From assembly GCA_020724465.1 (NCBI GenBank), contig DYGX01000007.1, positions 177,408 to 241,407 on the forward strand: a stretch of DNA of 64,000 nt. Reading direction: 5' to 3'. The notes under the pieces were generated by a model, which saw only the letters and a list, made by a program, of their open reading frames with translations, made no database searches and had not been told where the DNA came from. Each line of letters opens with the position of its first letter. Positions within the stretch are counted from its first letter, which is position 1. Position numbers and translations under genes: made by a program. Source of the stretch: Thermoflexus sp. (GTDB taxonomy: Bacteria; Chloroflexota; Anaerolineae; Aggregatilineales; Aggregatilineaceae). Shown piece by piece: positions 1-64,000 of this stretch.

Positions 1-3000
1 CAGCCGGAGCTGCCCGCCTTCCAGCAGCTCGCCGCGCCCGCTGAGCGTCCCCAGCGTGAAGCCCGGCACCTGCACCGCGCCGGTGAACCGCACGTCGCCG
101 GTGGCCTGCGTGAGCGAGCTGCGCAGCGTCGAGCCGATGTCGCTGAACGCGATCCGTCCGGGAATCGGCGCCTGGAACTGCCCGCGCGCCAGGAAGCTCC
201 CCCACACACCCTCGCCGACGGTGCCGACCAGCCCGAACGCCCGGCCGGTCGCGGTGGCGCGGCGCGCCTCGGTGTCGAGCCGCAGCACGGCCCCAGCCTC
301 GGCCCGGACCGGCGTCCCGCGCTGCTGCGGCTCGCCCGCCCGCTCGGCTTCCTCGCGCGGGCTGGGGAATCGGTCGTTGGGGTCGGTCCCGCGCCCCGGA
401 TCGCCGCCCACGCGCAGATTCGCGTCCAGCTCCAGCCGCGCGCCGACCGTCAGGGTCCCACTGGCCGAGCGCGATGGGTCGAGCAGGTTGTGAAGCTGCA
501 CGCTGCCCGAAACCGGGATCACGTCCGTGCGCAGGCGGATATCGGTCAGGCGGAACGGCCCCAACTCGACATCGTCATCCGTCTGCATCCCGCCCCGGTC
601 CGAACCCCGCACGGGGTTGTCGCGCGCGTAGCGGTAGAGGTTGGCGCCGTCCACCAGCCCGGCGGGGTCGGGGGCGGTCCAGCGGCCGAGCCACGGCGCG
701 TAATAACGCGCGCCCATGGCGTACAGGCAGGTCACGTCGTCCTGCTCGCGCCCGGTGTAGCGATAGCGCTTGCGCTGGACCTCGGCCAGCGTCCGCCCTG
801 CCTGATAAGACGTGGCGCCAAAGGGATAGAATTCCTCGTAGCTGACCACTGCCGCGGCGTGATCCAGCTCCAGCGCGGCGGAGTGCTGGTGGTTGCCATG
901 CTGGTAGCGGTGCAGCGTCTCGGGGACGGTCCCCGGCGCGTCGGTGTCAACCGTCTTGGTCTCGACCAGCGCGATCAGCCGCCGGTCGTCCATGATCGGC
1001 AGCGTTTCGCGCTCCAGCCGCAGCGCGCCGGATGCCATCACCCGGCGGCGGAACAGCTCCAGCCCGCCCAGGTAGAGCCGCTCCTCGCGCATCCCACCGC
1101 GTTCCACCACCACGCGGATACGCTGGCCCTGCGCGTCGTAAACGAAGTACGCCTCGCTGGTGCCGCGCCGGACATGCCGCAGGCGGTCGTTGAAATCCCA
1201 CTCGCTCAGGTCGAGGTGCGGCAGCATCAGGTTGCCGTGCGCGTCGTGCGCATAGGTGAACGTCGCGCCCCCGAGGCTGACCCGGTCAAGGCGGTTGCTA
1301 TCCGGCGCGTAGGTGTAGCTCTGCGTCCACTGCTGCAAGAAGGCGCCGTTCCCCGCGTGGTGAACGATCTCAAGCAGGTTGCCCACGTCGTCGTACTCAT
1401 AACGCTGCTGGTAGCGGCGCAGCGCGGCGCCGTCGCCGGGGTGCGGCAGATGGCGCCGGAACGTATCGCACGGGTCCGGCGGCTGGTTCTGGCCGATATG
1501 CTCGCGACCGCGCGCCAGCGTCAGCCGGTAAAGCGCGTCGTACTCAAACTGCTGCGCCGCGTCGACCACCGCGCCGTTGAAATACACCGCCGGCTGCGCG
1601 TCGTCGCGGATGGCGGTGATGTTGCCAACCGGATCGTAGGTGTAGCGCAGCCGCTGCAAGTCTTCAGTGACGGCGCCCTGCGGGCGCGTGGTGCGCAGCT
1701 CGATCAGGCGTAGAGTCAGCGGGTCGTAGGTGTAGGTCGTCACCGCGCCGTTGCCGTAGGCGATGCGCTCGCGGCTGCCGCGCGCGTCGTAGTCGATGTC
1801 CGTCACAAAGCGGGTGGGTGCCGCCGCGCCGCGCACCCGCACATCGACCGTTTCCAGCAGGCCCGCTTCGTTGTATCCCGGCGTGATGACGCTGGCCGGC
1901 AGCGCAGCGTGATGCGGCGTGCGCAGCTCGACTGGGCGGTTCAGCGCGTCGTAGGCGGTCCGCGTCTCGAACGTCTCCGCCTCAAGCAGCGCGAAAGGAT
2001 CCGCCACGTTCCAGTCGATTGTGTCCGCGTAGCTCGCCGCCAGCCGCCGCGTCGTGTGCAGGAGATTGCCCTTGAAGTCATAGCGCTCGTTCGTCACCAT
2101 GCCTGCCTGGTCGAACACCCGATAGACGCGCCCCAGCAGGTTGCGCGCCTGGGCGTCGGCGGGCGCGCCGGGCGACTCGCCGTAGATCGTGCGGGCGATC
2201 AGTTGCTCGGCGCCGCCCCCCGTGCGCAACCACTGGCGCACCGGGCGCTGAAGCGCGTCGTATTCCTGGCGAAAGCGGTGATCGCGGCTATCCCAGGCGT
2301 AGAGCGTGTTGCCCGCTGCGTTCGGAAGCTGGCGGCGCTCGCCGCCGTCCATGCTGATCTGCCGCGCGCGCAGGCCGCCCAGGCTGTAGGCGTAAGCCAT
2401 AACCGTGTTGCCGCGCGCATCGATCACGGCGAGCTGGTTGCCTTCGATGTCGAGCACGGTGCGGGTCGGGATCGGACCGGACCCGGCGTCGGCGACGGTG
2501 TAAATCACGCGGCCCAGCGCGTCCAGGTGCTCGACGGTGGGCGTGTCGGCGTGCCGGGCGGCGAGCCACGCAGCCCGCCGGTCCGGATCTGCCGGCTCCG
2601 GATCGGCGTCCGGGTCCGGGCGGCCCAGCGCGGCATACCACGCGCTCTCAAGCACGGTGTCGTTGCGGTCGTAGCGGGCGATCAGCCACGGTGAGAACGC
2701 GACGCGCTCGAACGTGCCGTCCGGCTGCTCGACGCGCACCAGGCGGCCCAGCGGGTCGTAGAAATGCAGCGACGTCACGCCAACCTCGACCAGCGCGCGC
2801 TCGCGCTCGAAGTCCGGCGTGGCGCTGAAATACGGCTCGTACTGCTTGACCACGCTACCCTTGTTGTTGAACACGGTCCGCCCGCTGCCCACCCAGCGCA
2901 GCGCGGGCGAAGTATCGACCTCGATCACTGCGCCGCTCGCGTCGAGCACGCGCGCCAACCCCGGCTCGGCCTGGCGCTTGGTCATCACCAGCCGCCCGTG

Positions 3001-6000
3001 CCCATCGGTGTATTCCAAGGTCACCTGCACCGGCGCGGCGGCTTCGTGACGCTCTTTGCGCTCGGTGCGCACCACGTTAGGCAATCCGGCGTTGAGCCAG
3101 CGCGTCAGATCGTAGTCGTAGCGCACGGTGGGGTCGTCGAGCGTGTCCCCCTCGCCCGCGCCGTCCGGACCGGCCAGCGCCAGCGCGCGGACGAAGCCCA
3201 GCTCATCGGCGGCGATGCGCGTCCGGTTGAGGTTCGGCCCGGTCTCAACGACCGGTGCCAGCAGGCGATAGTCGTTTTCGTAGGCGGTCACGTTCCCGGC
3301 AAAATCGGTGCGCGCCTCGACCAGCAGGTGATGGGCGTCGTAGGCCACGCTGGCCGTGTCGCCAAACGGGTTGATTTGCCGCACCGCCAGCAAAAAGGGC
3401 GTGCCGTATTCCACGCGGTCGGATGGCTGCCACCAGTTGGCGTCGCCCTCGCTGTGGACATAGCCCCCCTCAAGCAGCATGACGTCGGTCACGTCCGCGC
3501 CGTACAGCGCGGCGAGCAGCCCCGGCGTGAACGCCAGCCGCAGCGACTGCCGGACCAGCGCCCGCGCCTGGATCGTCCCCAGTGGCAGCGCGGCTGTCCC
3601 GGCGTCGTCGTAGAACAGCGTGCGCGTGTGCTCGACCAGCCGCTTCTGCGGCGAGCCATCCGGCGCGGCCTCGTAGGCCAGCCCGGCGGCAGCTTGCGCG
3701 GCGGCGCGAAGCTCGTCCACCGCGAAGATCGCGCCCGCTGGAGTCACGCCAGTTAGCTCGTAGGTGCGCGCCTGATACGGCACGCGCAGGCGATAGGCGG
3801 CGGGTGTGATGACGTCGTTGGTGAAATCGGTGACGGTGTAGAGCACGCTCAACCGGTTCTGCTCGGCCTGGACGGCGGCGGGCAAGGCCGGGTCGCTCGC
3901 GCCGCGCCCATAGCCGACGCTGGCCGCTTGCGTCACGTTGCCGTACCCGTCCACCGCCAGGGTGAGCGTATGCGTCACACGCGGCTCGGCCAGGCCGCGC
4001 TCGTCGTGCACGGTCAACGCTTCGCGCTGCGTCACCAGGAAAACGGCGTAGCGGTTGCCGCCGCGCGGCTGGACGCGATCCACCCGGTAACTCGTCTGCG
4101 CGGCAGTGTACGGCTCCCCGGCTGCGGGCGTGCCGTCCAGCGCGTAGATCTCCTGGCGCAGCACGCGGCCCTTGCAGGCGCGCGCGGCCTCGCGCCGCTC
4201 GTCCGGCGACAGATCGGCGGGCAGCACGGGATCGGGCAGGCGCAGGCCGGGCGGGTCGGGGTGCGCTTCGTCGGTGAAACGGCTGATCAGGCGCTCGTGA
4301 TCGAGCAGCGCGCCGGTGTGGTACCAGGTTCGCGTCAGAACCGGCGGCTGGTGCAGCGGCTCCTCGACCACGTTGGCCGCCCCGCGCCGCGCCCAATGCG
4401 CGAACGTCTCGCTGTCCACCCGGTCCACACGCCCAAACCCCCGAAACTCGCGCTCGGTGGTGTCGTAATAGCCGTGATGGTAGGTGTAATGAGTCACCAG
4501 CTCGGTTTCGGTCACGCCGTCGCGCACGGTGACGCCGGTCACCACCTGCACCGGGAACGGCAGCCGCGTCGCCCAGGGCGTGCCCGCCTGCTGATCGTCC
4601 AGATAGAAGCGCGTCGAAGGCGCGTACTCAACTGCGACCTGCTTGCCCATCCCGTTGTCGTATTCGGTCAACAGGTGCGGTTTGCGCCCGCCCATCAGGT
4701 CGATATAGCGCAGCGGCGACGCGGCGTCGGCGGGCGCAGGCGACGACCACACCAGGCAGACCGTGCCGCTGCCCAGCACATCGGCGGTCTGGACCGCCAC
4801 CAACCCGTCCACGCCGGGGAAGGTGCCGATCACGCGCGGCTCGGCGCTCCAGCCGTTGCCGCTGTGATTGAGCCAGATGCAGCAGCCGCCCCGCCCGAAA
4901 TAGATCGCGTCTGCCGTGCCGGAGCCGTCCACATCCGCCAGACGCAGCCAGCGCAGGTCGAAGCCGTCCGGCGCGTCAAAGTGCGGGGCGCGGTTCATCG
5001 CCACCTTCGCCCCGAACAGCCCATAGCCCAGGTTCGGCCAGTAGCACAGCTCGCCGTTGCGCACGCGCACGATGTCCACCAGCCCGTCGCCGTTCATGTC
5101 GGCCAGGTGGATCGCCTGCTCGGCGTCGGCGAAGATCACGGCGGGGCCGGTATCCTCGTCCATCGTCCGCCGCACAAAGCGCGACGCGCTCCAGCCTGCG
5201 TCGCCCAGGGCCGGGTACCAGACCAGCGCCTGATCTTCGGTGATGACCAGATCGGCGATGCCGTCGCCGGTCACATCGAGGAATTTCACGTTCGGGTCGG
5301 TCAGGTCGATGGACGGCAGCGAGGCAAAGGCGCGGAACGGCTCCCATTCTCCGCTCTGTGCCAGCGCGAAAAAGCCGCGCGGCTCGTCGCTCAGGCTGAC
5401 CAGCGCGCGCGTCCCATCACCACGCACGTCCTGGATCTGCACCGCGCTCCCCAGCCCGGTGAACGAGGGTTTCGGTGCCACCTGCCGCGCCGGAGCAAAC
5501 ACCCCGCCGCCCAGGTTGTGCTGGTAGAACCAGCCGGTCCCCTGCTCGCTGAGGATGCCCGCCAGCCCCTCGCCGTAGAGGTCCACAAACTGGTACGCCT
5601 GCCCGTCTACCCCCGCAGGCAGATCGGCGCGGCTGTCCGCATCGAGCGTCCGCACCGTGTCGTCCCAGGCGTGCGGCTGATAGGCGAAGGTGAGCGGCGG
5701 CAGCGACCGACAGGTGTAACCGGCGCCATCGCGCCGGTAGCCGCGCAGCGTGATCGCGCGCAGGAACGAGAAACCCGGCGCGTCGTCGTAGTCGAGATCG
5801 AGCGAGCGCGCCAGCTCGACCGCATCAAAGGCGTGGAACAGCATCACGCGGCGGCAGCGGCGGTAGGTTCGCACATCGAACCCGGCCCGATACCACGAGA
5901 ACGGATCGGGGCGCACGGCCCACGCGCCGCCGTCGTCGGGCATCGGATCGGCGTCGTAGCGGAACTGCCCGCCGCCCAGGTCGGCCAGCGCTTCGCTGTG

Positions 6001-6870
6001 ATCGTGCTCGCCGTAGTCAAACACAAGCTGGAACAGGAAATCATCCGCGCCGGGCAGCGCCGCGCCAAAGACGTAGGGCGTGCGGTTGCCGTACAGCACG
6101 CGCTTGATGTAGCGCCCGCCGACCCCCGTCCGCCCATCCAGCCGGTGCGCCTCGCTGAGCGCGGGTGCGACACCGGTCAGGTCCTCAGCCTTGTAGAGGT
6201 AGTGGATGCAGTTGCCCCGGTCGTCGTAGCTCCATTCGAGCAGCCAGCGAAACACACGTGCCGGGTCAGCCGGGTCGCTCAGGCGAGCGGCAGACGAGCG
6301 CCCGAAGATGCTGGTCACATTCTGCGGCGTGACGCTGCGCCAGTGCGCCTCGCCCGTGTCGGCGTTTTCCCAGCGCTCGATCCGCGCGAAACCGCCCTCG
6401 ACGCGCGGGCGATAGCGCCGCACCCGATGAAGCACGCCGTCCTCGTCGGGGCGGGTATCCTCGACGGGATCGCCGCCATCCAGCGCGGGCACGAGGTCGT
6501 CCAGGCCGGTCAGCACAAACGTGTCGCTGGCGTGCGCGTCATCGTACTGCGGCAGTTCGCGCTCGGTTTTGCGCCCCACCGAGGGAATCTCGACGGTCCA
6601 CCCCAGCCCAAAGGGCCCGTTGCCCACGCCGGAGTTGTAGGCCAGCGCCAGCTCCGGCTGGAAGCCGCTCCGCGCGGGAGCGACCGGCAGCGGCAGGCGG
6701 AAGGTGGCCGCGCCGTTCATGGCGCTGACTTCAAACCGTTCTTCGACGCTGCGGATCGCCCCGCCACCTTGCGGCAGCGCCACAGCAGGCAGCGAAAAAC
6801 GCGCGTCCGGGCGATCGGAAGCACCTTCTGGCTCGGGTGGCAAGGCGGATGCAGCAGGCTGTGGGAACAT
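1..6870 (-). CDS. SpvB / TcdB-midregion / RHS-repeat giant protein (Tc-toxin B+C-like), 3' end outside window
   Basis: One uninterrupted minus-strand reading frame of 2290 codons starts at ATG 6870 and leaves the window without a stop. Residues about 30-95 carry the SpvB signature (LPQGGGAIRS, then GNGPFGLGW). Residues about 420-690 hold FG-GAP/VCBS-like repeats typical of the TcdB middle region (LDVTGDGIADLVIT at about 531; similar DMNGDG and DVDGSG units follow). About 790-815 has the TcdB mid-C motif GYYDTTEREFRGFG. From about 1090 to 2030 there are YD/RHS repeats (EYDALQRP, AYDALNRP), then the RHS core RYRYTGREQDD at 2035. The autocleavage-type motif DPAG...DRGG places Asp at 2068 and 2091, though the second usual Pro is Arg. 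In ABC toxins, B and C form a cocoon that encapsulates a C-terminal payload; here B- and C-like parts are one chain. About 195 visible post-core residues are Gly/Thr/Arg-rich and resemble no toxin I know. No signal peptide seen. Confidence 0.9.
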   Translation of the reverse strand, partial: MFPQPAASALPPEPEGASDRPDARFSLPAVALPQGGGAIRSVEERFEVSAMNGAATFRLPLPVAPARSGFQPELALAYNSGVGNGPFGLGWTVEIPSVGRKTERELPQYDDAHASDTFVLTGLDDLVPALDGGDPVEDTRPDEDGVLHRVRRYRPRVEGGFARIERWENADTGEAHWRSVTPQNVTSIFGRSSAARLSDPADPARVFRWLLEWSYDDRGNCIHYLYKAEDLTGVAPALSEAHRLDGRTGVGGRYIKRVLYGNRTPYVFGAALPGADDFLFQLVFDYGEHDHSEALADLGGGQFRYDADPMPDDGGAWAVRPDPFSWYRAGFDVRTYRRCRRVMLFHAFDAVELARSLDLDYDDAPGFSFLRAITLRGYRRDGAGYTCRSLPPLTFAYQPHAWDDTVRTLDADSRADLPAGVDGQAYQFVDLYGEGLAGILSEQGTGWFYQHNLGGGVFAPARQVAPKPSFTGLGSAVQIQDVRGDGTRALVSLSDEPRGFFALAQSGEWEPFRAFASLPSIDLTDPNVKFLDVTGDGIADLVITEDQALVWYPALGDAGWSASRFVRRTMDEDTGPAVIFADAEQAIHLADMNGDGLVDIVRVRNGELCYWPNLGYGLFGAKVAMNRAPHFDAPDGFDLRWLRLADVDGSGTADAIYFGRGGCCIWLNHSGNGWSAEPRVIGTFPGVDGLVAVQTADVLGSGTVCLVWSSPAPADAASPLRYIDLMGGRKPHLLTEYDNGMGKQVAVEYAPSTRFYLDDQQAGTPWATRLPFPVQVVTGVTVRDGVTETELVTHYTYHHGYYDTTEREFRGFGRVDRVDSETFAHWARRGAANVVEEPLHQPPVLTRTWYHTGALLDHERLISRFTDEAHPDPPGLRLPDPVLPADLSPDERREAARACKGRVLRQEIYALDGTPAAGEPYTAAQTSYRVDRVQPRGGNRYAVFLVTQREALTVHDERGLAEPRVTHTLTLAVDGYGNVTQAASVGYGRGASDPALPAAVQAEQNRLSVLYTVTDFTNDVITPAAYRLRVPYQARTYELTGVTPAGAIFAVDELRAAAQAAAGLAYEAAPDGSPQKRLVEHTRTLFYDDAGTAALPLGTIQARALVRQSLRLAFTPGLLAALYGADVTDVMLLEGGYVHSEGDANWWQPSDRVEYGTPFLLAVRQINPFGDTASVAYDAHHLLVEARTDFAGNVTAYENDYRLLAPVVETGPNLNRTRIAADELGFVRALALAGPDGAGEGDTLDDPTVRYDYDLTRWLNAGLPNVVRTERKERHEAAAPVQVTLEYTDGHGRLVMTKRQAEPGLARVLDASGAVIEVDTSPALRWVGSGRTVFNNKGSVVKQYEPYFSATPDFERERALVEVGVTSLHFYDPLGRLVRVEQPDGTFERVAFSPWLIARYDRNDTVLESAWYAALGRPDPDADPEPADPDRRAAWLAARHADTPTVEHLDALGRVIYTVADAGSGPIPTRTVLDIEGNQLAVIDARGNTVMAYAYSLGGLRARQISMDGGERRQLPNAAGNTLYAWDSRDHRFRQEYDALQRPVRQWLRTGGGAEQLIARTIYGESPGAPADAQARNLLGRVYRVFDQAGMVTNERYDFKGNLLHTTRRLAASYADTIDWNVADPFALLEAETFETRTAYDALNRPVELRTPHHAALPASVITPGYNEAGLLETVDVRVRGAAAPTRFVTDIDYDARGSRERIAYGNGAVTTYTYDPLTLRLIELRTTRPQGAVTEDLQRLRYTYDPVGNITAIRDDAQPAVYFNGAVVDAAQQFEYDALYRLTLARGREHIGQNQPPDPCDTFRRHLPHPGDGAALRRYQQRYEYDDVGNLLEIVHHAGNGAFLQQWTQSYTYAPDSNRLDRVSLGGATFTYAHDAHGNLMLPHLDLSEWDFNDRLRHVRRGTSEAYFVYDAQGQRIRVVVERGGMREERLYLGGLELFRRRVMASGALRLERETLPIMDDRRLIALVETKTVDTDAPGTVPETLHRYQHGNHQHSAALELDHAAAVVSYEEFYPFGATSYQAGRTLAEVQRKRYRYTGREQDDVTCLYAMGARYYAPWLGRWTAPDPAGLVDGANLYRYARDNPVRGSDRGGMQTDDDVELGPFRLTDIRLRTDVIPVSGSVQLHNLLDPSRSASGTLTVGARLELDANLRVGGDPGRGTDPNDRFPSPREEAERAGEPQQRGTPVRAEAGAVLRLDTEARRATATGRAFGLVGTVGEGVWGSFLARGQFQAPIPGRIAFSDIGSTLRSSLTQATGDVRFTGAVQVPGFTLGTLSGRGELLEGGQLRL

Positions 6871-7046
6871 GGCAAACCCCTTCGGCTGGCACGAGTCAAC
6901 GGCGGGCGGCGGACGGGGCAGGCCGCGCTTGTTTGTTCCGGTTAGGTTTAGTTGTATAAAAGCGCGCGCCGGGCGTTTATCACATGCGGGGACGGGATCG
7001 GGCCGTCAATCGCGGCGGCGCGGCGAGCGCCGGTACTGCGGGGGGA

Positions 7047-7074
7047 TTGCCCGTGTGAGAAACGTTACTATAAT
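7047..7074 (+). promoter_or_regulatory. Putative sigma-70 promoter of the small secreted protein gene
   Basis: TTGCCC at 7047-7052, a 16-bp spacer and a perfect TATAAT at 7069-7074 lie about 70 bp upstream of ATG 7143. This is the only strong element I see in the 272-bp divergent gap 6871-7142, whose right part is clearly AT-rich. No convincing minus-strand promoter for the RHS gene was identified. Confidence 0.5.
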
Positions 7075-7142
7075 ATGTTTAATACATATCTATATTAAAT
7101 CGCTGATGTCGTACTGTGAGAATTGAGAGGAGCGTATCGATC

Positions 7143-7436
7143 ATGAAAAAACTGCTGGTTATCCTGGTCCTGATCGGCGTGCTTGTGCCGGCGGTGGCGC
7201 AGGCGGCGGTCAACAAGTTCAGTTTCAACGACGTCATCTTCCCGGACGGCACGCTGGGCGAGCTGGAAGCAGGCAGCAAGATCACCCAGAAAAGCACGTT
7301 CACCTCGTGCAGCTACTTCTCCGACGATTACGCAGACTATCTTGGGTATTTCCAGAGCGGCGAGTTCGCGTCCGAGGATGCCGCCGAAGTGCTGGCATTC
7401 TGCCTGGCGCACTACGACGAGCGCGAGACGTCCTAG
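7143..7436 (+). CDS. Small secreted protein of unknown function
   Basis: Encodes 97 residues. ATG 7143 is chosen over an in-frame GTG at 7116 because GAGAGGAG (7125-7132) is correctly spaced and the protein then begins with a clean signal peptide: MKK, a hydrophobic stretch LLVILVLIGVLVPAV and a cleavage site near AQA. The mature part is about 76 residues, acidic, with Cys in TSCSYF and AFCLAH that could form one disulfide. I recognise no family. It is transcribed divergently from the giant SpvB-RHS gene and has its own promoter. A role linked to that protein is possible by position only. Confidence 0.65.
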   Translation: MKKLLVILVLIGVLVPAVAQAAVNKFSFNDVIFPDGTLGELEAGSKITQKSTFTSCSYFSDDYADYLGYFQSGEFASEDAAEVLAFCLAHYDERETS

Positions 7437-7454
7437 CGATCGCACGCTGGCTCC

Positions 7455-7495
7455 GTGCCGCCCGTCGGACCGCTGAGAAGTCTGGCGGGCGGCAC
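7455..7495. terminator. Inverted repeat between convergent genes, possible bidirectional terminator
   Basis: Perfect 10-bp arms GTGCCGCCCG (7455-7464) and CGGGCGGCAC (7486-7495) with a 21-nt loop lie between the stop of the small secreted protein (7436) and the stop of the convergent membrane protein gene (7505). There is no U-tract on either side, so termination is inferred from position and pairing only. Confidence 0.4.
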
Positions 7496-7504
7496 AATTC
7501 GCCC

Positions 7505-8752
7505 CTACCACCAGGACGGCCCCGGCAGCAGGGCTTCGCTCAGATACCACGCCACACCGGCGGCCAGGTGCAGCGCCAGCGCTCCCGCGCACGCCATCGC
7601 CCGCCAGGACGGGCCGCGCCGGTCCGTTCCCAACTCCTGCCGAATGAGCAGGCGCATGGTCACGATTACCAGGATCAGCAGCGTCACCTGCGCGCCCCAG
7701 AAGAAGTTGCCATCACCCGGCATCCCGGATTCGGCCAGTAGATAGACATATGCCAGCGCGACGCCCAGCGCCAGCCAGGCCAGCACCACAGACCAATCGC
7801 GGAGCGCGGGGCGCAGGTATAGCACGCTCACCAGGCCCGGAAACACCAGTGACAGGGCCAGCTTGGCAAAAATGTAGTTGGGTTCGAACATGCGCGCCAC
7901 GGTCAGCGGCGAGAAGATCACACTGTTGTTTTCACTGGACTCATATGTAAACCAGAATTGCAGTCCAAGCACCACCACCCCCGGCAGCAGGATTCCAAAC
8001 AGGATCAGTGGGGTGTCCACCGGCTGGCGGCGCAGCCAACGCAGGGCCAGCAATCCGCCCATCACGGGCAGCAGCGCAAGCGTGTAATTCGGCTTGGCGT
8101 ACGTTGCCAGCACGGTCAGCACAGCCGCAACCGGCACAGCCCAGGCGCGATTCACACCCGCCGCTGCGTCCAGCGCCTTGACCGCGTAGAGGAACAGCAG
8201 CAGCGCGAAAGGTCGCAGCAGGGTGACGGTCGGGTTGTGATAGACAATGGGCGTGATGTAGCCCAGATACAGGTTTTCGCGGTGCCAGGTGCGGAATGTG
8301 AGCGGCGCCACCAGCAGCACCACGAGCGTGAGCAGCGCGGCGATCAATCCCGTTGTTGCCCGGTCCGGCTCCGGCAGCGCGCGATACAACAGATGATAGA
8401 CGGTGAGAGCGAGCGCCGCGGTCGCCAGCAGGCTCACCACGATAGCGCCCTGCGCGTGGTCGATGCTCGGCAGAAGCGCCACACCGTAGACCAGCGCCTG
8501 AAACAGGTAGGCGGGCCGGTACGATCCTTCGATCTTGACCCCGCCCGGGTGAAACTCCCCTTCGGCCAGCAGGCGCGCCCAGCGGATATGTGTCGGATAA
8601 TCGAACGGGCGCACGTAGACCTGGTTGAGCAGCGCCACCCCGTGCAGCACCATCACAACAGTCAACATCAACGCTACAGATCGCCACCAGCCGCGCACTC
8701 GCAGCCCCTCAAGCTGCACGCCTGCCTCGATCCGGTTGACCAGCGTAGTCAT
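7505..8752 (-). CDS. Polytopic membrane protein of unknown function
   Basis: A 415-residue protein with roughly ten hydrophobic segments. After the first segment comes a polar stretch with Asp and Arg (RPFDYPTHIRWARLL), an arrangement that resembles GT-C type glycosyltransferases, but I cannot identify the usual catalytic motif with confidence. ATG 8752 follows a GGGGGAG stretch. The gene lies 42 bp downstream of the YrdB-like gene on the same strand, so the two are probably cotranscribed. Function is unknown; a dolichol/undecaprenyl-phosphate-sugar transferase is one guess. Confidence 0.7.
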   Translation of the reverse strand: MTTLVNRIEAGVQLEGLRVRGWWRSVALMLTVVMVLHGVALLNQVYVRPFDYPTHIRWARLLAEGEFHPGGVKIEGSYRPAYLFQALVYGVALLPSIDHAQGAIVVSLLATAALALTVYHLLYRALPEPDRATTGLIAALLTLVVLLVAPLTFRTWHRENLYLGYITPIVYHNPTVTLLRPFALLLFLYAVKALDAAAGVNRAWAVPVAAVLTVLATYAKPNYTLALLPVMGGLLALRWLRRQPVDTPLILFGILLPGVVVLGLQFWFTYESSENNSVIFSPLTVARMFEPNYIFAKLALSLVFPGLVSVLYLRPALRDWSVVLAWLALGVALAYVYLLAESGMPGDGNFFWGAQVTLLILVIVTMRLLIRQELGTDRRGPSWRAMACAGALALHLAAGVAWYLSEALLPGPSWW

Positions 8753-8794
8753 GACTCCCCCTCAACCAGTCGCGTAATAGAAGTATTTTGACAG

Positions 8795-9229
8795 CTACGT
8801 GCGTCTCAGCAGCCAGCGTATGCGGTCGTACGACGCCGCGTAATGAAGCACCACAATGATCCCGAAAATCAGCGCCGGGCGAGGCTGCCCCGCCAGCGCC
8901 AGCAGCCAGACCGCCCCGCCAAAGAAAAGCGCCTCAATTGCCAGCCGGACCACGCCCGGCACCGCGACCCGCACGTCGCGCGGCTCGGCAGGCGTGCGGA
9001 ACGCTTCCCCCAGCGTGCCGGTCGATTCTTGAAAGGACTGTACCATGCGCTCCATGTCGCCCGGCACGCGAAACGTCACCCACAGCGCCGCCGCGATCAG
9101 CGGCAGGCCCAGCGCGGCGACCCAGCGCCACACGCCGTCGTTCTGCGTCCAGCCCCAGTACGCTATCGCGCCCAACGCGACCAGTTCCAACAGAAAGCGC
9201 AGCGTCAGATTTAGCGGATGATTGCTCAT
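8795..9229 (-). CDS. YrdB-family (DUF2568) membrane protein
   Basis: Encodes 144 residues with about four transmembrane segments. The start FLLELVALGAIAYWGW, the central VTFRVPGD and the end of the type HYAASYDRIRWLL match the small YrdB/DUF2568 family, whose function is unknown. A longer in-frame start at 9481 would run through the promoter and coding start of the divergent GH4 gene, so ATG 9229 is used; AGGAGG lies 13 nt upstream of it, rather far. It is first in a likely two-gene operon with the downstream membrane protein. Confidence 0.75.
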   Translation of the reverse strand: MSNHPLNLTLRFLLELVALGAIAYWGWTQNDGVWRWVAALGLPLIAAALWVTFRVPGDMERMVQSFQESTGTLGEAFRTPAEPRDVRVAVPGVVRLAIEALFFGGAVWLLALAGQPRPALIFGIIVVLHYAASYDRIRWLLRRT

Positions 9230-9416
9230 AGCGGTGTATTTGCCTCCTGGGATGTGACCCGACGCCAGCCGCGATTGAGTCTCTACTATAGCGAAATCAA
9301 GCCCTGCGCGACACCGCGGATAGCAATGCAGCGCGGCGCGGGTATGATTAACGCCGTGCGAGGTGAGGCGCTGAGCGTTCCCTCGCCTGCGTCCAGCCCT
9401 GTTTGAGGAGTGAGAG

Positions 9417-10715
9417 ATGGTCAAGATTGCGTTTCTGGGTGCGGGCAGCACTGTGTTCGCCAAGAACCTGATGGGCGACATCCTGAGCTATCCGGAGCTG
9501 GCCGATGTCACCTTCAGCCTGCACGACATCGACGCGCAGCGCCTGCACACGTCTGAGATCGTGGCGCGCAAGCTGGCTCAGGCCCTTGGCGCGCAGCCTA
9601 CCATCGAAGCGACCACCGATCGCCGCGCCGCGCTCGACGGGGCGGACTATGCCATCGCCATGTTCCAGATCGGCGGCTACAAGCCCTCGACCGTGATCGA
9701 CTTCGAGATCCCCAAGCGTTACGGCCTGCGCGCCACCATCGCCGATACACTCGGCGTGGGCGGGATTATGCGCGCGCTGCGCACCATCCCGGTGTTGCTT
9801 GAGATGTGCCGCGATATGGAAGCGGTCTGCCCGGACGTGCTGCTCTTGAACTATGTGAACCCGATGGCAATGCTGTGCTGGGCGCTGAACAGGGCCACGC
9901 CGATCCGGAATGTGGGCCTGTGCCACAGCGTGCAGGGCACCGCCATGCAGCTTGCCCGCGATATCGGCGTGCCCTATGAGGAGATCAACTACCTCTGCGC
10001 CGGCATCAACCACATGGCCTTCTACCTGCGCTTCGAGCACGAGGGGCAAGACCTCTATCCGCTGATCCACCAGGTGATCGCCGACGGGCGCGTGCCGGAC
10101 GACAACCGTGTGCGCTACGACATACTCAAGCGCCTGGGCTACTTCGTCACCGAGTCCAGCGAGCATTTCAGCGAATACACGCCGTGGTTCATCAAGCGCG
10201 ACCGCCCAGACCTGATCGAACGCTATAACATCCCGCTGGACGAATACATCCGCCGCTGCGAGGCTCAGATTGAGGGGTGGGAATCCCTGCGCCACGAGTT
10301 GGAAGACGAGAACCGGCCCATCACGCACGAGCGCAGCCACGAGTACGGCAGCGCGATCATCCACAGCATCGAAACCAACACCCCGCGCGTGGTTTACGGG
10401 AACGTCGAGAACACCGCTTTGATCGACAATCTGCCGCAGGGCTGCTGCGTGGAAGTGCCCTGCCTGGTCGATGCCAACGGGATCCAACCGGTGCGCGTCG
10501 GCGCGCTGCCGCCGCAGCTTGCCGCGCTGATGCAGTCCAACATCAATGTGCAGGCACTCACGGTCGAGGCGGCGCTAACCGGCAAGCGCGAGCATATCTA
10601 TCACGCCGCGATGCTCGACCCGCACACCGCCGCCGAGCTGGATCTGGACCAGATCTGGGCGCTGGTGGACGATCTGATCGCCGCGCATGGGGACTGGCTT
10701 CCCGAGTTCCATTGA
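9417..10715 (+). CDS. Family 4 glycoside hydrolase, alpha-galactosidase-like (MelA type)
   Basis: A 432-residue enzyme, normal length for GH4. These enzymes hydrolyse glycosides by an NAD+- and Mn2+-dependent oxidation/elimination route in the cytoplasm. The N-terminus has the Rossmann motif FLGAGSTVFAKN. Metal ligands are visible as Cys169 in NVGLCHS and His199 in GINHMAF. The TLGVGGIMRALRT segment fits the alpha-galactosidase/alpha-glucuronidase branch better than phospho-beta-glucosidases. GAGGAG at 9405-9410 precedes ATG 9417. Neighbouring PIG-L deacetylase and sugar ABC genes suggest a carbohydrate-use region. The exact substrate cannot be read from sequence. Confidence 0.88.
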   Translation: MVKIAFLGAGSTVFAKNLMGDILSYPELADVTFSLHDIDAQRLHTSEIVARKLAQALGAQPTIEATTDRRAALDGADYAIAMFQIGGYKPSTVIDFEIPKRYGLRATIADTLGVGGIMRALRTIPVLLEMCRDMEAVCPDVLLLNYVNPMAMLCWALNRATPIRNVGLCHSVQGTAMQLARDIGVPYEEINYLCAGINHMAFYLRFEHEGQDLYPLIHQVIADGRVPDDNRVRYDILKRLGYFVTESSEHFSEYTPWFIKRDRPDLIERYNIPLDEYIRRCEAQIEGWESLRHELEDENRPITHERSHEYGSAIIHSIETNTPRVVYGNVENTALIDNLPQGCCVEVPCLVDANGIQPVRVGALPPQLAALMQSNINVQALTVEAALTGKREHIYHAAMLDPHTAAELDLDQIWALVDDLIAAHGDWLPEFH

Positions 10716-10808
10716 CACAGCACGCGACCGGCAGGCGCGCGGGGGTGATTCCGCCCGTGCGCCTGCCGTACCATCACCCTTCTTCCCCTGCCTGCGCAGA
10801 GCGTACTA

Positions 10809-10839
10809 TTGTTATACTCACCTTAACCTAATCTATAAT
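10809..10839 (+). promoter_or_regulatory. Putative sigma-70 promoter upstream of the PIG-L gene
   Basis: TTGTTA (10809-10814), a rather long 19-bp spacer and perfect TATAAT (10834-10839) lie about 170 bp before ATG 11007. The 291-bp gap 10716-11006 otherwise contains a GC-rich stretch just after the GH4 stop and an unstructured leader; no ORF with a ribosome binding site was seen in it. Confidence 0.45.
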
Positions 10840-11006
10840 TGTAAATACAGGCTCAGGTGGAACCTTCAACCAGCAAATTGCGCGACTTGTTCAGTGGGTG
10901 CCCGGTTCGGAGAAAGGAGCTTCCGCACACGGTCGCGCCCGGTGATCGTGCCTGATGCCCGCTCGAATACGCTTCACACCAGCCAACGTAAACGTATAGG
11001 AGCCGT

Positions 11007-13274
11007 ATGATGAGCAAACACATGTTACGCTTCACACTGTCCGCTCTATTGATTGTCGCTTTTCTGCTCACCACTCCCCTGGTCAGGGCGCAAGACGACC
11101 GCCCGACGCCAAGAAACGCCACTTCAGAAGATGCTGTGAAAGTTGATCTGATGTTTGTCGGGGCGCATCCGGACGACGAGTCCACCGCGACCGCCACGCT
11201 TGCCCGCTACGTGCTTGATCACGGAGCGCGGGCGGCGGTTATCACCGCGACACGCGGCGAAGGCGGCGGCAACGCGATCGGGCGCGAGCTGGGTCCTTCG
11301 CTGGGCATCCTGCGCGACTACGAGGAGCGCCAGTCGCTGCGGATGCTGGGCATCGACCAGCTTTACCACCTGGATGAAATCGACTGGGCCTACACCACCA
11401 GCGCCAGCGCCACCGAGCAGGCCTGGGGCTATGAGGAACCGTTAGGCAAGCTGGTGCGCTACGTGCGCGTGCTCAAGCCCGAAGTCATGATCACGATGAA
11501 CCCATCGCCACGCGGGCACGGGCACCACCAGTACATCGCCAAGCTGGCGACGGAAGCGTTCTTCCTGGCCGGCGACCCGAACGCCTTCCCAGAGCAACTC
11601 AGCGAGGAATTCATCGAGCCGTGGCAGCCCAAGAAGCTCTACTACGCGCTGGCCTATGGCGCTGCCGGTCTGGCGCCGAGCGTCGCGATCCCGACCAACG
11701 AATTCTCGCCGTCCCAGTTCGCGACCTACGCCGAGCTTGAGGCGGTGGCGCTGGGCCGCTATCGCAGCCAGGGATGGAGCGCCGTGCTGCCGCCCTCGGA
11801 GCGCGCGCTGATGCCGGAGAACTTCACCCTCGCCGCGTCCGTCCTGCCGATGCCAGAGACGGAGACCAGCCTGCTCGAAGGCGTCTTCAGCGGGGTTGAC
11901 CACGCCCCGGCGCGCGTCGAGCTGCACCTGGCCCCCTCGGAATTCTACGTCAGCCAGGGCGGTACGCTGGCGCTGGATATGACACTGGTCAACAACAGCG
12001 ACATCGACCTGCACGACGTAGCGCTCAGCCTCAGCGGGCCGGAAGGCTGGACCATCAGCGAGGCTTCTGCGCCAGTCGATGTGCCGGTCGGCGGCTCCGC
12101 CAGCCAATCCTTCACCATCACCGTGCCGGATGACGCCGATGTGACGACCTTCACGACGCTGGTTGGCCGCTTCGACGCGGTAGACGACGCCGGTGCGCCG
12201 CGCTTTGCCAGCGCCCGCGCGCTGGTCCAGGTCACGCCGCCCGTGTCGGTCGAGTTGCAGCCTATCGAGAGCGTGCAGATCTTCCGCGAGTGGGCGCAGC
12301 GCAACAACATCGAGCACCTGATCCGGCTCGTTCCAGCGGAGATCGCGATCGGCGCGGGTGAAACGGCGCCGATCCCGGTCGTGCTGAACAACCGCTCGGC
12401 GTCTGACCAGGACGTGACGCTGAGCCTGACGATCGCCTCGGACGAGATCACGCTGGACACCCCGGAGCAAACCGTGACTGTGCCAGCCGGCGAAGTGATC
12501 ACAGTGGACTTCCTGGCGACCGTGCCGGCAGGCATGGCGCAAGGCCAGTTCGATGTGACGGTCGAGGCTGCCTACGGCGACTACACGCTGAGTGACGCGG
12601 GCGTCGTCCAGGTCGTGCCGACCACCACGGCCTCGCGTCTGACCACCGCGCCCGCCATCGACGGCGACCTTAGCGAGTACGCCGGGCTTGAGGTGCTGGA
12701 GATCCCCTTCACAGCAATCTGGGAAGGCCAGACGACCGACGAGGCAGACCTGACCGGCTCGTTCAGCGTGGCCTACGACGATGACTTCCTCTACGTCGCG
12801 GTCGAGGTGATGGACGACGTGGTGGTGTCGAACATCGCTCCCAATGACGTGAAAGGACACTGGCGCAGCGACTCGGTCGAGATCACGGTTGACCCGGCCG
12901 GTCCAGGCGCCAGCGAGCACACGCTGACCACCTTCAAGACCGGCATCTTCCCGTTCGACACCGAGGGGAACGTGCAGGCCGAGCGCGACGCCGACGCGAA
13001 CCAGGGCATCATCAGCCTGACCGCGCCGGACATGCAGGTGGCGTCCAGCCGGACCGACAGCGGCTATATCCTGGAAGTGGCGATCCCGTGGAACGCGGTT
13101 CCGGGCGAGGTGGCCCCAGGAGATACCATCGGCTTCAACGTGCTGCTCTATGACTGCGACAAAGCCGACGCCGCGATAGGCGAGAACTGCAACGAAGCTC
13201 GCACAGCCTGGAGCGCCTGGGGATCGATCCAGGGCCTGCCGCGGCTGTGGGGCCATCTGACGCTGGCTGAGTAG
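11007..13274 (+). CDS. Secreted PIG-L/LmbE-family deacetylase with NEW3-like and CBM9-like domains
   Basis: A 755-residue exported protein. A signal peptide covers about residues 1-30 (cleavage near VRAQDD). The PIG-L domain (about 45-260) has the zinc motif HPDDE at 54-58 and a second His cluster around 171-174 in RGHGHHQY; family members hydrolyse N-acetyl groups on GlcNAc-containing molecules. Residues about 300-550 form two Ig-like NEW3 repeats, and the C-terminal about 190 residues look like a family 9 carbohydrate-binding domain (FLYVAVEVMDD, YILEVAIPWNAV). Start at ATGATG 11007 with GGAG upstream. It ends 130 bp before a sugar ABC transporter, suggesting extracellular glycan deacetylation coupled to uptake. 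The substrate is not known. Confidence 0.85.
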   Translation: MMSKHMLRFTLSALLIVAFLLTTPLVRAQDDRPTPRNATSEDAVKVDLMFVGAHPDDESTATATLARYVLDHGARAAVITATRGEGGGNAIGRELGPSLGILRDYEERQSLRMLGIDQLYHLDEIDWAYTTSASATEQAWGYEEPLGKLVRYVRVLKPEVMITMNPSPRGHGHHQYIAKLATEAFFLAGDPNAFPEQLSEEFIEPWQPKKLYYALAYGAAGLAPSVAIPTNEFSPSQFATYAELEAVALGRYRSQGWSAVLPPSERALMPENFTLAASVLPMPETETSLLEGVFSGVDHAPARVELHLAPSEFYVSQGGTLALDMTLVNNSDIDLHDVALSLSGPEGWTISEASAPVDVPVGGSASQSFTITVPDDADVTTFTTLVGRFDAVDDAGAPRFASARALVQVTPPVSVELQPIESVQIFREWAQRNNIEHLIRLVPAEIAIGAGETAPIPVVLNNRSASDQDVTLSLTIASDEITLDTPEQTVTVPAGEVITVDFLATVPAGMAQGQFDVTVEAAYGDYTLSDAGVVQVVPTTTASRLTTAPAIDGDLSEYAGLEVLEIPFTAIWEGQTTDEADLTGSFSVAYDDDFLYVAVEVMDDVVVSNIAPNDVKGHWRSDSVEITVDPAGPGASEHTLTTFKTGIFPFDTEGNVQAERDADANQGIISLTAPDMQVASSRTDSGYILEVAIPWNAVPGEVAPGDTIGFNVLLYDCDKADAAIGENCNEARTAWSAWGSIQGLPRLWGHLTLAE

Positions 13275-13291
13275 CGCCCGCAATACCAAAT

Positions 13292-13318
13292 CGCCCAGAG
13301 CCTCGCCGGCTCTGGGCG
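13292..13318 (+). terminator. Strong hairpin after the PIG-L gene
   Basis: Perfect 11-bp stem CGCCCAGAGCC / GGCTCTGGGCG with a 5-nt loop begins 18 bp after the PIG-L stop. There is no U-run, so it may act as a transcript-end stabiliser or a Rho-assisted terminator rather than a classical intrinsic one. Confidence 0.55.
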
Positions 13319-13404
13319 AGCCTCTGCCTCATGCGCTACAATTGCAGACAGCGGCACCCGTCGCGCGAAAGTGTGTTATCTGCTTACAGCGAGGAGTCGT
13401 TTTG

Positions 13405-14688
13405 ATGAAAAGAGCACGAGCGTTAATCACGTTAACCATTGTGGCCGTCTTGCTGGCGGCCCTGGCTCCCGCCGGCGCCCAGGAGCAGATCACCCTGGTC
13501 GTCTGGGACAACTGGACACGGGACGCCGAGCAGGCCATGATCGATCAGTTGACCGCCGAATTCGAGGCGGCGAATCCCGGCGTGACCGTGCAGCGCGAGC
13601 CGTACGATACCAGCGACCTGACCGCGCTGCTGCCCCTGGCGCTCTCCGAAGCATCCGGCCCGGACGTGGCGATGATCAATCAGGGCTACACGGGCATGGG
13701 CGCGCTGGTGCAGGCCGGGCTGCTGCTGCCTCTCGATGACTACGCCGCGCAGTACGGCTGGCTCGATCGCTATGCCGAAGGGCTGCACAGCCGCAACCGC
13801 TTCACCCCGGACGGCGCGACCTTTGGCGAGGGCAACCTGTACGGCGTCTCGAACACCGCCGAGGTGGTGGGCGCCTACTACTGGAGAGAGGACTTCGCCG
13901 AGCTGGGCCTGAGCATCCCGACGACTTTCGAGGAGTTCGAGGCCGTGGTGAAGGCGCTCAAGGACGCGGGCAAGACGCCCATCGTCTTCGGCAGTCTGGA
14001 CGGCTGGCCGGCGATCCATACCTGGGGCGCCATCCAGCACGCTTATTCGACCCTCGAGGAGATCGACGCGTTCATGTATCGCCGCGAAGGCGGGACGTTC
14101 GACACCGAGGCCAACCTGCTCGCCGCCCAGAAGATGGTCGAGTGGATCCAGGCCGGGTACTTCTCACCGGGCTTCGAGGGCATGGACTACGACAACCAGA
14201 CCTTCGCCGCGTTCCTCAACCACCAGGGTTCGATGTGGATCACCGGTAGCTGGATGACCGGTAGCATCATCGCCGAGCTGGGCGAGGAACCCATCGGCTT
14301 CTTTGTCATCCCCTCGGCGCTGCCGGACGCGCCCCCGCTGTCGATCGGCGGTGTCGGGCTGGCGTACGGCATCCGCGCCGGGACCGAGCACCCCGACCTG
14401 GCCGCGGCGTACATCGACCTGGTGACCGGCCCGCGCGCCGCCGAGCTGCTCTTTGAGCAGGGCTTCCTGCCCGCCGCCGAGGTCGATCCGGACCTGCTGG
14501 TCGAAGGCACCCTGACGGCCGATGTCGTCAACGCCTGGAACCTGATCAGCTCGCAGAACGCGGTCGGCCACTATCTCGACTGGACGATGCCGGACATCGC
14601 GGCCAACATCCAGGAGCTGATGGCGGGCCAGGTGACGCCTGAGCAGTTCATCCAGGACGTGGAGGCGGATTACCAGGCCGGCGGCTGA
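13405..14688 (+). CDS. Extracellular solute-binding protein of a CUT1 sugar ABC transporter
   Basis: A 427-residue family 1 solute-binding protein. The signal peptide (MKRARALITL...) ends near PAGAQEQ; there is no lipobox Cys, so it is secreted rather than lipidated, or retained in another way. The mature start ITLVVWDNWT and the motif for intact helices (FEAANPGVTV) are typical of the MalE/UgpB group. ATG 13405 has GAGGAG 8 nt upstream; a longer frame to 13342 has no ribosome binding site. It heads a three-gene set with two permeases. The bound sugar is unknown. Confidence 0.88.
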   Translation: MKRARALITLTIVAVLLAALAPAGAQEQITLVVWDNWTRDAEQAMIDQLTAEFEAANPGVTVQREPYDTSDLTALLPLALSEASGPDVAMINQGYTGMGALVQAGLLLPLDDYAAQYGWLDRYAEGLHSRNRFTPDGATFGEGNLYGVSNTAEVVGAYYWREDFAELGLSIPTTFEEFEAVVKALKDAGKTPIVFGSLDGWPAIHTWGAIQHAYSTLEEIDAFMYRREGGTFDTEANLLAAQKMVEWIQAGYFSPGFEGMDYDNQTFAAFLNHQGSMWITGSWMTGSIIAELGEEPIGFFVIPSALPDAPPLSIGGVGLAYGIRAGTEHPDLAAAYIDLVTGPRAAELLFEQGFLPAAEVDPDLLVEGTLTADVVNAWNLISSQNAVGHYLDWTMPDIAANIQELMAGQVTPEQFIQDVEADYQAGG

Positions 14689-14773
14689 GCGTCCGGCAGG
14701 ATATGCGTGTTTGCAGGGGGCTGGCCCACCGGCCGGCCCCTTTGTCTTGGATCACATCAGGACTAGGCTGTGT

Positions 14774-15694
14774 ATGAGACTGCCCGCTTGGAACACACGC
14801 CTGAATAACCCGCCCTACCTTCGCCCCTACCACGCCTATCTCTTCATCTTGCCCGGTCTGGTGATCTACGTGTTGTTCGTGCTGTGGCCGATCATCAACA
14901 CCGCGCGGTACAGCCTCTATGACTGGACGGGTTTCAGCGAGCCGACCTTCATCGGCTTCGACAACTATCGCGAGCTGTGGCGCGACAAAGATTTCTGGCT
15001 GGCGCTGCAGCACAACGCCTTCTTTGTGATCTTCTTCAGCATCCTGCCCATCATGCTCGGCCTGTTCCTCACCGCGCTCATGACGCGGGGGCGGCTGCGC
15101 GGCATGGCGATCTTCCGCTCCGGGCTGTTCATCCCCCAGGTGATGAGTTCGGTCGTCGTGGGGATCATCTGGCGCTGGCTGTTCGCCTACGACGGCCCGA
15201 TCAACGAATTCCTGTCCCTTATCGGGCTGGAAAGCTGGGTCCGGCCCTGGCTGGGCGACTTCACCTACGCGCGCTACGCGGTCGGCACGGTCGGCCTGTG
15301 GGTGCAGTACGGGCTGTGCATGGTGCTGTTCATCGCCGGGGCGCAGTCGATCAACGAGGACCTCTACGACGCGGCGCGTGTGGCTGGGGCGAACGCCTGG
15401 CAAGAGTTCCGCCACGTCACCCTGCCGGGCCTCAGCCAGCAGATTCTGGTGGCCTTTGTGCTCACCTTTATCGCAGCGCTGCGCGTCTTCGACCTGGTCT
15501 TTGTGCTGACGCGCAGCGGCGGCCCCGGCAAAGAGACGATCGTCACCAGCCTGCTGATCTACCAGTACGCCTTCCAGCGCAACCGGGCGGGCTACGGCTC
15601 GGCGATGGCCCTGGTGCTGTCGATCATCATCATCACCGTGTCGGCGCTGGTGATGCGCCTGCAGGCACGCCGAGAAGAGGAGCGGACGGTCTGA
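14774..15694 (+). CDS. CUT1 sugar ABC transporter permease, MalF/UgpA type
   Basis: A 306-residue inner-membrane protein with six hydrophobic segments and the EAA loop DAARVAGANAWQEFRHVTLP, which docks the ATPase. ATG 14774 follows a modest AGGA; an in-frame earlier start at 14711 lacks a ribosome binding site. Its stop overlaps the start of the second permease (TGATG at 15692-15696), showing translational coupling. No ATPase gene is present here, so a shared MsmX/UgpC-like ATPase elsewhere is presumably used. Confidence 0.9.
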   Translation: MRLPAWNTRLNNPPYLRPYHAYLFILPGLVIYVLFVLWPIINTARYSLYDWTGFSEPTFIGFDNYRELWRDKDFWLALQHNAFFVIFFSILPIMLGLFLTALMTRGRLRGMAIFRSGLFIPQVMSSVVVGIIWRWLFAYDGPINEFLSLIGLESWVRPWLGDFTYARYAVGTVGLWVQYGLCMVLFIAGAQSINEDLYDAARVAGANAWQEFRHVTLPGLSQQILVAFVLTFIAALRVFDLVFVLTRSGGPGKETIVTSLLIYQYAFQRNRAGYGSAMALVLSIIIITVSALVMRLQARREEERTV

Positions 15695-16533
15695 TGGCCG
15701 ACATCTACTACTACCAGCGTAAAGCCCGCACCGCCCTGACCTACGCCCTGCTCACCCTCTTCCTGCTGGCGGCCCTGATGCCCTTCATCGGCATCTTTCT
15801 CACCGCGTTCAAGACGACGTCCGAGCTGGCGGCGGGGCCATTCGCGCTGCCCGAAACCTGGCGCTGGCAGAATTTCGTGGACGCCTGGGAAGGCGCGCAG
15901 TTCGGGCGCTATTTTCGCAGCAGCGTGATCGTCGTGGTCCCCGTGGTCGTAATCGCCACCCTGCTCTCGACCATGTCCGGCTACGCCTTTGGCATGATCC
16001 GCTTCTGGGGCGACAACGCCCTGCTGCTGTTGATCGTGCTGGGGTTGATGGTCCCCACCGAAGCAGTGATCATCCCCCTGTGGCAGTTCATGGGCCAGCT
16101 TGGGCTGCGCAACACGTACTGGGCGCTCATTCTGCCACAGGTGGCACTCAGCTTTGCCTTCGGCACGTTCTGGATGCGCGCGCACTTCAAAGGCATGCCG
16201 CGCGAGCTGGTCGATGCCGCGGTGGTGGACGGTTGCAACACCTGGGACGTGCTGTGGCGCGTGCTGTTTCCGCTCTCGCGCCCGGCGCTGCTCTCGCTGG
16301 TGGTGCTGCTGTTCATGTGGACCTGGAACGAATTTTTCCTGGTGCTGGTGATGGTCACCGGCGACCTGCGCACGTTGCCGGTCGGGCTGGCGCTGCTGCG
16401 CGGGCGCTACGCCGCCGACGTGCCGGTGATGGCTGCCGCGGCGACGATCGTCAGCCTGCCGGTGCTGGTGCTGTACGTTTTCTTCCAGCGGCACTTTATC
16501 CGCGGGATGGTGTCCGGCGCGCTCAAGGAATAG
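15694..16533 (+). CDS. CUT1 sugar ABC transporter permease, MalG/UgpE type
   Basis: A 279-residue permease. It has six transmembrane segments and the EAA loop DAAVVDGCNTWDVLWRVLFP, as in MalG-type subunits, and the usual C-terminus FFQRHFIRGMVSGALKE. ATG 15694 overlaps the upstream TGA; a much longer open frame starting at 14977 is only the +1 shadow of the first permease and is not used. Together with the binding protein and MalF-like subunit it forms the import channel. Confidence 0.9.
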   Translation: MADIYYYQRKARTALTYALLTLFLLAALMPFIGIFLTAFKTTSELAAGPFALPETWRWQNFVDAWEGAQFGRYFRSSVIVVVPVVVIATLLSTMSGYAFGMIRFWGDNALLLLIVLGLMVPTEAVIIPLWQFMGQLGLRNTYWALILPQVALSFAFGTFWMRAHFKGMPRELVDAAVVDGCNTWDVLWRVLFPLSRPALLSLVVLLFMWTWNEFFLVLVMVTGDLRTLPVGLALLRGRYAADVPVMAAAATIVSLPVLVLYVFFQRHFIRGMVSGALKE

Positions 16534-16550
16534 GAAAAACGAGGCGAGAT

Positions 16551-16579
16551 TTGACACCCGCTGCCAGGGATGCTATAAT
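16551..16579 (+). promoter_or_regulatory. Consensus sigma-70 promoter of the marR gene
   Basis: TTGACA (16551-16556), exactly 17 bp, TATAAT (16574-16579): both boxes are perfect consensus, the best promoter in the window. It lies 36 bp before ATG 16615 and is followed directly by an operator-like palindrome, as expected for an autorepressed gene. Confidence 0.85.
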
Positions 16580-16584
16580 CCAAA

Positions 16585-16602
16585 TAGTTTATATGTGAAC
16601 TA
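16585..16602. promoter_or_regulatory. Putative MarR operator at the marR promoter
   Basis: Imperfect palindrome with half-sites TAGTTTATA and TGTGAACTA (7 of 9 positions symmetric), directly downstream of the -10 box and so over the transcription start. A copy in the opposite orientation, with 14 of 18 positions identical, occurs at 17124-17141 upstream of the yceI gene. Shared sequence and position support binding by the encoded MarR protein; this is inference. Confidence 0.65.
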
Positions 16603-16614
16603 ACGAGTCAAACG

Positions 16615-17073
16615 ATGGCCGACCCGGTCATGATCAGCCGCCCATACCGGCGCAGCGTGCTGGCCTGGCTCCATCTGGTGCGAGTCTACCAGCGCGTGGT
16701 GCGCGTGGAGCAAACCCTGCTGGCGCAGTTCGGCCTGACCCGCAGCCAGTTCGATGTGCTGACCCACATCGCCACCGAGCCGGGCCTGTGCCAGCAAACG
16801 CTGGCCGAGCGGCTGCTGGTCACCAAGGGCAACGTGGCGGGCCTGATCGACCGGCTGGAAACCGCCGGATTGGTCGAGCGGCGCCCTGACCCGCTCGACC
16901 GGCGCATGCACCGGCTGTTTCTGACCGCAGCCGGCAAGGCCGCCTGGAACGCTGCAGCGCCCGCGCTGGAAGCGACGCTCGCCAGCCAGATCGAGGTGCT
17001 CAGCGCGCAGGAGCAGGCACAGTTGATGGCCCTGCTGGCCCGCTGGGATCGGGCGCTGCGCGACGGCGCGTGA
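16615..17073 (+). CDS. MarR-family transcriptional regulator
   Basis: A 152-residue winged-helix protein. The centre (LTRSQFDVLTHIATEP, then LLVTKGNVAGLIDRLETAG, then the wing ERRPDPLDRRMHRLFLTAAG) is the classical MarR DNA-binding domain, with flanking dimerisation helices. Such proteins usually repress nearby genes until they bind a phenolic ligand or are oxidised. The downstream genes (YceI, LLM oxidoreductase, MhqO-like dioxygenase, MhqD-like esterase) match the composition of quinone-responsive MhqR-type regulons. A terminator separates marR from them, but a matching operator is repeated before yceI. Confidence 0.9.
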   Translation: MADPVMISRPYRRSVLAWLHLVRVYQRVVRVEQTLLAQFGLTRSQFDVLTHIATEPGLCQQTLAERLLVTKGNVAGLIDRLETAGLVERRPDPLDRRMHRLFLTAAGKAAWNAAAPALEATLASQIEVLSAQEQAQLMALLARWDRALRDGA

Positions 17074-17090
17074 TGTGGACCGGATCGACC

Positions 17091-17114
17091 CACCCGCCGG
17101 GTGCGGGCTTTTTT
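17091..17114 (+). terminator. Intrinsic terminator after marR
   Basis: GC-rich stem CCCGC (17093-17097) / GCGGG (17103-17107) with a 5-nt loop, followed by CTTTTTT. It lies 20 bp after the marR stop, so the yceI cluster needs its own promoter. Confidence 0.75.
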
Positions 17115-17123
17115 CGGCTCATA

Positions 17124-17141
17124 AAGTTCACATATATACGG
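17124..17141. promoter_or_regulatory. Second copy of the MarR operator-like site, upstream of yceI
   Basis: AGTTCACATATA (17125-17136) is identical to the reverse complement of part of the marR operator; over 18 positions 14 match. It lies between the marR terminator and ATG 17191 in an AT-rich stretch where a promoter is expected, though I could not assign clean -35 and -10 boxes. Confidence 0.6.
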
Positions 17142-17190
17142 TCTATATAGAAACCATATCTATCGATCGGTACCGCAAGGAGGAACAAGC

Positions 17191-17730
17191 ATGGCCTGGA
17201 AGATCGACCCTGCCCATTCGGCGATTCACTTCACCGTCCGCCACATGATGATCGCAAATGTGCGCGGCGAGTTCGAGCAGTTCACCGGCACGATCGAGCT
17301 GGATGTCGAGCACCCGGAGAACACCCGTGTCGAAGTCGAGATCGACGCTGCCAGCATCAACACCCGCGAGCCGCAGCGCGACGCGCACCTGCGTTCGGCG
17401 GACTTTCTCGATGTCGAAAACCACCCGCACATCATCTTCAAGAGCACCCGCGTTGAGCGCACCGGCGAAACAACCGCCCGCCTGCACGGCGATCTGACCA
17501 TTCGCGGCATCACGCGCCCGGTGGTGCTGGACGTCGAGCACACCGGGATCGTCACCAGCCCGTGGGGTCATCGCAGCGCCGGGTTCGAGGCCCGCGCGAA
17601 GATCAACCGCAAAGACTGGGGGCTGACCTGGAACAAGGCCCTCGAAGCGGGTGGCGTTTTGGTGGGCGACGAGATTAAGATCGAGATTGAACTGGAGCTG
17701 ATCGAGGAAGCCGCGGCTGCCGCCGTCTAG
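17191..17730 (+). CDS. YceI-family polyprenyl-binding lipocalin-like protein
   Basis: A 179-residue protein that begins WKIDPAHSAIHFTVRHMM and continues with the family pattern HLRSADFLDVENHPHIIFKST and GDLTIRGITRPVVLDVE, all diagnostic of YceI. Members form a lipocalin-like barrel that binds amphiphilic isoprenoids such as polyprenyl-phenols or quinones. No signal peptide is present, so this copy is cytoplasmic. AAGGAGG precedes the ATG. It is first in the presumed MarR-controlled operon, and its likely ligand class fits a quinone-related function. Confidence 0.92.
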   Translation: MAWKIDPAHSAIHFTVRHMMIANVRGEFEQFTGTIELDVEHPENTRVEVEIDAASINTREPQRDAHLRSADFLDVENHPHIIFKSTRVERTGETTARLHGDLTIRGITRPVVLDVEHTGIVTSPWGHRSAGFEARAKINRKDWGLTWNKALEAGGVLVGDEIKIEIELELIEEAAAAAV

Positions 17731-17749
17731 AGCGGTGCCGATCGCGAAG

Positions 17750-17781
17750 GGGCGGGGGATACCGCGCGGCGTCCCCCGCCC
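17750..17781 (+). terminator. Intercistronic hairpin between yceI and the LLM gene
   Basis: Perfect 10-bp stem GGGCGGGGGA / TCCCCCGCCC with a 12-nt loop, between the yceI stop and the ribosome binding site of the next gene. No U-tract follows, so it may reduce read-through or protect the yceI transcript 3' end, giving unequal expression within the operon. Confidence 0.45.
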
Positions 17782-17797
17782 GCTTAAGGAGATGCCG

Positions 17798-18739
17798 ATG
17801 TCTGTCGCTGTTCCGCCCCGTTTTGGGATCAACATTGACCCGACCGCCGGCGATCTGGCACTGCCGTTCGCACGGGCCGCGATCGCTGACCGAACCGGGC
17901 TGGATCTGATCGCGCTGCAGGATCACCCCTACAACCGCCGTATGCTGGAAACCTGGACGCTGCTGAGCATGCTGGCCGCGCGGACCGGGCGCGTGCATCT
18001 GCTCACCAACGTCGCCAACACACCGCTGCGCCCGCCGGCCATGCTCGCCAAGCAAACCGCCACGCTGGACCTGCTGAGTGGGGGCCGCTTTGAGCTGGGG
18101 ATCGGCGCGGGCGCTTACTGGGCGGGCATCGCCGCCTACGGCGTGGACGAGCGCACGGCAGGCGAGTCCTACCGGGCGTTCAGAGAGGCGCTGACCATCA
18201 TCCGCGGGATGCTTGAGCACTCGAACGGCTCGTTCAGCTACGACGGCGAGTACTACCGCGTGCGCGGCGCGCGGCCCGGCCCCGGTCCGAACCACGTCGT
18301 GCCGATCTGGACCGGCGCTGTTGGCCCGCGCATGCAGCGGCTCAGCGGGCGGATGGCGGACGGCGTCATCGTGTCCTACACCTACGTCCCGCCCGAAAAG
18401 CTGGCAGCGCTCAATGACGCCATCGACGAAGGCGCCGCCCAGGCGAACCGCTCGCCAGCGGCGATCCGGCGCGGCTACAATCTGATGGGCGCGATCGCGC
18501 CGAGCCGCGCGGGGATCAAGGCCGAGAGCGGCCTGGTCGGCCCACCCGAACGCTGGGTCGATACCATCCTGGCGCTGTATCACGAGTCGCGCATGGACAC
18601 CTTCGTCTTCTGGCCGGTGGCCGGAGACGAAGAACGCCAGATCGCCGTGTTCGCCGAGGAAGTCGTCCCGGCAGTGCGCGCCGCACTTGACGGCTCCCCG
18701 CAGCCTGCAAAGGACCAAACCGCATGGCCGAAACGCTAA
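17798..18739 (+). CDS. LLM-class (luciferase-like) flavin oxidoreductase
   Basis: A 313-residue bacterial luciferase-like protein. FGINIDPTAGD at the start, AKQTATLDLLSGGRFELGIGAG (positions about 85-105) and YRAFREALTIIRGML are typical of the FMN/F420-dependent LLM barrel. ATG 17798 is chosen because AAGGAG (17786-17791) is 6 nt away; an upstream in-frame start at 17735 lies before the hairpin. It overlaps the dioxygenase start by 16 bp, so it is in the same operon. Whether it uses FMN or F420, and which substrate, is not visible from sequence. Confidence 0.85.
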   Translation: MSVAVPPRFGINIDPTAGDLALPFARAAIADRTGLDLIALQDHPYNRRMLETWTLLSMLAARTGRVHLLTNVANTPLRPPAMLAKQTATLDLLSGGRFELGIGAGAYWAGIAAYGVDERTAGESYRAFREALTIIRGMLEHSNGSFSYDGEYYRVRGARPGPGPNHVVPIWTGAVGPRMQRLSGRMADGVIVSYTYVPPEKLAALNDAIDEGAAQANRSPAAIRRGYNLMGAIAPSRAGIKAESGLVGPPERWVDTILALYHESRMDTFVFWPVAGDEERQIAVFAEEVVPAVRAALDGSPQPAKDQTAWPKR

Positions 18740-19686
18740 CCGGGATTCACCACGTCACCGCCATCGCCAGCGATCCCCAGCGCAACGTCGACTTCTACGT
18801 GGGCGTGTTGGGGCTGCGTCTGGTCAAGCAGACCGTCAACTTCGACGACCCCGGCACCTATCACTTCTACTACGGGGACGAGCTGGGGCGCCCCGGCACG
18901 ATCCTGACCTTCTTCCCCTGGCCCGGCGCGCGCCGGGGCCGCCAGGGGGCCGGGCAGATCGGCGCGACGGCGTTCAGCGTGCCGGCTGGCTCGCTCGGCT
19001 TCTGGACAGCGCGTCTGTCAGCGGCTGGTGTCGCGGTCAGCGGTCCGGACGTGCGCTTTGACGAAGACGTCATCGCGTTCGCCGATCCGGACGGCCTGCG
19101 GCTGGAGATCGTGGGCGACGAGGCCGCCGGGATGATCCCCGGCTGGGACGGCGGGCCGCTGCCGGCGGAGCACGCCATTCGCGGCATGCACAGCGTCAGC
19201 CTGTGGGCAGCAGACGCGGCCCTGACCGGTGCGATCCTGCGCCACACCCTGGGCTTTGCGCCGGTCGCCGAAGCAGGCAATCGGACGCGCTACCACACCG
19301 CCGGGTCGGGCGTCGGGACGCGGGTTGACGTCCTGCACGTGCCGGATGCCGGTCCGGCTGCCGGCGGCGCGGGAACGGTGCATCACGTCGCGTGGCGGGC
19401 GGCGGATGACGCGCAGCAACGGGCCTGGCGCGAGCGCGTCGCCGCGCACGGGCTGCGCGTGACGGACGTGCTGGACCGCCAGTATTTTCGTTCGATCTAC
19501 TTCCGCGAGCCGGGCGGCGTGCTGTTCGAGATCGCGACCGATCCGCCGGGCTTCACGCTGGATGAAACGCCCGACGCGCTGGGCACGTCGCTCAAGCTGC
19601 CGCCGTGGTACGAGCCGCAGCGGGCCGCCATCGAGCGCGTCCTGCCGCCGATCCGCGTCCCGGCCGGGAAGGGCGCGCATGGCTGA
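18724..19686 (+). CDS. Ring-cleaving dioxygenase, MhqO/MhqA-like (tandem glyoxalase fold)
   Basis: A 320-residue protein with two vicinal-oxygen-chelate modules. It starts GIHHVTAIASDPQRNVDFYVGVLGLRLVK with the first metal His, has a second at GTVHHVAWR and an acidic ligand in PGGVLFEIATDPPGF. This layout matches MhqO-type Fe(II) hydroquinone dioxygenases. Known homologues in Bacillus are repressed by the MarR protein MhqR and detoxify quinones. It overlaps the LLM gene upstream and the esterase gene downstream (ATGGCTGA), indicating coupled translation. Confidence 0.88.
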   Translation: MAETLTGIHHVTAIASDPQRNVDFYVGVLGLRLVKQTVNFDDPGTYHFYYGDELGRPGTILTFFPWPGARRGRQGAGQIGATAFSVPAGSLGFWTARLSAAGVAVSGPDVRFDEDVIAFADPDGLRLEIVGDEAAGMIPGWDGGPLPAEHAIRGMHSVSLWAADAALTGAILRHTLGFAPVAEAGNRTRYHTAGSGVGTRVDVLHVPDAGPAAGGAGTVHHVAWRAADDAQQRAWRERVAAHGLRVTDVLDRQYFRSIYFREPGGVLFEIATDPPGFTLDETPDALGTSLKLPPWYEPQRAAIERVLPPIRVPAGKGAHG

Positions 19687-20332
19687 CCCGTCTGCCCTCG
19701 ACCCGCACGCCGGGCAACCGGTCCGCGCCGCCGGCGAGCCGCTGGAGCGGGCGCGCGCCGCGCTGGTGTTGCTGCACGGGCGGGGCGCCACCGCCGACGA
19801 CATCCTCGCCCTGGCGGACGCCATCGGGCAGCCGGGCCTGGCCTACCTGGCGCCTCAGGCTGCCGGTTTCTCCTGGTATCCATTCCCGTTTCTCGCGCCG
19901 CTGGACGCCAACGAGCCCTATCTCTCATCTGCCCTGGCGCTGGTGGATGCCGTTGTTGCGCAGGCCGGGCAGGCGGGTCTTGCGCCGGACCGGATCGCGC
20001 TGGCGGGCTTTTCGCAGGGGGCGTGTCTGGCGCTGGAATACGCGGCGCGCCACGCCCGCCGCTATGGCGCGGTGCTGGCCTTCAGCGGCGGCCTGATCGG
20101 CCCGGACGGCACCCCGCGCGACTACGGCGGATCGCTGGATGGAACGCCCGTCTTCCTGGGCTGCGGCGACCGCGATCCGCATATCCCCCTGGCGCGCGTC
20201 GAGCACAGCGCCGACGTGCTGGCGCGCCTGGGCGGCGAAGTCATCCGGCGCATTTACCCCGGCATGGGACACATGATCAACGAGGACGAGCTGGCGACCG
20301 CGCGCGAGCTACTGCGCCCGCTGGTCTCCTGA
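19679..20332 (+). CDS. Carboxylesterase / phospholipase-like alpha/beta hydrolase (MhqD-like)
   Basis: A 217-residue serine hydrolase of the carboxylesterase/thioesterase group. VLLHGRGATADD forms the oxyanion region, Ser112 lies in GFSQGA, Asp in CGDRDPHIP and His in GMGHMI. ATG 19679 overlaps the dioxygenase stop; the frame is open further upstream but that part is a shadow of the dioxygenase. Bacillus MhqD is a homologue found beside MhqO in the quinone-response operon, which matches the local context. Confidence 0.87.
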   Translation: MADPSALDPHAGQPVRAAGEPLERARAALVLLHGRGATADDILALADAIGQPGLAYLAPQAAGFSWYPFPFLAPLDANEPYLSSALALVDAVVAQAGQAGLAPDRIALAGFSQGACLALEYAARHARRYGAVLAFSGGLIGPDGTPRDYGGSLDGTPVFLGCGDRDPHIPLARVEHSADVLARLGGEVIRRIYPGMGHMINEDELATARELLRPLVS

Positions 20333-20594
20333 GCCGGGTCCGGTGTAAGCGTCGCACCCGGCGATCCCGCCCCCGCACACCAGGCTGGCGCGTCCACCGG
20401 CTGTTTGTCGCGCGCTCCGACACGCCGCGCGTTCCATCTTCACACCCTCCCCAAAACCCCATTTTGAACGAATTTCCCGATCGGGCGCTCCTGGTAAGCG
20501 CCCCGTTGTATACAGTTCGATATGCTAATTACAACACACTAGATTGCGCTCATAGCGTCTGGAGACGCAGAGCAGAATTCGGTACTGATGCACT

Positions 20595-21122
20595 ATGGCT
20601 CTTCTGACGACCTACCACTGTAATCGCTGCGGCCAAGTCCTTCATGGGAAGGACGTACCGTGCTCAGACTGCGAGGACACGCCGGTGCCGCCCCGGGTCA
20701 CCGCGACGCAGCCGCTGCGCCGCCGCCCGCTCACCGTCGCGTCCGAGCGCAAGGGGAATGAGCGCTTCGATTTCCATTCCAGCGTGCTGCTGCAGTTCTT
20801 CCCGTCGGGCGTGTGCTATACGCTCTCGCTGGCGTCGCCGGTGGTGTTGGGACGCGGCTCGGCGCCCGATGCCAACATCCTCGATCTGTCGGAGCTGGGC
20901 GCGCACCGTCACGGCGTGTCGCGCCAGCACTGCCTGCTGTGGCGGCGTGGTAAGCACCTTGTTGTGACCGATCTTGATAGCACCAACGGCACCTACCTCA
21001 ACGGGGAATTGCTGCGCCCACATGAGGAATATCTGGTCGCCGATGGAGACCAGTTGATCCTCGGCACGCTTCACGCCACCATCTTCTTCAATCGCAACGG
21101 GAACAGCCACCGGCCCGCGTGA
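20595..21122 (+). CDS. Zinc-ribbon and FHA-domain protein
   Basis: A 175-residue protein. Cys9, Cys12, Cys23 and Cys26 form a small zinc ribbon. After a basic linker, residues about 80-170 form an FHA domain with the phosphothreonine-binding motifs GRGS, VSRQHC and STNGTYLNG. FHA domains bind phospho-Thr peptides, often products of Ser/Thr kinases; no kinase gene is nearby. I see no clear ribosome binding site for ATG 20595. The 262-bp gap before it (20333-20594) holds no ORF I can support and no clear promoter. Confidence 0.85.
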   Translation: MALLTTYHCNRCGQVLHGKDVPCSDCEDTPVPPRVTATQPLRRRPLTVASERKGNERFDFHSSVLLQFFPSGVCYTLSLASPVVLGRGSAPDANILDLSELGAHRHGVSRQHCLLWRRGKHLVVTDLDSTNGTYLNGELLRPHEEYLVADGDQLILGTLHATIFFNRNGNSHRPA

Positions 21123-21133
21123 GAGCGCGGGTG

Positions 21134-21162
21134 TTGACACGGGCCGGAATCGGCTGTATGCT
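21134..21162 (+). promoter_or_regulatory. Sigma-70 promoter of the lacI-type gene
   Basis: TTGACA (21134-21139), 17-bp spacer and TATGCT (21157-21162). The first operator begins at the last base of the -10 box, so repressor binding would block the polymerase. Confidence 0.75.
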
Positions 21163-21183
21163 GTAGTTAAAGGCTTAACTACA
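21162..21183. promoter_or_regulatory. LacI-family operator O1
   Basis: Perfect 9-bp arms TGTAGTTAA and TTAACTACA separated by AGGC. The even-spaced palindrome with a central GC-containing core is typical of LacI/GalR operators. It covers the transcription start region. Confidence 0.75.
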
Positions 21184-21203
21184 GCCGCTCTCTTTTTTGG
21201 GAC

Positions 21204-21225
21204 GATAGTTAATCGCTTAACTATC
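21204..21225. promoter_or_regulatory. LacI-family operator O2
   Basis: Perfect arms GATAGTTAA and TTAACTATC separated by TCGC (10-bp arms if the flanking C and G are counted). The inner TAGTTAA-N4-TTAACTA is the same as in O1, and the centres are exactly 42 bp apart, four helical turns, so two dimers would sit on the same face of DNA. Confidence 0.75.
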
Positions 21226-21246
21226 GCCACGCAGGCGAGGGCGAAC

Positions 21247-22323
21247 ATGCCAACCTTACAGGATGTCTCGCGGCGCGCCGGGGTTTCCACCGCCACCGTC
21301 TCCAAAGTGCTCTCCAACACGCCCTATTTCACCGAAGAGACGCGTCGCAAGGTCATGGAAGCCGTGCGCGAGCTGGGCTATGTTCCCAACCTGGCGGCAC
21401 GCGCTCTGGCCGCCGGCAAGACGCACATCATCGCCGTGGTGTTCCCCTACGTCTACGAGCCGATCTTCAGCGACCCGCTCACCCTGCGCATCCTGGGCGG
21501 CATCGAGTCGGTCATCACCCAGCGCGGCTACAACATGCTGCTCAGCACGCCGCGCCTGTCGCCGTCCGGGCCGGACGAACACTATCGCCAACTGGTGCTC
21601 AGCGGCTATCTGGACGGCCTGATCGCGATCGACAACGTGCCGGAAGCGTCGGTGATCGAGGACGCGCGCGCCAAGAACCTGCCGACCGTTGTCATCGGCT
21701 ACGACGTGCGCGACGGCGACTACTGGGTGCGCAGCGACGATTTTTCCGGCGGCGAGCAGATCATGACCCATATCCTGGGGCTGGGGCACCGCCAGATCGG
21801 CCTGATCACCGTGCCGGAGAATATGAACATGGCGCTGGAGCACCGCATCGAGGGGCTGCGCGCCGTGGCCCAGGCGCACGGCCTGGACTTCGACAGCCTG
21901 CCGCGCGCCAACGGCGACTTTTCGACCGAGAGCGGCGCCGCCTGCGCCGCCGACCTGCTGACCCGCCACCCTGAGATCAGCGCGCTGATCTGCCTGAACG
22001 ACCGTATGGCGATGGGCGCGATCCAGCAGGCACGGCTGATGGGCCGCCGCGTCCCGCAGGATTTGAGCGTGACCGGCTACGACGACATCCCGGCGGCGTC
22101 CAGCTTCGCCCCACCGCTGACCACCATCGACCAGCGCGCGCCCGAAAGCGGGCAGGTCGCCGCGCGCATGCTGTTCGACATCCTCGAAGGCGCCACGCCC
22201 GAACCGACCGTGCTCCCGGTGCACTTCGTGCTCCGCGAGACCACCGCCCCACCCACTCCCGACTTCCGCCCATCGATGCCAACAAACCGATCCGAGTCAC
22301 GAGAGGAGGAACCACCCGCCTGA
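21247..22323 (+). CDS. LacI/GalR-family transcriptional regulator
   Basis: A 358-residue repressor. The N-terminus TLQDVSRRAGVSTATVSKVLSN is the LacI helix-turn-helix with hinge helix, followed by a periplasmic-binding-type sensor domain (DRMAMGAIQQARLMG, DLSVTGYDDIPAAS). Two matching operators lie directly upstream, implying autoregulation. The gene precedes a CUT1 transporter and a GH2 enzyme on the same strand with only 105 bp between, so it probably controls them through read-through or sites elsewhere. The inducer is presumably a galactoside or related sugar, inferred from the GH2 gene. Confidence 0.92.
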   Translation: MPTLQDVSRRAGVSTATVSKVLSNTPYFTEETRRKVMEAVRELGYVPNLAARALAAGKTHIIAVVFPYVYEPIFSDPLTLRILGGIESVITQRGYNMLLSTPRLSPSGPDEHYRQLVLSGYLDGLIAIDNVPEASVIEDARAKNLPTVVIGYDVRDGDYWVRSDDFSGGEQIMTHILGLGHRQIGLITVPENMNMALEHRIEGLRAVAQAHGLDFDSLPRANGDFSTESGAACAADLLTRHPEISALICLNDRMAMGAIQQARLMGRRVPQDLSVTGYDDIPAASSFAPPLTTIDQRAPESGQVAARMLFDILEGATPEPTVLPVHFVLRETTAPPTPDFRPSMPTNRSESREEEPPA

Positions 22324-22428
22324 CGATCACCGAGAGTCTCACCGCTTCGCAGGACCATCCTGGCGCCTCTGACCCAGCGATGGCACACGCAACAAGATGG
22401 AATTAGTTGTTTCAAAAGGAGACCCAGC

Positions 22429-23703
22429 GTGAACAGATCCAAGTTCTCCAAGTTCGGTTTGCTGCTTACACTGTTGTTCGCAGTTGGGCTGCTGGTGCCT
22501 GCCGCGGTGGCGCAGGGACCGCAGTACATCACCTACAACTCCATGCACGGCGACCCCATTCCGCGCGCCTTTGACGAAGAGATGGTCGCCATGTGGAACG
22601 AGGCTCACCCGCTGATGCCGGTGGAGCACTCCATCATCGCGCACGAGGACTTCAAGCAGGCTATCCGCGCGTACCTGACCGCCGATCCGGCCCCGGACGT
22701 GCTGACCTGGTTCGCCGGCGAGCGCGCCCGCTTCTTCATCGACCGCGGGCTGATTGCGGACATCTCGGATGTCTTCGAGGAGTACGGCTTCAACGAGACC
22801 TATGCGCCCGGCTTTGTGGCGCTGGCCACGGTGGATGGCAAGCAGTACTTCCTGCCGACCTCGTACTACTGGTGGGCGGTCTACTACCGGCCCTCACTGT
22901 TCGAGCAGGCCGGGATCACCGAAGTCCCGGAGACCTGGGACGAGTTCCTGGCGGCCTGCGATACGCTGAACGCGGCGGGCATCACGCCGATCACCATCGG
23001 CACGCGCTACCCCTGGACGGCCGCCGCCTGGTTCGACTACCTCAACATGCGTATCAACGGCCCTCAGTTCCACATCGATCTGATGCTGCTCAAGGAGTCG
23101 TACACCGACGAGCGCGTCAAGACCGTCTTCGAATACTGGCAGCAGCTCTTTGATCACAACTGCTTCATCCAGGACGCCGCCGCCTACGCCTGGCAGGAAG
23201 CCCTGACGCCCATGGCTGAAGGCTCCGCGGCAATGTACCTGATGGGCCAGTTCATCGTGGACTCGTACCCGGACGAGCTGGAAGACGACCTGGACTTCTT
23301 CCGCTTCCCGATCATCAACCCGGACGTGCCGATCGGCGAAGACGCGCCGACCGACGGGTACTTCATCGCGGCCAATGCGCGCAACCTGGAAGGCGGCAAG
23401 GAGTTCCTGGCCTTCATCGGGTCGCAGGAGATGCAGCAGAAGGCCTTTGACGAGCTAGGCCGCCTGCCCACCCGCACCGATGTGGACGTCAGCGGCGCCG
23501 CTCCGCTCACCCAGAAGGGGATCGAGCTGATCCAGACCGCCGACTACGTCGCGCAGTTCTACGATCGCGATACGACCGCGCCGATGGCCGAGGCGGGCCT
23601 GAACGGCTTCGCGCGGTTCTGGAGCGACCCAGCCTCGATCGACCAGATTCTCGCCGATCTTGAGGCCGAGCGTCTGCGCATCCTGGAAGAAACCGCCGAG
23701 TAA
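22429..23703 (+). CDS. Extracellular solute-binding protein of a second CUT1 sugar ABC transporter
   Basis: A 424-residue secreted binding protein. The start codon is GTG 22429 with AAAAGGAGA 8 nt upstream. The signal peptide ends near AAVAQGPQ. The mature protein has solute-binding family 1 features (EMVAMWNEAHPLMPVEH, PDVLTWFAGE) and many aromatic residues (SYYWWAVYY) suited to sugar stacking. The next two genes are its permeases; LacI is upstream and a GH2 glycosidase downstream, so the ligand is likely an oligosaccharide or glycoside. Confidence 0.88.
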   Translation: MNRSKFSKFGLLLTLLFAVGLLVPAAVAQGPQYITYNSMHGDPIPRAFDEEMVAMWNEAHPLMPVEHSIIAHEDFKQAIRAYLTADPAPDVLTWFAGERARFFIDRGLIADISDVFEEYGFNETYAPGFVALATVDGKQYFLPTSYYWWAVYYRPSLFEQAGITEVPETWDEFLAACDTLNAAGITPITIGTRYPWTAAAWFDYLNMRINGPQFHIDLMLLKESYTDERVKTVFEYWQQLFDHNCFIQDAAAYAWQEALTPMAEGSAAMYLMGQFIVDSYPDELEDDLDFFRFPIINPDVPIGEDAPTDGYFIAANARNLEGGKEFLAFIGSQEMQQKAFDELGRLPTRTDVDVSGAAPLTQKGIELIQTADYVAQFYDRDTTAPMAEAGLNGFARFWSDPASIDQILADLEAERLRILEETAE

Positions 23704-23800
23704 TCTCTCCCGCAACCCGGCCAGGCCCTGCGCCTGACCCCAGGGCACGGCCATCCGCACGGGTGGCCGTGCCGCTCCCAAGCATGACAAGGAGCGCATC

Positions 23801-25180
23801 ATGGCTACAGCAATCAAATCGCAGCCACTGCGGGAGCCGCTGGACTTCGCCGGCGCGAACTTCCTGGCGATCCTCTACGCAGCGATCATCCTGGTGGCGT
23901 TTATCTTCATGCCGTGGATGTGGACCGAGATCAAATACAGCGGCGCGCGCCTGATGTCCGATGTGCTGACCGGGGGCAGCCTGAAGACGTTTAGCACCTG
24001 GCAGATCGTGTTCATCCCGGTCTCCGCCCTGCTGGCGTTGGGGGCTGGCCTGTGGGGATTGATGGCGCCACATCGCGGCGCCCTGGCCTCAGTCCTGGCA
24101 GCCGCCATCGGCCTGATGGGGCTGGTGTATTATATCGATCTGTATTGGGTGCGCGAGGGCGAGGTGGCCGAGTATATCCGGGCCAACCTGGGCGCCGGCG
24201 CGGACCTCACGCTGGTCGCGCTGGTGGGCCTGGTCGCCCAGACGGTGCTGCTTCTGCCCCCGGTTAACATCCTGGCGCAGCGCCTTGGCCGGCGCGCCTC
24301 AGCGTTGCGGCCACCCGTGCCGCAGAAATGGACCCCCTACCTGTTCCTGCTGCCGGCGCTGGCTCTGTACCTGGTCTGGATCATCGGGCCAACCGTCTAC
24401 ACGTTCTATTTGAGCCTGACGGACTGGGATGGGGTCAGCACGCCGAACTACATCGGCCTGAGAAACTATCGCATCCTGTTCAGCCAGAGCGCCCTGACCG
24501 AATCGTTAGGCAATAACCTGCGCTGGCTGGTCGCGTTTGTGACCGTGCCGACGACGCTCGGCCTGGGCCTAGCCCTGATCTTCAACACCGACATGCGCGG
24601 CGGGCGCTGGTACAAGGTCAGCTTCTATTCGCCGCTGGTACTGTCGTGGCCGGTCATTGCGCTGGTGTGGGCGTGGGTCTATCACCCCTCGAAGGGGCTG
24701 ATCAACTCGCTGCTGATCCAGAGCGGGATCACCAGCGATCCGCCCGGCTGGCTGGCCGATCGCAACCTGGCGATCTACTGCATCATCGCGGCGGCGACCT
24801 GGCGGCAGGTCGGCTACGTCATGGTTCTGTATCTGGCCGGGCTGAAGAACCTCGATCCCACATTCATCGACGCCGGGCTGGTCGATGGGGCCAACCGCTG
24901 GCAGTTGTTCCGGCATGTGATCCTGCCGCTGCTGGCGCCGGTGACGACGATTGTGTTCATCATTTCCGTCATCGACTCGCTGCGCTCGTTCGACCTGGTG
25001 CAGGTCATGACCCGTGGAGGCCAGGGGACGCGCGTTCTGGCGAACTATATGTACATCGAGGCCTTTAACAATTATCGCATGGGGTATGGCGCGGCAATCG
25101 CGGTGGTGCTGTTCACCATCAGCATTGTCTTTGTCGGCCTGTACCTGTGGCGCAGCCTGAAAGACGAGCTGGAGTATTAG
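23801..25180 (+). CDS. CUT1 permease of MalF type with an extra N-terminal membrane domain
   Basis: A 459-residue permease, about 150 residues longer than usual. The C-terminal about 290 residues (from KWTPYLFLLPALALYLVWI) are a standard six-helix MalF/UgpA permease with the EAA loop DAGLVDGANRWQLFRHVILP. The N-terminal about 165 residues add roughly four hydrophobic helices, somewhat as MalF of E. coli carries extra N-terminal helices, but the sequence looks unrelated. AAGGAG precedes the ATG. It is followed after 2 bp by the partner permease. Confidence 0.88.
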   Translation: MATAIKSQPLREPLDFAGANFLAILYAAIILVAFIFMPWMWTEIKYSGARLMSDVLTGGSLKTFSTWQIVFIPVSALLALGAGLWGLMAPHRGALASVLAAAIGLMGLVYYIDLYWVREGEVAEYIRANLGAGADLTLVALVGLVAQTVLLLPPVNILAQRLGRRASALRPPVPQKWTPYLFLLPALALYLVWIIGPTVYTFYLSLTDWDGVSTPNYIGLRNYRILFSQSALTESLGNNLRWLVAFVTVPTTLGLGLALIFNTDMRGGRWYKVSFYSPLVLSWPVIALVWAWVYHPSKGLINSLLIQSGITSDPPGWLADRNLAIYCIIAAATWRQVGYVMVLYLAGLKNLDPTFIDAGLVDGANRWQLFRHVILPLLAPVTTIVFIISVIDSLRSFDLVQVMTRGGQGTRVLANYMYIEAFNNYRMGYGAAIAVVLFTISIVFVGLYLWRSLKDELEY

Positions 25181-25182
25181 CC

Positions 25183-26058
25183 ATGGCCACTCTCGCCAAA
25201 CCACACGCGGCCAGCCGCGTCGGCCCCCTGGCAACGCGCAAGCACATCAATTCGGCGGCCAAATACATCGCGCTGACGCTGTTCACGCTGACCTGGCTGC
25301 TGCCTATCTTCGCCACGCTGCTGACATCCGTCCGCACCATGGACGACATCACGCTGCACGGCTTTTGGAGCCTACCGTCCAAGTTCGCGATCGAGAACTT
25401 CCGCAATGCGTGGGTGGCGGCGCGTGTCCGGCAATACCTGCTCAACAGCTTCATTATCACCATCCCCTCGCTGTTGGGCATGCTGTTTCTGGCGTCGCTG
25501 AGCGCCTATGCCCTGGCCCGCTTCAAATTCCGGGGCAACCTGCTCATTTACTTCATGTACGTCGCCGGCACGATGCTTCCGTTCCAAATCTTGCTGCTGC
25601 CGGTGTTCCGGCTGACCAACCGGCTCGGCCTCTACGACACCTATGGCGCGCTGATCCTGATTCACATCGCGTTCCAGCTCGGCTTCTGCACCTTTGTGAT
25701 GCGCAACTTTATGCGCACCGTGCCGGGCGAGATCCTGGACGCGGCGCGCGTCGACGGCTGCGGCGAGTTCCGCATCTACTGGCAAATCATGCTACCGCTG
25801 AGCCTGCCTTCGCTGGCGGCGCTGGCGACGCTTGAGTTCACGTGGGTGTTCAACGATTTCCTGTGGGCGCTAATCCTGCTCCAGTCGGATTCGCTGCGCC
25901 CGGTCACCGCAGGGCTGGCGACACTTCAGGGGCAGTATGTGACTGACTGGCCGCTGATCACGGCTGGCGCGCTGCTGGCAACCCTGCCAACCGTGTTCGT
26001 CTTTGTCTTCTTGCAGCGGTATTTTATTCAGGGTCTGACCCTGGGATCGGGGAAATAG
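25183..26058 (+). CDS. CUT1 sugar ABC transporter permease, MalG type
   Basis: A 291-residue six-helix permease with the EAA loop DAARVDGCGEFRIYWQIMLP and the terminal FLQRYFIQGLTLGSGK. ATG 25183 is chosen because it immediately follows the upstream TAG and has GGAG in front; an earlier in-frame start at 25147 overlaps the previous gene. No ATP-binding subunit is encoded nearby. Confidence 0.9.
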   Translation: MATLAKPHAASRVGPLATRKHINSAAKYIALTLFTLTWLLPIFATLLTSVRTMDDITLHGFWSLPSKFAIENFRNAWVAARVRQYLLNSFIITIPSLLGMLFLASLSAYALARFKFRGNLLIYFMYVAGTMLPFQILLLPVFRLTNRLGLYDTYGALILIHIAFQLGFCTFVMRNFMRTVPGEILDAARVDGCGEFRIYWQIMLPLSLPSLAALATLEFTWVFNDFLWALILLQSDSLRPVTAGLATLQGQYVTDWPLITAGALLATLPTVFVFVFLQRYFIQGLTLGSGK

Positions 26059-26124
26059 CGTCGCATCTGCGCTGCACACGGGCCTGGATGGGCGTCCGGG
26101 TCCAGCTTCAGAAAGGACACATCC

Positions 26125-28320
26125 TTGCGTACTGTGATCGCGTTCAACACCGGCTGGCTGTTCCGGCCCGAGCAGGTCGACGACGGCGTGCCGGACAGCC
26201 ACTTCGAGCCGGTGACCCTGCCGCACAGCAACGTGCTGCTGCCTCACCATAATTTCGACAATGCCGAATACCAGTTTGTCTCGACCTATCGGCGGCGCTT
26301 CACGCCGCCCGCGCTGGAGCCGGGCCAGCGCCTGTTCGTCGACTTCGAAGGCGCGATGATCGCCTCGACGGTCTACCTCAATGGGGCGCGCCTGGGCGAG
26401 TATCGCGGCGGCTTCACGCCGTTCTCGTTCGACCTGACCGATCACCTTGTCCCCGGCGAAAACCTGCTGACCGTCCATCTCGACTCGCGCGAGCGGAAGG
26501 ATATCCCGCCTTACGGCTTCGTCGTCGATTATCTGACCTTCGGGGGCATCTACCGCGAGGTGAGCCTGCGGGTGGTAGACGCCTGCCACCTGGCGGACGT
26601 GTTCGTCCACACAGCGGATGTGCTGAGCGAACTACCGCGCGTCGTGATCGAAACCACGCTGCGCAACGGGTCCGGCGCGGCGCGGAACCTGGTCCTGCGC
26701 GCCGACATGCTCGACGGGGACGGGACGCTGATTGCCCAGCTTGAGACGGCGGTCGCGGCCCCGGCAGGAGATAGCACCGCGCGGCACGAGATCGCGCTGA
26801 GGCGGGGGGACTTCCGCCTGTGGACGCTCGACGATCCGGCGCTGTATACCCTGCGCGTCGAGCTGCGCGAAGACGGCACCGCGCGCGACCGGCTGGACGC
26901 CCGTTTCGGCTTCCGCCAGGCACGCTTCGAGCCGGACGGATTCTATTTCAACGGCGAGCGCCTGCCGCTGATCGGCCTCAACCGCCATCAGACCTATCCG
27001 TACATCGGCGCGGCGGCTCCCGCCCGGCTCCAGCGCCGCGACGCGGACATCATCAAGTACGAGCTGGGCTGCAACATCGTGCGCACCTCGCACTATCCGC
27101 AGTCGCGCCATTTCCTCGACCGCTGCGACGAAATCGGGCTGCTGGTTTTCGAGGAAATCCCCGGCTGGCAGCACATCGGCGACGATGACTGGAAAGCGCT
27201 CAGCCTGGAATATCTGCGCGCGATGATCGTGCGCGACCGCAACCGGCCCGCCATCGTGCTGTGGGGCGTGCGCGTCAACGAATCGGCGGACGATGTCCCG
27301 TTTTATACCGCTACCAACGCGCTCGCTCACCAGCTCGACCCGACACGCCAGACGGGCGGCGTGCGCTACATCTGGGAAAGCCAGTTCCTTGAGGACGTGT
27401 TCACCTTCAACGATTTCGGCATCCCGCTGCGCGAGCCGAACCACACCCCCTACCTGATCACCGAGTTCGGCGGGCACATGTTCCCCACCAAGACCTGGGA
27501 CCAGGAAGAGCGCGCGGTCGAGCACGCTCTGCGCCATGCGCGCGTGCAGAATCAGCAGCTTGGCATGGCGGGCGTGTCGGGCGCGATCGGGTGGTGCGCG
27601 TTCGACTACAACACGCACCAGGAATTCGGCTCCGGCGACCGCATCTGCTATCACGGCGTCATGGACATCTTCCGCCTGCCGAAATACGCCGCGGCCTTCT
27701 ACGCCAGCCAGATCGACCCGGCGCGGCGCGTGGTGCTCCAGGCTGCGACCGTCTGGTCGATGGGCGACCGCAGCGGGGGCGGGATCAACCCGCTCGTCGT
27801 GTTCAGCAACTGCGACGAAGTCGAGGTGTTCATCGGCGACGAGCGCGTGGGTCGCTTCGCGCCCGACCGGGAAACCTTCCCGCACCTGCCGCGCGCGCCG
27901 TTTGTCATCCCGATGCCGCACCAGCACATGATCTGGGGCCGGGCGCTGGCCGATCTGCGGCTGGTCGGCTATCTGAACGGACAGGCGGTCGCAGAGCAGT
28001 GCATCGCCGCGGACGGCTTGCCGCACGCGCTGACGCTTGAAGCCGACGATTCGGAGCTGGCTGCCGATGGCGCGGACATGACGCGCGTGGCGTTCCGCAT
28101 CGTGGATCGCTACGGCAACCGGCTGCCCTATACCAATCAGGTGATCACGCTGGAGATCGACGGGCCGGCGGACCTGATCGGCGAAAATCCGTTCGCGCTC
28201 GCGGGCGGGCAGGCGGCGCTTTACGTGCGCGCGCGCCACACGCCGGGCGTGGTACGCATCCGGGCCAGCACGCCGCGCCTTCCACCTGCCGAAGTGACGA
28301 TCACGCTGCGCGAAGCGTAG
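26125..28320 (+). CDS. Family 2 glycoside hydrolase, beta-galactosidase-like
   Basis: A 731-residue cytoplasmic enzyme (no signal peptide). The start codon is TTG 26125 with GAAAGGA 7 nt upstream. Domains in order: sugar-binding jelly roll (about 1-165, FVDFEGAMIASTVYLNG), Ig-like (about 170-285), TIM barrel (about 285-560) and C-terminal Ig-like modules. The acid/base is Glu386 in WGVRVNES and the nucleophile Glu447 in LITEFGGHM. It would hydrolyse glycosides imported by the preceding transporter. Beta-galactosidase is the best guess; beta-glucuronidase or mannosidase activity is possible in this family. Confidence 0.87.
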   Translation: MRTVIAFNTGWLFRPEQVDDGVPDSHFEPVTLPHSNVLLPHHNFDNAEYQFVSTYRRRFTPPALEPGQRLFVDFEGAMIASTVYLNGARLGEYRGGFTPFSFDLTDHLVPGENLLTVHLDSRERKDIPPYGFVVDYLTFGGIYREVSLRVVDACHLADVFVHTADVLSELPRVVIETTLRNGSGAARNLVLRADMLDGDGTLIAQLETAVAAPAGDSTARHEIALRRGDFRLWTLDDPALYTLRVELREDGTARDRLDARFGFRQARFEPDGFYFNGERLPLIGLNRHQTYPYIGAAAPARLQRRDADIIKYELGCNIVRTSHYPQSRHFLDRCDEIGLLVFEEIPGWQHIGDDDWKALSLEYLRAMIVRDRNRPAIVLWGVRVNESADDVPFYTATNALAHQLDPTRQTGGVRYIWESQFLEDVFTFNDFGIPLREPNHTPYLITEFGGHMFPTKTWDQEERAVEHALRHARVQNQQLGMAGVSGAIGWCAFDYNTHQEFGSGDRICYHGVMDIFRLPKYAAAFYASQIDPARRVVLQAATVWSMGDRSGGGINPLVVFSNCDEVEVFIGDERVGRFAPDRETFPHLPRAPFVIPMPHQHMIWGRALADLRLVGYLNGQAVAEQCIAADGLPHALTLEADDSELAADGADMTRVAFRIVDRYGNRLPYTNQVITLEIDGPADLIGENPFALAGGQAALYVRARHTPGVVRIRASTPRLPPAEVTITLREA

Positions 28321-28334
28321 AGCTAGCTATGCAC

Positions 28335-28377
28335 CGTCGTGTCCGCTGCTGTGGGACGGACAGCAGCGGACACGACG
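28335..28377 (+). terminator. Very strong hairpin at the end of the GH2 operon
   Basis: A perfect 18-bp stem (28335-28352 with 28360-28377) and a 7-nt loop follow the GH2 stop by 14 bp. There is no U-tract; the stem alone is likely to mark the transcript end. Confidence 0.6.
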
Positions 28378-28426
28378 CCCATCCCACGCGCGCCTGGCGC
28401 TTTGCCACTGGCTCCCGACGCACTAC

Positions 28427-28456
28427 TTGCATTTCGCCCTCTAGCCGTGGTACAGT
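28427..28456 (+). promoter_or_regulatory. Putative promoter of the response regulator gene
   Basis: TTGCAT (28427-28432), 18 bp, TACAGT (28451-28456), about 65 bp before ATG 28522. Both boxes are partial matches. Confidence 0.4.
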
Positions 28457-28521
28457 GCTAAAAATTAACACATTCCTAACCTCGCCAGACACCGGCACGA
28501 CACTCGCCGAGGTGTGCAAGC

Positions 28522-29208
28522 ATGGCCGATAAAATCCTGATCATTGACGACGATCCCGCCATTTTGAAGGTGCTGGGGATGATTCTGGAGCAGCGCGGCT
28601 TCGAAGTCCATAAGGCGCTGCGCGCCGAGGAAGGGCTGCGGGTGGCCTACCGCACCCAGCCCGACCTGGTTGTGCTCGATATCATGTTGCCCGAAATGGA
28701 CGGCTACGAGGTGCTGCGGCGCCTGCGCGAGCTGTCGGACGTGCCGATCATCTTTCTGACGGCCGTGGATGGCCCCAAACAATCGGCCAAAGGGCTGAAC
28801 ATGGGTGCCGACGATTACATTGCCAAGCCCTACGATGTGGACGAACTGGAGGCCCGCATCCGGGCGCGGCTGCGGCGCACGACCAAGGACACCATCGCCG
28901 AGGAGCTGGTCTTCGATGGCGGCGCATTCCGCATCAACTTTATCAGCCGCGAAGTCCGCGTGCGCGGCGAGATCGTGCATCTGACGCCGAAGGAGTTCAA
29001 CCTGCTCGGCGTGCTGGTGCGCAACGCCGGGCGCGTCATCACGCGCACCGATCTCGTCACCGAAGCGTGGGGGCCAGAATACGGCGACGCAATCGACAGC
29101 CTCAAGCTCTACATTCACTACCTGCGCCAGAAGATCGAGCAAAACCCGCAGCGCCCCAAATACATCCTCACGTCGCGCGGGGTGGGCTACCGCTTCGCAA
29201 ATCTGTAG
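28522..29208 (+). CDS. OmpR/PhoB-family response regulator
   Basis: A 228-residue two-domain regulator. The receiver (1-120) has the acidic pair in IIDDDP, the phosphoacceptor Asp in VVLDIMLPEMDGY, Thr in FLTAVD and Lys in AKPYD. The C-terminal winged helix contains LTPKEFNLLGVLVRNAGRVITR and the RQKIEQNP...RGVGYRF end. No histidine kinase lies next to it. Its stop codon TAG 29206-29208 is where a decamer inverted repeat array begins. Confidence 0.93.
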   Translation: MADKILIIDDDPAILKVLGMILEQRGFEVHKALRAEEGLRVAYRTQPDLVVLDIMLPEMDGYEVLRRLRELSDVPIIFLTAVDGPKQSAKGLNMGADDYIAKPYDVDELEARIRARLRRTTKDTIAEELVFDGGAFRINFISREVRVRGEIVHLTPKEFNLLGVLVRNAGRVITRTDLVTEAWGPEYGDAIDSLKLYIHYLRQKIEQNPQRPKYILTSRGVGYRFANL

Positions 29209-29340
29209 CGAAGAACAACGAAGAGCAGCTACAAGCAGCCAGGAACAGCTAAGCACGCCCGAAGCGCGGGCCGTCTCTTGCTGCTTCTTGCTGCTTTTGG
29301 CTGCCCTTAGCTGCTTTTTGCTGCCTGTCGCTGCCCCTGG
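29209..29340. repeat. Decamer inverted-repeat array A between convergent genes
   Basis: Imperfect 10-bp units run from the response regulator stop to the coding end of the convergent endonuclease III gene. The left arm reads in units such as CGAAGAGCAG, CTACAAGCAG and CCAGGAACAG; the right arm, on the opposite strand, reads CGACAGGCAG, CAAAAAGCAG, CTAAGGGCAG, CCAAAAGCAG. The two arms are therefore inverted copies around a GC-rich centre near 29260-29272. The right arm supplies the last codons and the TAA stop (Ser-Ser-stop) of the endonuclease gene. The same architecture and unit recur at 55711-55885. Likely a bidirectional terminator formed or expanded by decamer repeats. Confidence 0.8.
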
Positions 29341-30026
29341 TAATAGTCGCAGTGCGGCGCCAGCGGGCAGATCGCGCAGCGCGGATTGCGCGCGTGACAG
29401 ATCTCGCGCCCGTGCCGGATCAGGTTCAGGTGGGCCGGGTAATAGTCCTCGGGCGGGATGATCGCTTCCAGCTCCGCGTGGGCGCGCTCCGCCGTCGTCT
29501 TCGGACCGATCAGCCCCAGGCGCCGGGTGACACGGTGCACATGCGTATCAACCGGGAAAGCGGGCCGGTTGAACGCAAAGAGCAGGATAATCGCTGCCGT
29601 CTTCGGACCGATACCGTTGATTCCGGTCAGCCACGCCCGCGCCTCGTCGAGCGGCATATCGTTGAGGAAATCGAGCGTGATCGCACCCTGCCGCTCGGTC
29701 AGGTAGCGCAGCGCAGCCTGGATCCGCGGGGCTTTTTGGTTCGCCAGCCCGGCGGGGCGGATGGCGTCGATCACGGCTTCGAGCGGCGCGTCGCGCACCG
29801 CGTCCCAGGTCGGGAAGCGCGCGCACAGCGCCGTATACGCGCGATCGCGGTTGGTGTCGGATGTATTCTGGCTCAGGATGGTGCAGACCAGCTCGTCCAC
29901 CGGCGCGAGGTGCTGGCGCCAGGTGGGATAGCCGTAGGTGTCGGCAAGAATACGGGCGATGATCTGGTACTTCTCGCGGCGGACCGATAGCGTCTCCGGG
30001 TCGAGCGGCGATTGGTTCGATGGCAT
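29307..30026 (-). CDS. Endonuclease III-family DNA glycosylase (HhH-GPD, 4Fe-4S)
   Basis: A 239-residue base-excision repair protein. The helix-hairpin-helix LTGINGIGPKTAA carries the Lys typical of bifunctional glycosylase/AP lyases, the catalytic Asp lies in FPVDTHVHRV, and the C-terminal cluster CX6CX2CX5C (CHARNPRCAICPLAPHC) binds 4Fe-4S. Compared with classical Nth the N-terminus (ARILADTYGYPTW) is somewhat different, so it may be a divergent Nth-like paralogue with other base specificity. Its final codons are formed by repeat array A. Confidence 0.88.
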   Translation of the reverse strand: MPSNQSPLDPETLSVRREKYQIIARILADTYGYPTWRQHLAPVDELVCTILSQNTSDTNRDRAYTALCARFPTWDAVRDAPLEAVIDAIRPAGLANQKAPRIQAALRYLTERQGAITLDFLNDMPLDEARAWLTGINGIGPKTAAIILLFAFNRPAFPVDTHVHRVTRRLGLIGPKTTAERAHAELEAIIPPEDYYPAHLNLIRHGREICHARNPRCAICPLAPHCDYYQGQRQAAKSS

Positions 30027-30137
30027 GATCGCTTTCCGGTATGAGAATTGAAACCCAACACAAAGAACACCCCATCACAGCGTCCAACCGTACCGCAGAC
30101 ATGCTGTGTTCCGGCGGCGCTGCGGCTGCGGCCGGGG

Positions 30138-31073
30138 CTAGACAACCAGCTGATCATAGAGCAGATCAAGCGTCAACTCCGGGTGAACGGACTCCCGCGT
30201 GCGCAGCGTGAGCGCGGCAGCGGCGACTCCCAGGCGCATCGCCTCATCCGTCGGCATATCGTTGAGCAGCCCAAAGATCACCGCGGCGGTCAGCGCGTCG
30301 CCGACGCCCGTGCGGTCGATCACCTGGGTGTTCAGCGCCGGGATGTGCCCCGCGCCGCGACCGTCCGCGTAGGCCAGCCCCAGCTCGCCCAGCGTCACGA
30401 TTGCGACATCGACGCCCAGGCTGGCCAGGCACTGCGCCGTCTGGATGGCTTCCTCGCTGGTGCGCGGCGCATCCGGCTGGCCGCACAGAATGGCGGCTTC
30501 CATCGCGTCCGGCGCGACCATATACAGCTCGCCCAAAAATGGGATCAGCTTGGTCGCCAGCTCGTGCGATGTCGGATCGGCGCAGACCGGCAGATCGTAG
30601 CGGCGCCCCATGCGAAAGATCGAGCTGATGGCGCGCGGCGACAGGTTCGCGTCGATCACGATCATGGCTGCGTCGGCGAACAGGCGGCGGTGGCTTTGCA
30701 GATAGAGCGGCGAGATCGCGCTGACAATGTCGTACTCGCTCACCGAGTAGACAAGCTGCCCGTCCGGGTCGAGCAACGCGACATAGCTGCCGGTATGCAC
30801 GCCGGGTAGGCGCAGCACGCGCGAGATATCGACCCCGGCAGCCGCCGTGTGAGCGAGCACATAATCGCCGTCGTGATCCTGGCCCACAGCCGAGAGCAGC
30901 ACCGTCGGCACTTCGAGCCGCGCCAGGTTCTCGGCCACATTGCGCGCTACGCCCCCGACGCTGTTGCGCACCGTCCCCCGCACCGAGGTGCCGGTTCGCA
31001 GCGGTTCGGCTGCGTGGCCCTTAACGTCGATACCGGCCGCGCCGATCACGATGACCGGTCCATCCGGATTCAT
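30138..31073 (-). CDS. PfkB-family sugar kinase, pseudouridine kinase-like
   Basis: A 311-residue ribokinase-fold kinase. VGGVARNVAENLARLEVP near residue 40 and YMVAPDAMEAAILCG resemble PsuK (pseudouridine kinase). The C-terminal anion-hole motif DRTGVGDALTAAVIFGLL contains the catalytic Asp, with GVGD in place of the usual GAGD. No psuG (pseudouridine glycosidase) gene lies nearby, so the substrate assignment rests on overall resemblance. It is upstream of the endonuclease gene on the same strand with a 111-bp gap. Confidence 0.8.
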   Translation of the reverse strand: MNPDGPVIVIGAAGIDVKGHAAEPLRTGTSVRGTVRNSVGGVARNVAENLARLEVPTVLLSAVGQDHDGDYVLAHTAAAGVDISRVLRLPGVHTGSYVALLDPDGQLVYSVSEYDIVSAISPLYLQSHRRLFADAAMIVIDANLSPRAISSIFRMGRRYDLPVCADPTSHELATKLIPFLGELYMVAPDAMEAAILCGQPDAPRTSEEAIQTAQCLASLGVDVAIVTLGELGLAYADGRGAGHIPALNTQVIDRTGVGDALTAAVIFGLLNDMPTDEAMRLGVAAAALTLRTRESVHPELTLDLLYDQLVV

Positions 31074-31193
31074 GGCGTCGCTCCTGGGTCTTCTACCGTG
31101 CCGGGTGGCCCCGCGCCGGCGCTGACGGGTGTCGTGACTCCATTGTGCCCTAAGCGAGGGGCGGCGTCAACGCGCCGGTGCGCCGCGAACGAT

Positions 31194-31224
31194 TTGTCAC
31201 AGGATCCGGAAAGGACTATATAAT
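31194..31224 (+). promoter_or_regulatory. Putative promoter of the TPR-anchor gene cluster
   Basis: TTGTCA (31194-31199) with TATATA/TATAAT (31217-31224); the spacing is 17 or 19 bp depending on the -10 register. It lies 36 bp before ATG 31260. Confidence 0.6.
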
Positions 31225-31259
31225 GGGGATGTGATGACTGGCCGCGCACGAGGGCACTG

Positions 31260-31628
31260 ATGGATACTCGCCAACCGGACAACACCCCGAACCTGGAGCA
31301 GCTCATGCAGCTCGGGATCCAGAGCGCGCGTTTTGGCAACAAGGAAAACGCGCGTGTGATCTTCCAGCAGGTGCTCGACGCTGACAAGCAGAACGAGCGC
31401 GCCTGGTTGTGGATGGCCGCCGTCGCCGAGACCCCGGACGAGCGCATGCGCTATCTGAACACGGTGCTTCGCATCAATCCGAACCATCCAACGGCGCTGC
31501 GTGAACTCAAGCAGTTGCAGGCCAAGCAAGAGTCCAACGTGAGCCAGGCTATGCGCTACGGCTTTCTGATCCTGGCCGTCATCCTGGTGCTGATTGTGCT
31601 CGCCATGGCCGTCCTCATTCTGGCCTGA
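31260..31628 (+). CDS. TPR-like protein with C-terminal membrane anchor (paralogue 1)
   Basis: A 122-residue protein. Residues about 12-85 form a TPR-like helical module with the signature ERAWLWMAAVAETPDERMRYL and VLRINPNHPTA. One strongly hydrophobic helix (LILAVILVLIVLAMAVLILA) ends the protein, so the module faces the cytoplasm from a C-terminal anchor. The module recurs in three neighbouring genes (31765, 32478, 34111). Function unknown; such modules usually mediate protein-protein contacts. Confidence 0.8.
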   Translation: MDTRQPDNTPNLEQLMQLGIQSARFGNKENARVIFQQVLDADKQNERAWLWMAAVAETPDERMRYLNTVLRINPNHPTALRELKQLQAKQESNVSQAMRYGFLILAVILVLIVLAMAVLILA

Positions 31629-31764
31629 GACCTTTTACCCTCTGGCCCTGCGCGCCAACCCGGTATAAGATACATCCTCGGACGAGCCAGCCCGCCGGGA
31701 CGGCCCCGCTCATCAGCCCAGGAGCGCCGGACGCCGCCCGGCAGACCTGCCAGGATCAAACGCG

Positions 31765-32481
31765 ATGCCTGACGACGACCTGCAACGCCTGCTGCGATCC
31801 GGGATCGAGGCCGCCCGGAGCGGCCGCCACGCCGATGCGCGGGCGATTTTCGATCAGGTCGTCGCACGCGATCCGGATCAGGAACTGGCCTGGCTCTGGA
31901 AGGCAACGGTCGCCGAAACGGTAGACGAGCGCCGCGCCTGCCTGCGCCGCGTGCTGGTGATCAACCCCGAAAATCTGCAGGCCGGGCAGGCCCTTGAACG
32001 CCTCGCGCGCCAGGCGGCCCCCGGCCCGTCCGCCGACCGGGCCGCGCTGCTGGCCGGCGACATCCCCCCGCGCCGGAGTTCTCGCCTGCTGGCGACGGGG
32101 TTCATCGCCGGCGGGGTGGCGCTGATCGCGCTCGGCGCGGTGCTGATCGCCGGATCGCTGCTGGGCGGCCCGGCAGAGCCGACCCCGGATCCGGCAGCGC
32201 GCCCGGCCTGGGTGCTGACCGCCACCGTGCGCGCGCCGCTGGCCCCGGCCTATCCCGCCACGGCGACCCCGCTCGGCGGGGAAGTGCGCACCATTCCCGC
32301 GCGCGCCCCAGAACTGCCGGCGACCTGGACGCCGACCGCCACCTGGACGCCCTCAGCCGCCGGGCCGGATGCTACGCCGGCCACCACAGGCGAGATGCAG
32401 ACGCTGAGCGAGAGCTGGCCGCCGGGAGTCCCTTCGCCCGACCCCTGCGACCTGTGCAGCAAGGAAGGCCGCCATCAATGA
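31765..32481 (+). CDS. TPR-like module, membrane anchor and Pro/Thr-rich tail (paralogue 2)
   Basis: A 238-residue protein. Residues about 5-80 repeat the module (ELAWLWKATVAETVDERRACL, VLVINPENLQA). A transmembrane helix follows at about 107-132, then an extracytoplasmic Pro/Thr/Ala-rich tail with ATWTPTATWTPSA-type repeats and two Cys (DPCDLC). The stop overlaps the start of the next paralogue (ATGA at 32478-32481), so the two are translationally coupled. Confidence 0.8.
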   Translation: MPDDDLQRLLRSGIEAARSGRHADARAIFDQVVARDPDQELAWLWKATVAETVDERRACLRRVLVINPENLQAGQALERLARQAAPGPSADRAALLAGDIPPRRSSRLLATGFIAGGVALIALGAVLIAGSLLGGPAEPTPDPAARPAWVLTATVRAPLAPAYPATATPLGGEVRTIPARAPELPATWTPTATWTPSAAGPDATPATTGEMQTLSESWPPGVPSPDPCDLCSKEGRHQ

Positions 32482-33983
32482 CTCATCCTGAGACACCGCC
32501 GAGCACAGATGATCTTCTGCGGCGCGGAATTGACGCCGCGCAGTCCGGCGACCGCACTACCGCCCGCCACCTGCTGGAGCAGGCGCTGCAAATCGACGAG
32601 CGCAGCGAAAAGGCGTGGTTCTGGCTGGCTGCTGTGGTGGATTCGGTCGACGAGAAGCGCATCTGCCTGGGGAACGTGCTCATGATCAACCCCCTCAACG
32701 ACCGCGCGCGGCGGCTGCTGGAGCAGTTGGAGCGGCAAGCCGCACCAGCAGCAGAGGGGACGCCCGCGTCAGAGGACAGCGAACCGGCGCCCGCAGCCCC
32801 CGCGCCGCCGAGCACGTTGAACATGGCGCTGATCGTGGGCGTGCTGGCCGTGATCGCGCTGGTAATTGTGATCGCGCTGCTGCTCAACCGGGGCGGCAAG
32901 CCCGAGCCGGAGCCGGTGGTCGTTCCGCCGGCAGGGCAGCTCGCCGCGCAGCCGACGCGCACGCCCGGCGCAGGTGCCGGGGTTCCGGCGACACCCGCCG
33001 AGACTCCAACCCCAGGCGGGCCAACCCGCACGCCGGTGCCGACCTGGACGCCGGCGCCCAGCGCCACGCCGCTCAACCGCGGCCCCGCCACGCCGCTCGC
33101 CCCGCCCCCCACCGGCCTGAGCGGGCGCATCGTGATGCGCTCCGGGCTGGTGCTCGGCGACGAGCGCCTTCAGCCGATCGTGCTGGCCGCGCCGGACGGC
33201 AGTCAGATGCGCACTGTCTCGGAAGGTGGCGAGCGGGGCACCGCGCCCGCTCTCTCCCCGGATGGCCGCTACCTGGCCTATGTCGAACTGACCAGCACGC
33301 GCGAGCAGATCCTCAAGGTGCTGCGCCTCGACCGGCCCGGCGCGGCCTGGTTCTGGGGCGGCACGCCGCGCCTGATTCTTCAAGACATGCCGTCGTGGTC
33401 GCCCGACAGCGCGTGGATCGTCTTTACCGCGACCAGCTTCAACGATCAACTCCCCGACCTCTACCGCGTAACCGGCTTCGGAGAGGGACAGGTTCCCGCG
33501 CTGGAGCGGCTCACGCAGGACAACGCCATCGAGAGCTGGCCGTCGTTCTCGCCCGATGGATCGCAGGTGGTCTACGCGGTAGATGACTCGGCAAGCGGCG
33601 GCGCGACCGAGCTGCGCATGCTCGACATCGCCTCGCGCCAGACCCGCGACCTGACCAGCAACGGGGACGCGCTGATCGAGTCCTCGCCCGATTGGTCGCC
33701 CAACCCCAACCGGCCCTTCATCGTCTTCCATGCCCGCGAAGCCGGCGCAGAGCACAGCGACATCTACTGGGTGCGGGCCGATGGCGGTCAGCCGCCGGAG
33801 AAGATTATCGCCTCGGACGCGTCCGACATCCACCCGCGCTTCTCGCCCGATGGCCGCTTCATCCTCTTTTCGTCCAACCGCACCGGCAACTGGGATGTGT
33901 TCATCTACGAAATTGCCTCGGGCGAGACGTTCCAGGTGACCACGGCGACGACGGTCGAGATCGCGCACGACTGGGCACCCTAG
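32478..33983 (+). CDS. TPR-like module, membrane anchor and TolB-like beta-propeller (paralogue 3)
   Basis: A 501-residue protein. Residues about 10-85 are the cytoplasmic TPR-like module (KAWFWLAAVVDSVDEKRICL). A membrane helix at about 115-137 is followed by a Pro/Thr-rich stalk, and residues about 215-500 form a WD40/PD40 propeller with repeated motifs SPDGRYLAYV, SPDSAWIVFT, SPDGSQVVYA and SPDGRFILFSSNRTG as in TolB. ATG 32478 overlaps the upstream stop and has AAGGAAGG in front. A propeller outside linked to a TPR inside suggests a sensing or scaffolding role; this is inference. Confidence 0.85.
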   Translation: MTHPETPPSTDDLLRRGIDAAQSGDRTTARHLLEQALQIDERSEKAWFWLAAVVDSVDEKRICLGNVLMINPLNDRARRLLEQLERQAAPAAEGTPASEDSEPAPAAPAPPSTLNMALIVGVLAVIALVIVIALLLNRGGKPEPEPVVVPPAGQLAAQPTRTPGAGAGVPATPAETPTPGGPTRTPVPTWTPAPSATPLNRGPATPLAPPPTGLSGRIVMRSGLVLGDERLQPIVLAAPDGSQMRTVSEGGERGTAPALSPDGRYLAYVELTSTREQILKVLRLDRPGAAWFWGGTPRLILQDMPSWSPDSAWIVFTATSFNDQLPDLYRVTGFGEGQVPALERLTQDNAIESWPSFSPDGSQVVYAVDDSASGGATELRMLDIASRQTRDLTSNGDALIESSPDWSPNPNRPFIVFHAREAGAEHSDIYWVRADGGQPPEKIIASDASDIHPRFSPDGRFILFSSNRTGNWDVFIYEIASGETFQVTTATTVEIAHDWAP

Positions 33984-34013
33984 CGCCGCCCTCGTGCTCT
34001 CAACCCGCCGCAG

Positions 34014-34037
34014 AAAGCCGGGCGCGCGCCCGGCTTT
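34014..34037 (+). terminator. Terminator after the propeller gene
   Basis: A perfect 24-bp palindrome, AAAGCCGGGCGC and its complement, followed by TCGTTT. The stem with adjacent T residues fits an intrinsic terminator; by symmetry it may act in both directions. Confidence 0.7.
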
Positions 34038-34110
34038 TCGTTTATACTATGGGCTAGGACTCAGGTACTAACTTCGCGCCCGGTTGGCGCGCGAGGTGCG
34101 GGAAGGCAGC

Positions 34111-34518
34111 ATGGAAGCATCCCCCGATTTGCTGAACACGTCGAAAGAATTTATCGAGTACTTCAAAGCTGGCAAAGAGGCCGCGCGCCAGGGCGATCGC
34201 GCTCTGGCGCACCGCCTGTTCCGGCAGGCGATCGAGATCGATCCCTACCACGAGCAGGTGTGGCTGTGGCTCGCCAGCGTGGTCGAGAGCGATGCGGACC
34301 GGCGGGTGTGCTTCGAGAACGTGCTGGAAATGAACCCGTCCAACCCGACGGCGCGCCGTCAGCTGATGATTCTGGACGAAAAAGCCGCTGCTGCGGCCCT
34401 GGCCGCCGCGCAGCCGCGCAGGCGCCGCCGCTGGTGGCGCTGGCCGCTGCGTCTGATCGCAGCCCTGCTTGGAGTAGCCGCCGGCATCGGTGGTGGGATG
34501 GCGCTTGGCTTCATCTAG
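34111..34518 (+). CDS. TPR-like module with C-terminal membrane anchor (paralogue 4)
   Basis: A 135-residue protein. The module (EQVWLWLASVVESDADRRVCF, VLEMNPSNPTA) is the most divergent of the four. A very basic stretch PRRRRRWWRW precedes a C-terminal hydrophobic helix rich in Gly and Ala. ATG 34111 is preferred over the in-frame 34084 start because GGGAAGG lies just upstream. It precedes the M50 protease by 90 bp. Confidence 0.75.
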   Translation: MEASPDLLNTSKEFIEYFKAGKEAARQGDRALAHRLFRQAIEIDPYHEQVWLWLASVVESDADRRVCFENVLEMNPSNPTARRQLMILDEKAAAAALAAAQPRRRRRWWRWPLRLIAALLGVAAGIGGGMALGFI

Positions 34519-34607
34519 TGGGGAATGACGTTGCCTGTCGGCAGCGGCGCCCTTTCTTGGCAAAATCTTGATAACCGCGTTCTTCTAGCAAAGGCGAGAG
34601 ACTGGTT

Positions 34608-35723
34608 ATGGAGTCACGCGTACATCTCGGCCGGGTGTGGGGGATCCCCATCGGTCTGCACACCAGTTGGTTCATCATCTTCTTTCTGATCACGTTCTCG
34701 CTGGCCGTAGGCTATTTCCCAGAGGAATATGAGGACCTGTCGCGGGCGGCCGCCTGGGTCCTGGGCGGCGTCACCAGCCTGCTCTTCTTTGGCTCGGTGC
34801 TGGTCCACGAGCTGGCGCACGCCTGGGTCGCCCTGCGCAACCGTATTCCGGTGCGCGGAATCACGCTGTTCATCTTCGGTGGTGTGGCGCAGATCGAGCG
34901 CGAGCCGCCGACTGCGGGCGCGGAGTTCCGCATCGCCATTGCCGGGCCAATCGCCAGCCTGACGCTCGCCGGTCTGTTCTATCTCCTGTACCAGATCGAC
35001 CAGCCCATCATCTACCTGGCCGCGCCGAGCATCTATCTGGCGCGGATCAATCTGCTGCTCGGGCTGTTTAATATGATCCCCGGCTTCCCGCTGGATGGCG
35101 GGCGCGTGCTGCGGGCGGTCATCTGGCGCTTCACGGGTGACCTGCGCCGCTCCACGCGCCTGGCAGGCGGGGTCGGCCAGCTTGTCGCCTTCGGCTTTAT
35201 GGGCTGGGGCGCGATCCTGCTGCTGAACGGGATGCTGTTCAACGGCCTGTGGATCATGTTCATCGGCTGGTTCCTGCAAAACGCAGCCACCAGCGTGATC
35301 CACCAGTCCGCCATCCAGGAAGCGTTGCAGGGCGTCCCGGTCAGCCAGATCATGAACCGCGAATGCGTGCTCATCCCGCGCGAGCAGTCGCTGCGCGAGC
35401 TGGTCGAGAATCGCATTCTGCGCGAGGGCGAGCGCTGCTTTATGGTCGGCAGCAACGATCGGATGGACGGGATGCTGACCCTGCGCGATGTGGCCGCAGT
35501 GCCACAGGTGCGTTGGGATGACCTCACGGCCGGCGAGGTCATGATCCCCTGGTCGAAACTGACGCGCGTCAGCCCGCGCACCGAGCTTCTGGACGCACTG
35601 CGCATCATGGACCAGCAGAATATCGCGCAGATCCCGGTGGTCGAGCACAACCAGCTTGTCGGCGTGCTGACGCGCGAGCAGATCCTGCGCTACATCAACC
35701 TGCGGTCGCAGTTGGGGGTCTGA
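34608..35723 (+). CDS. Site-2-protease-like M50 metalloprotease with two CBS domains
   Basis: A 371-residue membrane protease. His67, Glu68 and His71 in VHELAHAW are the zinc motif and Asp163 in [12 protein letters not shown] is the third ligand. About six transmembrane helices are followed by a CBS pair (about 245-370; [30 protein letters not shown]) that may sense adenine nucleotides. This is the group of bacterial SREBP-type proteases with C-terminal CBS domains. Substrates are unknown; the neighbouring single-pass TPR proteins are conceivable targets, by position only. Confidence 0.9.
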
Positions 35724-35739
35724 CCTGCCCACCGCCCGG

Positions 35740-35769
35740 TTGCAGGATCAAAGTCTGGTGGCTTATAAT
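35740..35769 (+). promoter_or_regulatory. Putative promoter of dnaG-rpoD
   Basis: TTGCAG (35740-35745), 18 bp, perfect TATAAT (35764-35769), 40 bp before the dnaG start. Confidence 0.65.
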
Positions 35770-35809
35770 CCAGGTTCAACGCCGCTCCAGGGGTAGGGCC
35801 ACCACGAAT

Positions 35810-37840
35810 ATGTCCGTTGTGGATGACGTCAAAGGCCGCCTCGACCTTGTTGACATCGTGTCCGGGTACGTGAATCTGCAAAAGGCGGGACGCAATTACA
35901 AGGCGTTGTGCCCGTTTCACCAGGAGCGCACGCCTTCGTTCGTCGTCTTTCCAGATACGCAGACCTGGCGCTGTTTTGGCGCGTGCGGCGAAGGCGGGGA
36001 CGTGTTCGCCTTCGTGATGAAAGCCGAGGGGTGGGACTTCAGCGAGGCGCTGCGCGAACTTGCCAAGCGGGCCGGCGTCGAGCTAAAGCCCCTCACGCCG
36101 CAGCAGGTCGACCGGCAGGAAGCAACCGAGCGGCTACAGCGCATCGTCGAGGAAGCCGCCGCCTTCTATCACGAGCGTCTGCTCACAGCCCGCGACGCCG
36201 AGGTCGCCCGCGCCTACGTCCGTTCTCGCCACCTTAACCGCGCCACGGTAGACACCTTCATGCTCGGCTACGCGCCCAACGACTGGCGCGAGGCGGTCCA
36301 GCACTTGCAGCGACTGGGCTACGCGCTCGACGAGATCGTGGAAGCGGGCGTCGCCGTCCACCACGAGGAAAAGAACACGACCTACGACCGCTTCCGCCAC
36401 CGGTTGATGATCCCCATCCGCGACGGGCGCGGGCAGACGGTCGGGTTCGGGGCGCGCGCGCTCGACCCGGCCGAGCGGGCCAAGTACATCAACTCGCCGC
36501 AAAGCCCGCTCTTCGACAAGAGCGCGCTTCTCTTCGGGCTGGACATGGCCCGCCGCGCCATCCGCGAAACCGAGACCGCCGTGATCGTCGAAGGCTACAT
36601 GGACGTGATGCAGGCGCACCAGGCCGGCTTCGAGAACGTCGTCGCGCAGATGGGCACCGCGCTCACCGAACCGCAGCTTCGCCAGCTCGACAAATACGCC
36701 AGCCGGCTGGTGCTGGCGCTCGACCCCGACACCGCCGGGCTGAACGCGACCATGCGCGGCTTGAACGTCGCCCGCGAAACGCTCGACGGCGACCAGGCGA
36801 TCTCTTTTGATCCGCGCGGCATGATGCGTTACACTGGCATGCTGGATATGGACATTCGCGTGATCACGCTGCCGGAAGGGAAAGACCCCGACGTGCTGAT
36901 CCGCGAGGATCCGGGGGCCTGGCAGGCGCTGATCGACAGCGCCATGCCAGTAGCGGATTTCGTCATTCGCCAGGGGACGGCGCATCTGGGTGAGAACGCG
37001 TCGATCCACGAGCGGGAAGCCGCCGCGCGGGAGCTATTACCTATTCTGACCGCCACCGAGAGCGATCTGCAGCGCAGCGGGAATATCCAGGCCCTGGCGC
37101 GCCGGGTGCGCATTGACGAGCGCACCTTGATCGAATGGACCCAGCGCCGCCAGCCGGCCCGGACCCGCGTCCGGCCGTCCATCCGCGAACAGCGGAAGCA
37201 GGCCGCGCGGCCCGCGCCCGTCCCGCCCGCCGGCGGGCCGCCGGGGCAGTCGGACCTGCGCGAGGGGTTCTGTTTGTGGCTGCTGATCCAGCAGCCGGAG
37301 CGCCTGTTTGCCGCCAACCGGCGGCTGCGCGAGCTGCAAGGCGGCGATGAGCAACTGGCCGCAGCGCTGGCGCCGCTGTGCGCCCAGGATTTTCGCCGGC
37401 CCGACTATCAGGCGATCTTCCGCGCGCTGGAAGACTCGCTCTACCGGGACGAAGCGCAGCCTTTGGAGTACCTGATGCGGGTGCTGCCGCCGGAGTTGTG
37501 GGAGGTCGTCGAGCAGCTTCAGGTCGCGCCGCTCGACACGTTCAGCCGGCTGCTGCCGCGCCCGCTGGTGACGGAGCTGCAGTCCATTCTGCGCGAAAAA
37601 GCGCGCATCAACGCCCTGCCCGTGCCCGACGAGGGGCTGTTCATCCAGGAGGCGCTGACCCTGCGTCTCAGCCGGCTCGAACGCGAGCTGCGCGAGCTGT
37701 ACTTTCTGCAGGAAGAGGCCGAACGTGAAGGCGGCGCGTCCGGCGGCGAATTCGCTGCTGCCATCGGCGTTCACGTCCGGGCACGGGGCGTGCTGACCCG
37801 CGCGCTCCGCCAACTGCGAAGCCTGCTTCGCGACATGTGA
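35810..37840 (+). CDS. dnaG: DNA primase
   Basis: A 676-residue primase that makes RNA primers at the replication fork. The zinc finger is C34-X2-H37-X17-C55-X3-C59, with one residue more than usual between the last two Cys (CFGAC). The TOPRIM domain (about 255-345) has [11 protein letters not shown] and [12 protein letters not shown] with its acidic metal ligands. There is an unusual segment of about 25 residues ([18 protein letters not shown]) inside the region after TOPRIM. The C-terminal helicase-binding domain follows a Pro/Arg-rich linker. It is 44 bp upstream of the sigma factor gene, the common macromolecular-synthesis arrangement. Confidence 0.95.
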
Positions 37841-37884
37841 CCACGGCAAGCAGCCTCAGGCGTCCGAGTAATCGCCAGGAGACC

Positions 37885-39576
<1,692 letters not shown>

Positions 39577-39602
39577 GCCAGGATCGGACCCGGCATAGTG
39601 GT

Positions 39603-40580
39603 ATGTTGCCTGTCTCCCGACCGACCTTCTGCCCCGAATGTGGCGAGCGCCTAATCCCGCGCACGGTCGGGGGGCGCGAGCGGCTCACCTGCCCGCTGTG
39701 CGGCTATGTCCATTACGTTAACCCGATTCCCGGCGTGGGTGTGCTGATCGAGAAGGACGGCGGCGTCGTCCTGGTCAAGCGCGGCGGGCGGGTGAAGGCC
39801 GGGCACTGGGCGCTGGTGTCCGGCTATATCGAAGCGGACGAGAGCGTCGAAGAGGCGGCCATCCGCGAGTGCCGGGAAGAAACCGGGCTGCAGGTCGAGC
39901 TGGTCGATCTGCTCGGCATCTACTCGTTCCCCGAAGGCCCGCCCACCAGCGGGATCATCGTATTCTATCGGGCACGCGCGACGGGTGGCACCCTGCTCGC
40001 CGGGGATGATGCGGCAGATGTGCGCGTGTTCCAGCCGGATGAGCTGCCCCCGATGCCCTTCCGCACCCACCGTCAGGCGGTGCAGCGCTGGCTCACCCTG
40101 CAATCCAAACCGGGCAGCCCGCCGCCTGCCGCCTCGACCGGCGAGGGATTCATCATCCGCGAGGCCGAACGCTCCGACGTCGACGCCGTCATCGACCTGC
40201 TGCACCTGGTCGAAGGCAACCAGGGGCTGACCGAAGCGGAGTGGCAGGCCGCGGCCCAACGCTTCGTCGAGCGACAGACCATCGTCGTCTACGTGGCCGA
40301 GACCACCGCGCCACCCCGCCAGGTGATCGGGTTCGTCGCGCTGTCGCTGGTTCACACGCTGACCGGCGGGCGCGGCTGGATCGATGATATGGCTGTCGCT
40401 CTGGACTACCGGGGTGAGGGGATCGGCGCGGCGCTGCTTGAGGCGGCTCTGCGCCACGCCAACCGCCTGTCGCTCTCGCACCTGTACGTCAACATCGAGC
40501 GCGGCAGCCCGGCGGCGCGAGCCTTTGCCCAGGCAGCGGGCTTGCAGGAAAGCTCGATCTCGTACCTGCGCATCCGCTGA
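39603..40580 (+). CDS. Nudix hydrolase fused to a GNAT acetyltransferase
   Basis: A 325-residue two-domain protein. A zinc ribbon (CPEC and CPLC, residues 10-33) leads into a Nudix domain with the complete Nudix box GYIEADESVEEAAIRECREETGL compressed here to its key residues G, E, REXXEE. This resembles NudC-type or ADP-ribose pyrophosphatases. From about residue 180 a GNAT fold follows, with the acetyl-CoA loop DYRGEGIGAALLEAALRHA. The gene starts 26 bp after rpoD. Substrates are unknown; fusion suggests that a nucleotide-linked metabolite and acetylation are coupled. Confidence 0.87.
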   Translation: MLPVSRPTFCPECGERLIPRTVGGRERLTCPLCGYVHYVNPIPGVGVLIEKDGGVVLVKRGGRVKAGHWALVSGYIEADESVEEAAIRECREETGLQVELVDLLGIYSFPEGPPTSGIIVFYRARATGGTLLAGDDAADVRVFQPDELPPMPFRTHRQAVQRWLTLQSKPGSPPPAASTGEGFIIREAERSDVDAVIDLLHLVEGNQGLTEAEWQAAAQRFVERQTIVVYVAETTAPPRQVIGFVALSLVHTLTGGRGWIDDMAVALDYRGEGIGAALLEAALRHANRLSLSHLYVNIERGSPAARAFAQAAGLQESSISYLRIR

Positions 40581-40613
40581 CATACCGCCCGCCCGCGCCA
40601 GGATAGGTGGGGC

Positions 40614-41897
40614 ATGAACCGTCCGCACTCTCTCATCGCGTTGCTGCTCGCCGGGCTGCTCGTGCTGGCCGCCTGCCAGAAAGCCGGCCCCGCGCCGACC
40701 GTCACCCCCGACGCCGCCCGCTTAGAGACCGCCGCCGCCTTGTTCGCCCAGCCTACCCGCGCTGCCCACGCCTCGCCCACGCCCGAACCGGCGCGCGACA
40801 TCGAGCTGGCGATCAGCCGGACGCTGGCGCGGATGGAGCGGGCTGTCCTGACGGGCGATCGCGATGGGTATCTGGCGAACGTCTGGACCGGGGACACGAC
40901 CTTTTACGTCGAGCAGTTCCGCTGGGCGCAGGACTGGGTCGAGCACCCGCTGTCTGCCTTCGACCTGTCAATCAGCGCGCTTGACGCACCCGCAGGCGCA
41001 ACCGAGGCCCGCGCCCGCCTGACGATCACCTGGACACAGCGCGATCTGGATTCGTCGGGGGGCGCGACGCTGTCCGTCGTCTTCTACCGCGCCAGCGAGC
41101 GCTGGCTCTACGGCGGCGAGGACTGGCAGGCGATCGAGCTGGACGGCATCCGCCTCTATTACTTCGCCAACTCGCTCACCGATAACCGCGCTGAGGCTGA
41201 GGCCCTGGCCGGGGACCTGCCGGACATCCACGCCCGCCTGACGGCGCTGTTCGGCTTCACGCCTGCCGAGGTGCTGAAGATCCGGCTGTACGAGAGCGCG
41301 GCCACGCTGCAAACCGTCACCCGCCTGTCGCAGGCGAGACTCACGACCTGGAACCGGCCCGGCGAGGCGATCAAGCTCACGCTGGGGCCGAGCAACACTG
41401 CACCCCGCCCGCCAGATGTGGCGCGCGAGGTGGCGCGCTGGCTGCTCTATTGCCTGGACGCGAAGGCGCAGCGCAGCGGCGGCGAAGAAACGCTCATCCC
41501 CTGGTGGCTGGTCGAGGGGTTCGCGGAGTATGGCGCGATGCAGTTCCGCCCGGTCAGTCAGCAAAACCGGATGATCGGGCGCATCGCCGCGCTGGCTGCC
41601 GTGCCACAGCCCGCCGGGCAGCGCCTCTTTGCCTGGGACGAGCTGGCCGACCGTGACACGTTCGCCGCCGCGCAGCCCGCGCTCGGCCCGCCCCAGGCGT
41701 TCGAGCTGGCGCGCGACCAGAGCGCCACGCTGGTATACTTCATCGGCGAACGGTTTGGCATCCAGGCGCGCCGCCAGTGGCTCGAAGCCGTATCCAACGG
41801 CCAGTGGCTTGACAAGGCGACCGAAGATCACCTGGGGCAATCGTTCGCCGCGCTGGATGAGGCCTGGCGCGCGTGGCTGCGCGCGCAGGGAATGTAA
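40614..41897 (+). CDS. Lipoprotein related to gluzincin (peptidase MA-like) proteins, zinc motif degenerate
   Basis: A 427-residue lipoprotein: the signal peptide ends in the lipobox LVLAAC with Cys21. The C-terminal half resembles peptidase MA-like gluzincins: a helix where HExxH is expected reads VAREVARWLLYC, so both His are lost, while the downstream glutamate helix PWWLVEGFAEYGA is retained. It is therefore likely to be catalytically inactive or to use another mechanism. The N-terminal half may be an NTF2-like module (LANVWTGDTTFYVEQFR). It is 33 bp downstream of the Nudix-GNAT gene. Confidence 0.7.
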   Translation: MNRPHSLIALLLAGLLVLAACQKAGPAPTVTPDAARLETAAALFAQPTRAAHASPTPEPARDIELAISRTLARMERAVLTGDRDGYLANVWTGDTTFYVEQFRWAQDWVEHPLSAFDLSISALDAPAGATEARARLTITWTQRDLDSSGGATLSVVFYRASERWLYGGEDWQAIELDGIRLYYFANSLTDNRAEAEALAGDLPDIHARLTALFGFTPAEVLKIRLYESAATLQTVTRLSQARLTTWNRPGEAIKLTLGPSNTAPRPPDVAREVARWLLYCLDAKAQRSGGEETLIPWWLVEGFAEYGAMQFRPVSQQNRMIGRIAALAAVPQPAGQRLFAWDELADRDTFAAAQPALGPPQAFELARDQSATLVYFIGERFGIQARRQWLEAVSNGQWLDKATEDHLGQSFAALDEAWRAWLRAQGM

Positions 41898-41916
41898 AAT
41901 GTAAGGGGACAACATC

Positions 41917-43188
41917 GTGATTTCTGCGCTACGCTCGCGCCCGGCGATCGGGCTGCTGTTAATTTTCGCGCTTGCGTTAGCGGTGCGGTGGGGCTATGCA
42001 GCGCTGCGCTGGAGCGACGATTTCAGCGCGTTCGATAGCGGCGATTATGCGCTGTACCGCATCGGCGGCGAGCATATTTTGGCGGAAGGCGACTTCACCA
42101 ACAGCCTGTTTCTGATCCGCCCGCCGCTGTTCCCGTTACTGGTCGCGCTGTTGGGCGTGCGCGATGGCGCGATTTTGCTGGCAAACGCGGCGATCGGCGC
42201 GACGCTCGCCCCACTGACGCTTGTGCTCGCGCGCCAGTTGGGGCTGGGCGCGGGGCTTGCCTTGCTTGCCGGGCTGATCGTCGCGCTCGATCCGGCCAGC
42301 GTGGTCTATTCGAGCTTTCTGGGATCGGAGCCACTGGCGAACGTTACCCTGCTGTTGATGTTGATCGCGCTACTGGCGAGCATCCGCCAGCCAAACACCG
42401 CGCGCCAGCTTGCGGGGGGTGCGCTCGCGGGCGTTGCGCTGACGCTCTCGGTGCTCTCGCGTCCGGCGCCGTTTCTGATCTGGACCGGCCTGAGCGTCTG
42501 GCTGTTGCTCATGAGCCGCCGCCATTCACGCGCCGTGCTGGCCTATACGCTGGCGAGCGCGATAGGGATCAGCGCCTGGATCGCGCATAACGCCCGCGTC
42601 TTCGACAATCCGACCGTTTCCACTGTGAGCGCATACAGCCTGCTGTACTACCGCGCTGCGTCGGTCGAGCATTGGGCGACAGGTCATGACATGGATACGG
42701 TCTACACCGATCTGGCGCAGCGCGTCGAGGAGCGAATGGGCCGCGACACGTCGCAGGTCGATACCAGCACACGCCATCACCACTACACCGGTCCAGCGGA
42801 GCTAACCAGCGCCATGAACGCGGTCGCATTCGAGACGTTCGCGGACCACCCGGTAGAATACCTCTACACGCTGCCGATTGGCGTGGCGCGGATGTTCGGC
42901 TTCACGAACGTCCTGCCGCGTTGGACGCTGCCGTTCGAGGTTGCGTGGAACGGCGCGCTGATGCTTGGCGCCGCGAGCGGGCTGTGGATCGCATTCCGGC
43001 AGAAGCGCTGGCTTCTGTTTTGGAGCGTCGTGCTGGTAGCGGCATATTTCACGGTCGGGACGCTGTTCGTGCAGACATCCGGGCTAGACACGCGCATGCG
43101 GACCATGTTCGCGCCGCACCTCGCGGTAGCGTGCGCGCTGGCGATCGGCGCGTTGCTGGTCCGGCGATCGCGCAATTCTGCCGCCTGA
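41917..43188 (+). CDS. GT39/ArnT-like polytopic membrane protein
   Basis: A 423-residue protein with about ten transmembrane helices. The first loop has FDSGDYALYRIG and RPPLFPLLVALLG, matching the acidic first loop and the following Pro-containing helix of dolichyl/undecaprenyl-phosphate-mannose glycosyltransferases (GT-C fold). The start codon is GTG 41917 with AAGGGG 8 nt upstream. Likely transfers a sugar from a lipid carrier to a surface molecule; acceptor unknown. Confidence 0.75.
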   Translation: MISALRSRPAIGLLLIFALALAVRWGYAALRWSDDFSAFDSGDYALYRIGGEHILAEGDFTNSLFLIRPPLFPLLVALLGVRDGAILLANAAIGATLAPLTLVLARQLGLGAGLALLAGLIVALDPASVVYSSFLGSEPLANVTLLLMLIALLASIRQPNTARQLAGGALAGVALTLSVLSRPAPFLIWTGLSVWLLLMSRRHSRAVLAYTLASAIGISAWIAHNARVFDNPTVSTVSAYSLLYYRAASVEHWATGHDMDTVYTDLAQRVEERMGRDTSQVDTSTRHHHYTGPAELTSAMNAVAFETFADHPVEYLYTLPIGVARMFGFTNVLPRWTLPFEVAWNGALMLGAASGLWIAFRQKRWLLFWSVVLVAAYFTVGTLFVQTSGLDTRMRTMFAPHLAVACALAIGALLVRRSRNSAA

Positions 43189-43263
43189 TCGCTGCACTTT
43201 TCGCCGCCAAGATGTTACAATAGCCCGCAGCTTCCCGATCAACCACACGACCCGCAGGGCATC

Positions 43264-44484
43264 ATGACGACGCAGCGGTTGTATTACTCCGACTCCTATA
43301 CCACCGCGTTTGACGCGCGGTGTATCGAGCACACCACGCTCGACGGCGCCCCGGCCGTCGTCCTCGACCGCACTTACTTCTACCCCACCAGCGGCGGCCA
43401 GCCGCACGACACCGGCACGCTGAACGGCGTGGCGGTGGTCGATGTGGCCGTGCGCGAGGGCGACGGCGCAGTCCTGCACGTGCTGGCGCAACCGCTCGAC
43501 GCCGACGAGGTCCACGGCGAGATCGACTGGGCGCGGCGCTTCGACTATATGCAGCACCACACCGGGCAGCATATCCTCTCGCAGGCGTTCGTGCGCCTGG
43601 CCGAAGCCGAGACGGTCGGCTTCCACATGAGCGCGGACAGCATCACCATCGACCTCGATACGCCCGCCCTCGACGCGGCGCTGATCGAGCGGGTCGAGAC
43701 GCTCGCCAACCAGATCGTGTTTGAAGACCGGCCGGTGCGCGCCTGGTTCCCGGACGAGGCGGAGCTGGCGGGGCTGGTGCTCCGCAAGACGCCTGAGGTT
43801 GGGGGACCGCTGCGCGTGGTCGAGGTGGCGGATTTTGACCTGAACGCCTGCGGCGGGACGCACGTGGCGCGGACCGGAGCCGTCGGCCTGATCAAGATTG
43901 TGCGCACCGAGCGGCGCGGCGAGGCGCTGCGCGTCGAGTTTCGCTGCGGCGGGCGCGCCCTGGCCGATTATCGCGAGAAGAACGCGATCATGAACCAGCT
44001 TGCCGCCGCCCTAACCACCGGGTATTGGGACGTCCCGGCGGCGCTGGAGCGGCTGCGCGAAGAAAATCAGGCACTCCGCCGCGAGCTGCGCGCCGCCCGG
44101 TCCGCATTGCTAGAACACCAGGCTCGCGAGCTGCGCGCCGCGACGCCGCACAACGGCGCCTTCGCGCTCGTAACCCAGGTGCTGGACGACGATCCGCAGA
44201 CCGCGCGCGAGCTGGTGCAGAAGCTGATCGCCTACCCGCAGACCATCGTCCTGTGCGCTGTGGCGGGCGAGAAAGCCCAGATCATCGCCGCGCGCTCGGA
44301 CGATCTGCCGCACGACATGGTCGCCGCGCTCAAGGCCGGGCTGGCGGTGCTGGGCGTTGATCGCGGGGGCGGGCGCCCTTCGTTCGCGCAGGGGGGCGGC
44401 GTCGCCGCGACGCGCGAGGCGCTGGCCGCAGCCCTGGCCGCCGCGGCTGAGTCCCTGAAGTCGGAACCAAACACATCGCGCTGA
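43264..44484 (+). CDS. AlaX-L type alanyl-tRNA editing protein
   Basis: A 406-residue stand-alone homologue of the AlaRS editing half. The N-terminal barrel (YPTSGGQPHDTG) is followed by the zinc/editing site HHTGQHILSQAF and CGGTHVARTG; it hydrolyses mischarged Ser- or Gly-tRNA(Ala). A coiled coil (about 255-300, LERLREENQALRRELRAA) and a DHHA1 domain (GGGRPSFAQGGG) make it the long AlaX-L form. There is no aminoacylation domain, so it is not AlaRS. The MBL gene follows after 13 bp. Confidence 0.9.
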   Translation: MTTQRLYYSDSYTTAFDARCIEHTTLDGAPAVVLDRTYFYPTSGGQPHDTGTLNGVAVVDVAVREGDGAVLHVLAQPLDADEVHGEIDWARRFDYMQHHTGQHILSQAFVRLAEAETVGFHMSADSITIDLDTPALDAALIERVETLANQIVFEDRPVRAWFPDEAELAGLVLRKTPEVGGPLRVVEVADFDLNACGGTHVARTGAVGLIKIVRTERRGEALRVEFRCGGRALADYREKNAIMNQLAAALTTGYWDVPAALERLREENQALRRELRAARSALLEHQARELRAATPHNGAFALVTQVLDDDPQTARELVQKLIAYPQTIVLCAVAGEKAQIIAARSDDLPHDMVAALKAGLAVLGVDRGGGRPSFAQGGGVAATREALAAALAAAAESLKSEPNTSR

Positions 44485-44497
44485 AAAGGAACAGGCC

Positions 44498-45367
44498 GTG
44501 CAAGAACTCGCACCAGGTATCTTCGCAGAAACCGGCTTTCACCGCGTCAATGTCGGAGCCATTTTGACCGATGACGGGTGGGTGCTGATCGACACGCCGC
44601 CCTATCCTGAGGATGCACGCCGCTGGCACGAAATGTTGATGGGCGTGGCCGAAATGCCGATCCGCGCCATCGTGACCACCGACTGCCACCGCGATCACTT
44701 CATCGGCAATTTCTGGTTCGATGCGCCCGTGATCGTGGCCCACGCCGAGACGATCAACCACCTGCGCAACCTGCCCGCCGCCTTCCTGGATAGCGCCGTC
44801 GAATCGCTCGCGCGGGATTCGGTCGAGCGCAGCCAGTTCGCCAGCGTGCGCGTGCGCCTGCCCACGGTCGGATTCACGCGCCGGATGCAGCTTCGCTATG
44901 GCCAGCGCGAGATCCCTCTGCTGGCGATGCCCGGCCCGACGGCGGGCAGCCTGTGGGTTCACCTGCCGCAACACAGTATTCTGTTTGCCGGCGATAGCAT
45001 CATCACCGGCCAGCACCTCTACATTTCGAACAGCTCGACCAAAGCCTGGCTGGAAAACCTGACCAACCTGCGGCGCTCGCGCTTCGCCGCCGAGATCATC
45101 GTGCCGGGACGCGGTCCGCTGACCGACAAAAGCGCCACCGAGCCGATCTCCAATTATCTGCGGCTGGCCCGGCGCCGGGTGCACAGCCTCTACCACGCGG
45201 GCCGCCCCCGCGCAGATACTTCGACGCTGGTCCCCGAGCTGCTGCAGATGTTCCCCTACCAAGAACATGAGGTCGAGCGGGTGCAGCGCCGCATCAAAGC
45301 GGGGTTAGATCGCATCTATGAGGAGTTTAAGCTCGACGAAAAACTCGGCGACACAAGTGCTCGTTGA
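44498..45367 (+). CDS. Metallo-beta-lactamase-fold protein with altered metal motif
   Basis: A 289-residue MBL-fold protein. GTG 44498 follows AAAAGGAA. The motif-1 segment reads TTDCHRDHFIG instead of the usual THxHxDH, so the first His is replaced by Asp while His, Asp and His remain. Further motifs are modified too: AMPGPTAGSLWVHLP replaces the usual TPGHTPGS, and LFAGDSII is retained. It probably still binds at least one metal. The C-terminal about 90 residues are an extra helical segment. Function unknown. Confidence 0.75.
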   Translation: MQELAPGIFAETGFHRVNVGAILTDDGWVLIDTPPYPEDARRWHEMLMGVAEMPIRAIVTTDCHRDHFIGNFWFDAPVIVAHAETINHLRNLPAAFLDSAVESLARDSVERSQFASVRVRLPTVGFTRRMQLRYGQREIPLLAMPGPTAGSLWVHLPQHSILFAGDSIITGQHLYISNSSTKAWLENLTNLRRSRFAAEIIVPGRGPLTDKSATEPISNYLRLARRRVHSLYHAGRPRADTSTLVPELLQMFPYQEHEVERVQRRIKAGLDRIYEEFKLDEKLGDTSAR

Positions 45368-45431
45368 GGATTGTCCGGGCGATTTTTCAGGATTTTTTCA
45401 AACAACCGCGTGTCTCCGCATAGTGCGATCA

Positions 45432-45440
45432 TGCTACAAT
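45432..45440 (+). promoter_or_regulatory. Putative extended -10 promoter of the REC-kinase gene
   Basis: TGCTACAAT at 45432-45440 is an extended -10 element 72 bp before ATG 45512; no good -35 box is visible. The 144-bp gap also has T-rich stretches just after the MBL stop (45381-45399) without a clear stem. Confidence 0.4.
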
Positions 45441-45511
45441 GGAAAGCGATTGCTTATACCACAGATTAGACGCCAGTCTGCCGGGAACGCTGAGCCGCCG
45501 GGGAAGATCCC

Positions 45512-46642
45512 ATGCAAGCGACCATCCTCTTTGTCGAGGACAATAAGGATCTTCGCAAGAATGCCGCGCTGGTGCTCGAGCTGGAAGGCTACGAAGTTCA
45601 GGTCGCGCGCGATGGCCGCGAGGCGTTGGACCTGCTCGAAGGCGGGCTGGTCCCCGATCTGATCGTCAGCGACATCATGATGCCCCGCATGGACGGCTAC
45701 CAGTTCTTCGAGGCCGTCCGCCAGATACCCTCGCTGCGGGCCGTTCCCTTTATTTTCCTCACCGCGCGCGGCTCGCGGCGCGACATCTCGACCGGGCGGA
45801 TGATGGGCGCCGATGACTACCTAGTCAAGCCGTTCGAGCCGGAAGATTTCCTGATCGCCGTTGAGAACAAGCTCAAGCGCACCGCCGACATCCGCGCGCA
45901 CGCCGCCGAAGGGCTGAACGACGCCCGCCGGATGCTGATCCAGCTTCTCTCGCACGAACTGCGCACGCCGCTGACCTACGTCACCGGGGGCTTCGCGCTG
46001 CTGGCCGAGGAGCTTGAGATGCAGCAGGAACCCGGCCCCACCGACGACATTCGCGTCAGCCTGGAACTGATCCAAAACGGCACACTGCGCCTCAACCGGC
46101 TGGCTGAGCAGATGGTGCTCTACTCGCAGCTTATCAGCGGCTACATCGCGCAGCAGATCAGCGAGCTCAGCGACGAGCTGGAGCTGGAATTCGTGGTCGG
46201 CGACGCGGTTACCCTGCTCAACAAATACGCGGAAACGCGCCAGGTGACCGTCGACATCCTCGCCGCCGCGCCGGACGCAGTAACCGTGGTCGCCGGGATC
46301 AGGGACCTGCTGACGACGGCGTTCAGCGAGATCGTTCGCAACGCGATCCAGTACTCGCACGAGGGCGGCCAGGTCGAGATCGTCATCGAGCGCCAGGGTG
46401 ACCGGGCCGTCGTGGTCGTGACCGACCACGGCCTGGGGATCAGCAAAGCCGACCAGGAAAACATCTGGAATGTGATGATCCAGTCCGACCGCGATCGCAA
46501 CGAGCAGCAGGGCATCGGCATGGGGCTGCCCATTGCGCGCGGGATCATCGAGGCGCACGGCGGGCAGATCGAGCTGCACAGCGCCGAGGGCGAAGGCACG
46601 CAGGTGACGGTCCGCCTGCCGGTCCTATCCCCATCCCCCTAG
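45512..46642 (+). CDS. Receiver-histidine kinase hybrid (REC-HisKA-HATPase)
   Basis: A 376-residue soluble protein. The N-terminal receiver (1-120) has VEDNKD, the phosphoacceptor in IVSDIMMPRMDGY and Lys in LVKPFEPEDF. Then the H-box LLSHELRTPLTYV (about 150), N-box FSEIVRNAIQYS, and G-boxes DHGLGISK and GIGMGLPIARGI form a complete kinase. There is no transmembrane or sensor domain, so it probably receives phosphate through its receiver or senses inside the cell. No separate partner regulator is adjacent. Confidence 0.92.
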   Translation: MQATILFVEDNKDLRKNAALVLELEGYEVQVARDGREALDLLEGGLVPDLIVSDIMMPRMDGYQFFEAVRQIPSLRAVPFIFLTARGSRRDISTGRMMGADDYLVKPFEPEDFLIAVENKLKRTADIRAHAAEGLNDARRMLIQLLSHELRTPLTYVTGGFALLAEELEMQQEPGPTDDIRVSLELIQNGTLRLNRLAEQMVLYSQLISGYIAQQISELSDELELEFVVGDAVTLLNKYAETRQVTVDILAAAPDAVTVVAGIRDLLTTAFSEIVRNAIQYSHEGGQVEIVIERQGDRAVVVVTDHGLGISKADQENIWNVMIQSDRDRNEQQGIGMGLPIARGIIEAHGGQIELHSAEGEGTQVTVRLPVLSPSP

Positions 46643-46654
46643 ACCGCGCCCGCC

Positions 46655-47431
46655 TCAGAACCCCAGCGACGCCCCCCCGTCGATCAGGATCGTCTGGCCG
46701 CGAATCATGGCGGCGTCCGCAGAGCACAGAAACGCGACCACCCCCGCCACATCCTCGGACTCAAGCACGCGCCCGGCGGGCGTCCGTGCCAGGGCATAGG
46801 CGACGCGCTCCTCGAAATGCGCGCGCATCCCAGGGAAGTGTTGCAGGGCATCGGTGCGAACCATCCCCGCCGACACGGCGTTGACCACGATCCCCAGCGG
46901 CGCCAGCTCGACCGCCAGATAGCGCGTGACTGCTTCGAGCGCCGCCTTCGAGGCGCCCACCACGACGTAATCGGGCAGCACGCGGGTGGCGCCAATGCTG
47001 GAGATGTTGACGATCGCCCCGCCGCCGCGCGCCTGCATCAGCGGGGCGGCACGCTGCGCCAGAAACAGCGCCGCGCGCGCGTTGATGTTCAGCGTCCAGT
47101 CCCAGCCCTTGACACGCTGCTCCAGCACCGGGCGGTTGTAGCCAGAAGCGGCGTTGTGCACCAGGATATCCAGCCCGCCGAGCGCGTGCGCGGCGCTATC
47201 GACCAGGCGCGCAATCGCGTCCGGGTCGCCCACATCGGCTTTGACCACTTCCACGCGCCGCCCCAGGGCGGCGATCTCCGCCGCCGTCTGCTCGGCCGGC
47301 TCGCGGTTGCGGAAGTAGTTGACCACCACATCCGCGCCCTCGCGCGCCAGGCGCAGCGCGATGGCGCGGCCAATCCCGCGCCCGCTGCCCGTGATCAGCG
47401 CCACCTTGCCGGCGAAACGCTCCGTCTGCAT
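46655..47431 (-). CDS. fabL: SDR-family reductase, FabL-type enoyl-ACP reductase
   Basis: A 258-residue short-chain dehydrogenase with TGSGRGIGRAIALRLA at the cofactor site. The catalytic tyrosine segment PDYVVVGASKAALEAVTRYL and the following VNAVSAGMVRTDALQHFPG and MIRGQTILIDGG closely follow Bacillus FabL (Tyr-X6-Lys spacing) rather than FabG. FabL reduces enoyl-ACP with NADPH in the last step of fatty-acid elongation. It is the last gene of the minus-strand operon and converges on the kinase gene after 12 bp. A FabG or other SDR role is the alternative. Confidence 0.75.
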   Translation of the reverse strand: MQTERFAGKVALITGSGRGIGRAIALRLAREGADVVVNYFRNREPAEQTAAEIAALGRRVEVVKADVGDPDAIARLVDSAAHALGGLDILVHNAASGYNRPVLEQRVKGWDWTLNINARAALFLAQRAAPLMQARGGGAIVNISSIGATRVLPDYVVVGASKAALEAVTRYLAVELAPLGIVVNAVSAGMVRTDALQHFPGMRAHFEERVAYALARTPAGRVLESEDVAGVVAFLCSADAAMIRGQTILIDGGASLGF

Positions 47432-47440
47432 ACTCGCTCC

Positions 47441-48250
47441 TCACCCCATCTCGATCACCACTTCGTCCAGCGCCAGCCACTGCTCGCGGGTGTTCGGCGT
47501 CACGCCGAAGCGAACGCGCCCCTGCGGTGTGACGATCGCGTACTGGTTGTCCATCCAGGCGATGAAACCCAGCGGGCCTCGCGGCGCCGCGGGCGCCTCG
47601 TGCACCGTCTCCCCGTCGACGCAAAAGCGCGCGCCGCCCGCGCCCCAGTCCAGCTCATAGGTGTGCGGCTCGCCCAGGTCTACCGGCAGGACCGCGCCGG
47701 AGATACCGAGCGCGCGCTGCGCGGTCGGCCACAGCCGCCGGTAGAGGGCCGGCACGCGCATCAGCAGCGCGCCGAGCGGCGCCAGGGGCAGCAGCGCCAT
47801 CCCCTGCGGGCGTGTGGCGTCCAGTGTAGCTGCCTTCCAGCCCCAGCCGGGGACGCCAAACTCCAGCGCGATGTTGTGCGGCGGCGCGCCGAAGAAAAAC
47901 CAGATCGCGCGCGGCAGGCGCGGCAGCCCGCGCCCCAGGGGAGCAAACGGCTCGTTCCAGAACCCGAACCCGGCCGTGCCGATCAGCTCGGCCTGAGGCG
48001 CGGACGCCCAGGCGCGCACGCGCAGGCGCAGCGGCGGCCGCCAGGTAAAGCGCTCGCCGCGCGGGCGCGCGTAATCGGTGATCTGGGCATCGCTGTACCG
48101 GCGCGCCCCGCCCGGCGGCAGGATACAGCGCAGCACGCCGCCGGCCTGCTGCACGATCCCGCTGCCATACGTGCGCGGGTGCCAGATCGCCGCCAGATCG
48201 GGGCCGTCGAAGGTATCGTGCAGCGTGGGCGCCGCCTGGGGAGCGCTCAT
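47441..48250 (-). CDS. LamG/concanavalin-like domain protein of unknown function
   Basis: A 269-residue protein. The beginning DTFDGPDLAAIWHPRTYGSG and the end DGETVHEAPAAPRGPLGFIAWMDNQYA suggest a single jelly-roll like that of GH16 or LamG proteins, but the GH16 catalytic motif is not present. There is no signal peptide. ATG 48250 overlaps the upstream stop (ATGA), so an earlier open start is not used; the fabL gene follows 9 bp downstream. Its role beside a hydrolase and a reductase is unclear. Confidence 0.65.
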   Translation of the reverse strand: MSAPQAAPTLHDTFDGPDLAAIWHPRTYGSGIVQQAGGVLRCILPPGGARRYSDAQITDYARPRGERFTWRPPLRLRVRAWASAPQAELIGTAGFGFWNEPFAPLGRGLPRLPRAIWFFFGAPPHNIALEFGVPGWGWKAATLDATRPQGMALLPLAPLGALLMRVPALYRRLWPTAQRALGISGAVLPVDLGEPHTYELDWGAGGARFCVDGETVHEAPAAPRGPLGFIAWMDNQYAIVTPQGRVRFGVTPNTREQWLALDEVVIEMG

Positions 48251-48999
48251 GGCGCGTGCGAGGATGCGGTGCGCAGGAACTCGCCGAGCGTGGCGCGGAA
48301 CGCCCCAGGCTGCTCGCGGTGGATGGCATGACCGCAGTCGAAGACCACCAGCCGCCCGTGCGGAGTCCGGTCCACGAATTCGCGCCCCAGTGCTACCGGG
48401 TTGAGCGTGTCGTCCCGGCCAAGCATCAGCAGCAGCGGGCAGGCGATCCGATCGGCCATGCCAAAGCTGACATCGCCGCCGCTGTCGATGATCTGCTTGA
48501 CGGCAGTCACCCAGCCGAGCACCATCGCGTCGATGTGCTCCGGCCCGTGCAGGGCGCGCGTTCCCTCGTCCACCCAGGCCGCCGGGTAATTGCGCTGGAC
48601 ACGGGGGCGCAGGTCCGGCGTGAAATGCCCGACCGCGCCCCACACCGCCACCGAGCGCGCCAGGTCGGGCCGCAGAATCGGGATCAGCAGCGCGACCTCG
48701 CCGCCGTCGCTATAGCCGACGATGTGCGCGCCGGAAATGCCGAGCGCGTCGAGCCAGGCGGCGAGGTCCTCAGCATCGCGCCGGTAGAAATCGCGGGGAT
48801 AGTCGCGCGGTTTGGGTCCGGAGCGGCCATAGCCGCGCCGCGTCGGCGCCAGCACGCGATAATCGCCCCGCAGCCACTCGATCTCCGGCGCCAGCGATTC
48901 CCAGGTACCAAGCCAGCCGTGGATGAGGACCAGCGGCGGGCGGTCCCCACCCGTGTCGGCGTAGTCGATGGTTGCGCCATTTGCTGCGATCTGGGGCAT
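48247..48999 (-). CDS. Alpha/beta-fold hydrolase
   Basis: A 250-residue hydrolase. LIHGWLGTWESL is the oxyanion loop, the nucleophile Ser lies in VGYSDGGEVA, Asp in MLGRDDTLNP and His in DCGHAIHREQP, a complete catalytic triad. ATG 48999 is used; the frame is open further upstream but that part is a shadow of the next gene. Related proteins include esterases, epoxide hydrolases and haloperoxidase-like enzymes; substrate unknown. Confidence 0.87.
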   Translation of the reverse strand: MPQIAANGATIDYADTGGDRPPLVLIHGWLGTWESLAPEIEWLRGDYRVLAPTRRGYGRSGPKPRDYPRDFYRRDAEDLAAWLDALGISGAHIVGYSDGGEVALLIPILRPDLARSVAVWGAVGHFTPDLRPRVQRNYPAAWVDEGTRALHGPEHIDAMVLGWVTAVKQIIDSGGDVSFGMADRIACPLLLMLGRDDTLNPVALGREFVDRTPHGRLVVFDCGHAIHREQPGAFRATLGEFLRTASSHAP

Positions 49000-49019
49000 G
49001 TGACAACTCCTGCGGCGGC

Positions 49020-49634
49020 TCAGCGCGGGAGATCGGCGGCCAGGTGGCGCGCCAGCTCCGCGCGGAGATCGAGATCGGGGTGGAACAGGATCGCGGGCAT
49101 CCCCACGGCGCGCGCGCCCTCGACGTGTGACGGGATGTTGTCCACAAACAGCACGTCCTGGGCGGGCATACCCAGCGCCGTGAGCGCGATGCGGAAGGCG
49201 GTGGGGTCTGGCTTCATGACGCCCAGCCGGGCCGAAACCAGCACATGGTCGAACAGATCCGCGATCCCGAACGCTTCCAGCCGGTCCGTCAGGTCGAGCA
49301 TCGCGTTGCTGAGCAGCGCGATCCGCAAGCCGCTGGCGCGCAGCTCGCGGATCAGGTCTACCAGCGCTTCGTCGAGTTGGTCGCCGCCGAAATACGCCTC
49401 GCGCAGGGCGGGCATATCGCCGGGCTTGAGGCGCAGCATCTCGGCCACGCCGTCCCAATAGGCCTGAAAGCTAATGCGCCCCAACTGTGCCTGGATCCAC
49501 AGATCGGTGCCGTGCAGCGCGTGCTCGACCGTGCCGGGCGGCAGGCCAAGCTGCGCGTCGAGCGCGGCGCGCGCGCCACGGTCATCGGCGCGCAGCAGCA
49601 CCCCGGCAAAGCCAAAAATGATCGCGCGTATCAT
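49020..49634 (-). CDS. HAD-superfamily protein lacking the catalytic aspartates
   Basis: A 204-residue HAD-like protein with a helical cap. Motif II (ALLSNA), Lys of motif III (VMKPDP) and motif IV (LFVDNIPSH) are all present, but motif I reads IIFGFAGVL: the nucleophile Asp is Gly8 and the +2 position is Ala10. The gene therefore probably encodes an inactive or repurposed member. The ATG 49634 start is chosen to begin directly at MIRAIIF, as in the family. It is the first gene of a four-gene minus-strand operon with closely spaced starts. Confidence 0.8.
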   Translation of the reverse strand: MIRAIIFGFAGVLLRADDRGARAALDAQLGLPPGTVEHALHGTDLWIQAQLGRISFQAYWDGVAEMLRLKPGDMPALREAYFGGDQLDEALVDLIRELRASGLRIALLSNAMLDLTDRLEAFGIADLFDHVLVSARLGVMKPDPTAFRIALTALGMPAQDVLFVDNIPSHVEGARAVGMPAILFHPDLDLRAELARHLAADLPR

Positions 49635-49671
49635 CGGCACGGAATCCCACCGCTGGCTCAGTTCGTGTACA

Positions 49672-49680
49672 ATCATACCA
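49672..49680 (-). promoter_or_regulatory. Putative extended -10 promoter of the HAD operon
   Basis: On the minus strand TGGTATGAT (49680 to 49672) is an extended -10 element 38 nt before ATG 49634. On the plus strand TACAAT (49668-49673) overlaps it and may serve the divergent yihY gene. No clean -35 boxes are seen. Confidence 0.4.
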
Positions 49681-49705
49681 CAAGGGTTGAGACACGAGTG
49701 TAAAC

Positions 49706-50656
49706 ATGGCAAAGCAGCCAGCCAGCAAAAAAACGCCGTCCCCAGGGCTGCGCTTCTACCAGCGCTGGTGGATCCTCGCCAATGCGATGTCCGACGGCCT
49801 GCTGTCTCATCTGTGGCAGGCCATCGTCCGTTTCTCGAAGCACGGCACGCGCGAGGCGGCGGCGCTGTCGTATTACGCCATCTTCTCCCTGTTCCCGCTG
49901 TTGCTGCTGGTGATTATCGTGATCGGGACGCTGCTTGGCCCGGCGGCGGCGCGCAACCAGATCGACGGCGTGCTGCGCCTGTTCCTGCCGGCCAACACTG
50001 CGAACTTCCTGCAGGAAAACATCGCCGAGGCGCTCCAGCAGCGCGGCTCGTTCGGGCTGGTCGCCGCCATCTCGCTGACGTGGTCGTCGCTGGGGATGTT
50101 CTCCAGCCTCTCTTCGGCGCTGAGCCGCACCTTCCGCGACGAAAACCCGCGCAACACCTGGCACCAGCGCCTGATCGGCCTGATGATGATGATCGCGCTG
50201 GCGATCCTGCTCATCGCCTCGCTGGCCGCCACCGTGATCTTCGTCCTGCTCGATTTTCTGTTTTTCTACCAGCGCGGGTCGTGGATCTCGATGGGGGCGT
50301 TTATCATCCCCTTCAGCCTCAGCGTGGCGATCTTCGCGTTTCTGTACCGCTACGTGCCGCGCCAGCGCGTGCGGTGGGACGCGATCTGGGTCGCGGCGTT
50401 CATCGCCGGTGGGCTGTGGGAGATCGCCAAACGGGTTTTCACCTGGTATCTCGACAATCTGGCGTCGTACAACCTGGTCTATGGCTCGGTCGCCACGATG
50501 ATCGTGCTGATGTTCTGGGCCTACCTGACCGGGATCATCATCCTGCTGGGCGCGGAGATCTGCGTCTCGCTGGACGACTGGATGACCCGCCGCGCCGTGC
50601 AGGAGCTGCGCGTCCCCACGCCAGAATTCTTCGAAGAAGCCACCCCGCCCGCCTGA
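49706..50656 (+). CDS. YihY/BrkB-family membrane protein
   Basis: A 316-residue protein with six hydrophobic segments. The conserved family start (REAAALSYYAIFSLFPLLLLVIIV), the central LTWSSLGMFSSLSSALSRTF and the end YGSVATMIVLMFWAYLTGIIILLGAEI are diagnostic of YihY/UPF0761. These inner-membrane proteins are of uncertain function; earlier assignments as ribonuclease BN were erroneous. Transcribed divergently from the HAD operon. Confidence 0.92.
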   Translation: MAKQPASKKTPSPGLRFYQRWWILANAMSDGLLSHLWQAIVRFSKHGTREAAALSYYAIFSLFPLLLLVIIVIGTLLGPAAARNQIDGVLRLFLPANTANFLQENIAEALQQRGSFGLVAAISLTWSSLGMFSSLSSALSRTFRDENPRNTWHQRLIGLMMMIALAILLIASLAATVIFVLLDFLFFYQRGSWISMGAFIIPFSLSVAIFAFLYRYVPRQRVRWDAIWVAAFIAGGLWEIAKRVFTWYLDNLASYNLVYGSVATMIVLMFWAYLTGIIILLGAEICVSLDDWMTRRAVQELRVPTPEFFEEATPPA

Positions 50657-50680
50657 GCACCATCGGGCTGAGGGAACCGG

Positions 50681-50718
50681 AAAAACAACAGGGCGCGCGC
50701 CGATCGGCGTGCGCCCTG
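50681..50718 (-). terminator. Intrinsic terminator of the methyltransferase operon
   Basis: A 13-bp stem (50689-50701 with 50706-50718, one G-U pair) and a 4-nt loop. Read on the minus strand it is followed by TTGTTTTT, so it ends the leftward operon; it may also stop yihY transcripts arriving from the other side. Confidence 0.8.
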
Positions 50719-50759
50719 CGTGTTGCAGCGTTCCGGTGCTGCGCCGCGCGCTGGCCGGG

Positions 50760-51539
50760 CTAGCCGCCGCGCCGCTCCAGCACGTAGACCAGGCCCGCCT
50801 GCGCCGGGTCGTATGGCTCGTCCGCGAAGGCGTTGTAGCGCCCGCAGACCACCAGCCCGGCCTGCTCGAACAGCGCTTCCATCTCGCAGTGCGACGGCCA
50901 CCACGTCTTGCGCCAGAATTCCTCGCGCGCGTGGCCGGGGCCGAAGACCACCATCTGCACCTCGGCCATACGGCGCCGCGCGTCGAAGCGGTGGCGGTAG
51001 ATCGCCGCGCCGCCGTTCCACTCGTCCCAGTGCTGCGAGCGACCCGGCAGCTCCGGGCGCCAGTCGTCCGTCCCGAAGAGCAGGCGCCCGCCCGGCCGCA
51101 GCAGGCTCGCCACCCGGCTCAGCGCGGCCAGCGTTTCGTCGCGCCCGGCGAACCAGGTGATCAGGTTGCCGCAGAACTGGGCCACGGCGTCGAACTCACC
51201 GCGCAGCGGCAGATGCGCGACATCCGCTTCCACCCAGTTGACCTTCAGACCGCGCCGCCGCGCCTGGTAGCGCGCCAGCGCCAGCAGTTCGTGAGACAGG
51301 TCCAGCCCGAAGACGTTCAACCCATACGAGGCCAGCTCGAGGCTATGGCGTCCCCAGCCGCACGCCAGGTCGAGGACCCGGTCGCCCGGCCGCAGACGGA
51401 GCTGTGTGACGGCGAACTGGACTTCCGCTTCCGTGTTGTGTGCCCATGCGCCTGGTGCTTCACCCTGCAACATCCGGCGAACCCATCTGGCCGCCTGATG
51501 CCGGACCCAGGCCTGGTTGTCTATCGTGATGGCGTTCAC
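50760..51539 (-). CDS. Class I SAM-dependent methyltransferase
   Basis: A 259-residue methyltransferase. The SAM motif I is VLDLACGWGRHSLELA, followed by the acidic motif II VFGLDLS and the motif LRPGGRLLFGTDDW. The start is GTG 51539 with AAAGGG 7 nt upstream. It lies 40 bp downstream of an ABC-2 permease on the same strand, so it is probably the third gene of the exporter operon. The target (small molecule, RNA or protein) cannot be told. Confidence 0.85.
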   Translation of the reverse strand: MNAITIDNQAWVRHQAARWVRRMLQGEAPGAWAHNTEAEVQFAVTQLRLRPGDRVLDLACGWGRHSLELASYGLNVFGLDLSHELLALARYQARRRGLKVNWVEADVAHLPLRGEFDAVAQFCGNLITWFAGRDETLAALSRVASLLRPGGRLLFGTDDWRPELPGRSQHWDEWNGGAAIYRHRFDARRRMAEVQMVVFGPGHAREEFWRKTWWPSHCEMEALFEQAGLVVCGRYNAFADEPYDPAQAGLVYVLERRGG

Positions 51540-51579
51540 GGCTAGACCCTTTCCCCAGGCGCGGCGGGCTTGCTGCGCT

Positions 51580-52410
51580 TTAGCCGTTCCGCTTCAGCTT
51601 GCCCGTGCGCTTGGTGTACCGCTCCGCACGCTGGAACAGGTAGATGCCCAGCGGGAGCATCACTACCCCCATCAGCAGTAGGGGCCAGACGTAGCTCATC
51701 AGAGACTGATCGGATGTGCCGGGCAGCAGCGCGGCGCGCATGCCAGCCAGCACATAGGTCGCCGGCGAGATCTTCGAGACCGTCTGAAGCCACTCCGGCA
51801 GCACGCTCACCGGATAGTAGACCCCCGAGACCAGCAGGAAGAGCGCCTGCACGATGTTGGTCATCTGGGCGCCGCGCTCCGGATAGAGCAGCGGCAGGAT
51901 GGACGCCACAACTCCGATCCCGACGAACGACAGGCTGCCCGCCAGCAAGATAATCACCGCGCCGGGCAGATCGGCGTCGCTGAAGTCCAGATCGAAGAAG
52001 CTCGAGACCACCAGGCCAATCGTCGCGGTGAAGAGCAGGATATAGACCACCGCGAACGCGGCCTGCCCGAAGATCTGGGTGTAGCGGCGCGTCGGCGCCA
52101 TGAGCGTGTACTCGATCGTGCCTTCCCAGCGCTCCCAGGCGATCATCTCGCTGATGACGTTGAAGATGCCGGACAGAAAGTGCCACACCAGCGTACCGAT
52201 CAGCAGGTAGGTGATCAGGAAGTTCGTGTTGATGTCCGTCTGCCCGGTGATCACCCCGGCGCCCGCCCCGATGAAGGTCACCGACAGCGCGTTGGCGATT
52301 GAGTAGGCCAGCCAGACGACTTCCCATCCCCAGTAGCGTTTCACGAGATTGAAGTTGCGCGCCACAAACGCGTAGGATTGACGCGCCTCGATTTGCAGAC
52401 CCTTGATCAT
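51580..52410 (-). CDS. ABC-2 type transporter permease
   Basis: A 276-residue permease with six hydrophobic segments. The first segments (YWGWEVVWLAYSIANALSVTFIG), RWEGTIEYTLMAPTRR, and the loop GVYYPVSVLPEWLQTVSKISPATYVLAGMR are typical of ABC-2 exporters. ATG 52410 is preferred since AGGGGG is 8 nt away; in-frame ATG 52416 and TTG 52428 are closer to the ribosome binding site. Works with the ATPase encoded directly upstream. Confidence 0.88.
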   Translation of the reverse strand: MIKGLQIEARQSYAFVARNFNLVKRYWGWEVVWLAYSIANALSVTFIGAGAGVITGQTDINTNFLITYLLIGTLVWHFLSGIFNVISEMIAWERWEGTIEYTLMAPTRRYTQIFGQAAFAVVYILLFTATIGLVVSSFFDLDFSDADLPGAVIILLAGSLSFVGIGVVASILPLLYPERGAQMTNIVQALFLLVSGVYYPVSVLPEWLQTVSKISPATYVLAGMRAALLPGTSDQSLMSYVWPLLLMGVVMLPLGIYLFQRAERYTKRTGKLKRNG

Positions 52411-52424
52411 CGTCATTCCCCCTC

Positions 52425-53408
52425 TCAACCGGCCAGGATCTTCTCAGGCTGGTAGTCTTCGACGTCGTCTTTTTCCACCAGCTCTTTGCCGGTGAGCTCC
52501 ATAAACACGTCCTCAAGTGTCGGCTCGTGGCCGTTGCGCCCCACCAGCTTCTTGAGGTTTTCCGGCGTGTCGAGCGCCACGATCTTCCCGTCGTCGAGGA
52601 TCGCGATGCGGTCGCAGAGCGCGTCGGCCTCGTTCATATCGTGCGTGGTGATCAGGATCGTCGCGTCGTGCACGTCGCGCAGTTCGTTGACGAACGACTG
52701 CACTTCGAGCTTGGAGCGCGGGTCGAGGCCGGTCGTCGGCTCGTCCAGCAGCAGGAGCACCGGCTGCGTCAGGAACGCCCGCGCGATGGCCACCTTCTGC
52801 TGCATGCCGCGGCTCATGTCTTCCATCGGCGCGGTGTAGCTGCTTTCCTTCAGCCCCAGGCGCTTGAGGATCTCGCGCGCCTTGCGATCCGCTTCCTTGC
52901 CGGAGACGCCGTACAGGCGCGCCCCGTAGAGCAGGTTCTCGCGCGGGCTGAGCTTCTTGAAGAAGGCCGCTTCCACCGACACGCGGTTGATCAGCCGCTT
53001 GACTTGCATCTCGTCCTTCACCACATCGAACCCGAAGACCCGGATGTGCCCGTCGTCCGGCACAAGCAAGGTCGAAAGCAGGCGGATCAGTGTCGATTTA
53101 CCAGAGCCGTTCGGACCAAGCACGCCAAAGATCTCGCGCCGCTCAACGGTGAAGGAAACGTCGTTGACCGCGGTTACCAGTTCCTTGCCGCGCCGCGCCT
53201 TGGGCGCGTGCCCGTTGCCGTTGGCCGGTGCTTCGGTTCCGTTCTGCGCCCGCCCCAGCGGCAGCACCCGCCGCCACCACGGCTCGGACGCCACGTTGAA
53301 GCGCTTGTAGACCCTGTCAACCACCAGGGCCGGCTCGCCGGGAGCAATTCGCAGGTGCGTCGACGTTGTCCTCTTGCTCGTGCTTACCTGGTCGATCTTT
53401 GTTGACAT
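52425..53408 (-). CDS. ABC transporter ATP-binding protein (DrrA-like exporter type)
   Basis: A 327-residue ATPase. Walker A is GPNGSGKST, the signature MSRGMQQKVAIARA and Walker B LLLLDEPTTGLD. An extra Asn/Gly-rich segment of about 40 residues lies before Walker A, between VVDRVYKRFNV and TAVNDVSFTVE. ATG 53408 is used because GAGGA is 9 nt upstream; a start at 53441 lacks a ribosome binding site. The stop overlaps the permease start region. Homologues export antibiotics, lipids or polysaccharides. It is preceded by a leader with two terminators. Confidence 0.9.
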   Translation of the reverse strand: MSTKIDQVSTSKRTTSTHLRIAPGEPALVVDRVYKRFNVASEPWWRRVLPLGRAQNGTEAPANGNGHAPKARRGKELVTAVNDVSFTVERREIFGVLGPNGSGKSTLIRLLSTLLVPDDGHIRVFGFDVVKDEMQVKRLINRVSVEAAFFKKLSPRENLLYGARLYGVSGKEADRKAREILKRLGLKESSYTAPMEDMSRGMQQKVAIARAFLTQPVLLLLDEPTTGLDPRSKLEVQSFVNELRDVHDATILITTHDMNEADALCDRIAILDDGKIVALDTPENLKKLVGRNGHEPTLEDVFMELTGKELVEKDDVEDYQPEKILAG

Positions 53409-53460
53409 TGCTGCAGTCCTCATACGGTTGCGTCTTCTCATGTCCTTCGGGTTGGCGGCT

Positions 53461-53495
53461 GAAAGAAAAAGCCGCGAGCTGGGTGCCCACGGCTT
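53461..53495 (-). terminator. Second leader terminator upstream of the ABC ATPase
   Basis: On the minus strand an AAGCCG/CGGCTT stem (53490-53495 with 53469-53474) encloses a small TGGG/CCCA helix, followed by TTTTTCTTTC. It lies about 53 nt before ATG 53408 and after the first terminator, so transcripts reaching the exporter must pass both. Confidence 0.55.
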
Positions 53496-53531
53496 CGGGT
53501 GCGCAGACTCCGGATCGGAGCGTGCTGCAAC

Positions 53532-53558
53532 AAAAAACCGCGGGCGCTGCGCCCGCGG
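53532..53558 (-). terminator. First, strong intrinsic terminator of the leader
   Basis: Perfect GC palindrome with 10-bp arms CCGCGGGCGC / GCGCCCGCGG (53538-53558), followed on the minus strand by TTTTTT (53537 to 53532). It starts about 25 nt after the leader ORF stop and 124 nt before the ABC ATPase start. Confidence 0.9.
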
Positions 53559-53583
53559 CTGGATTGATCAGGTCAGTGATCGC

Positions 53584-53682
53584 CTACCAGCGAACAGGCG
53601 CAATGCGACAAGGCACGGGCGCGAACATATCGGCGCCGCGACGAATACGAACAGTACTAAGAAGTACGATGTAGTTGGGCAT
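53584..53682 (-). CDS. Short leader ORF (32 codons) before the ABC exporter
   Basis: Codons run from ATG 53682 to TAG 53584-53586 on the minus strand. AAAGGAG (53700 to 53694) lies 11 nt upstream and GGAAGG closer in. A consensus-like promoter precedes it and an intrinsic terminator follows, as in peptide-leader attenuators. The peptide starts MPNYIVLLSTVRIRRG and ends RIAPVRW. It has Arg-X-Arg (RIR), the kind of charged motif on which macrolide-bound ribosomes arrest; this is only a resemblance. No known family; it could instead be an independent small protein or an sRNA. Confidence 0.6.
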   Translation of the reverse strand: MPNYIVLLSTVRIRRGADMFAPVPCRIAPVRW

Positions 53683-53689
53683 TGCGCCT
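53596..53689. repeat. Long-range inverted repeat within the leader
   Basis: AGGCGCAATGC (53596-53606) and its perfect complement GCATTGCGCCT (53679-53689) lie 72 bp apart. In the minus-strand RNA the right arm contains the leader ORF start codon and the left arm lies in its codons 25-29, so pairing would hide the start codon; a translating ribosome would melt or prevent it. This is the classical form of a translation-dependent switch. Confidence 0.75.
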
Positions 53690-53715
53690 TCCACTCCTTT
53701 CGTAGGCTAGAGGAC

Positions 53716-53745
53716 AGTGTATCACGCCCTCGAAACGTTTGTCAA
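53716..53745 (-). promoter_or_regulatory. Promoter of the leader and ABC exporter operon
   Basis: On the minus strand TTGACA (53745 to 53740), 18 bp, TACACT (53721 to 53716) with an extended TG upstream of the -10 box (TGATACACT). It is about 34 nt upstream of the leader ORF start. Confidence 0.8.
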
Positions 53746-53823
53746 GATGGGAAAAAGATCCTGTCCACGAAACCGGTAGATGCGCCGCTATCACATTACG
53801 GGATGCCCCGGCCAGCCCGCTGC

Positions 53824-54834
53824 TCACTTTTCGGCGTCCGGCGGCAGCGCGGCAGGCGGCATGGCAGCGGGCAGACCGGCCAGCGGCGTCGCGGTGAGAA
53901 CGGCGCGGCGAATCGCCTGGCTGGTGGCTTCCGCGGCGAAGGCCCCAATCGCGCTGATATTGGCCCGGCCAGCCGTGCCCGTCGCCAGCGCGAAGATGGT
54001 GTCGCCATCGTGCAGCGTGTGCGAGGGGCGAATGGCGCGGGCCAGCCCGTCGTGGGCCATTTGTGCCATCTTATTCGCTTCCTCTTTGGTGAGCTGCGCG
54101 GTGGTTGCCACCACGCCGATCACCGTGTTCGAGGTCACGCCTTCCGGCAGCACAAGCGCCGACGCGGCGCGCAGCAAGTTGAGCGCCCCAAAGAACGCCT
54201 CGCTATCCGGCGTCTGGCGCATCCCCGCCAGGATCGTCCCATCTTCGGCGATCACGTCCCCGGCAGCGTTGACCACCATCAGCGCGCCGACCAGCAGCCC
54301 GTCGCCCAGATCGATCACCGCGCTGCCCAGACCGGATTTGGTCGCCAGCAGCGGCCCCATCGCCATGCCGATCCGCGCCCCGGCCCCCGCGCCGACACAC
54401 CCCTCAGCGACCGGCTCGGAGCTGGCCGCCTGGCAGGCGCGGTAGCCGAATTCCGCGTCGGGCCGGATCGCGGCGCTGCCGACATCCAGATCGAAGATGA
54501 TCGCGGCGGGCACGATGGGCACCTTTGCCACGCGCGTGTCATACCCAACGCCCCGCTCTTCCAGCCAGCGCATCACACCGGCGGCGGCGTCCAGGCCAAA
54601 GGCACTCCCGCCGGACAGAAGAACCGCGTCGACATGCTGCACCAGGTGCATCGGGCGCAGCAGGTCCGTTTCGCGCGTGCCGGGCGCGCCCCCGCGCTGG
54701 TCCACCCCGCCGACCGTGTTCGGGGGGCACAGCACCACCGTGCAGCCGGTTGGCCCGTCGAGATTGTGAGCATGCCCGACCCGGATCCCCGGAATGGCCG
54801 TCAGCGTCGTATTGGTATTGGTCGTATCGGTCAT
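53824..54834 (-). CDS. P1-family (DmpA-like) N-terminal nucleophile peptidase
   Basis: A 336-residue protein of the S58/DmpA aminopeptidase group. Typical signatures: IPGIRVGHAHN at the start, GCTVVLCPP, DAVLLSGGSAFGLDAAAGVMRWLEERG, and the segment GCVGAGAGARIGMAMG; the nucleophile for autoprocessing would be Ser or Thr in VLPEGVTSNTVIGVVATTA. Such enzymes cleave themselves and then remove N-terminal residues from peptides. ATG 54834 follows AAGGGA; an earlier start at 54894 is near the coaX promoter and is less likely. Confidence 0.85.
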   Translation of the reverse strand: MTDTTNTNTTLTAIPGIRVGHAHNLDGPTGCTVVLCPPNTVGGVDQRGGAPGTRETDLLRPMHLVQHVDAVLLSGGSAFGLDAAAGVMRWLEERGVGYDTRVAKVPIVPAAIIFDLDVGSAAIRPDAEFGYRACQAASSEPVAEGCVGAGAGARIGMAMGPLLATKSGLGSAVIDLGDGLLVGALMVVNAAGDVIAEDGTILAGMRQTPDSEAFFGALNLLRAASALVLPEGVTSNTVIGVVATTAQLTKEEANKMAQMAHDGLARAIRPSHTLHDGDTIFALATGTAGRANISAIGAFAAEATSQAIRRAVLTATPLAGLPAAMPPAALPPDAEK

Positions 54835-54898
54835 CGTCCCTTCTCTCTCGCCGGCAAACGACAAGCCGGACTTTTCGCACACTATCACAAACAATCCC

Positions 54899-54904
54899 TA
54901 TAAT
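54899..54904 (+). promoter_or_regulatory. Putative -10 box of coaX
   Basis: Perfect TATAAT, 49 bp before ATG 54953; the upstream TTCGCA (54874-54879) is a poor -35 at 19 bp. Confidence 0.4.
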
Positions 54905-54952
54905 CGTACCGGGTTCTTGGGAAAGTGTGGAAAGATGAGGGATAACGCGCCC

Positions 54953-55714
54953 ATGCTGCTGGCGATCGACATCGGCAACACGAACATTGTATTTGGCGTG
55001 CACAACGGAGAAACATGGTCGCACCACTGGCGGGTGCAGACGGTCCGCAAGCGCATGCCGGACGAATACGCCGTGCTCTTCCGCGATTTCCTCAGCGAAG
55101 CCGGGCTGGCCCTGCGCGACATCGACCAATCGGTGCTGAGCAGCGTGGTTCCCCCACTCACGCGCGGGATTGCCGAGATGGTTGCCAGCCGCACCGGGCA
55201 CGCGCCGGTGGTGGTCAGCGCTGCGCTCGATCTCGGCATCCGGATCGTCACCGACCAGCCGGAGCGCGTCGGCAGCGATCTGATCGCCAACGCCGTAGCG
55301 GGATACGAGCGCGCGCGGGGCAACTGCATTGTGATCGATTTCGGCACGGCGACGACATTCACCGCAGTCGCCGAGCCGGGCGAGCTGCGCGGCGTGGCGA
55401 TCGCCGCCGGGCTGAATACCACCGCCGATGCGCTGGTCGGGCACACGGCGCAGCTCCCGCAGATCGAGCTGATCCCGCCGCCTTCGGTGATCGGGCGCAA
55501 CACGATCCACGCCATGCAGGCCGGGCTGGTGCTGGGGCATCTGGCTATGGTCGAGGGGCTGGTGACGCGCATCAAGCGCGAGCTGGGCACAGCGCGGGTG
55601 ATCGCCACGGGCGGCCTGTCGAGCGTGCTGGGTCCGCACACGGACTGCTTCGACGAGATCGAGCCGTGGCTGACGCTTGACGGCCTGCGCCTGATCGCGC
55701 TGCGGAATAGCTAA
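54953..55714 (+). CDS. coaX: Type III pantothenate kinase
   Basis: A 253-residue ASKHA-fold kinase that phosphorylates pantothenate, the first step of CoA synthesis. The start MLLAIDIGNTNIVFGV carries the phosphate-binding Asp, and later motifs are SSVVPPLTRG, DLIANAVAGYERARG, VIDFGTATTFTAV and VIATGGLSSVLG. ATG 54953 has GAGGG upstream; ATG 54935 is an in-frame alternative. It converges on coaBC, a later step of the same pathway. Its last codons and stop (AGC TAA) lie in repeat array B. Confidence 0.95.
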   Translation: MLLAIDIGNTNIVFGVHNGETWSHHWRVQTVRKRMPDEYAVLFRDFLSEAGLALRDIDQSVLSSVVPPLTRGIAEMVASRTGHAPVVVSAALDLGIRIVTDQPERVGSDLIANAVAGYERARGNCIVIDFGTATTFTAVAEPGELRGVAIAAGLNTTADALVGHTAQLPQIELIPPPSVIGRNTIHAMQAGLVLGHLAMVEGLVTRIKRELGTARVIATGGLSSVLGPHTDCFDEIEPWLTLDGLRLIALRNS

Positions 55715-55890
55715 AAGCAGCTAAAGACAGCTAAAGGCAGCTAAAGACAGCTAAAAGCAGCTAAAAGCAGCTAAAGCACCCGCTGTATTCCGCTGTTCTT
55801 CGCTGCTCTTTGCTGTTCTTTGCTGTTCTTAGCTGTTCTTAGCTGTTCTTAGCTGTTCTTAGCTGTTCTTAGCTGCTCTTCGCTAAAAAA
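55711..55890. repeat. Decamer inverted-repeat array B between coaX and coaBC
   Basis: Six almost perfect direct 10-bp units CTAAARRCAG (55711-55770) are followed by a short centre (55771-55790) and about ten units NGCTGTTCTT (55791-55880), which are the reverse complement type CTAAGAACAG. The unit boundaries keep a strict 10-bp period. The arms can fold into a stem of about 60 bp. The first unit contains the coaX stop TAA and the last units give the C-terminal codons and stop of coaBC. The same unit and geometry occur at 29209-29340. Confidence 0.9.
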
Positions 55891-57119
55891 CGCACCAGCC
55901 AGCCGACCACGATCTCGGCCACGGCGGCTTTGCTCGCCAGCTCGTAAGGCTGCTGCCCGCCCTGCGCGTCGAGCAACGTGACGCGGTTAGTGTCCACCTC
56001 GAACCCGGCATCGGGCGCGCTGATGTCGTTGGCGACGATCAGATCAAGGCCCTTGCGCGCCAGCTTCTCCCGCGCGTTCGCCAGCAGATTTTCGGTCTCT
56101 GCCGCGAAGCCGATCACCACACGCGGGCGCCCGGTCTGCGCCCGGCGCGCTTTGACGTCCAGCAGAATATCGGGCGTGCGCGCCAGAGTGAGCGTCAGCG
56201 TTGCGCCCGGAGCGTCGCCCTTTTTGATCTTCTGCGCGGCAGCCTGCGCGGGCTTGAAATCCGCCACCGCCGCCGCCATGATCAACGCGTCCGCTGCGTC
56301 CGCCGCGTCCAGCACCGCCGCCCGCATCTCCTCTGCCGACTCGACCGGGATCACCTGCGCGCCGACCGGCGGCGCCAGATGCTGTGCCGCGCTGATCAGC
56401 ACGACGTCCGCCCCGGCGTCGAGCGCCGCCTGAGCCAGCGCGTAGCCCTGCTTGCCGCTGGAGCGGTTGGTCAGATGGCGCACCGGGTCGAGCCGCTCGC
56501 GCGTGCCCCCGGCTGTCACGATCACCTGCCGCCCGCTCAGCGGACCCCCGCGCCCCAGCACCCGGCGGATATGCCCCAGCAAGACGGGCACCTCTGGCAG
56601 GCGGCCCCGCCCTTCCAGCCCAGAGGCGAAGCGTCCTTCGTCCGGCGCGATCACGTACACACCACGCGCCACCAGCACCGTCAGATTGGCCTGCGTCGCC
56701 GGGTGGGCGTACATGCCGCCGTCCATCGCGGGAGCGACAATCAGCGGGCAGCGCGCCGCCAGCGCCGTCACCGCCAGCAGATCGTCGGCCAGGCCGTGCG
56801 CCAGCCGGGCGATCGTGTGCGCCGTCGCGGGGGCGACGATCATCAGGTCGGCGCCTTCGCCCAGGCCGATATGCGCGATATGCACCGGCAGCCCCTCGGC
56901 GGACTCCCACATCGACGTGTAAGCCGGGCGCCCGGTGAGCGCCTGGAAGGTCAGCGGTGTGACGAACCGCTGTGCCGCGCCGGTCAGGATGGTATCGACC
57001 CGCGCGCCCGCCTGGGTCAGCTTGCTCGCCAGATCGGCGGCCTTGTAGGCTGCGATACTGCCGGTCACGCCCAGCACGATGCGCCTGCCATCCAGCAGCG
57101 AAATCCGTTCCTGTGTCAT
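55869..57119 (-). CDS. coaBC: Bifunctional phosphopantothenoylcysteine decarboxylase / phosphopantothenate-cysteine ligase
   Basis: A 416-residue fusion for the second and third steps of CoA synthesis. The CoaC flavin domain (1-185) has GVTGSIAAYKAADLASKL, the active His region PVHIAHIGL and the variant motifs PATAHT (usually PASANT) and PAMDGGMY (usually PAMN). The CoaB ligase domain (from about 200) has VTAGGTRERLDPVRHLTNRSSGKQGYALA, AAVADFKP and FAAETENLL. It ends LAKSS with codons from repeat array B. The altered PAMN Asn to Asp is unusual but the enzyme otherwise looks intact. Confidence 0.93.
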   Translation of the reverse strand: MTQERISLLDGRRIVLGVTGSIAAYKAADLASKLTQAGARVDTILTGAAQRFVTPLTFQALTGRPAYTSMWESAEGLPVHIAHIGLGEGADLMIVAPATAHTIARLAHGLADDLLAVTALAARCPLIVAPAMDGGMYAHPATQANLTVLVARGVYVIAPDEGRFASGLEGRGRLPEVPVLLGHIRRVLGRGGPLSGRQVIVTAGGTRERLDPVRHLTNRSSGKQGYALAQAALDAGADVVLISAAQHLAPPVGAQVIPVESAEEMRAAVLDAADAADALIMAAAVADFKPAQAAAQKIKKGDAPGATLTLTLARTPDILLDVKARRAQTGRPRVVIGFAAETENLLANAREKLARKGLDLIVANDISAPDAGFEVDTNRVTLLDAQGGQQPYELASKAAVAEIVVGWLVRFLAKSS

Positions 57120-57197
57120 GGCCCGTCGCTCCTCGCACCCAACAAAACAGGTCCCCCTGCGGAGACCTGCTCACCATCATCGCCGCAGGCGAGCCGC

Positions 57198-58175
57198 TCA
57201 GCCGAGCCGCTTGCGGACTTCCGCCGTCAGCGCGGGCAGCACCTCGAACAGATCGCCCACGATGCCGTAGCGCGCCAGCTTGAAGATCGGCGCTTCGGGG
57301 TCCTTGTTAATGGCGACGATCACCTTGGCGGTGCGCATCCCGGCCTGGTGCTGGATCGCGCCGGAGATGCCCGCCGCAATGTAGAGATCTGGCGAAACGA
57401 CTTTGCCGGTCTGTCCGACCTGATGCTCGTAGGGAATCCAGCCAGCATCGACCGCCGCGCGGCTGGCGCCCACCGCCCCGCCAAGCGCCTCGGCCAGCTC
57501 GCGCACCGGGTCAAAGCCTTCCGGGCCGCCCACGCCGCGCCCGCCGGAGACGATGATCGTCGCGTCGGTCAGGCTGATGGTGCCCGTCACTTCCTGCATA
57601 GCCTCAACCTTCGAGGCGATCGCGTCCTCGGCCAGCACGGGCGCGACCGCAACGATCTCGCCGCTGCGAGATGGATCCGGCTCCGGCGCGGGGAAGGCAC
57701 GCGGGCGCAGCGTCGCAAACTGCGGGCCGTCGCCCGTGATCGCTTCCACGCTGAGCACCTTGCCGCCCAGAACCGGGCGCACCGCCTGGAGCTTGCCGCC
57801 TTCCAGCGACAGATCGGTGACGTCGGTCAACAGCCCGGCGCCGATTTCTGCTGCCGCTCCGGCCAGCACCTCGCGCCCGGCAATGGTGGCCGCGGCCAGC
57901 ACGATCGCCGGCTGGTGCTCCCGCACGATCTGCGCTAGCAGCGCGACGAACGGCTCGAAGCGGTAGTCGGCCAGCGTCGCGTCGTCCGCCACCAGCACGC
58001 GATCCGCGCCGCGCCGGATCGCTTCCTGCGCCACCGTCTCGACGCCCTGCCCGAAGACAGCCGCCGTCACCGGACCGCCGCCCGCCAGCGTGCGCGCCTG
58101 ACCGAGCGCCTCCCACGACGCAGCCTGCGGCTTGCCCTTGAACTGCTCTACCCAGACCAGCACGCCCTGGCTCAT
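57198..58175 (-). CDS. etfA: Electron transfer flavoprotein alpha subunit
   Basis: A 325-residue ETF alpha chain. The C-terminal FAD domain has the signature [55 protein letters not shown] and [17 protein letters not shown] carries electrons from acyl-CoA dehydrogenases to the quinone pool. Its ATG overlaps the stop of the beta subunit gene (ATGA at 58172-58175). It follows the acyl-CoA dehydrogenase gene in the same transcript direction. Confidence 0.95.
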
Positions 58176-58957
58176 AGCACTTTCTCCTCGATCAGCCTGT
58201 CGATCAGCTTGGCCGCTTTCTCCTGCGCGGTTGCGCCCTCGATGATCTCAACCGTGCCCTCGCGCTTGGGCAGCTCTTGATAGCGAAGCTGCTGCGTGCG
58301 CGGTTGCAGCGCCGCCGCGTCCAGACCGAGGTCCGCCGCGCTCCAGACCGGAATCTCGGCTTTGGCGGCCTTGCGGATGCCGATGAACGTCGGGTACTTC
58401 GGCTCGTTGATGTCCTTCACCACGCTGATCACAGCCGGCAGCGTGCTGCGCACGGTCTGCGTGCCGTACTCGGTCAGGCGGTTGACCGTGATCGATCGGG
58501 CGGCGACGTCAAGCGCCTGGATCTTCGCGACGTAGCCTAGCATCGTCCAGCCGAGCTTGCGCGCCACCTGATAGACGTGCTGATCGGTGGCGATGTCGGC
58601 CAGCTCGCGCCCGAAAATAACCAGGTCTACATCGCCCAGCTTGCGGATGGCCGCCGCCACCGCCTCGGCGTAGCCCAGGCTGTCGCAGCCGTCCAGCGCG
58701 CCGTCCCAGACGCGGATCGCCTGGTCGCAGCCGATCGCCAGGCCATGCTTCAGAGCTTCCTGGTGCTCGTCCGTGCCCACCGTCAGGACGGTCGCCTTGC
58801 CGCTGTGAGCCTCTTTGAGCAGGACGGCTTCGGTAATGGCGTATTCGTCCCACGGGTTGACAACCAGGCTGTCGCCCCAGTCGATCGTTCCGTCGCCCTT
58901 GACCGTCACCGTAGCGGCGGTGTCGGGCGTGTTCTTAGTGACCACCACGACGTGCAA
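58172..58957 (-). CDS. etfB: Electron transfer flavoprotein beta subunit
   Basis: A 261-residue ETF beta chain. Family features are the start HVVVVTKNTPDTAA, DYSLVVNP-like DSLVVNPWDEYAITEAV, GHE-like segment GRELADIATDQHVYQVARKLGW and VNRLTEYGTQTVRSTLPAVISV. I set the start at TTG 58957 rather than TTG 58963: AGGAGG (58970 to 58965) is then 7 nt away instead of 1, and the N-terminus aligns residue for residue with typical ETF-beta (M-x-x-V-x-x-K-x-x-PDT). It is followed by etfA. Confidence 0.92.
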   Translation of the reverse strand: MHVVVVTKNTPDTAATVTVKGDGTIDWGDSLVVNPWDEYAITEAVLLKEAHSGKATVLTVGTDEHQEALKHGLAIGCDQAIRVWDGALDGCDSLGYAEAVAAAIRKLGDVDLVIFGRELADIATDQHVYQVARKLGWTMLGYVAKIQALDVAARSITVNRLTEYGTQTVRSTLPAVISVVKDINEPKYPTFIGIRKAAKAEIPVWSAADLGLDAAALQPRTQQLRYQELPKREGTVEIIEGATAQEKAAKLIDRLIEEKVL

Positions 58958-58980
58958 TTTCAAACCTCCTTGACGACAAA

Positions 58981-59010
58981 CAAAAAGCAGCTAAGTACAG
59001 GTAAAAGATG
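58981..59010. repeat. Short decamer repeat remnant
   Basis: Three 10-bp units CAAAAAGCAG, CTAAGTACAG, GTAAAAGATG match the consensus of the two larger arrays. Here no inverted arm is present and the units lie between the same-strand acyl-CoA dehydrogenase and etfB genes, 24 nt from the etfB start. Confidence 0.65.
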
Positions 59011-59021
59011 CTGGCCGCCGT

Positions 59022-60236
59022 TTATCCCTCGTTCTGCCAGAACTCCGGATCGTAGGCGGGCAGCTCGCAGCGCAGCGGGCGATCCTTGCGATAGCCCAGC
59101 GCGTAGTCCGCCTGGATAAGCTGCTGGATTTCGCTGGACCCTTCGTAGATGACCGCGCCCTTGGCGTTGCGCAGATAACGCTCGACGTCGTACTCGTCGC
59201 TGAAGCCATACGCGCCGTGGATCTGGACGGCTTCCAGCGCCGCCTTGACGCTCATATCCGTGGCAAACCACTTGGCGACCGCGGTCTCGCGCGTGTTGCG
59301 CTGGCCCATGTTCTTCATCCACCCGGCGCGCAGAACCAGCAGCCTGGCGGCATCGTACCACTGCTGCATATAGGCGATCTTCTGCTTGATCAGCTGGTGG
59401 TGACCGATCTTCTGCCCGAACGTGACGCGCTCGTTGGCGTATCTCACGCTGTCTTCCAGGCAGGCGCGGATCAGCCCGACGGCTCCCGCGCCGACGGTGT
59501 AGCGCCCGTTATCCAAGCAGCTCATGGCGATATAGAACCCCTCGCCTTCTTCGCCGATCCGGTTCTCGACCGGCACCTCGACGTCCTGCATGGCGATCCA
59601 GCCGGTGGAGCCGGCGCGCACGCCCAGCTTGCCGTGAATGTCGCCAGTGGTCACGCCTTTCATATCGCGCGTGATCATGAACGCCGTGATGCCCTTGTGC
59701 GCCGGCTCGGCATGCGGATCGGTCTTGGCGAAAACCAGGATGTTGTGCGCTTTGGTCGCCAGACTGATCCACATTTTCTCGCCGTTAAGGATGTACACGT
59801 CGCTTTCGCGGCGCGCCGTCGAGCGCAGACGGACGGGGTCGCTGCCCGCGTCCGGCTCGGTCAGCGCATAGGCGGCGTACTTCTCGCCTCGCGCCTGGGG
59901 AACCAGGAAGCGCTGCTTCTGCTCCTCGGTGCCCCATTGCAGCAGAGCCATGCTGTTGAGCCCCATGTGAACCGACATGATCACGCGCAGGCTGGTGTCG
60001 ACGCGCTCCAGCTCCTCGCACACCAGCGCCAGCGTGATGTAGTCGAAGCCCTGGCCGCCATAGCGCACAGGGATATTGATGCCCAGAATTCCCAGCTCGG
60101 CCATACGGGGCAGGACGGCGGGGTTGGTCTCGTGGCGGCGATCCCAATCCTTGATGGTGGGTGCGATCTCCTTCTGGGCGAAGTCGCGCACCATCTGCTG
60201 AGCCATCAAGTGCTCCTCAGAGAGGGTGAAGTCCAT
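59022..60236 (-). CDS. Acyl-CoA dehydrogenase
   Basis: A 404-residue FAD enzyme catalysing the first oxidation in fatty-acid or branched-chain acyl-CoA breakdown. Signatures: ALTEPDAGSD, GEKMWISLATKA, the FAD-binding ANERVTFGQKIG and the catalytic Glu region VIYEGSSEIQQ near the C-terminus, plus QIHGAYGFSDEYDVER. ATG 60236 has AAGGACA upstream; a TTG-like earlier start at 60275 is less convincing. It is followed by etfB and etfA, its electron acceptors, forming one operon of three genes. Chain-length specificity is not evident. Confidence 0.93.
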   Translation of the reverse strand: MDFTLSEEHLMAQQMVRDFAQKEIAPTIKDWDRRHETNPAVLPRMAELGILGINIPVRYGGQGFDYITLALVCEELERVDTSLRVIMSVHMGLNSMALLQWGTEEQKQRFLVPQARGEKYAAYALTEPDAGSDPVRLRSTARRESDVYILNGEKMWISLATKAHNILVFAKTDPHAEPAHKGITAFMITRDMKGVTTGDIHGKLGVRAGSTGWIAMQDVEVPVENRIGEEGEGFYIAMSCLDNGRYTVGAGAVGLIRACLEDSVRYANERVTFGQKIGHHQLIKQKIAYMQQWYDAARLLVLRAGWMKNMGQRNTRETAVAKWFATDMSVKAALEAVQIHGAYGFSDEYDVERYLRNAKGAVIYEGSSEIQQLIQADYALGYRKDRPLRCELPAYDPEFWQNEG

Positions 60237-60330
60237 GACGGTTTTGTCCTTACAAGAATAGTAACGCGCAAGCATTTTCGGGCGGCGCGCCCGCCCGACA
60301 GGGCAGCGCCTGGAATTGAATCGCGGTTGG

Positions 60331-60359
60331 ATTATAGCACGGGGCGCGGGTCTTCAAAA
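60331..60359 (-). promoter_or_regulatory. Promoter of the acyl-CoA dehydrogenase-ETF operon
   Basis: On the minus strand an extended -10 TGCTATAAT (60339 to 60331) with TTTTGA (60359 to 60354) 17 bp upstream, 95 nt before ATG 60236. It lies immediately beyond the M16 gene terminator. Confidence 0.65.
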
Positions 60360-60362
60360 CGG

Positions 60363-60393
60363 AGCCGGGGCGGTGGTGCGTACCGCCCCGGCT
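60363..60393 (-). terminator. Terminator of the M16C protease gene
   Basis: Perfect 12-bp stem AGCCGGGGCGGT / ACCGCCCCGGCT with a 7-nt loop, followed on the minus strand by CCGTTTTG. It lies 22 nt after the M16 stop. Confidence 0.75.
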
Positions 60394-60415
60394 GTCCGGC
60401 CGCGTGAAGCCGCCG

Positions 60416-63325
60416 CTAGAGCACTTTGATCACCTGCAGGAAGCCGCCGCGCTCGGCGTTGGCCCGCTCGATGGCATCCTGCCCGCCCAACACCACGACC
60501 TGGCCGGTCTGCGCCAGTTCGTCCAGCACCTCGCCGAAACGCCGGAAGTCGTCGAGCGTGGTGTCCAGCACCTCGTCGCGCAGGCGCTGGCGCTGCTCGT
60601 CCGTCTCGCCGCGCAGATAGCGCACCAGCGAGGTAAAGCCTTTGGCATCCGGGAGCTGGTAGGCGTCCATGTTGCCGATCGTCCCGATAATGCTCTTGAC
60701 CAGCTCATCCCGGCTCAGATCCAGCTCGCGCAGGAAGCGGCCGGTCTGGTCGTAAACGTTGAGCGTGTCAAGCAGGTTCGGGTCGCGGTACGAGACGTAG
60801 CCGAACACGCCCGAATAGCGGTCGAACAGGCAGAAGCCGCCGTACGCACCCCCGTGCACCCGCACGCGTTCCCACAGCCAGGTTGCCCGCAGGAAATTCT
60901 CGATGACCAGCGCCGAGCCGTCCAGCGTGTAGCCCAGGTCGTACAGATTACCGGCTTTGCCCACGTAGTTCACCTGCGCGGGGAGCACCAGCCCCTCGCC
61001 GCGTGGCAGCGCCGGAGCCTGCCAGGCGTGGCGCGCGCGTTCCGCTGCCGGCAGGTCGCCCAGGAACGCTTCCACCGCCGGCTGGACGGCCTGCCACCCG
61101 GCGCGGTCCAGAGTGATATTGGCGATCATGGCGCGACGGTTGAGCAACGCCTCGCGCATCGCTTCGAGCGTGGCCTGGACGGACGGCCAATCCTGCTCGA
61201 TCTGTCCGGCGAGCCGCCGCAGGAAGAAGAGGTAGTCCAGCCCGCCGATCTGCTCGGCGGCCCAGTCCGCCGTGCTGAAGCGCGCCTTGAGACGGCTGGC
61301 GACCGTCGCGTGACCCGCCGGGACCAGACTGGCTTCCGCCTCGGCTTTTTCTTCCAGCACGATCTGGCGGAAGCGGTCGCGGTTGTCCAGGCGGGCGGTC
61401 AGCAGCACATCCCGCAGGATGTCCAGCAACTCCCCCGTGTTCTCGACGGTCGCCTTGCCGCGCAGGAACAACCAGGCCGTGCCCTGCGCGTCGTGGGGCA
61501 GCGCCGAGGTGAAGGTCGTCGGGTGGATCCCACCTGTCTTGCGCCCGATGCGCTGCGCCAGCTTGACGTAATCCTGCGTGGCGATTCCCATCTCCAGCAA
61601 CGCCCGCCCGAACAGGCCGACGTAGGGCAGGTAATCCTGCGGCAACGCGTCGAGATCGAACCCGAGATCCAGATAGACGATGCCGTTGGTGAACAGATCG
61701 TGATAGAGCAGCGTGGTGTCGGCCAGCGTCAGCGCTTCGCAGGGAATGGTCTTAATCTTGCGATCGAGGTCGTCGAGCGTCAGGCTGGGGATGGTGGCGA
61801 GCGCTTCGGGCGGATCGGGCGCTTCTTGCATGGCTTTGAGTGTCTGCATCTCCTCGAATACCCGGCGCAGGTCCTCGTCCGTCATCCGGGCGCGCTCTTC
61901 GGCCAGGCGGGCGGCTTCCTGCGCTTCGAGCTGCGCCCCCAGGGCCGGATCCGGCTCCATGATCACCGTGTTGCGATGCGGGTTATTCAGCAGCCTGTCG
62001 CGAATCATCTGCTCGAACAAGCGCGGTTCGGCGGCCAGCCGCGCTTTGAGCGCGGCCAGCGGTTTTTCGAATGCCAGCGGCTCCAGCGGATCGCCGCCGT
62101 GCAGCCAGGTGCGCAGCGCGCGGATCATCAGCACCAGCCCGCGCGGGTAGGCGCCGGTGTTGTTTTCGCGCAGGGCGAACTCGGTCGTGTTGATGGATGC
62201 CTCGATCATCTCCGGATCGATGCCCTCGTCGGCCAGCGCCCGCAAAGTGTCGAGGATCAGCGCCTCGACCCGGTCGACGTTCTCCCGCGCGACGCCCTTC
62301 AGGCCAGTCGAGAAATAGACCTGGCGCGTATCCACTTCCAGCCCCACGCCGACCAAGTCTTCGCCCAGCCCGGAGTCGATCAGCGCCTTGCGCAGCGGCG
62401 AGGCCGGCGTGCCGATCAGGATGTGTGTCAGGATGCTCAGCGCCAGCACGTCCTCGCTGTCGAGCACATCCCCCACCACCCAGTTGGCCGTGACCATCGC
62501 GCGCTCGTCGCCGTCGCCCGCCGCGTACGGGTAGACCGTGCGGCGCGGCTCCGGGAAGGGCGGCTGGCGCTCAATCGCGATCGGAATTTCCTGCCGCTCG
62601 AAGTCTTTGAGATAGCTATCGAGAAAGCGCAGGCGTTCTTCCGGGTCGTCGTCGCCGTAGAAGAAGATCAGCGCGTTGGACGGGTGATAGTAGCGCCGGT
62701 GAAAGGCGATAAACTGCTCGTAGGTCAGGTTTGGGATCTCCGCCGGGTCGCCGCCCGAATCCACGCCGTAGATTGTGTCCGGAAAGAGGGCCTGTTCGAT
62801 GCGGCGGTAGAGCAACCCCTCGGGGTCCGAATAGGCGCCTTTCATCTCGTTGAAGACCACGCCTTTATACGTCAGCGGGCTGTCGGGGCTTTCCAGCTCG
62901 TAGTGCCAGCCTTCCTGCTTGAGCGTGTAGGGGGTCAGGCGCGGGTAGAACACCGCGTCCAGATACACATCCGCCAGGTTATACAGGTCTTTCACGTTCT
63001 GGCTGGCGACCGGATAGGTGGTCTTGTCCGAGAAGGTCATCGCGTTCAGGAACGTCTTCAGCGAGCCTTTGAGCAGCTCGACAAACGGCTCCTTAACCGG
63101 GTACTTGCGCGAGCCGCACAAGACCGAGTGCTCCATGATGTGCGCGATACCGGTCGAATCGGCGGGCGGGGTGGCGAAGGTGATGCCAAAGACCTTGTTC
63201 TCGTCGTCATTTTCCAGCGAAAGAAGCTGCGCCCCGCTGCGCACATGACGCCACAAACGAGCGCGCGTGTTGAGTTCCGCCACGTGGCGATCGCTGATCA
63301 GCTCGAAACCGTGAAGCAGTGTCAT
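60416..63325 (-). CDS. M16C metallopeptidase (presequence protease/pitrilysin-like)
   Basis: A 969-residue zinc peptidase. The inverted zinc motif HIMEHSVLCGS (residues about 67-77) with a distal Glu in VFNEMKGAYSDPEG are typical of PreP/Cym1/M16C enzymes, which consist of two homologous halves enclosing a chamber for short unstructured peptides. Other hallmarks: FLNAMTFSDKTTYPVASQN, DLYNLADVYLDAVFYP and the C-terminal GGAYGGFCLFDRYSGVF. No signal peptide, so it acts in the cytoplasm, probably degrading peptides. ATG 63325 is used instead of an upstream TTG at 63340. Confidence 0.93.
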   Translation of the reverse strand: MTLLHGFELISDRHVAELNTRARLWRHVRSGAQLLSLENDDENKVFGITFATPPADSTGIAHIMEHSVLCGSRKYPVKEPFVELLKGSLKTFLNAMTFSDKTTYPVASQNVKDLYNLADVYLDAVFYPRLTPYTLKQEGWHYELESPDSPLTYKGVVFNEMKGAYSDPEGLLYRRIEQALFPDTIYGVDSGGDPAEIPNLTYEQFIAFHRRYYHPSNALIFFYGDDDPEERLRFLDSYLKDFERQEIPIAIERQPPFPEPRRTVYPYAAGDGDERAMVTANWVVGDVLDSEDVLALSILTHILIGTPASPLRKALIDSGLGEDLVGVGLEVDTRQVYFSTGLKGVARENVDRVEALILDTLRALADEGIDPEMIEASINTTEFALRENNTGAYPRGLVLMIRALRTWLHGGDPLEPLAFEKPLAALKARLAAEPRLFEQMIRDRLLNNPHRNTVIMEPDPALGAQLEAQEAARLAEERARMTDEDLRRVFEEMQTLKAMQEAPDPPEALATIPSLTLDDLDRKIKTIPCEALTLADTTLLYHDLFTNGIVYLDLGFDLDALPQDYLPYVGLFGRALLEMGIATQDYVKLAQRIGRKTGGIHPTTFTSALPHDAQGTAWLFLRGKATVENTGELLDILRDVLLTARLDNRDRFRQIVLEEKAEAEASLVPAGHATVASRLKARFSTADWAAEQIGGLDYLFFLRRLAGQIEQDWPSVQATLEAMREALLNRRAMIANITLDRAGWQAVQPAVEAFLGDLPAAERARHAWQAPALPRGEGLVLPAQVNYVGKAGNLYDLGYTLDGSALVIENFLRATWLWERVRVHGGAYGGFCLFDRYSGVFGYVSYRDPNLLDTLNVYDQTGRFLRELDLSRDELVKSIIGTIGNMDAYQLPDAKGFTSLVRYLRGETDEQRQRLRDEVLDTTLDDFRRFGEVLDELAQTGQVVVLGGQDAIERANAERGGFLQVIKVL

Positions 63326-63400
63326 GGTGTCGTCTCTCAATCCTCGTGCGGCGGCGCTGCACCGCCGGTGTGTGGATGGTCCAGGGTTTGTTCGACCCAG

Positions 63401-63409
63401 ATTGTAGCA
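63401..63409 (-). promoter_or_regulatory. Putative extended -10 promoter of the M16C gene
   Basis: TGCTACAAT on the minus strand (63409 to 63401), 76 nt before ATG 63325; the -35 region (TTTACC) is weak and at 20 bp. Confidence 0.5.
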
Positions 63410-63464
63410 TCGAGTGTAGCCGGGCCGGTAAAGGCGGCTGGCACGCGCCCGCGCGCGATCACCA

Positions 63465-63493
63465 TTGACAAAGCGCTACCCCTCGGCTAGAAT
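63465..63493 (+). promoter_or_regulatory. Promoter of the tRNA-tuf operon
   Basis: TTGACA (63465-63470), exactly 17 bp, TAGAAT (63488-63493), 72 bp before the first tRNA. A strong promoter, as expected for stable RNA and EF-Tu. Confidence 0.85.
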
Positions 63494-63564
63494 CCCGTCG
63501 TCTTAAGCTGAGGCACTCTCACCCTTGAGCCGTCGCCCGGGACATGGTAAAATCCTAACACCAT

Positions 63565-63638
63565 GCCGACGTAGCTCAATACGGCAGAGCAAGCGCCTTG
63601 TAAGCGCTCGGTTATGGGTTCAAGTCCCATCGTCGGCT
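63565..63638 (+). tRNA. tRNA-Thr (anticodon TGT)
   Basis: Acceptor stem GCCGACG / CGTCGGC (63565-63571 with 63631-63637), discriminator T. The anticodon stem AGCGC / GCGCT encloses loop CTTGTAA with anticodon TGT (63599-63601), which reads ACA. T-loop GGTTCAAGTCC is normal. CCA is not encoded. Confidence 0.93.
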
Positions 63639-63701
63639 CTGGGGAGAGCATCCCCTCAGGGTGCGCCCGGTGAGCACGAAGAAGCCTTAACAAATGTAGA
63701 T

Positions 63702-63787
63702 GGGTCAGTGTCCCGAGCGGCAAAGGGGGCGGACTGTAAATCCGCTGGCAGAAGCCTTCGTAGGTTCGAGTCCTACCTGGCCCACCA
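63702..63787 (+). tRNA. tRNA-Tyr (anticodon GTA)
   Basis: Acceptor GGGTCAG / CTGGCCC (one G-T pair), discriminator A and encoded CCA (63785-63787). Loop CTGTAAA gives anticodon GTA. The long variable arm (GCTGGCAGAAGCCTTCG region) is characteristic of bacterial tRNA-Tyr. Confidence 0.93.
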
Positions 63788-63810
63788 TTCAAGCTCCGGC
63801 TTGGAATTGT

Positions 63811-63883
63811 GCCTACGTAGCTCAGTCGGCAGAGCACGCCCTTGGTAAGGGCGAGGTCATGGGTTCGAATCCCATCGTAGGCT
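63811..63883 (+). tRNA. tRNA-Thr (anticodon GGT)
   Basis: Acceptor GCCTACG / CGTAGGC (63811-63817 with 63876-63882), discriminator T. Anticodon stem CGCCC / GGGCG with loop TTGGTAA, anticodon GGT, reads ACC and ACU. The end of the acceptor is followed by CACCA, so CCA is not encoded in register. Confidence 0.92.
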
Positions 63884-63948
63884 CACCATTTCGTTAGAGG
63901 GTGCACTAGACATCCCTGCTAGGATCATTCAGGAGGATTCGATAGAGC

Positions 63949-64000
63949 ATGAGCAAGGGCAAGTTCGAGCGAACGAAGCCGCATGTGAATGTGGGGACGA
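63949..64000 (+). CDS. tuf: Translation elongation factor Tu, 5' end only
   Basis: ATG 63949 with AGGAGG at 63931-63936. The visible 17 codons read MSKGKFERTKPHVNVGT, the universally conserved beginning of EF-Tu; the gene leaves the window at the right edge. It follows three tRNA genes, an order resembling thrU-tyrU-glyT-thrT-tufB of enterobacteria but without the Gly tRNA. Confidence 0.95.
   Translation, partial: MSKGKFERTKPHVNVGT

Follow-up and report, generated by a model that had tools for sequence, protein, structure and literature searches.

A putative ribosome-mediated attenuator before an ABC-2 exporter operon and a family of related leaders in Anaerolineae

To our knowledge, most drug-sensing leader attenuators described so far come from Firmicutes, with some in a few further groups; the papers cited here deal with Firmicutes and Proteobacteria. 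The comparisons that follow draw on excerpts of the cited papers. Closest in function to the locus described here is the BmrB leader of bmrCD in Bacillus subtilis, whose ORF must be translated for induction by ribosome-targeting antibiotics and for which rare codons and several ribosome drugs matter (PMC4191407). Both leaders combine a short ORF, alternative stem-loops, and a terminator ahead of an ABC multidrug exporter, drug export being a prediction for the present operon. BmrB, however, has 53 codons, carries its terminator inside the ORF, and precedes the half-transporters BmrC/BmrD (PMC4191407), whereas the present leader has two terminators past the stop codon, none within the ORF, and an ABC-2 exporter downstream, and its scaffold serves many unrelated operons. 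In ErmDL, a drug-stalled ribosome at Arg6-Leu7-Arg8 alters the mRNA fold, and R-x-R is the motif where ketolides and macrolides stall ribosomes (PMC8298421). The present leader likewise encodes a short peptide with R-x-R in its N-terminal half. In contrast to ErmDL, which controls an rRNA methyltransferase and has R-x-R at residues 6-8 (PMC8298421), it places the motif at residue 12, uses intrinsic terminators, and precedes an ABC-2 exporter instead of an rRNA methyltransferase.

A third system, uORFC-6-1 before hflX in Bacillales, is a comparative prediction with 51 representatives (PMC8632094). It likewise has a conserved Arg-Leu-Arg uORF in co-varying RNA, located before a ribosome-rescue gene, but it belongs to another phylum, has one target gene, and is structured wholly downstream of the uORF start; the excerpt describes no pairing that involves the ribosome-binding site and start codon (segment A below) (PMC8632094). 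Antibiotic-controlled attenuation of ABC-F genes is reported in Firmicutes for VmlR and MsrD (PMC9226507, PMC10314930), and some members of the present family also precede ABC-F genes, a likeness drawn by description only.

The kind of control proposed here is therefore already known from BmrB, the erm +X+ leaders, and the RLR uORF before hflX. What is new is the family itself and its host group, the range of unrelated effectors over which it has spread, the use of one scaffold with seemingly exchangeable peptides, and the fixed stall-to-stop distance. The literature searched, mainly without subscription papers and preprints, describes no such leader for Anaerolineae or Chloroflexota. As in other attenuators, a promoter, a Shine-Dalgarno (SD) sequence, and a short ORF stand ahead of the genes, with an intrinsic terminator between ORF and gene. 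On sequence grounds, the leader at 53745-53465 (minus strand) is probably a ribosome-mediated transcription attenuator, in which an inhibitor-induced stall at Arg-Ile-Arg (RIR) would let the end of the ORF (segment B) capture the 5' arm of the first terminator, and the exporter would then be transcribed.

Leader elements and the exporter operon

The window, meaning the whole stretch of 64,000 nucleotides from Thermoflexus sp. that was analysed, is part of a 4.42-Mb genome in 56 contigs that is 99% complete. Leader segments are named A (SD-start), B (last codons to the stop), C and D (arms of terminator 1, T1), and E and F (arms of terminator 2, T2). The features, in order of transcription, are as follows.

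53716..53745, minus strand: sigma-70-like promoter TTGACA-18-TACACT with TG before the -10 box (-35 at 53745-53740, -10 at 53721-53716)
53694..53700, minus strand: Shine-Dalgarno AAAGGAG of the leader ORF, from the sequence
53679..53697, minus strand: segment A, ribosome-binding site and start codon, partner of B (duplex energy, swap test, covariation)
53584..53682, minus strand: leader ORF of 32 codons, MPNYIVLLSTVRIRRGADMFAPVPCRIAPVRW; relatives keep an ORF here
53638..53649, minus strand: codons 12-15, Arg-Ile-Arg-Arg, predicted stall site (+X+ motif) from family statistics
53584..53609, minus strand: segment B, final ORF codons and stop, partner of A or C (swap test, covariation, GCG usage)
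53566..53581, minus strand: small hairpin GATCA..TGATC in the gap between stop and T1; a hairpin stands there in several relatives, by eye
53545..53562, minus strand: segment C, T1 5' arm and flank, partner of D (terminator) or B (antiterminator)
53532..53561, minus strand: T1 (C:D) with T6 tail, -21.4 kcal/mol; covariation
53508..53520, minus strand: small hairpin CTCCG..CGGAG between T1 and T2; conservation by eye only
53465..53496, minus strand: T2 (E:F) with T5 tail, -19.7 kcal/mol; its 5' arm E can pair with D
52425..53441, minus strand: ABC ATPase of an ABC-2 (DrrA-like) exporter, PF00005
51580..52428, minus strand: ABC-2 permease, PF01061
50760..51539, minus strand: class-I SAM methyltransferase, third gene, PF13649

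The promoter, SD, 32-codon ORF, both terminators, and the ATPase, permease, and methyltransferase genes named in the earlier note were all found, all on the minus strand. So was its 11-bp perfect inverted repeat (AGGCGCAATGC / GCATTGCGCCT), which pairs the ORF start with late codons and has its second copy on codons 26-29. The ORF as listed includes a 4-codon GTG extension, and the ATG start is preferred since the SD fits it. T1 begins 23 nt past the stop codon. The best A:B duplex, formed by the repeat and further pairs, has -27.8 kcal/mol, compared with -28.9 for B:C (3' part of the ORF with the 5' arm of T1) and -22.1 for D:E (3' arm of T1 with the 5' arm of T2). Compared with 200 dinucleotide shuffles, the leader has the more stable fold (z -4.5), and the region has no excess of terminator-like sites (2 found against 1.6 in shuffles, sd 1.5). 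Because a terminator pair is unremarkable in this GC-rich stretch, the case rests on comparison. Sequence and comparison together establish the promoter, SD, ORF, T1, T2, and operon, and the complementarities A:B, B:C, C:D, and D:E.

Only one promoter-like site, the leader's, lies within 52900-54200 (1 found against 0.1 expected). This count bears on the alternative that the locus produces a free small RNA or a free small protein and that the exporter has its own promoter. Although a short transcript might end at either of the two strong terminators, near 53532 or near 53465, a second promoter-like site ahead of the ATPase is absent from that interval, and the leader stands upstream of many unrelated operons. 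A free protein also fits poorly with a very variable N-terminal peptide and a B segment that follows RNA pairing and is explicable by pairing needs alone (GCG in 95/96 leaders). We regard a free product as very improbable.

The ATPase has its best NCBIfam match in TIGR01188 (drrA), at 257 bits, under the cut-off of 312, and the nearest named record, a MAG of Anaerolinea sp., encodes an ATPase with 97% identity to that of the window. In 20 named loci, the permease accompanies the exporter in 20/20 and the methyltransferase in 11/20, which places the latter outside the conserved core. The methyltransferase matches general class-I models only, and an rRNA (Erm-like) model is absent among the matches listed. 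The earlier suggestion of a resistance set is thus unsupported as far as the methyltransferase is concerned. An exporter pair 49% identical to the window's (L050) lies on a contig labelled Woesearchaeota, through transfer or mis-binning. Elsewhere in the window, three consecutive tRNA genes occupy 63565-63883 (plus strand).

Distribution of the leader family and the genes behind it

Relatives of the leader were found via the exporter protein and RNA covariance models. Searching 61 relative genomes with the window ATPase gave 27 best ortholog loci (L003-L029), of which 4 are cut by a contig end ahead of the leader and 23 are testable. An ORF-plus-terminator leader is present in 22 of these 23, with L023 the sole exception; each comprises an ORF with SD, a TTGCGCC-like segment near the stop, and one or two terminators. 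The leader of L029 lies about 1 kb upstream of its ATPase, and a further gene or a long gap separates leader and ATPase in L015, L017, and L019-L021. Conservation in relatives was the point on which the earlier note had staked its idea, and the idea passed: the leader recurs in 22/23 loci and the competing pairings co-vary. In genome G010 (L104 / L043), a 339-residue gene, putatively RIO-kinase-like, lies between leader and exporter.

Covariance model R1, built on 23 leaders, matched 38/61 relatives (E<=1) and 60/400 genomes of the phylum (E<=0.05), counts at weak E-values including some chance matches such as L121. Model R2, built on 54 leaders, matched 193/396 genomes of the class at E<=0.001, 108/234 of those of good quality, and 136/223 genera. 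Three checked members (L140, L143, L145) come from outside the class, and the cultured Anaerolinea thermolimosa has a leader (L048) without R-x-R. We read 64 model matches and 80 further loci and kept 140 distinct SD-bearing peptides, including those of L024 and L027, which were added by hand; L027 was recognised by its ORF and terminators, its genome (G037) giving no covariance-model match. L121, a weak match without an SD-bearing ORF, was rejected as a false positive, L119 was set aside for want of an SD, L142 has no T1 under the rule used, and four further model matches on the wrong strand or overlapping were dropped.

A typical copy consists of a promoter, an SD, an ORF mostly of 20-36 codons, T1, and often T2. 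Promoter matches of at least 10/12 precede the ORF in 98/137 leaders (1.8 expected), and T1 is present in 61/62 leaders examined. SD-bearing ORFs occur in 61/64 model matches examined, and B lies inside the ORF in 123 leaders, in the same frame in 117 of them. By these comparative data, the leader family is real, far beyond chance. A conserved structured RNA ahead of transporters might also be a ligand-binding riboswitch or a protein-binding leader in which the ORF is incidental. Such a reading is at odds with the frequency of the SD-bearing ORF, with the frame of B, and with a motif conserved at the peptide level, and Rfam 15 returned three tRNAs only and no leader family for the window at gathering scores, and no match for seven leader loci at E<=1; we consider it scarcely credible.

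In its own genome, a DNA search with the window leader returned the leader itself and one 35-nt match only. A weaker second model match (L002, G000:C50:1074-1179, minus strand, E 0.0015) has a TATACT box and a possible 15-codon ORF with no clear SD that ends before the GTTGCGCC segment, followed by a T1-like hairpin and a GNAT-like protein; if real, it would have B outside the ORF.

The genes behind the leaders were assigned by a Pfam scan of 64 of the 77 first downstream proteins, 13 short or doubtful ORFs being left out (L167, L168, L169, L178, L186, L189, L191, L194, L200, L203, L207, L223, L224). The 64 proteins yielded ABC_tran in 32, ABC_membrane in 23, Acetyltransf_1 (GNAT) in 19, HAD in 5, ABC2_membrane in 2, and RsgA in 1. 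As background, 48 other window genes, picked by ORF length with the exporter operon left out, gave at most one each of ABC_tran and GNAT among the families listed, the 25 commonest of 65. In coarse classes, the 140 leaders precede ABC-2 exporters (48), GNAT genes (43), MsbA-like ABC exporters (35), HAD genes (4), one ABC-F gene, and 9 unclassified genes, each class being the best tblastn match to 11 hand-labelled proteins, by which single labels may be wrong, and the GNAT labels of L113 and L128 being given without a Pfam basis. The protein of L204 passes the NCBIfam cut-off for ribosomal-protection ABC-F (463 against 380); for the L116 protein, whose first 60 residues match nothing in Pfam, the ABC-F label rests on likeness to L204. 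That these genes span efflux, acetylation, and ribosome protection suggests that the leaders share translation inhibitors as their signal. Two or three GNAT-like genes stand in tandem after the leader at L123, L126, L127, L131, L132, L137, and L149. The first downstream protein of L219 (G501:C142) matches RsgA, a ribosome-assembly GTPase.

Competing pairings and the proposed switch

Pairing was assessed by a swap test, in which the mean duplex energy of segments with their own partners is compared with that of partners taken from other leaders (5000 permutations, floor p=2e-4); neither this nor the motif tests below carry a phylogeny correction, apart from peptide clustering. Own partners pair better for B:C (-22.4 against -18.9 kcal/mol, 61 leaders), A:B (-21.3 against -18.3, 61 leaders), and D:E (-20.6 against -15.5, 48 leaders), each at p=2e-4, in contrast to the negative control A:C (-12.2 against -12.4, p=0.80). 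The B-C complementarity spans about 16 pairs. In single leaders, B:C is better than with shuffled B (p<=0.05) in 36/61, and A:B likewise. Covariation scores also exceed those of shuffles, reached in 0/500, for A:B (0.167 against 0.103), C:D (0.356 against 0.209), and B:C (0.243 against 0.195), in an alignment that was fitted to A:B and C:D, and so leans to them, and was not fitted to B:C. Alignment cells for B:C pair in 83.8% of cases, against 80.4% in shuffles and no more than 62% after sliding; of five covariation measures for B:C, two fail to beat shuffles. By eye, the remote members L025, L027, and L047 keep B:C despite changed letters; it reaches -27.0 kcal/mol in L047 and in L025 is not better than with shuffled B (p=0.77). 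Judged from these data, the complementarity for a mutually exclusive antiterminator (B:C) involving the ORF is present, on mixed covariation measures.

The earlier note had proposed a switch between alternative structures. Its A:B pairing is real and co-varies, and the decisive antiterminator, B:C, was missing from that account. With B:C added, the leader would work as follows. Without translation, A:B would form and T1 with it; under unhindered translation, the ribosome at the stop codon would cover B, and T1 would again form. With a ribosome held at codons 12-14 and some 60 nt between its P site and the stop, B would stay accessible, and because a ribosome at the stop covers B and one stalled early does not, only the early stall is predicted to give read-through. 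At the RIR stall, Ile13 would occupy the P site, like Leu7 in ErmDL (PMC8298421). The leading edge of the stalled ribosome would not reach B, and behind it there would be barely enough space for another ribosome to initiate on A. Stalled at codon 13, the first ribosome does not itself cover A, which would be kept from B either by that ribosome or by a second one loading behind it. With B free and A blocked, B:C could form before D is made. Once free, D could pair with E and weaken T2; this is the least supported step, and the D:E complementarity could stem from duplicated terminators.

Folding of the window leader at equilibrium gives T1 a probability of 0.98 untranslated, 0.17 under an early stall, and 0.98 with the ribosome at the stop. 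The full on/off pattern appears in only 26/133 leaders, the window's among them, and the mean T1 probability under early stalling is 0.72, because T1 is very stable. Equilibrium folding was rejected as proof of the switch on this count, and a kinetic advantage of B:C, a trp-like competition, must be assumed given the stability of T1. In transcripts cut before D, the effect is modest: the C-B pairing has a probability of 0.72 with an early ribosome, compared with 0.42 untranslated and 0.50 with B shuffled. T2 changes little, with mean probabilities of 0.78/0.62/0.73 across states (n=95), and in the window, it is formed in none of the states at equilibrium.

The predicted sensor peptide and its R-x-R motif

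The N-terminal part of the peptide would act as the sensor, and the earlier hunch that RIR is a +X+ stall motif is borne out statistically, stalling itself being predicted. Of 131 peptides, 36 have R-x-R in their variable part (9.4 expected from shuffling within each peptide) and 41 have R/K-X-R/K (15.5 expected), the window having RIR. R-x-R is the most over-represented residue-pair pattern tested (gaps 0-3). Arginine pairs at other spacings are at expectation in the same peptides (observed/expected: gap 0, 12/10.0; gap 2, 11/8.6; gap 3, 5/8.2; gap 4, 7/7.9; gap 5, 4/7.1). The excess persists among representatives of similarity clusters (29/99 against 7.7 expected) and among leaders beyond the first 61-genome sample (20/97 against 5.3), which answers the worry that R1 had been trained on R-x-R leaders. 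The motif also has a preferred place. Counted from the peptide end, the first Arg is at 20-22 residues in 25/36 (18% expected) and at 21 in the window, and the motif is positioned more consistently relative to the end (SD 1.7) than to the start (SD 2.6); it begins at residue 12 of 32 in the window and at a median of residue 11 in the family.

R-x-R is spelled in 32 distinct codon triplets across the 36 leaders and is thus kept as peptide. In B, by contrast, 95/96 leaders use GCG for Ala, which indicates that this segment is kept as RNA. The near-uniform Ala codon fits RNA pairing better than a peptide signal, on which ground an arrest at the C-terminal RIAP/RSAP was rejected.

Because the RNA logic requires merely a ribosome upstream of B, any delay before B might open the switch, with the peptide sequence of minor importance; the great diversity of the sensor peptides agrees with such a general slowdown sensor, as does BmrB, which answers several ribosome-targeting antibiotics (PMC4191407). 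It accounts less well for an R-x-R conserved as residues in many spellings at a fixed distance from the stop, and for its tie to one effector class. R-x-R is present in 27/48 leaders of ABC-2 exporters against 10/92 others (Fisher p 2.5e-8), in 20/39 against 9/60 by clusters (p 2e-4), and in 10/18 against 10/79 outside the first sample (p 2.6e-4), all with phylogeny ignored. A sensor indifferent to sequence is therefore unlikely, although 21/48 ABC-2 leaders are without R-x-R, so the motif is not universal.

The pairing logic of trp-type attenuation would serve an arginine-starvation leader equally well. There, as in trp- or his-type leaders, the ribosome would wait for Arg-tRNA (or, more generally, for a scarce amino acid), and the window ORF does have Arg at codons 12, 14, 15, 26, and 31. 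Across the family, however, enrichment is confined to one-residue spacing, with RR, RxxR, and RxxxR near expectation, and Arg codons are scarce ahead of B in most other leaders. The genes downstream are exporters, GNATs, HAD, and ABC-F, with no arginine genes, and the run of regulatory codons and cognate biosynthetic genes typical of trp/his leaders is lacking. Starvation sensing is considered quite improbable.

For the leaders with R-x-R, the best guess, by analogy with the ketolide and macrolide stall motif (PMC8298421), is a macrolide-like, tunnel-binding inducer as the trigger of the attenuator; relatives with other sensor peptides would respond to other inhibitors. We lean, by a narrow balance, towards a phylum-specific modular attenuator, in which one scaffold (A-B-C-D, often -E-F) stands over efflux, acetylation, and ribosome-protection genes of Anaerolineae and carries interchangeable N-terminal arrest peptides suited to each effector. 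R-x-R would then go with ABC-2 exporters, and other sensors with GNAT arrays and MsbA-like exporters. With exchangeable arrest peptides on one scaffold, the class would form a natural library of uncharacterised antibiotic-dependent arrest peptides with a standard RNA readout, offering many short candidates of fixed geometry, with roughly 20 codons between stall site and stop. Such a family, spanning a class of Chloroflexota, would mean that ribosome-based antibiotic sensing is standard in mostly uncultured environmental bacteria, and its leaders would indicate which genes they deploy against translation inhibitors.

A different pattern appears at the same distance from the end in leaders of MsbA-like exporters without R-x-R (L160, L161, L162, L165, L175, L196, and similar ones). 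These have Phe 20 residues from the end in 12/28 and Pro 17 residues from it in 9/28, as in IFTTP and FFIP, which is possibly the arrest motif of a different drug.
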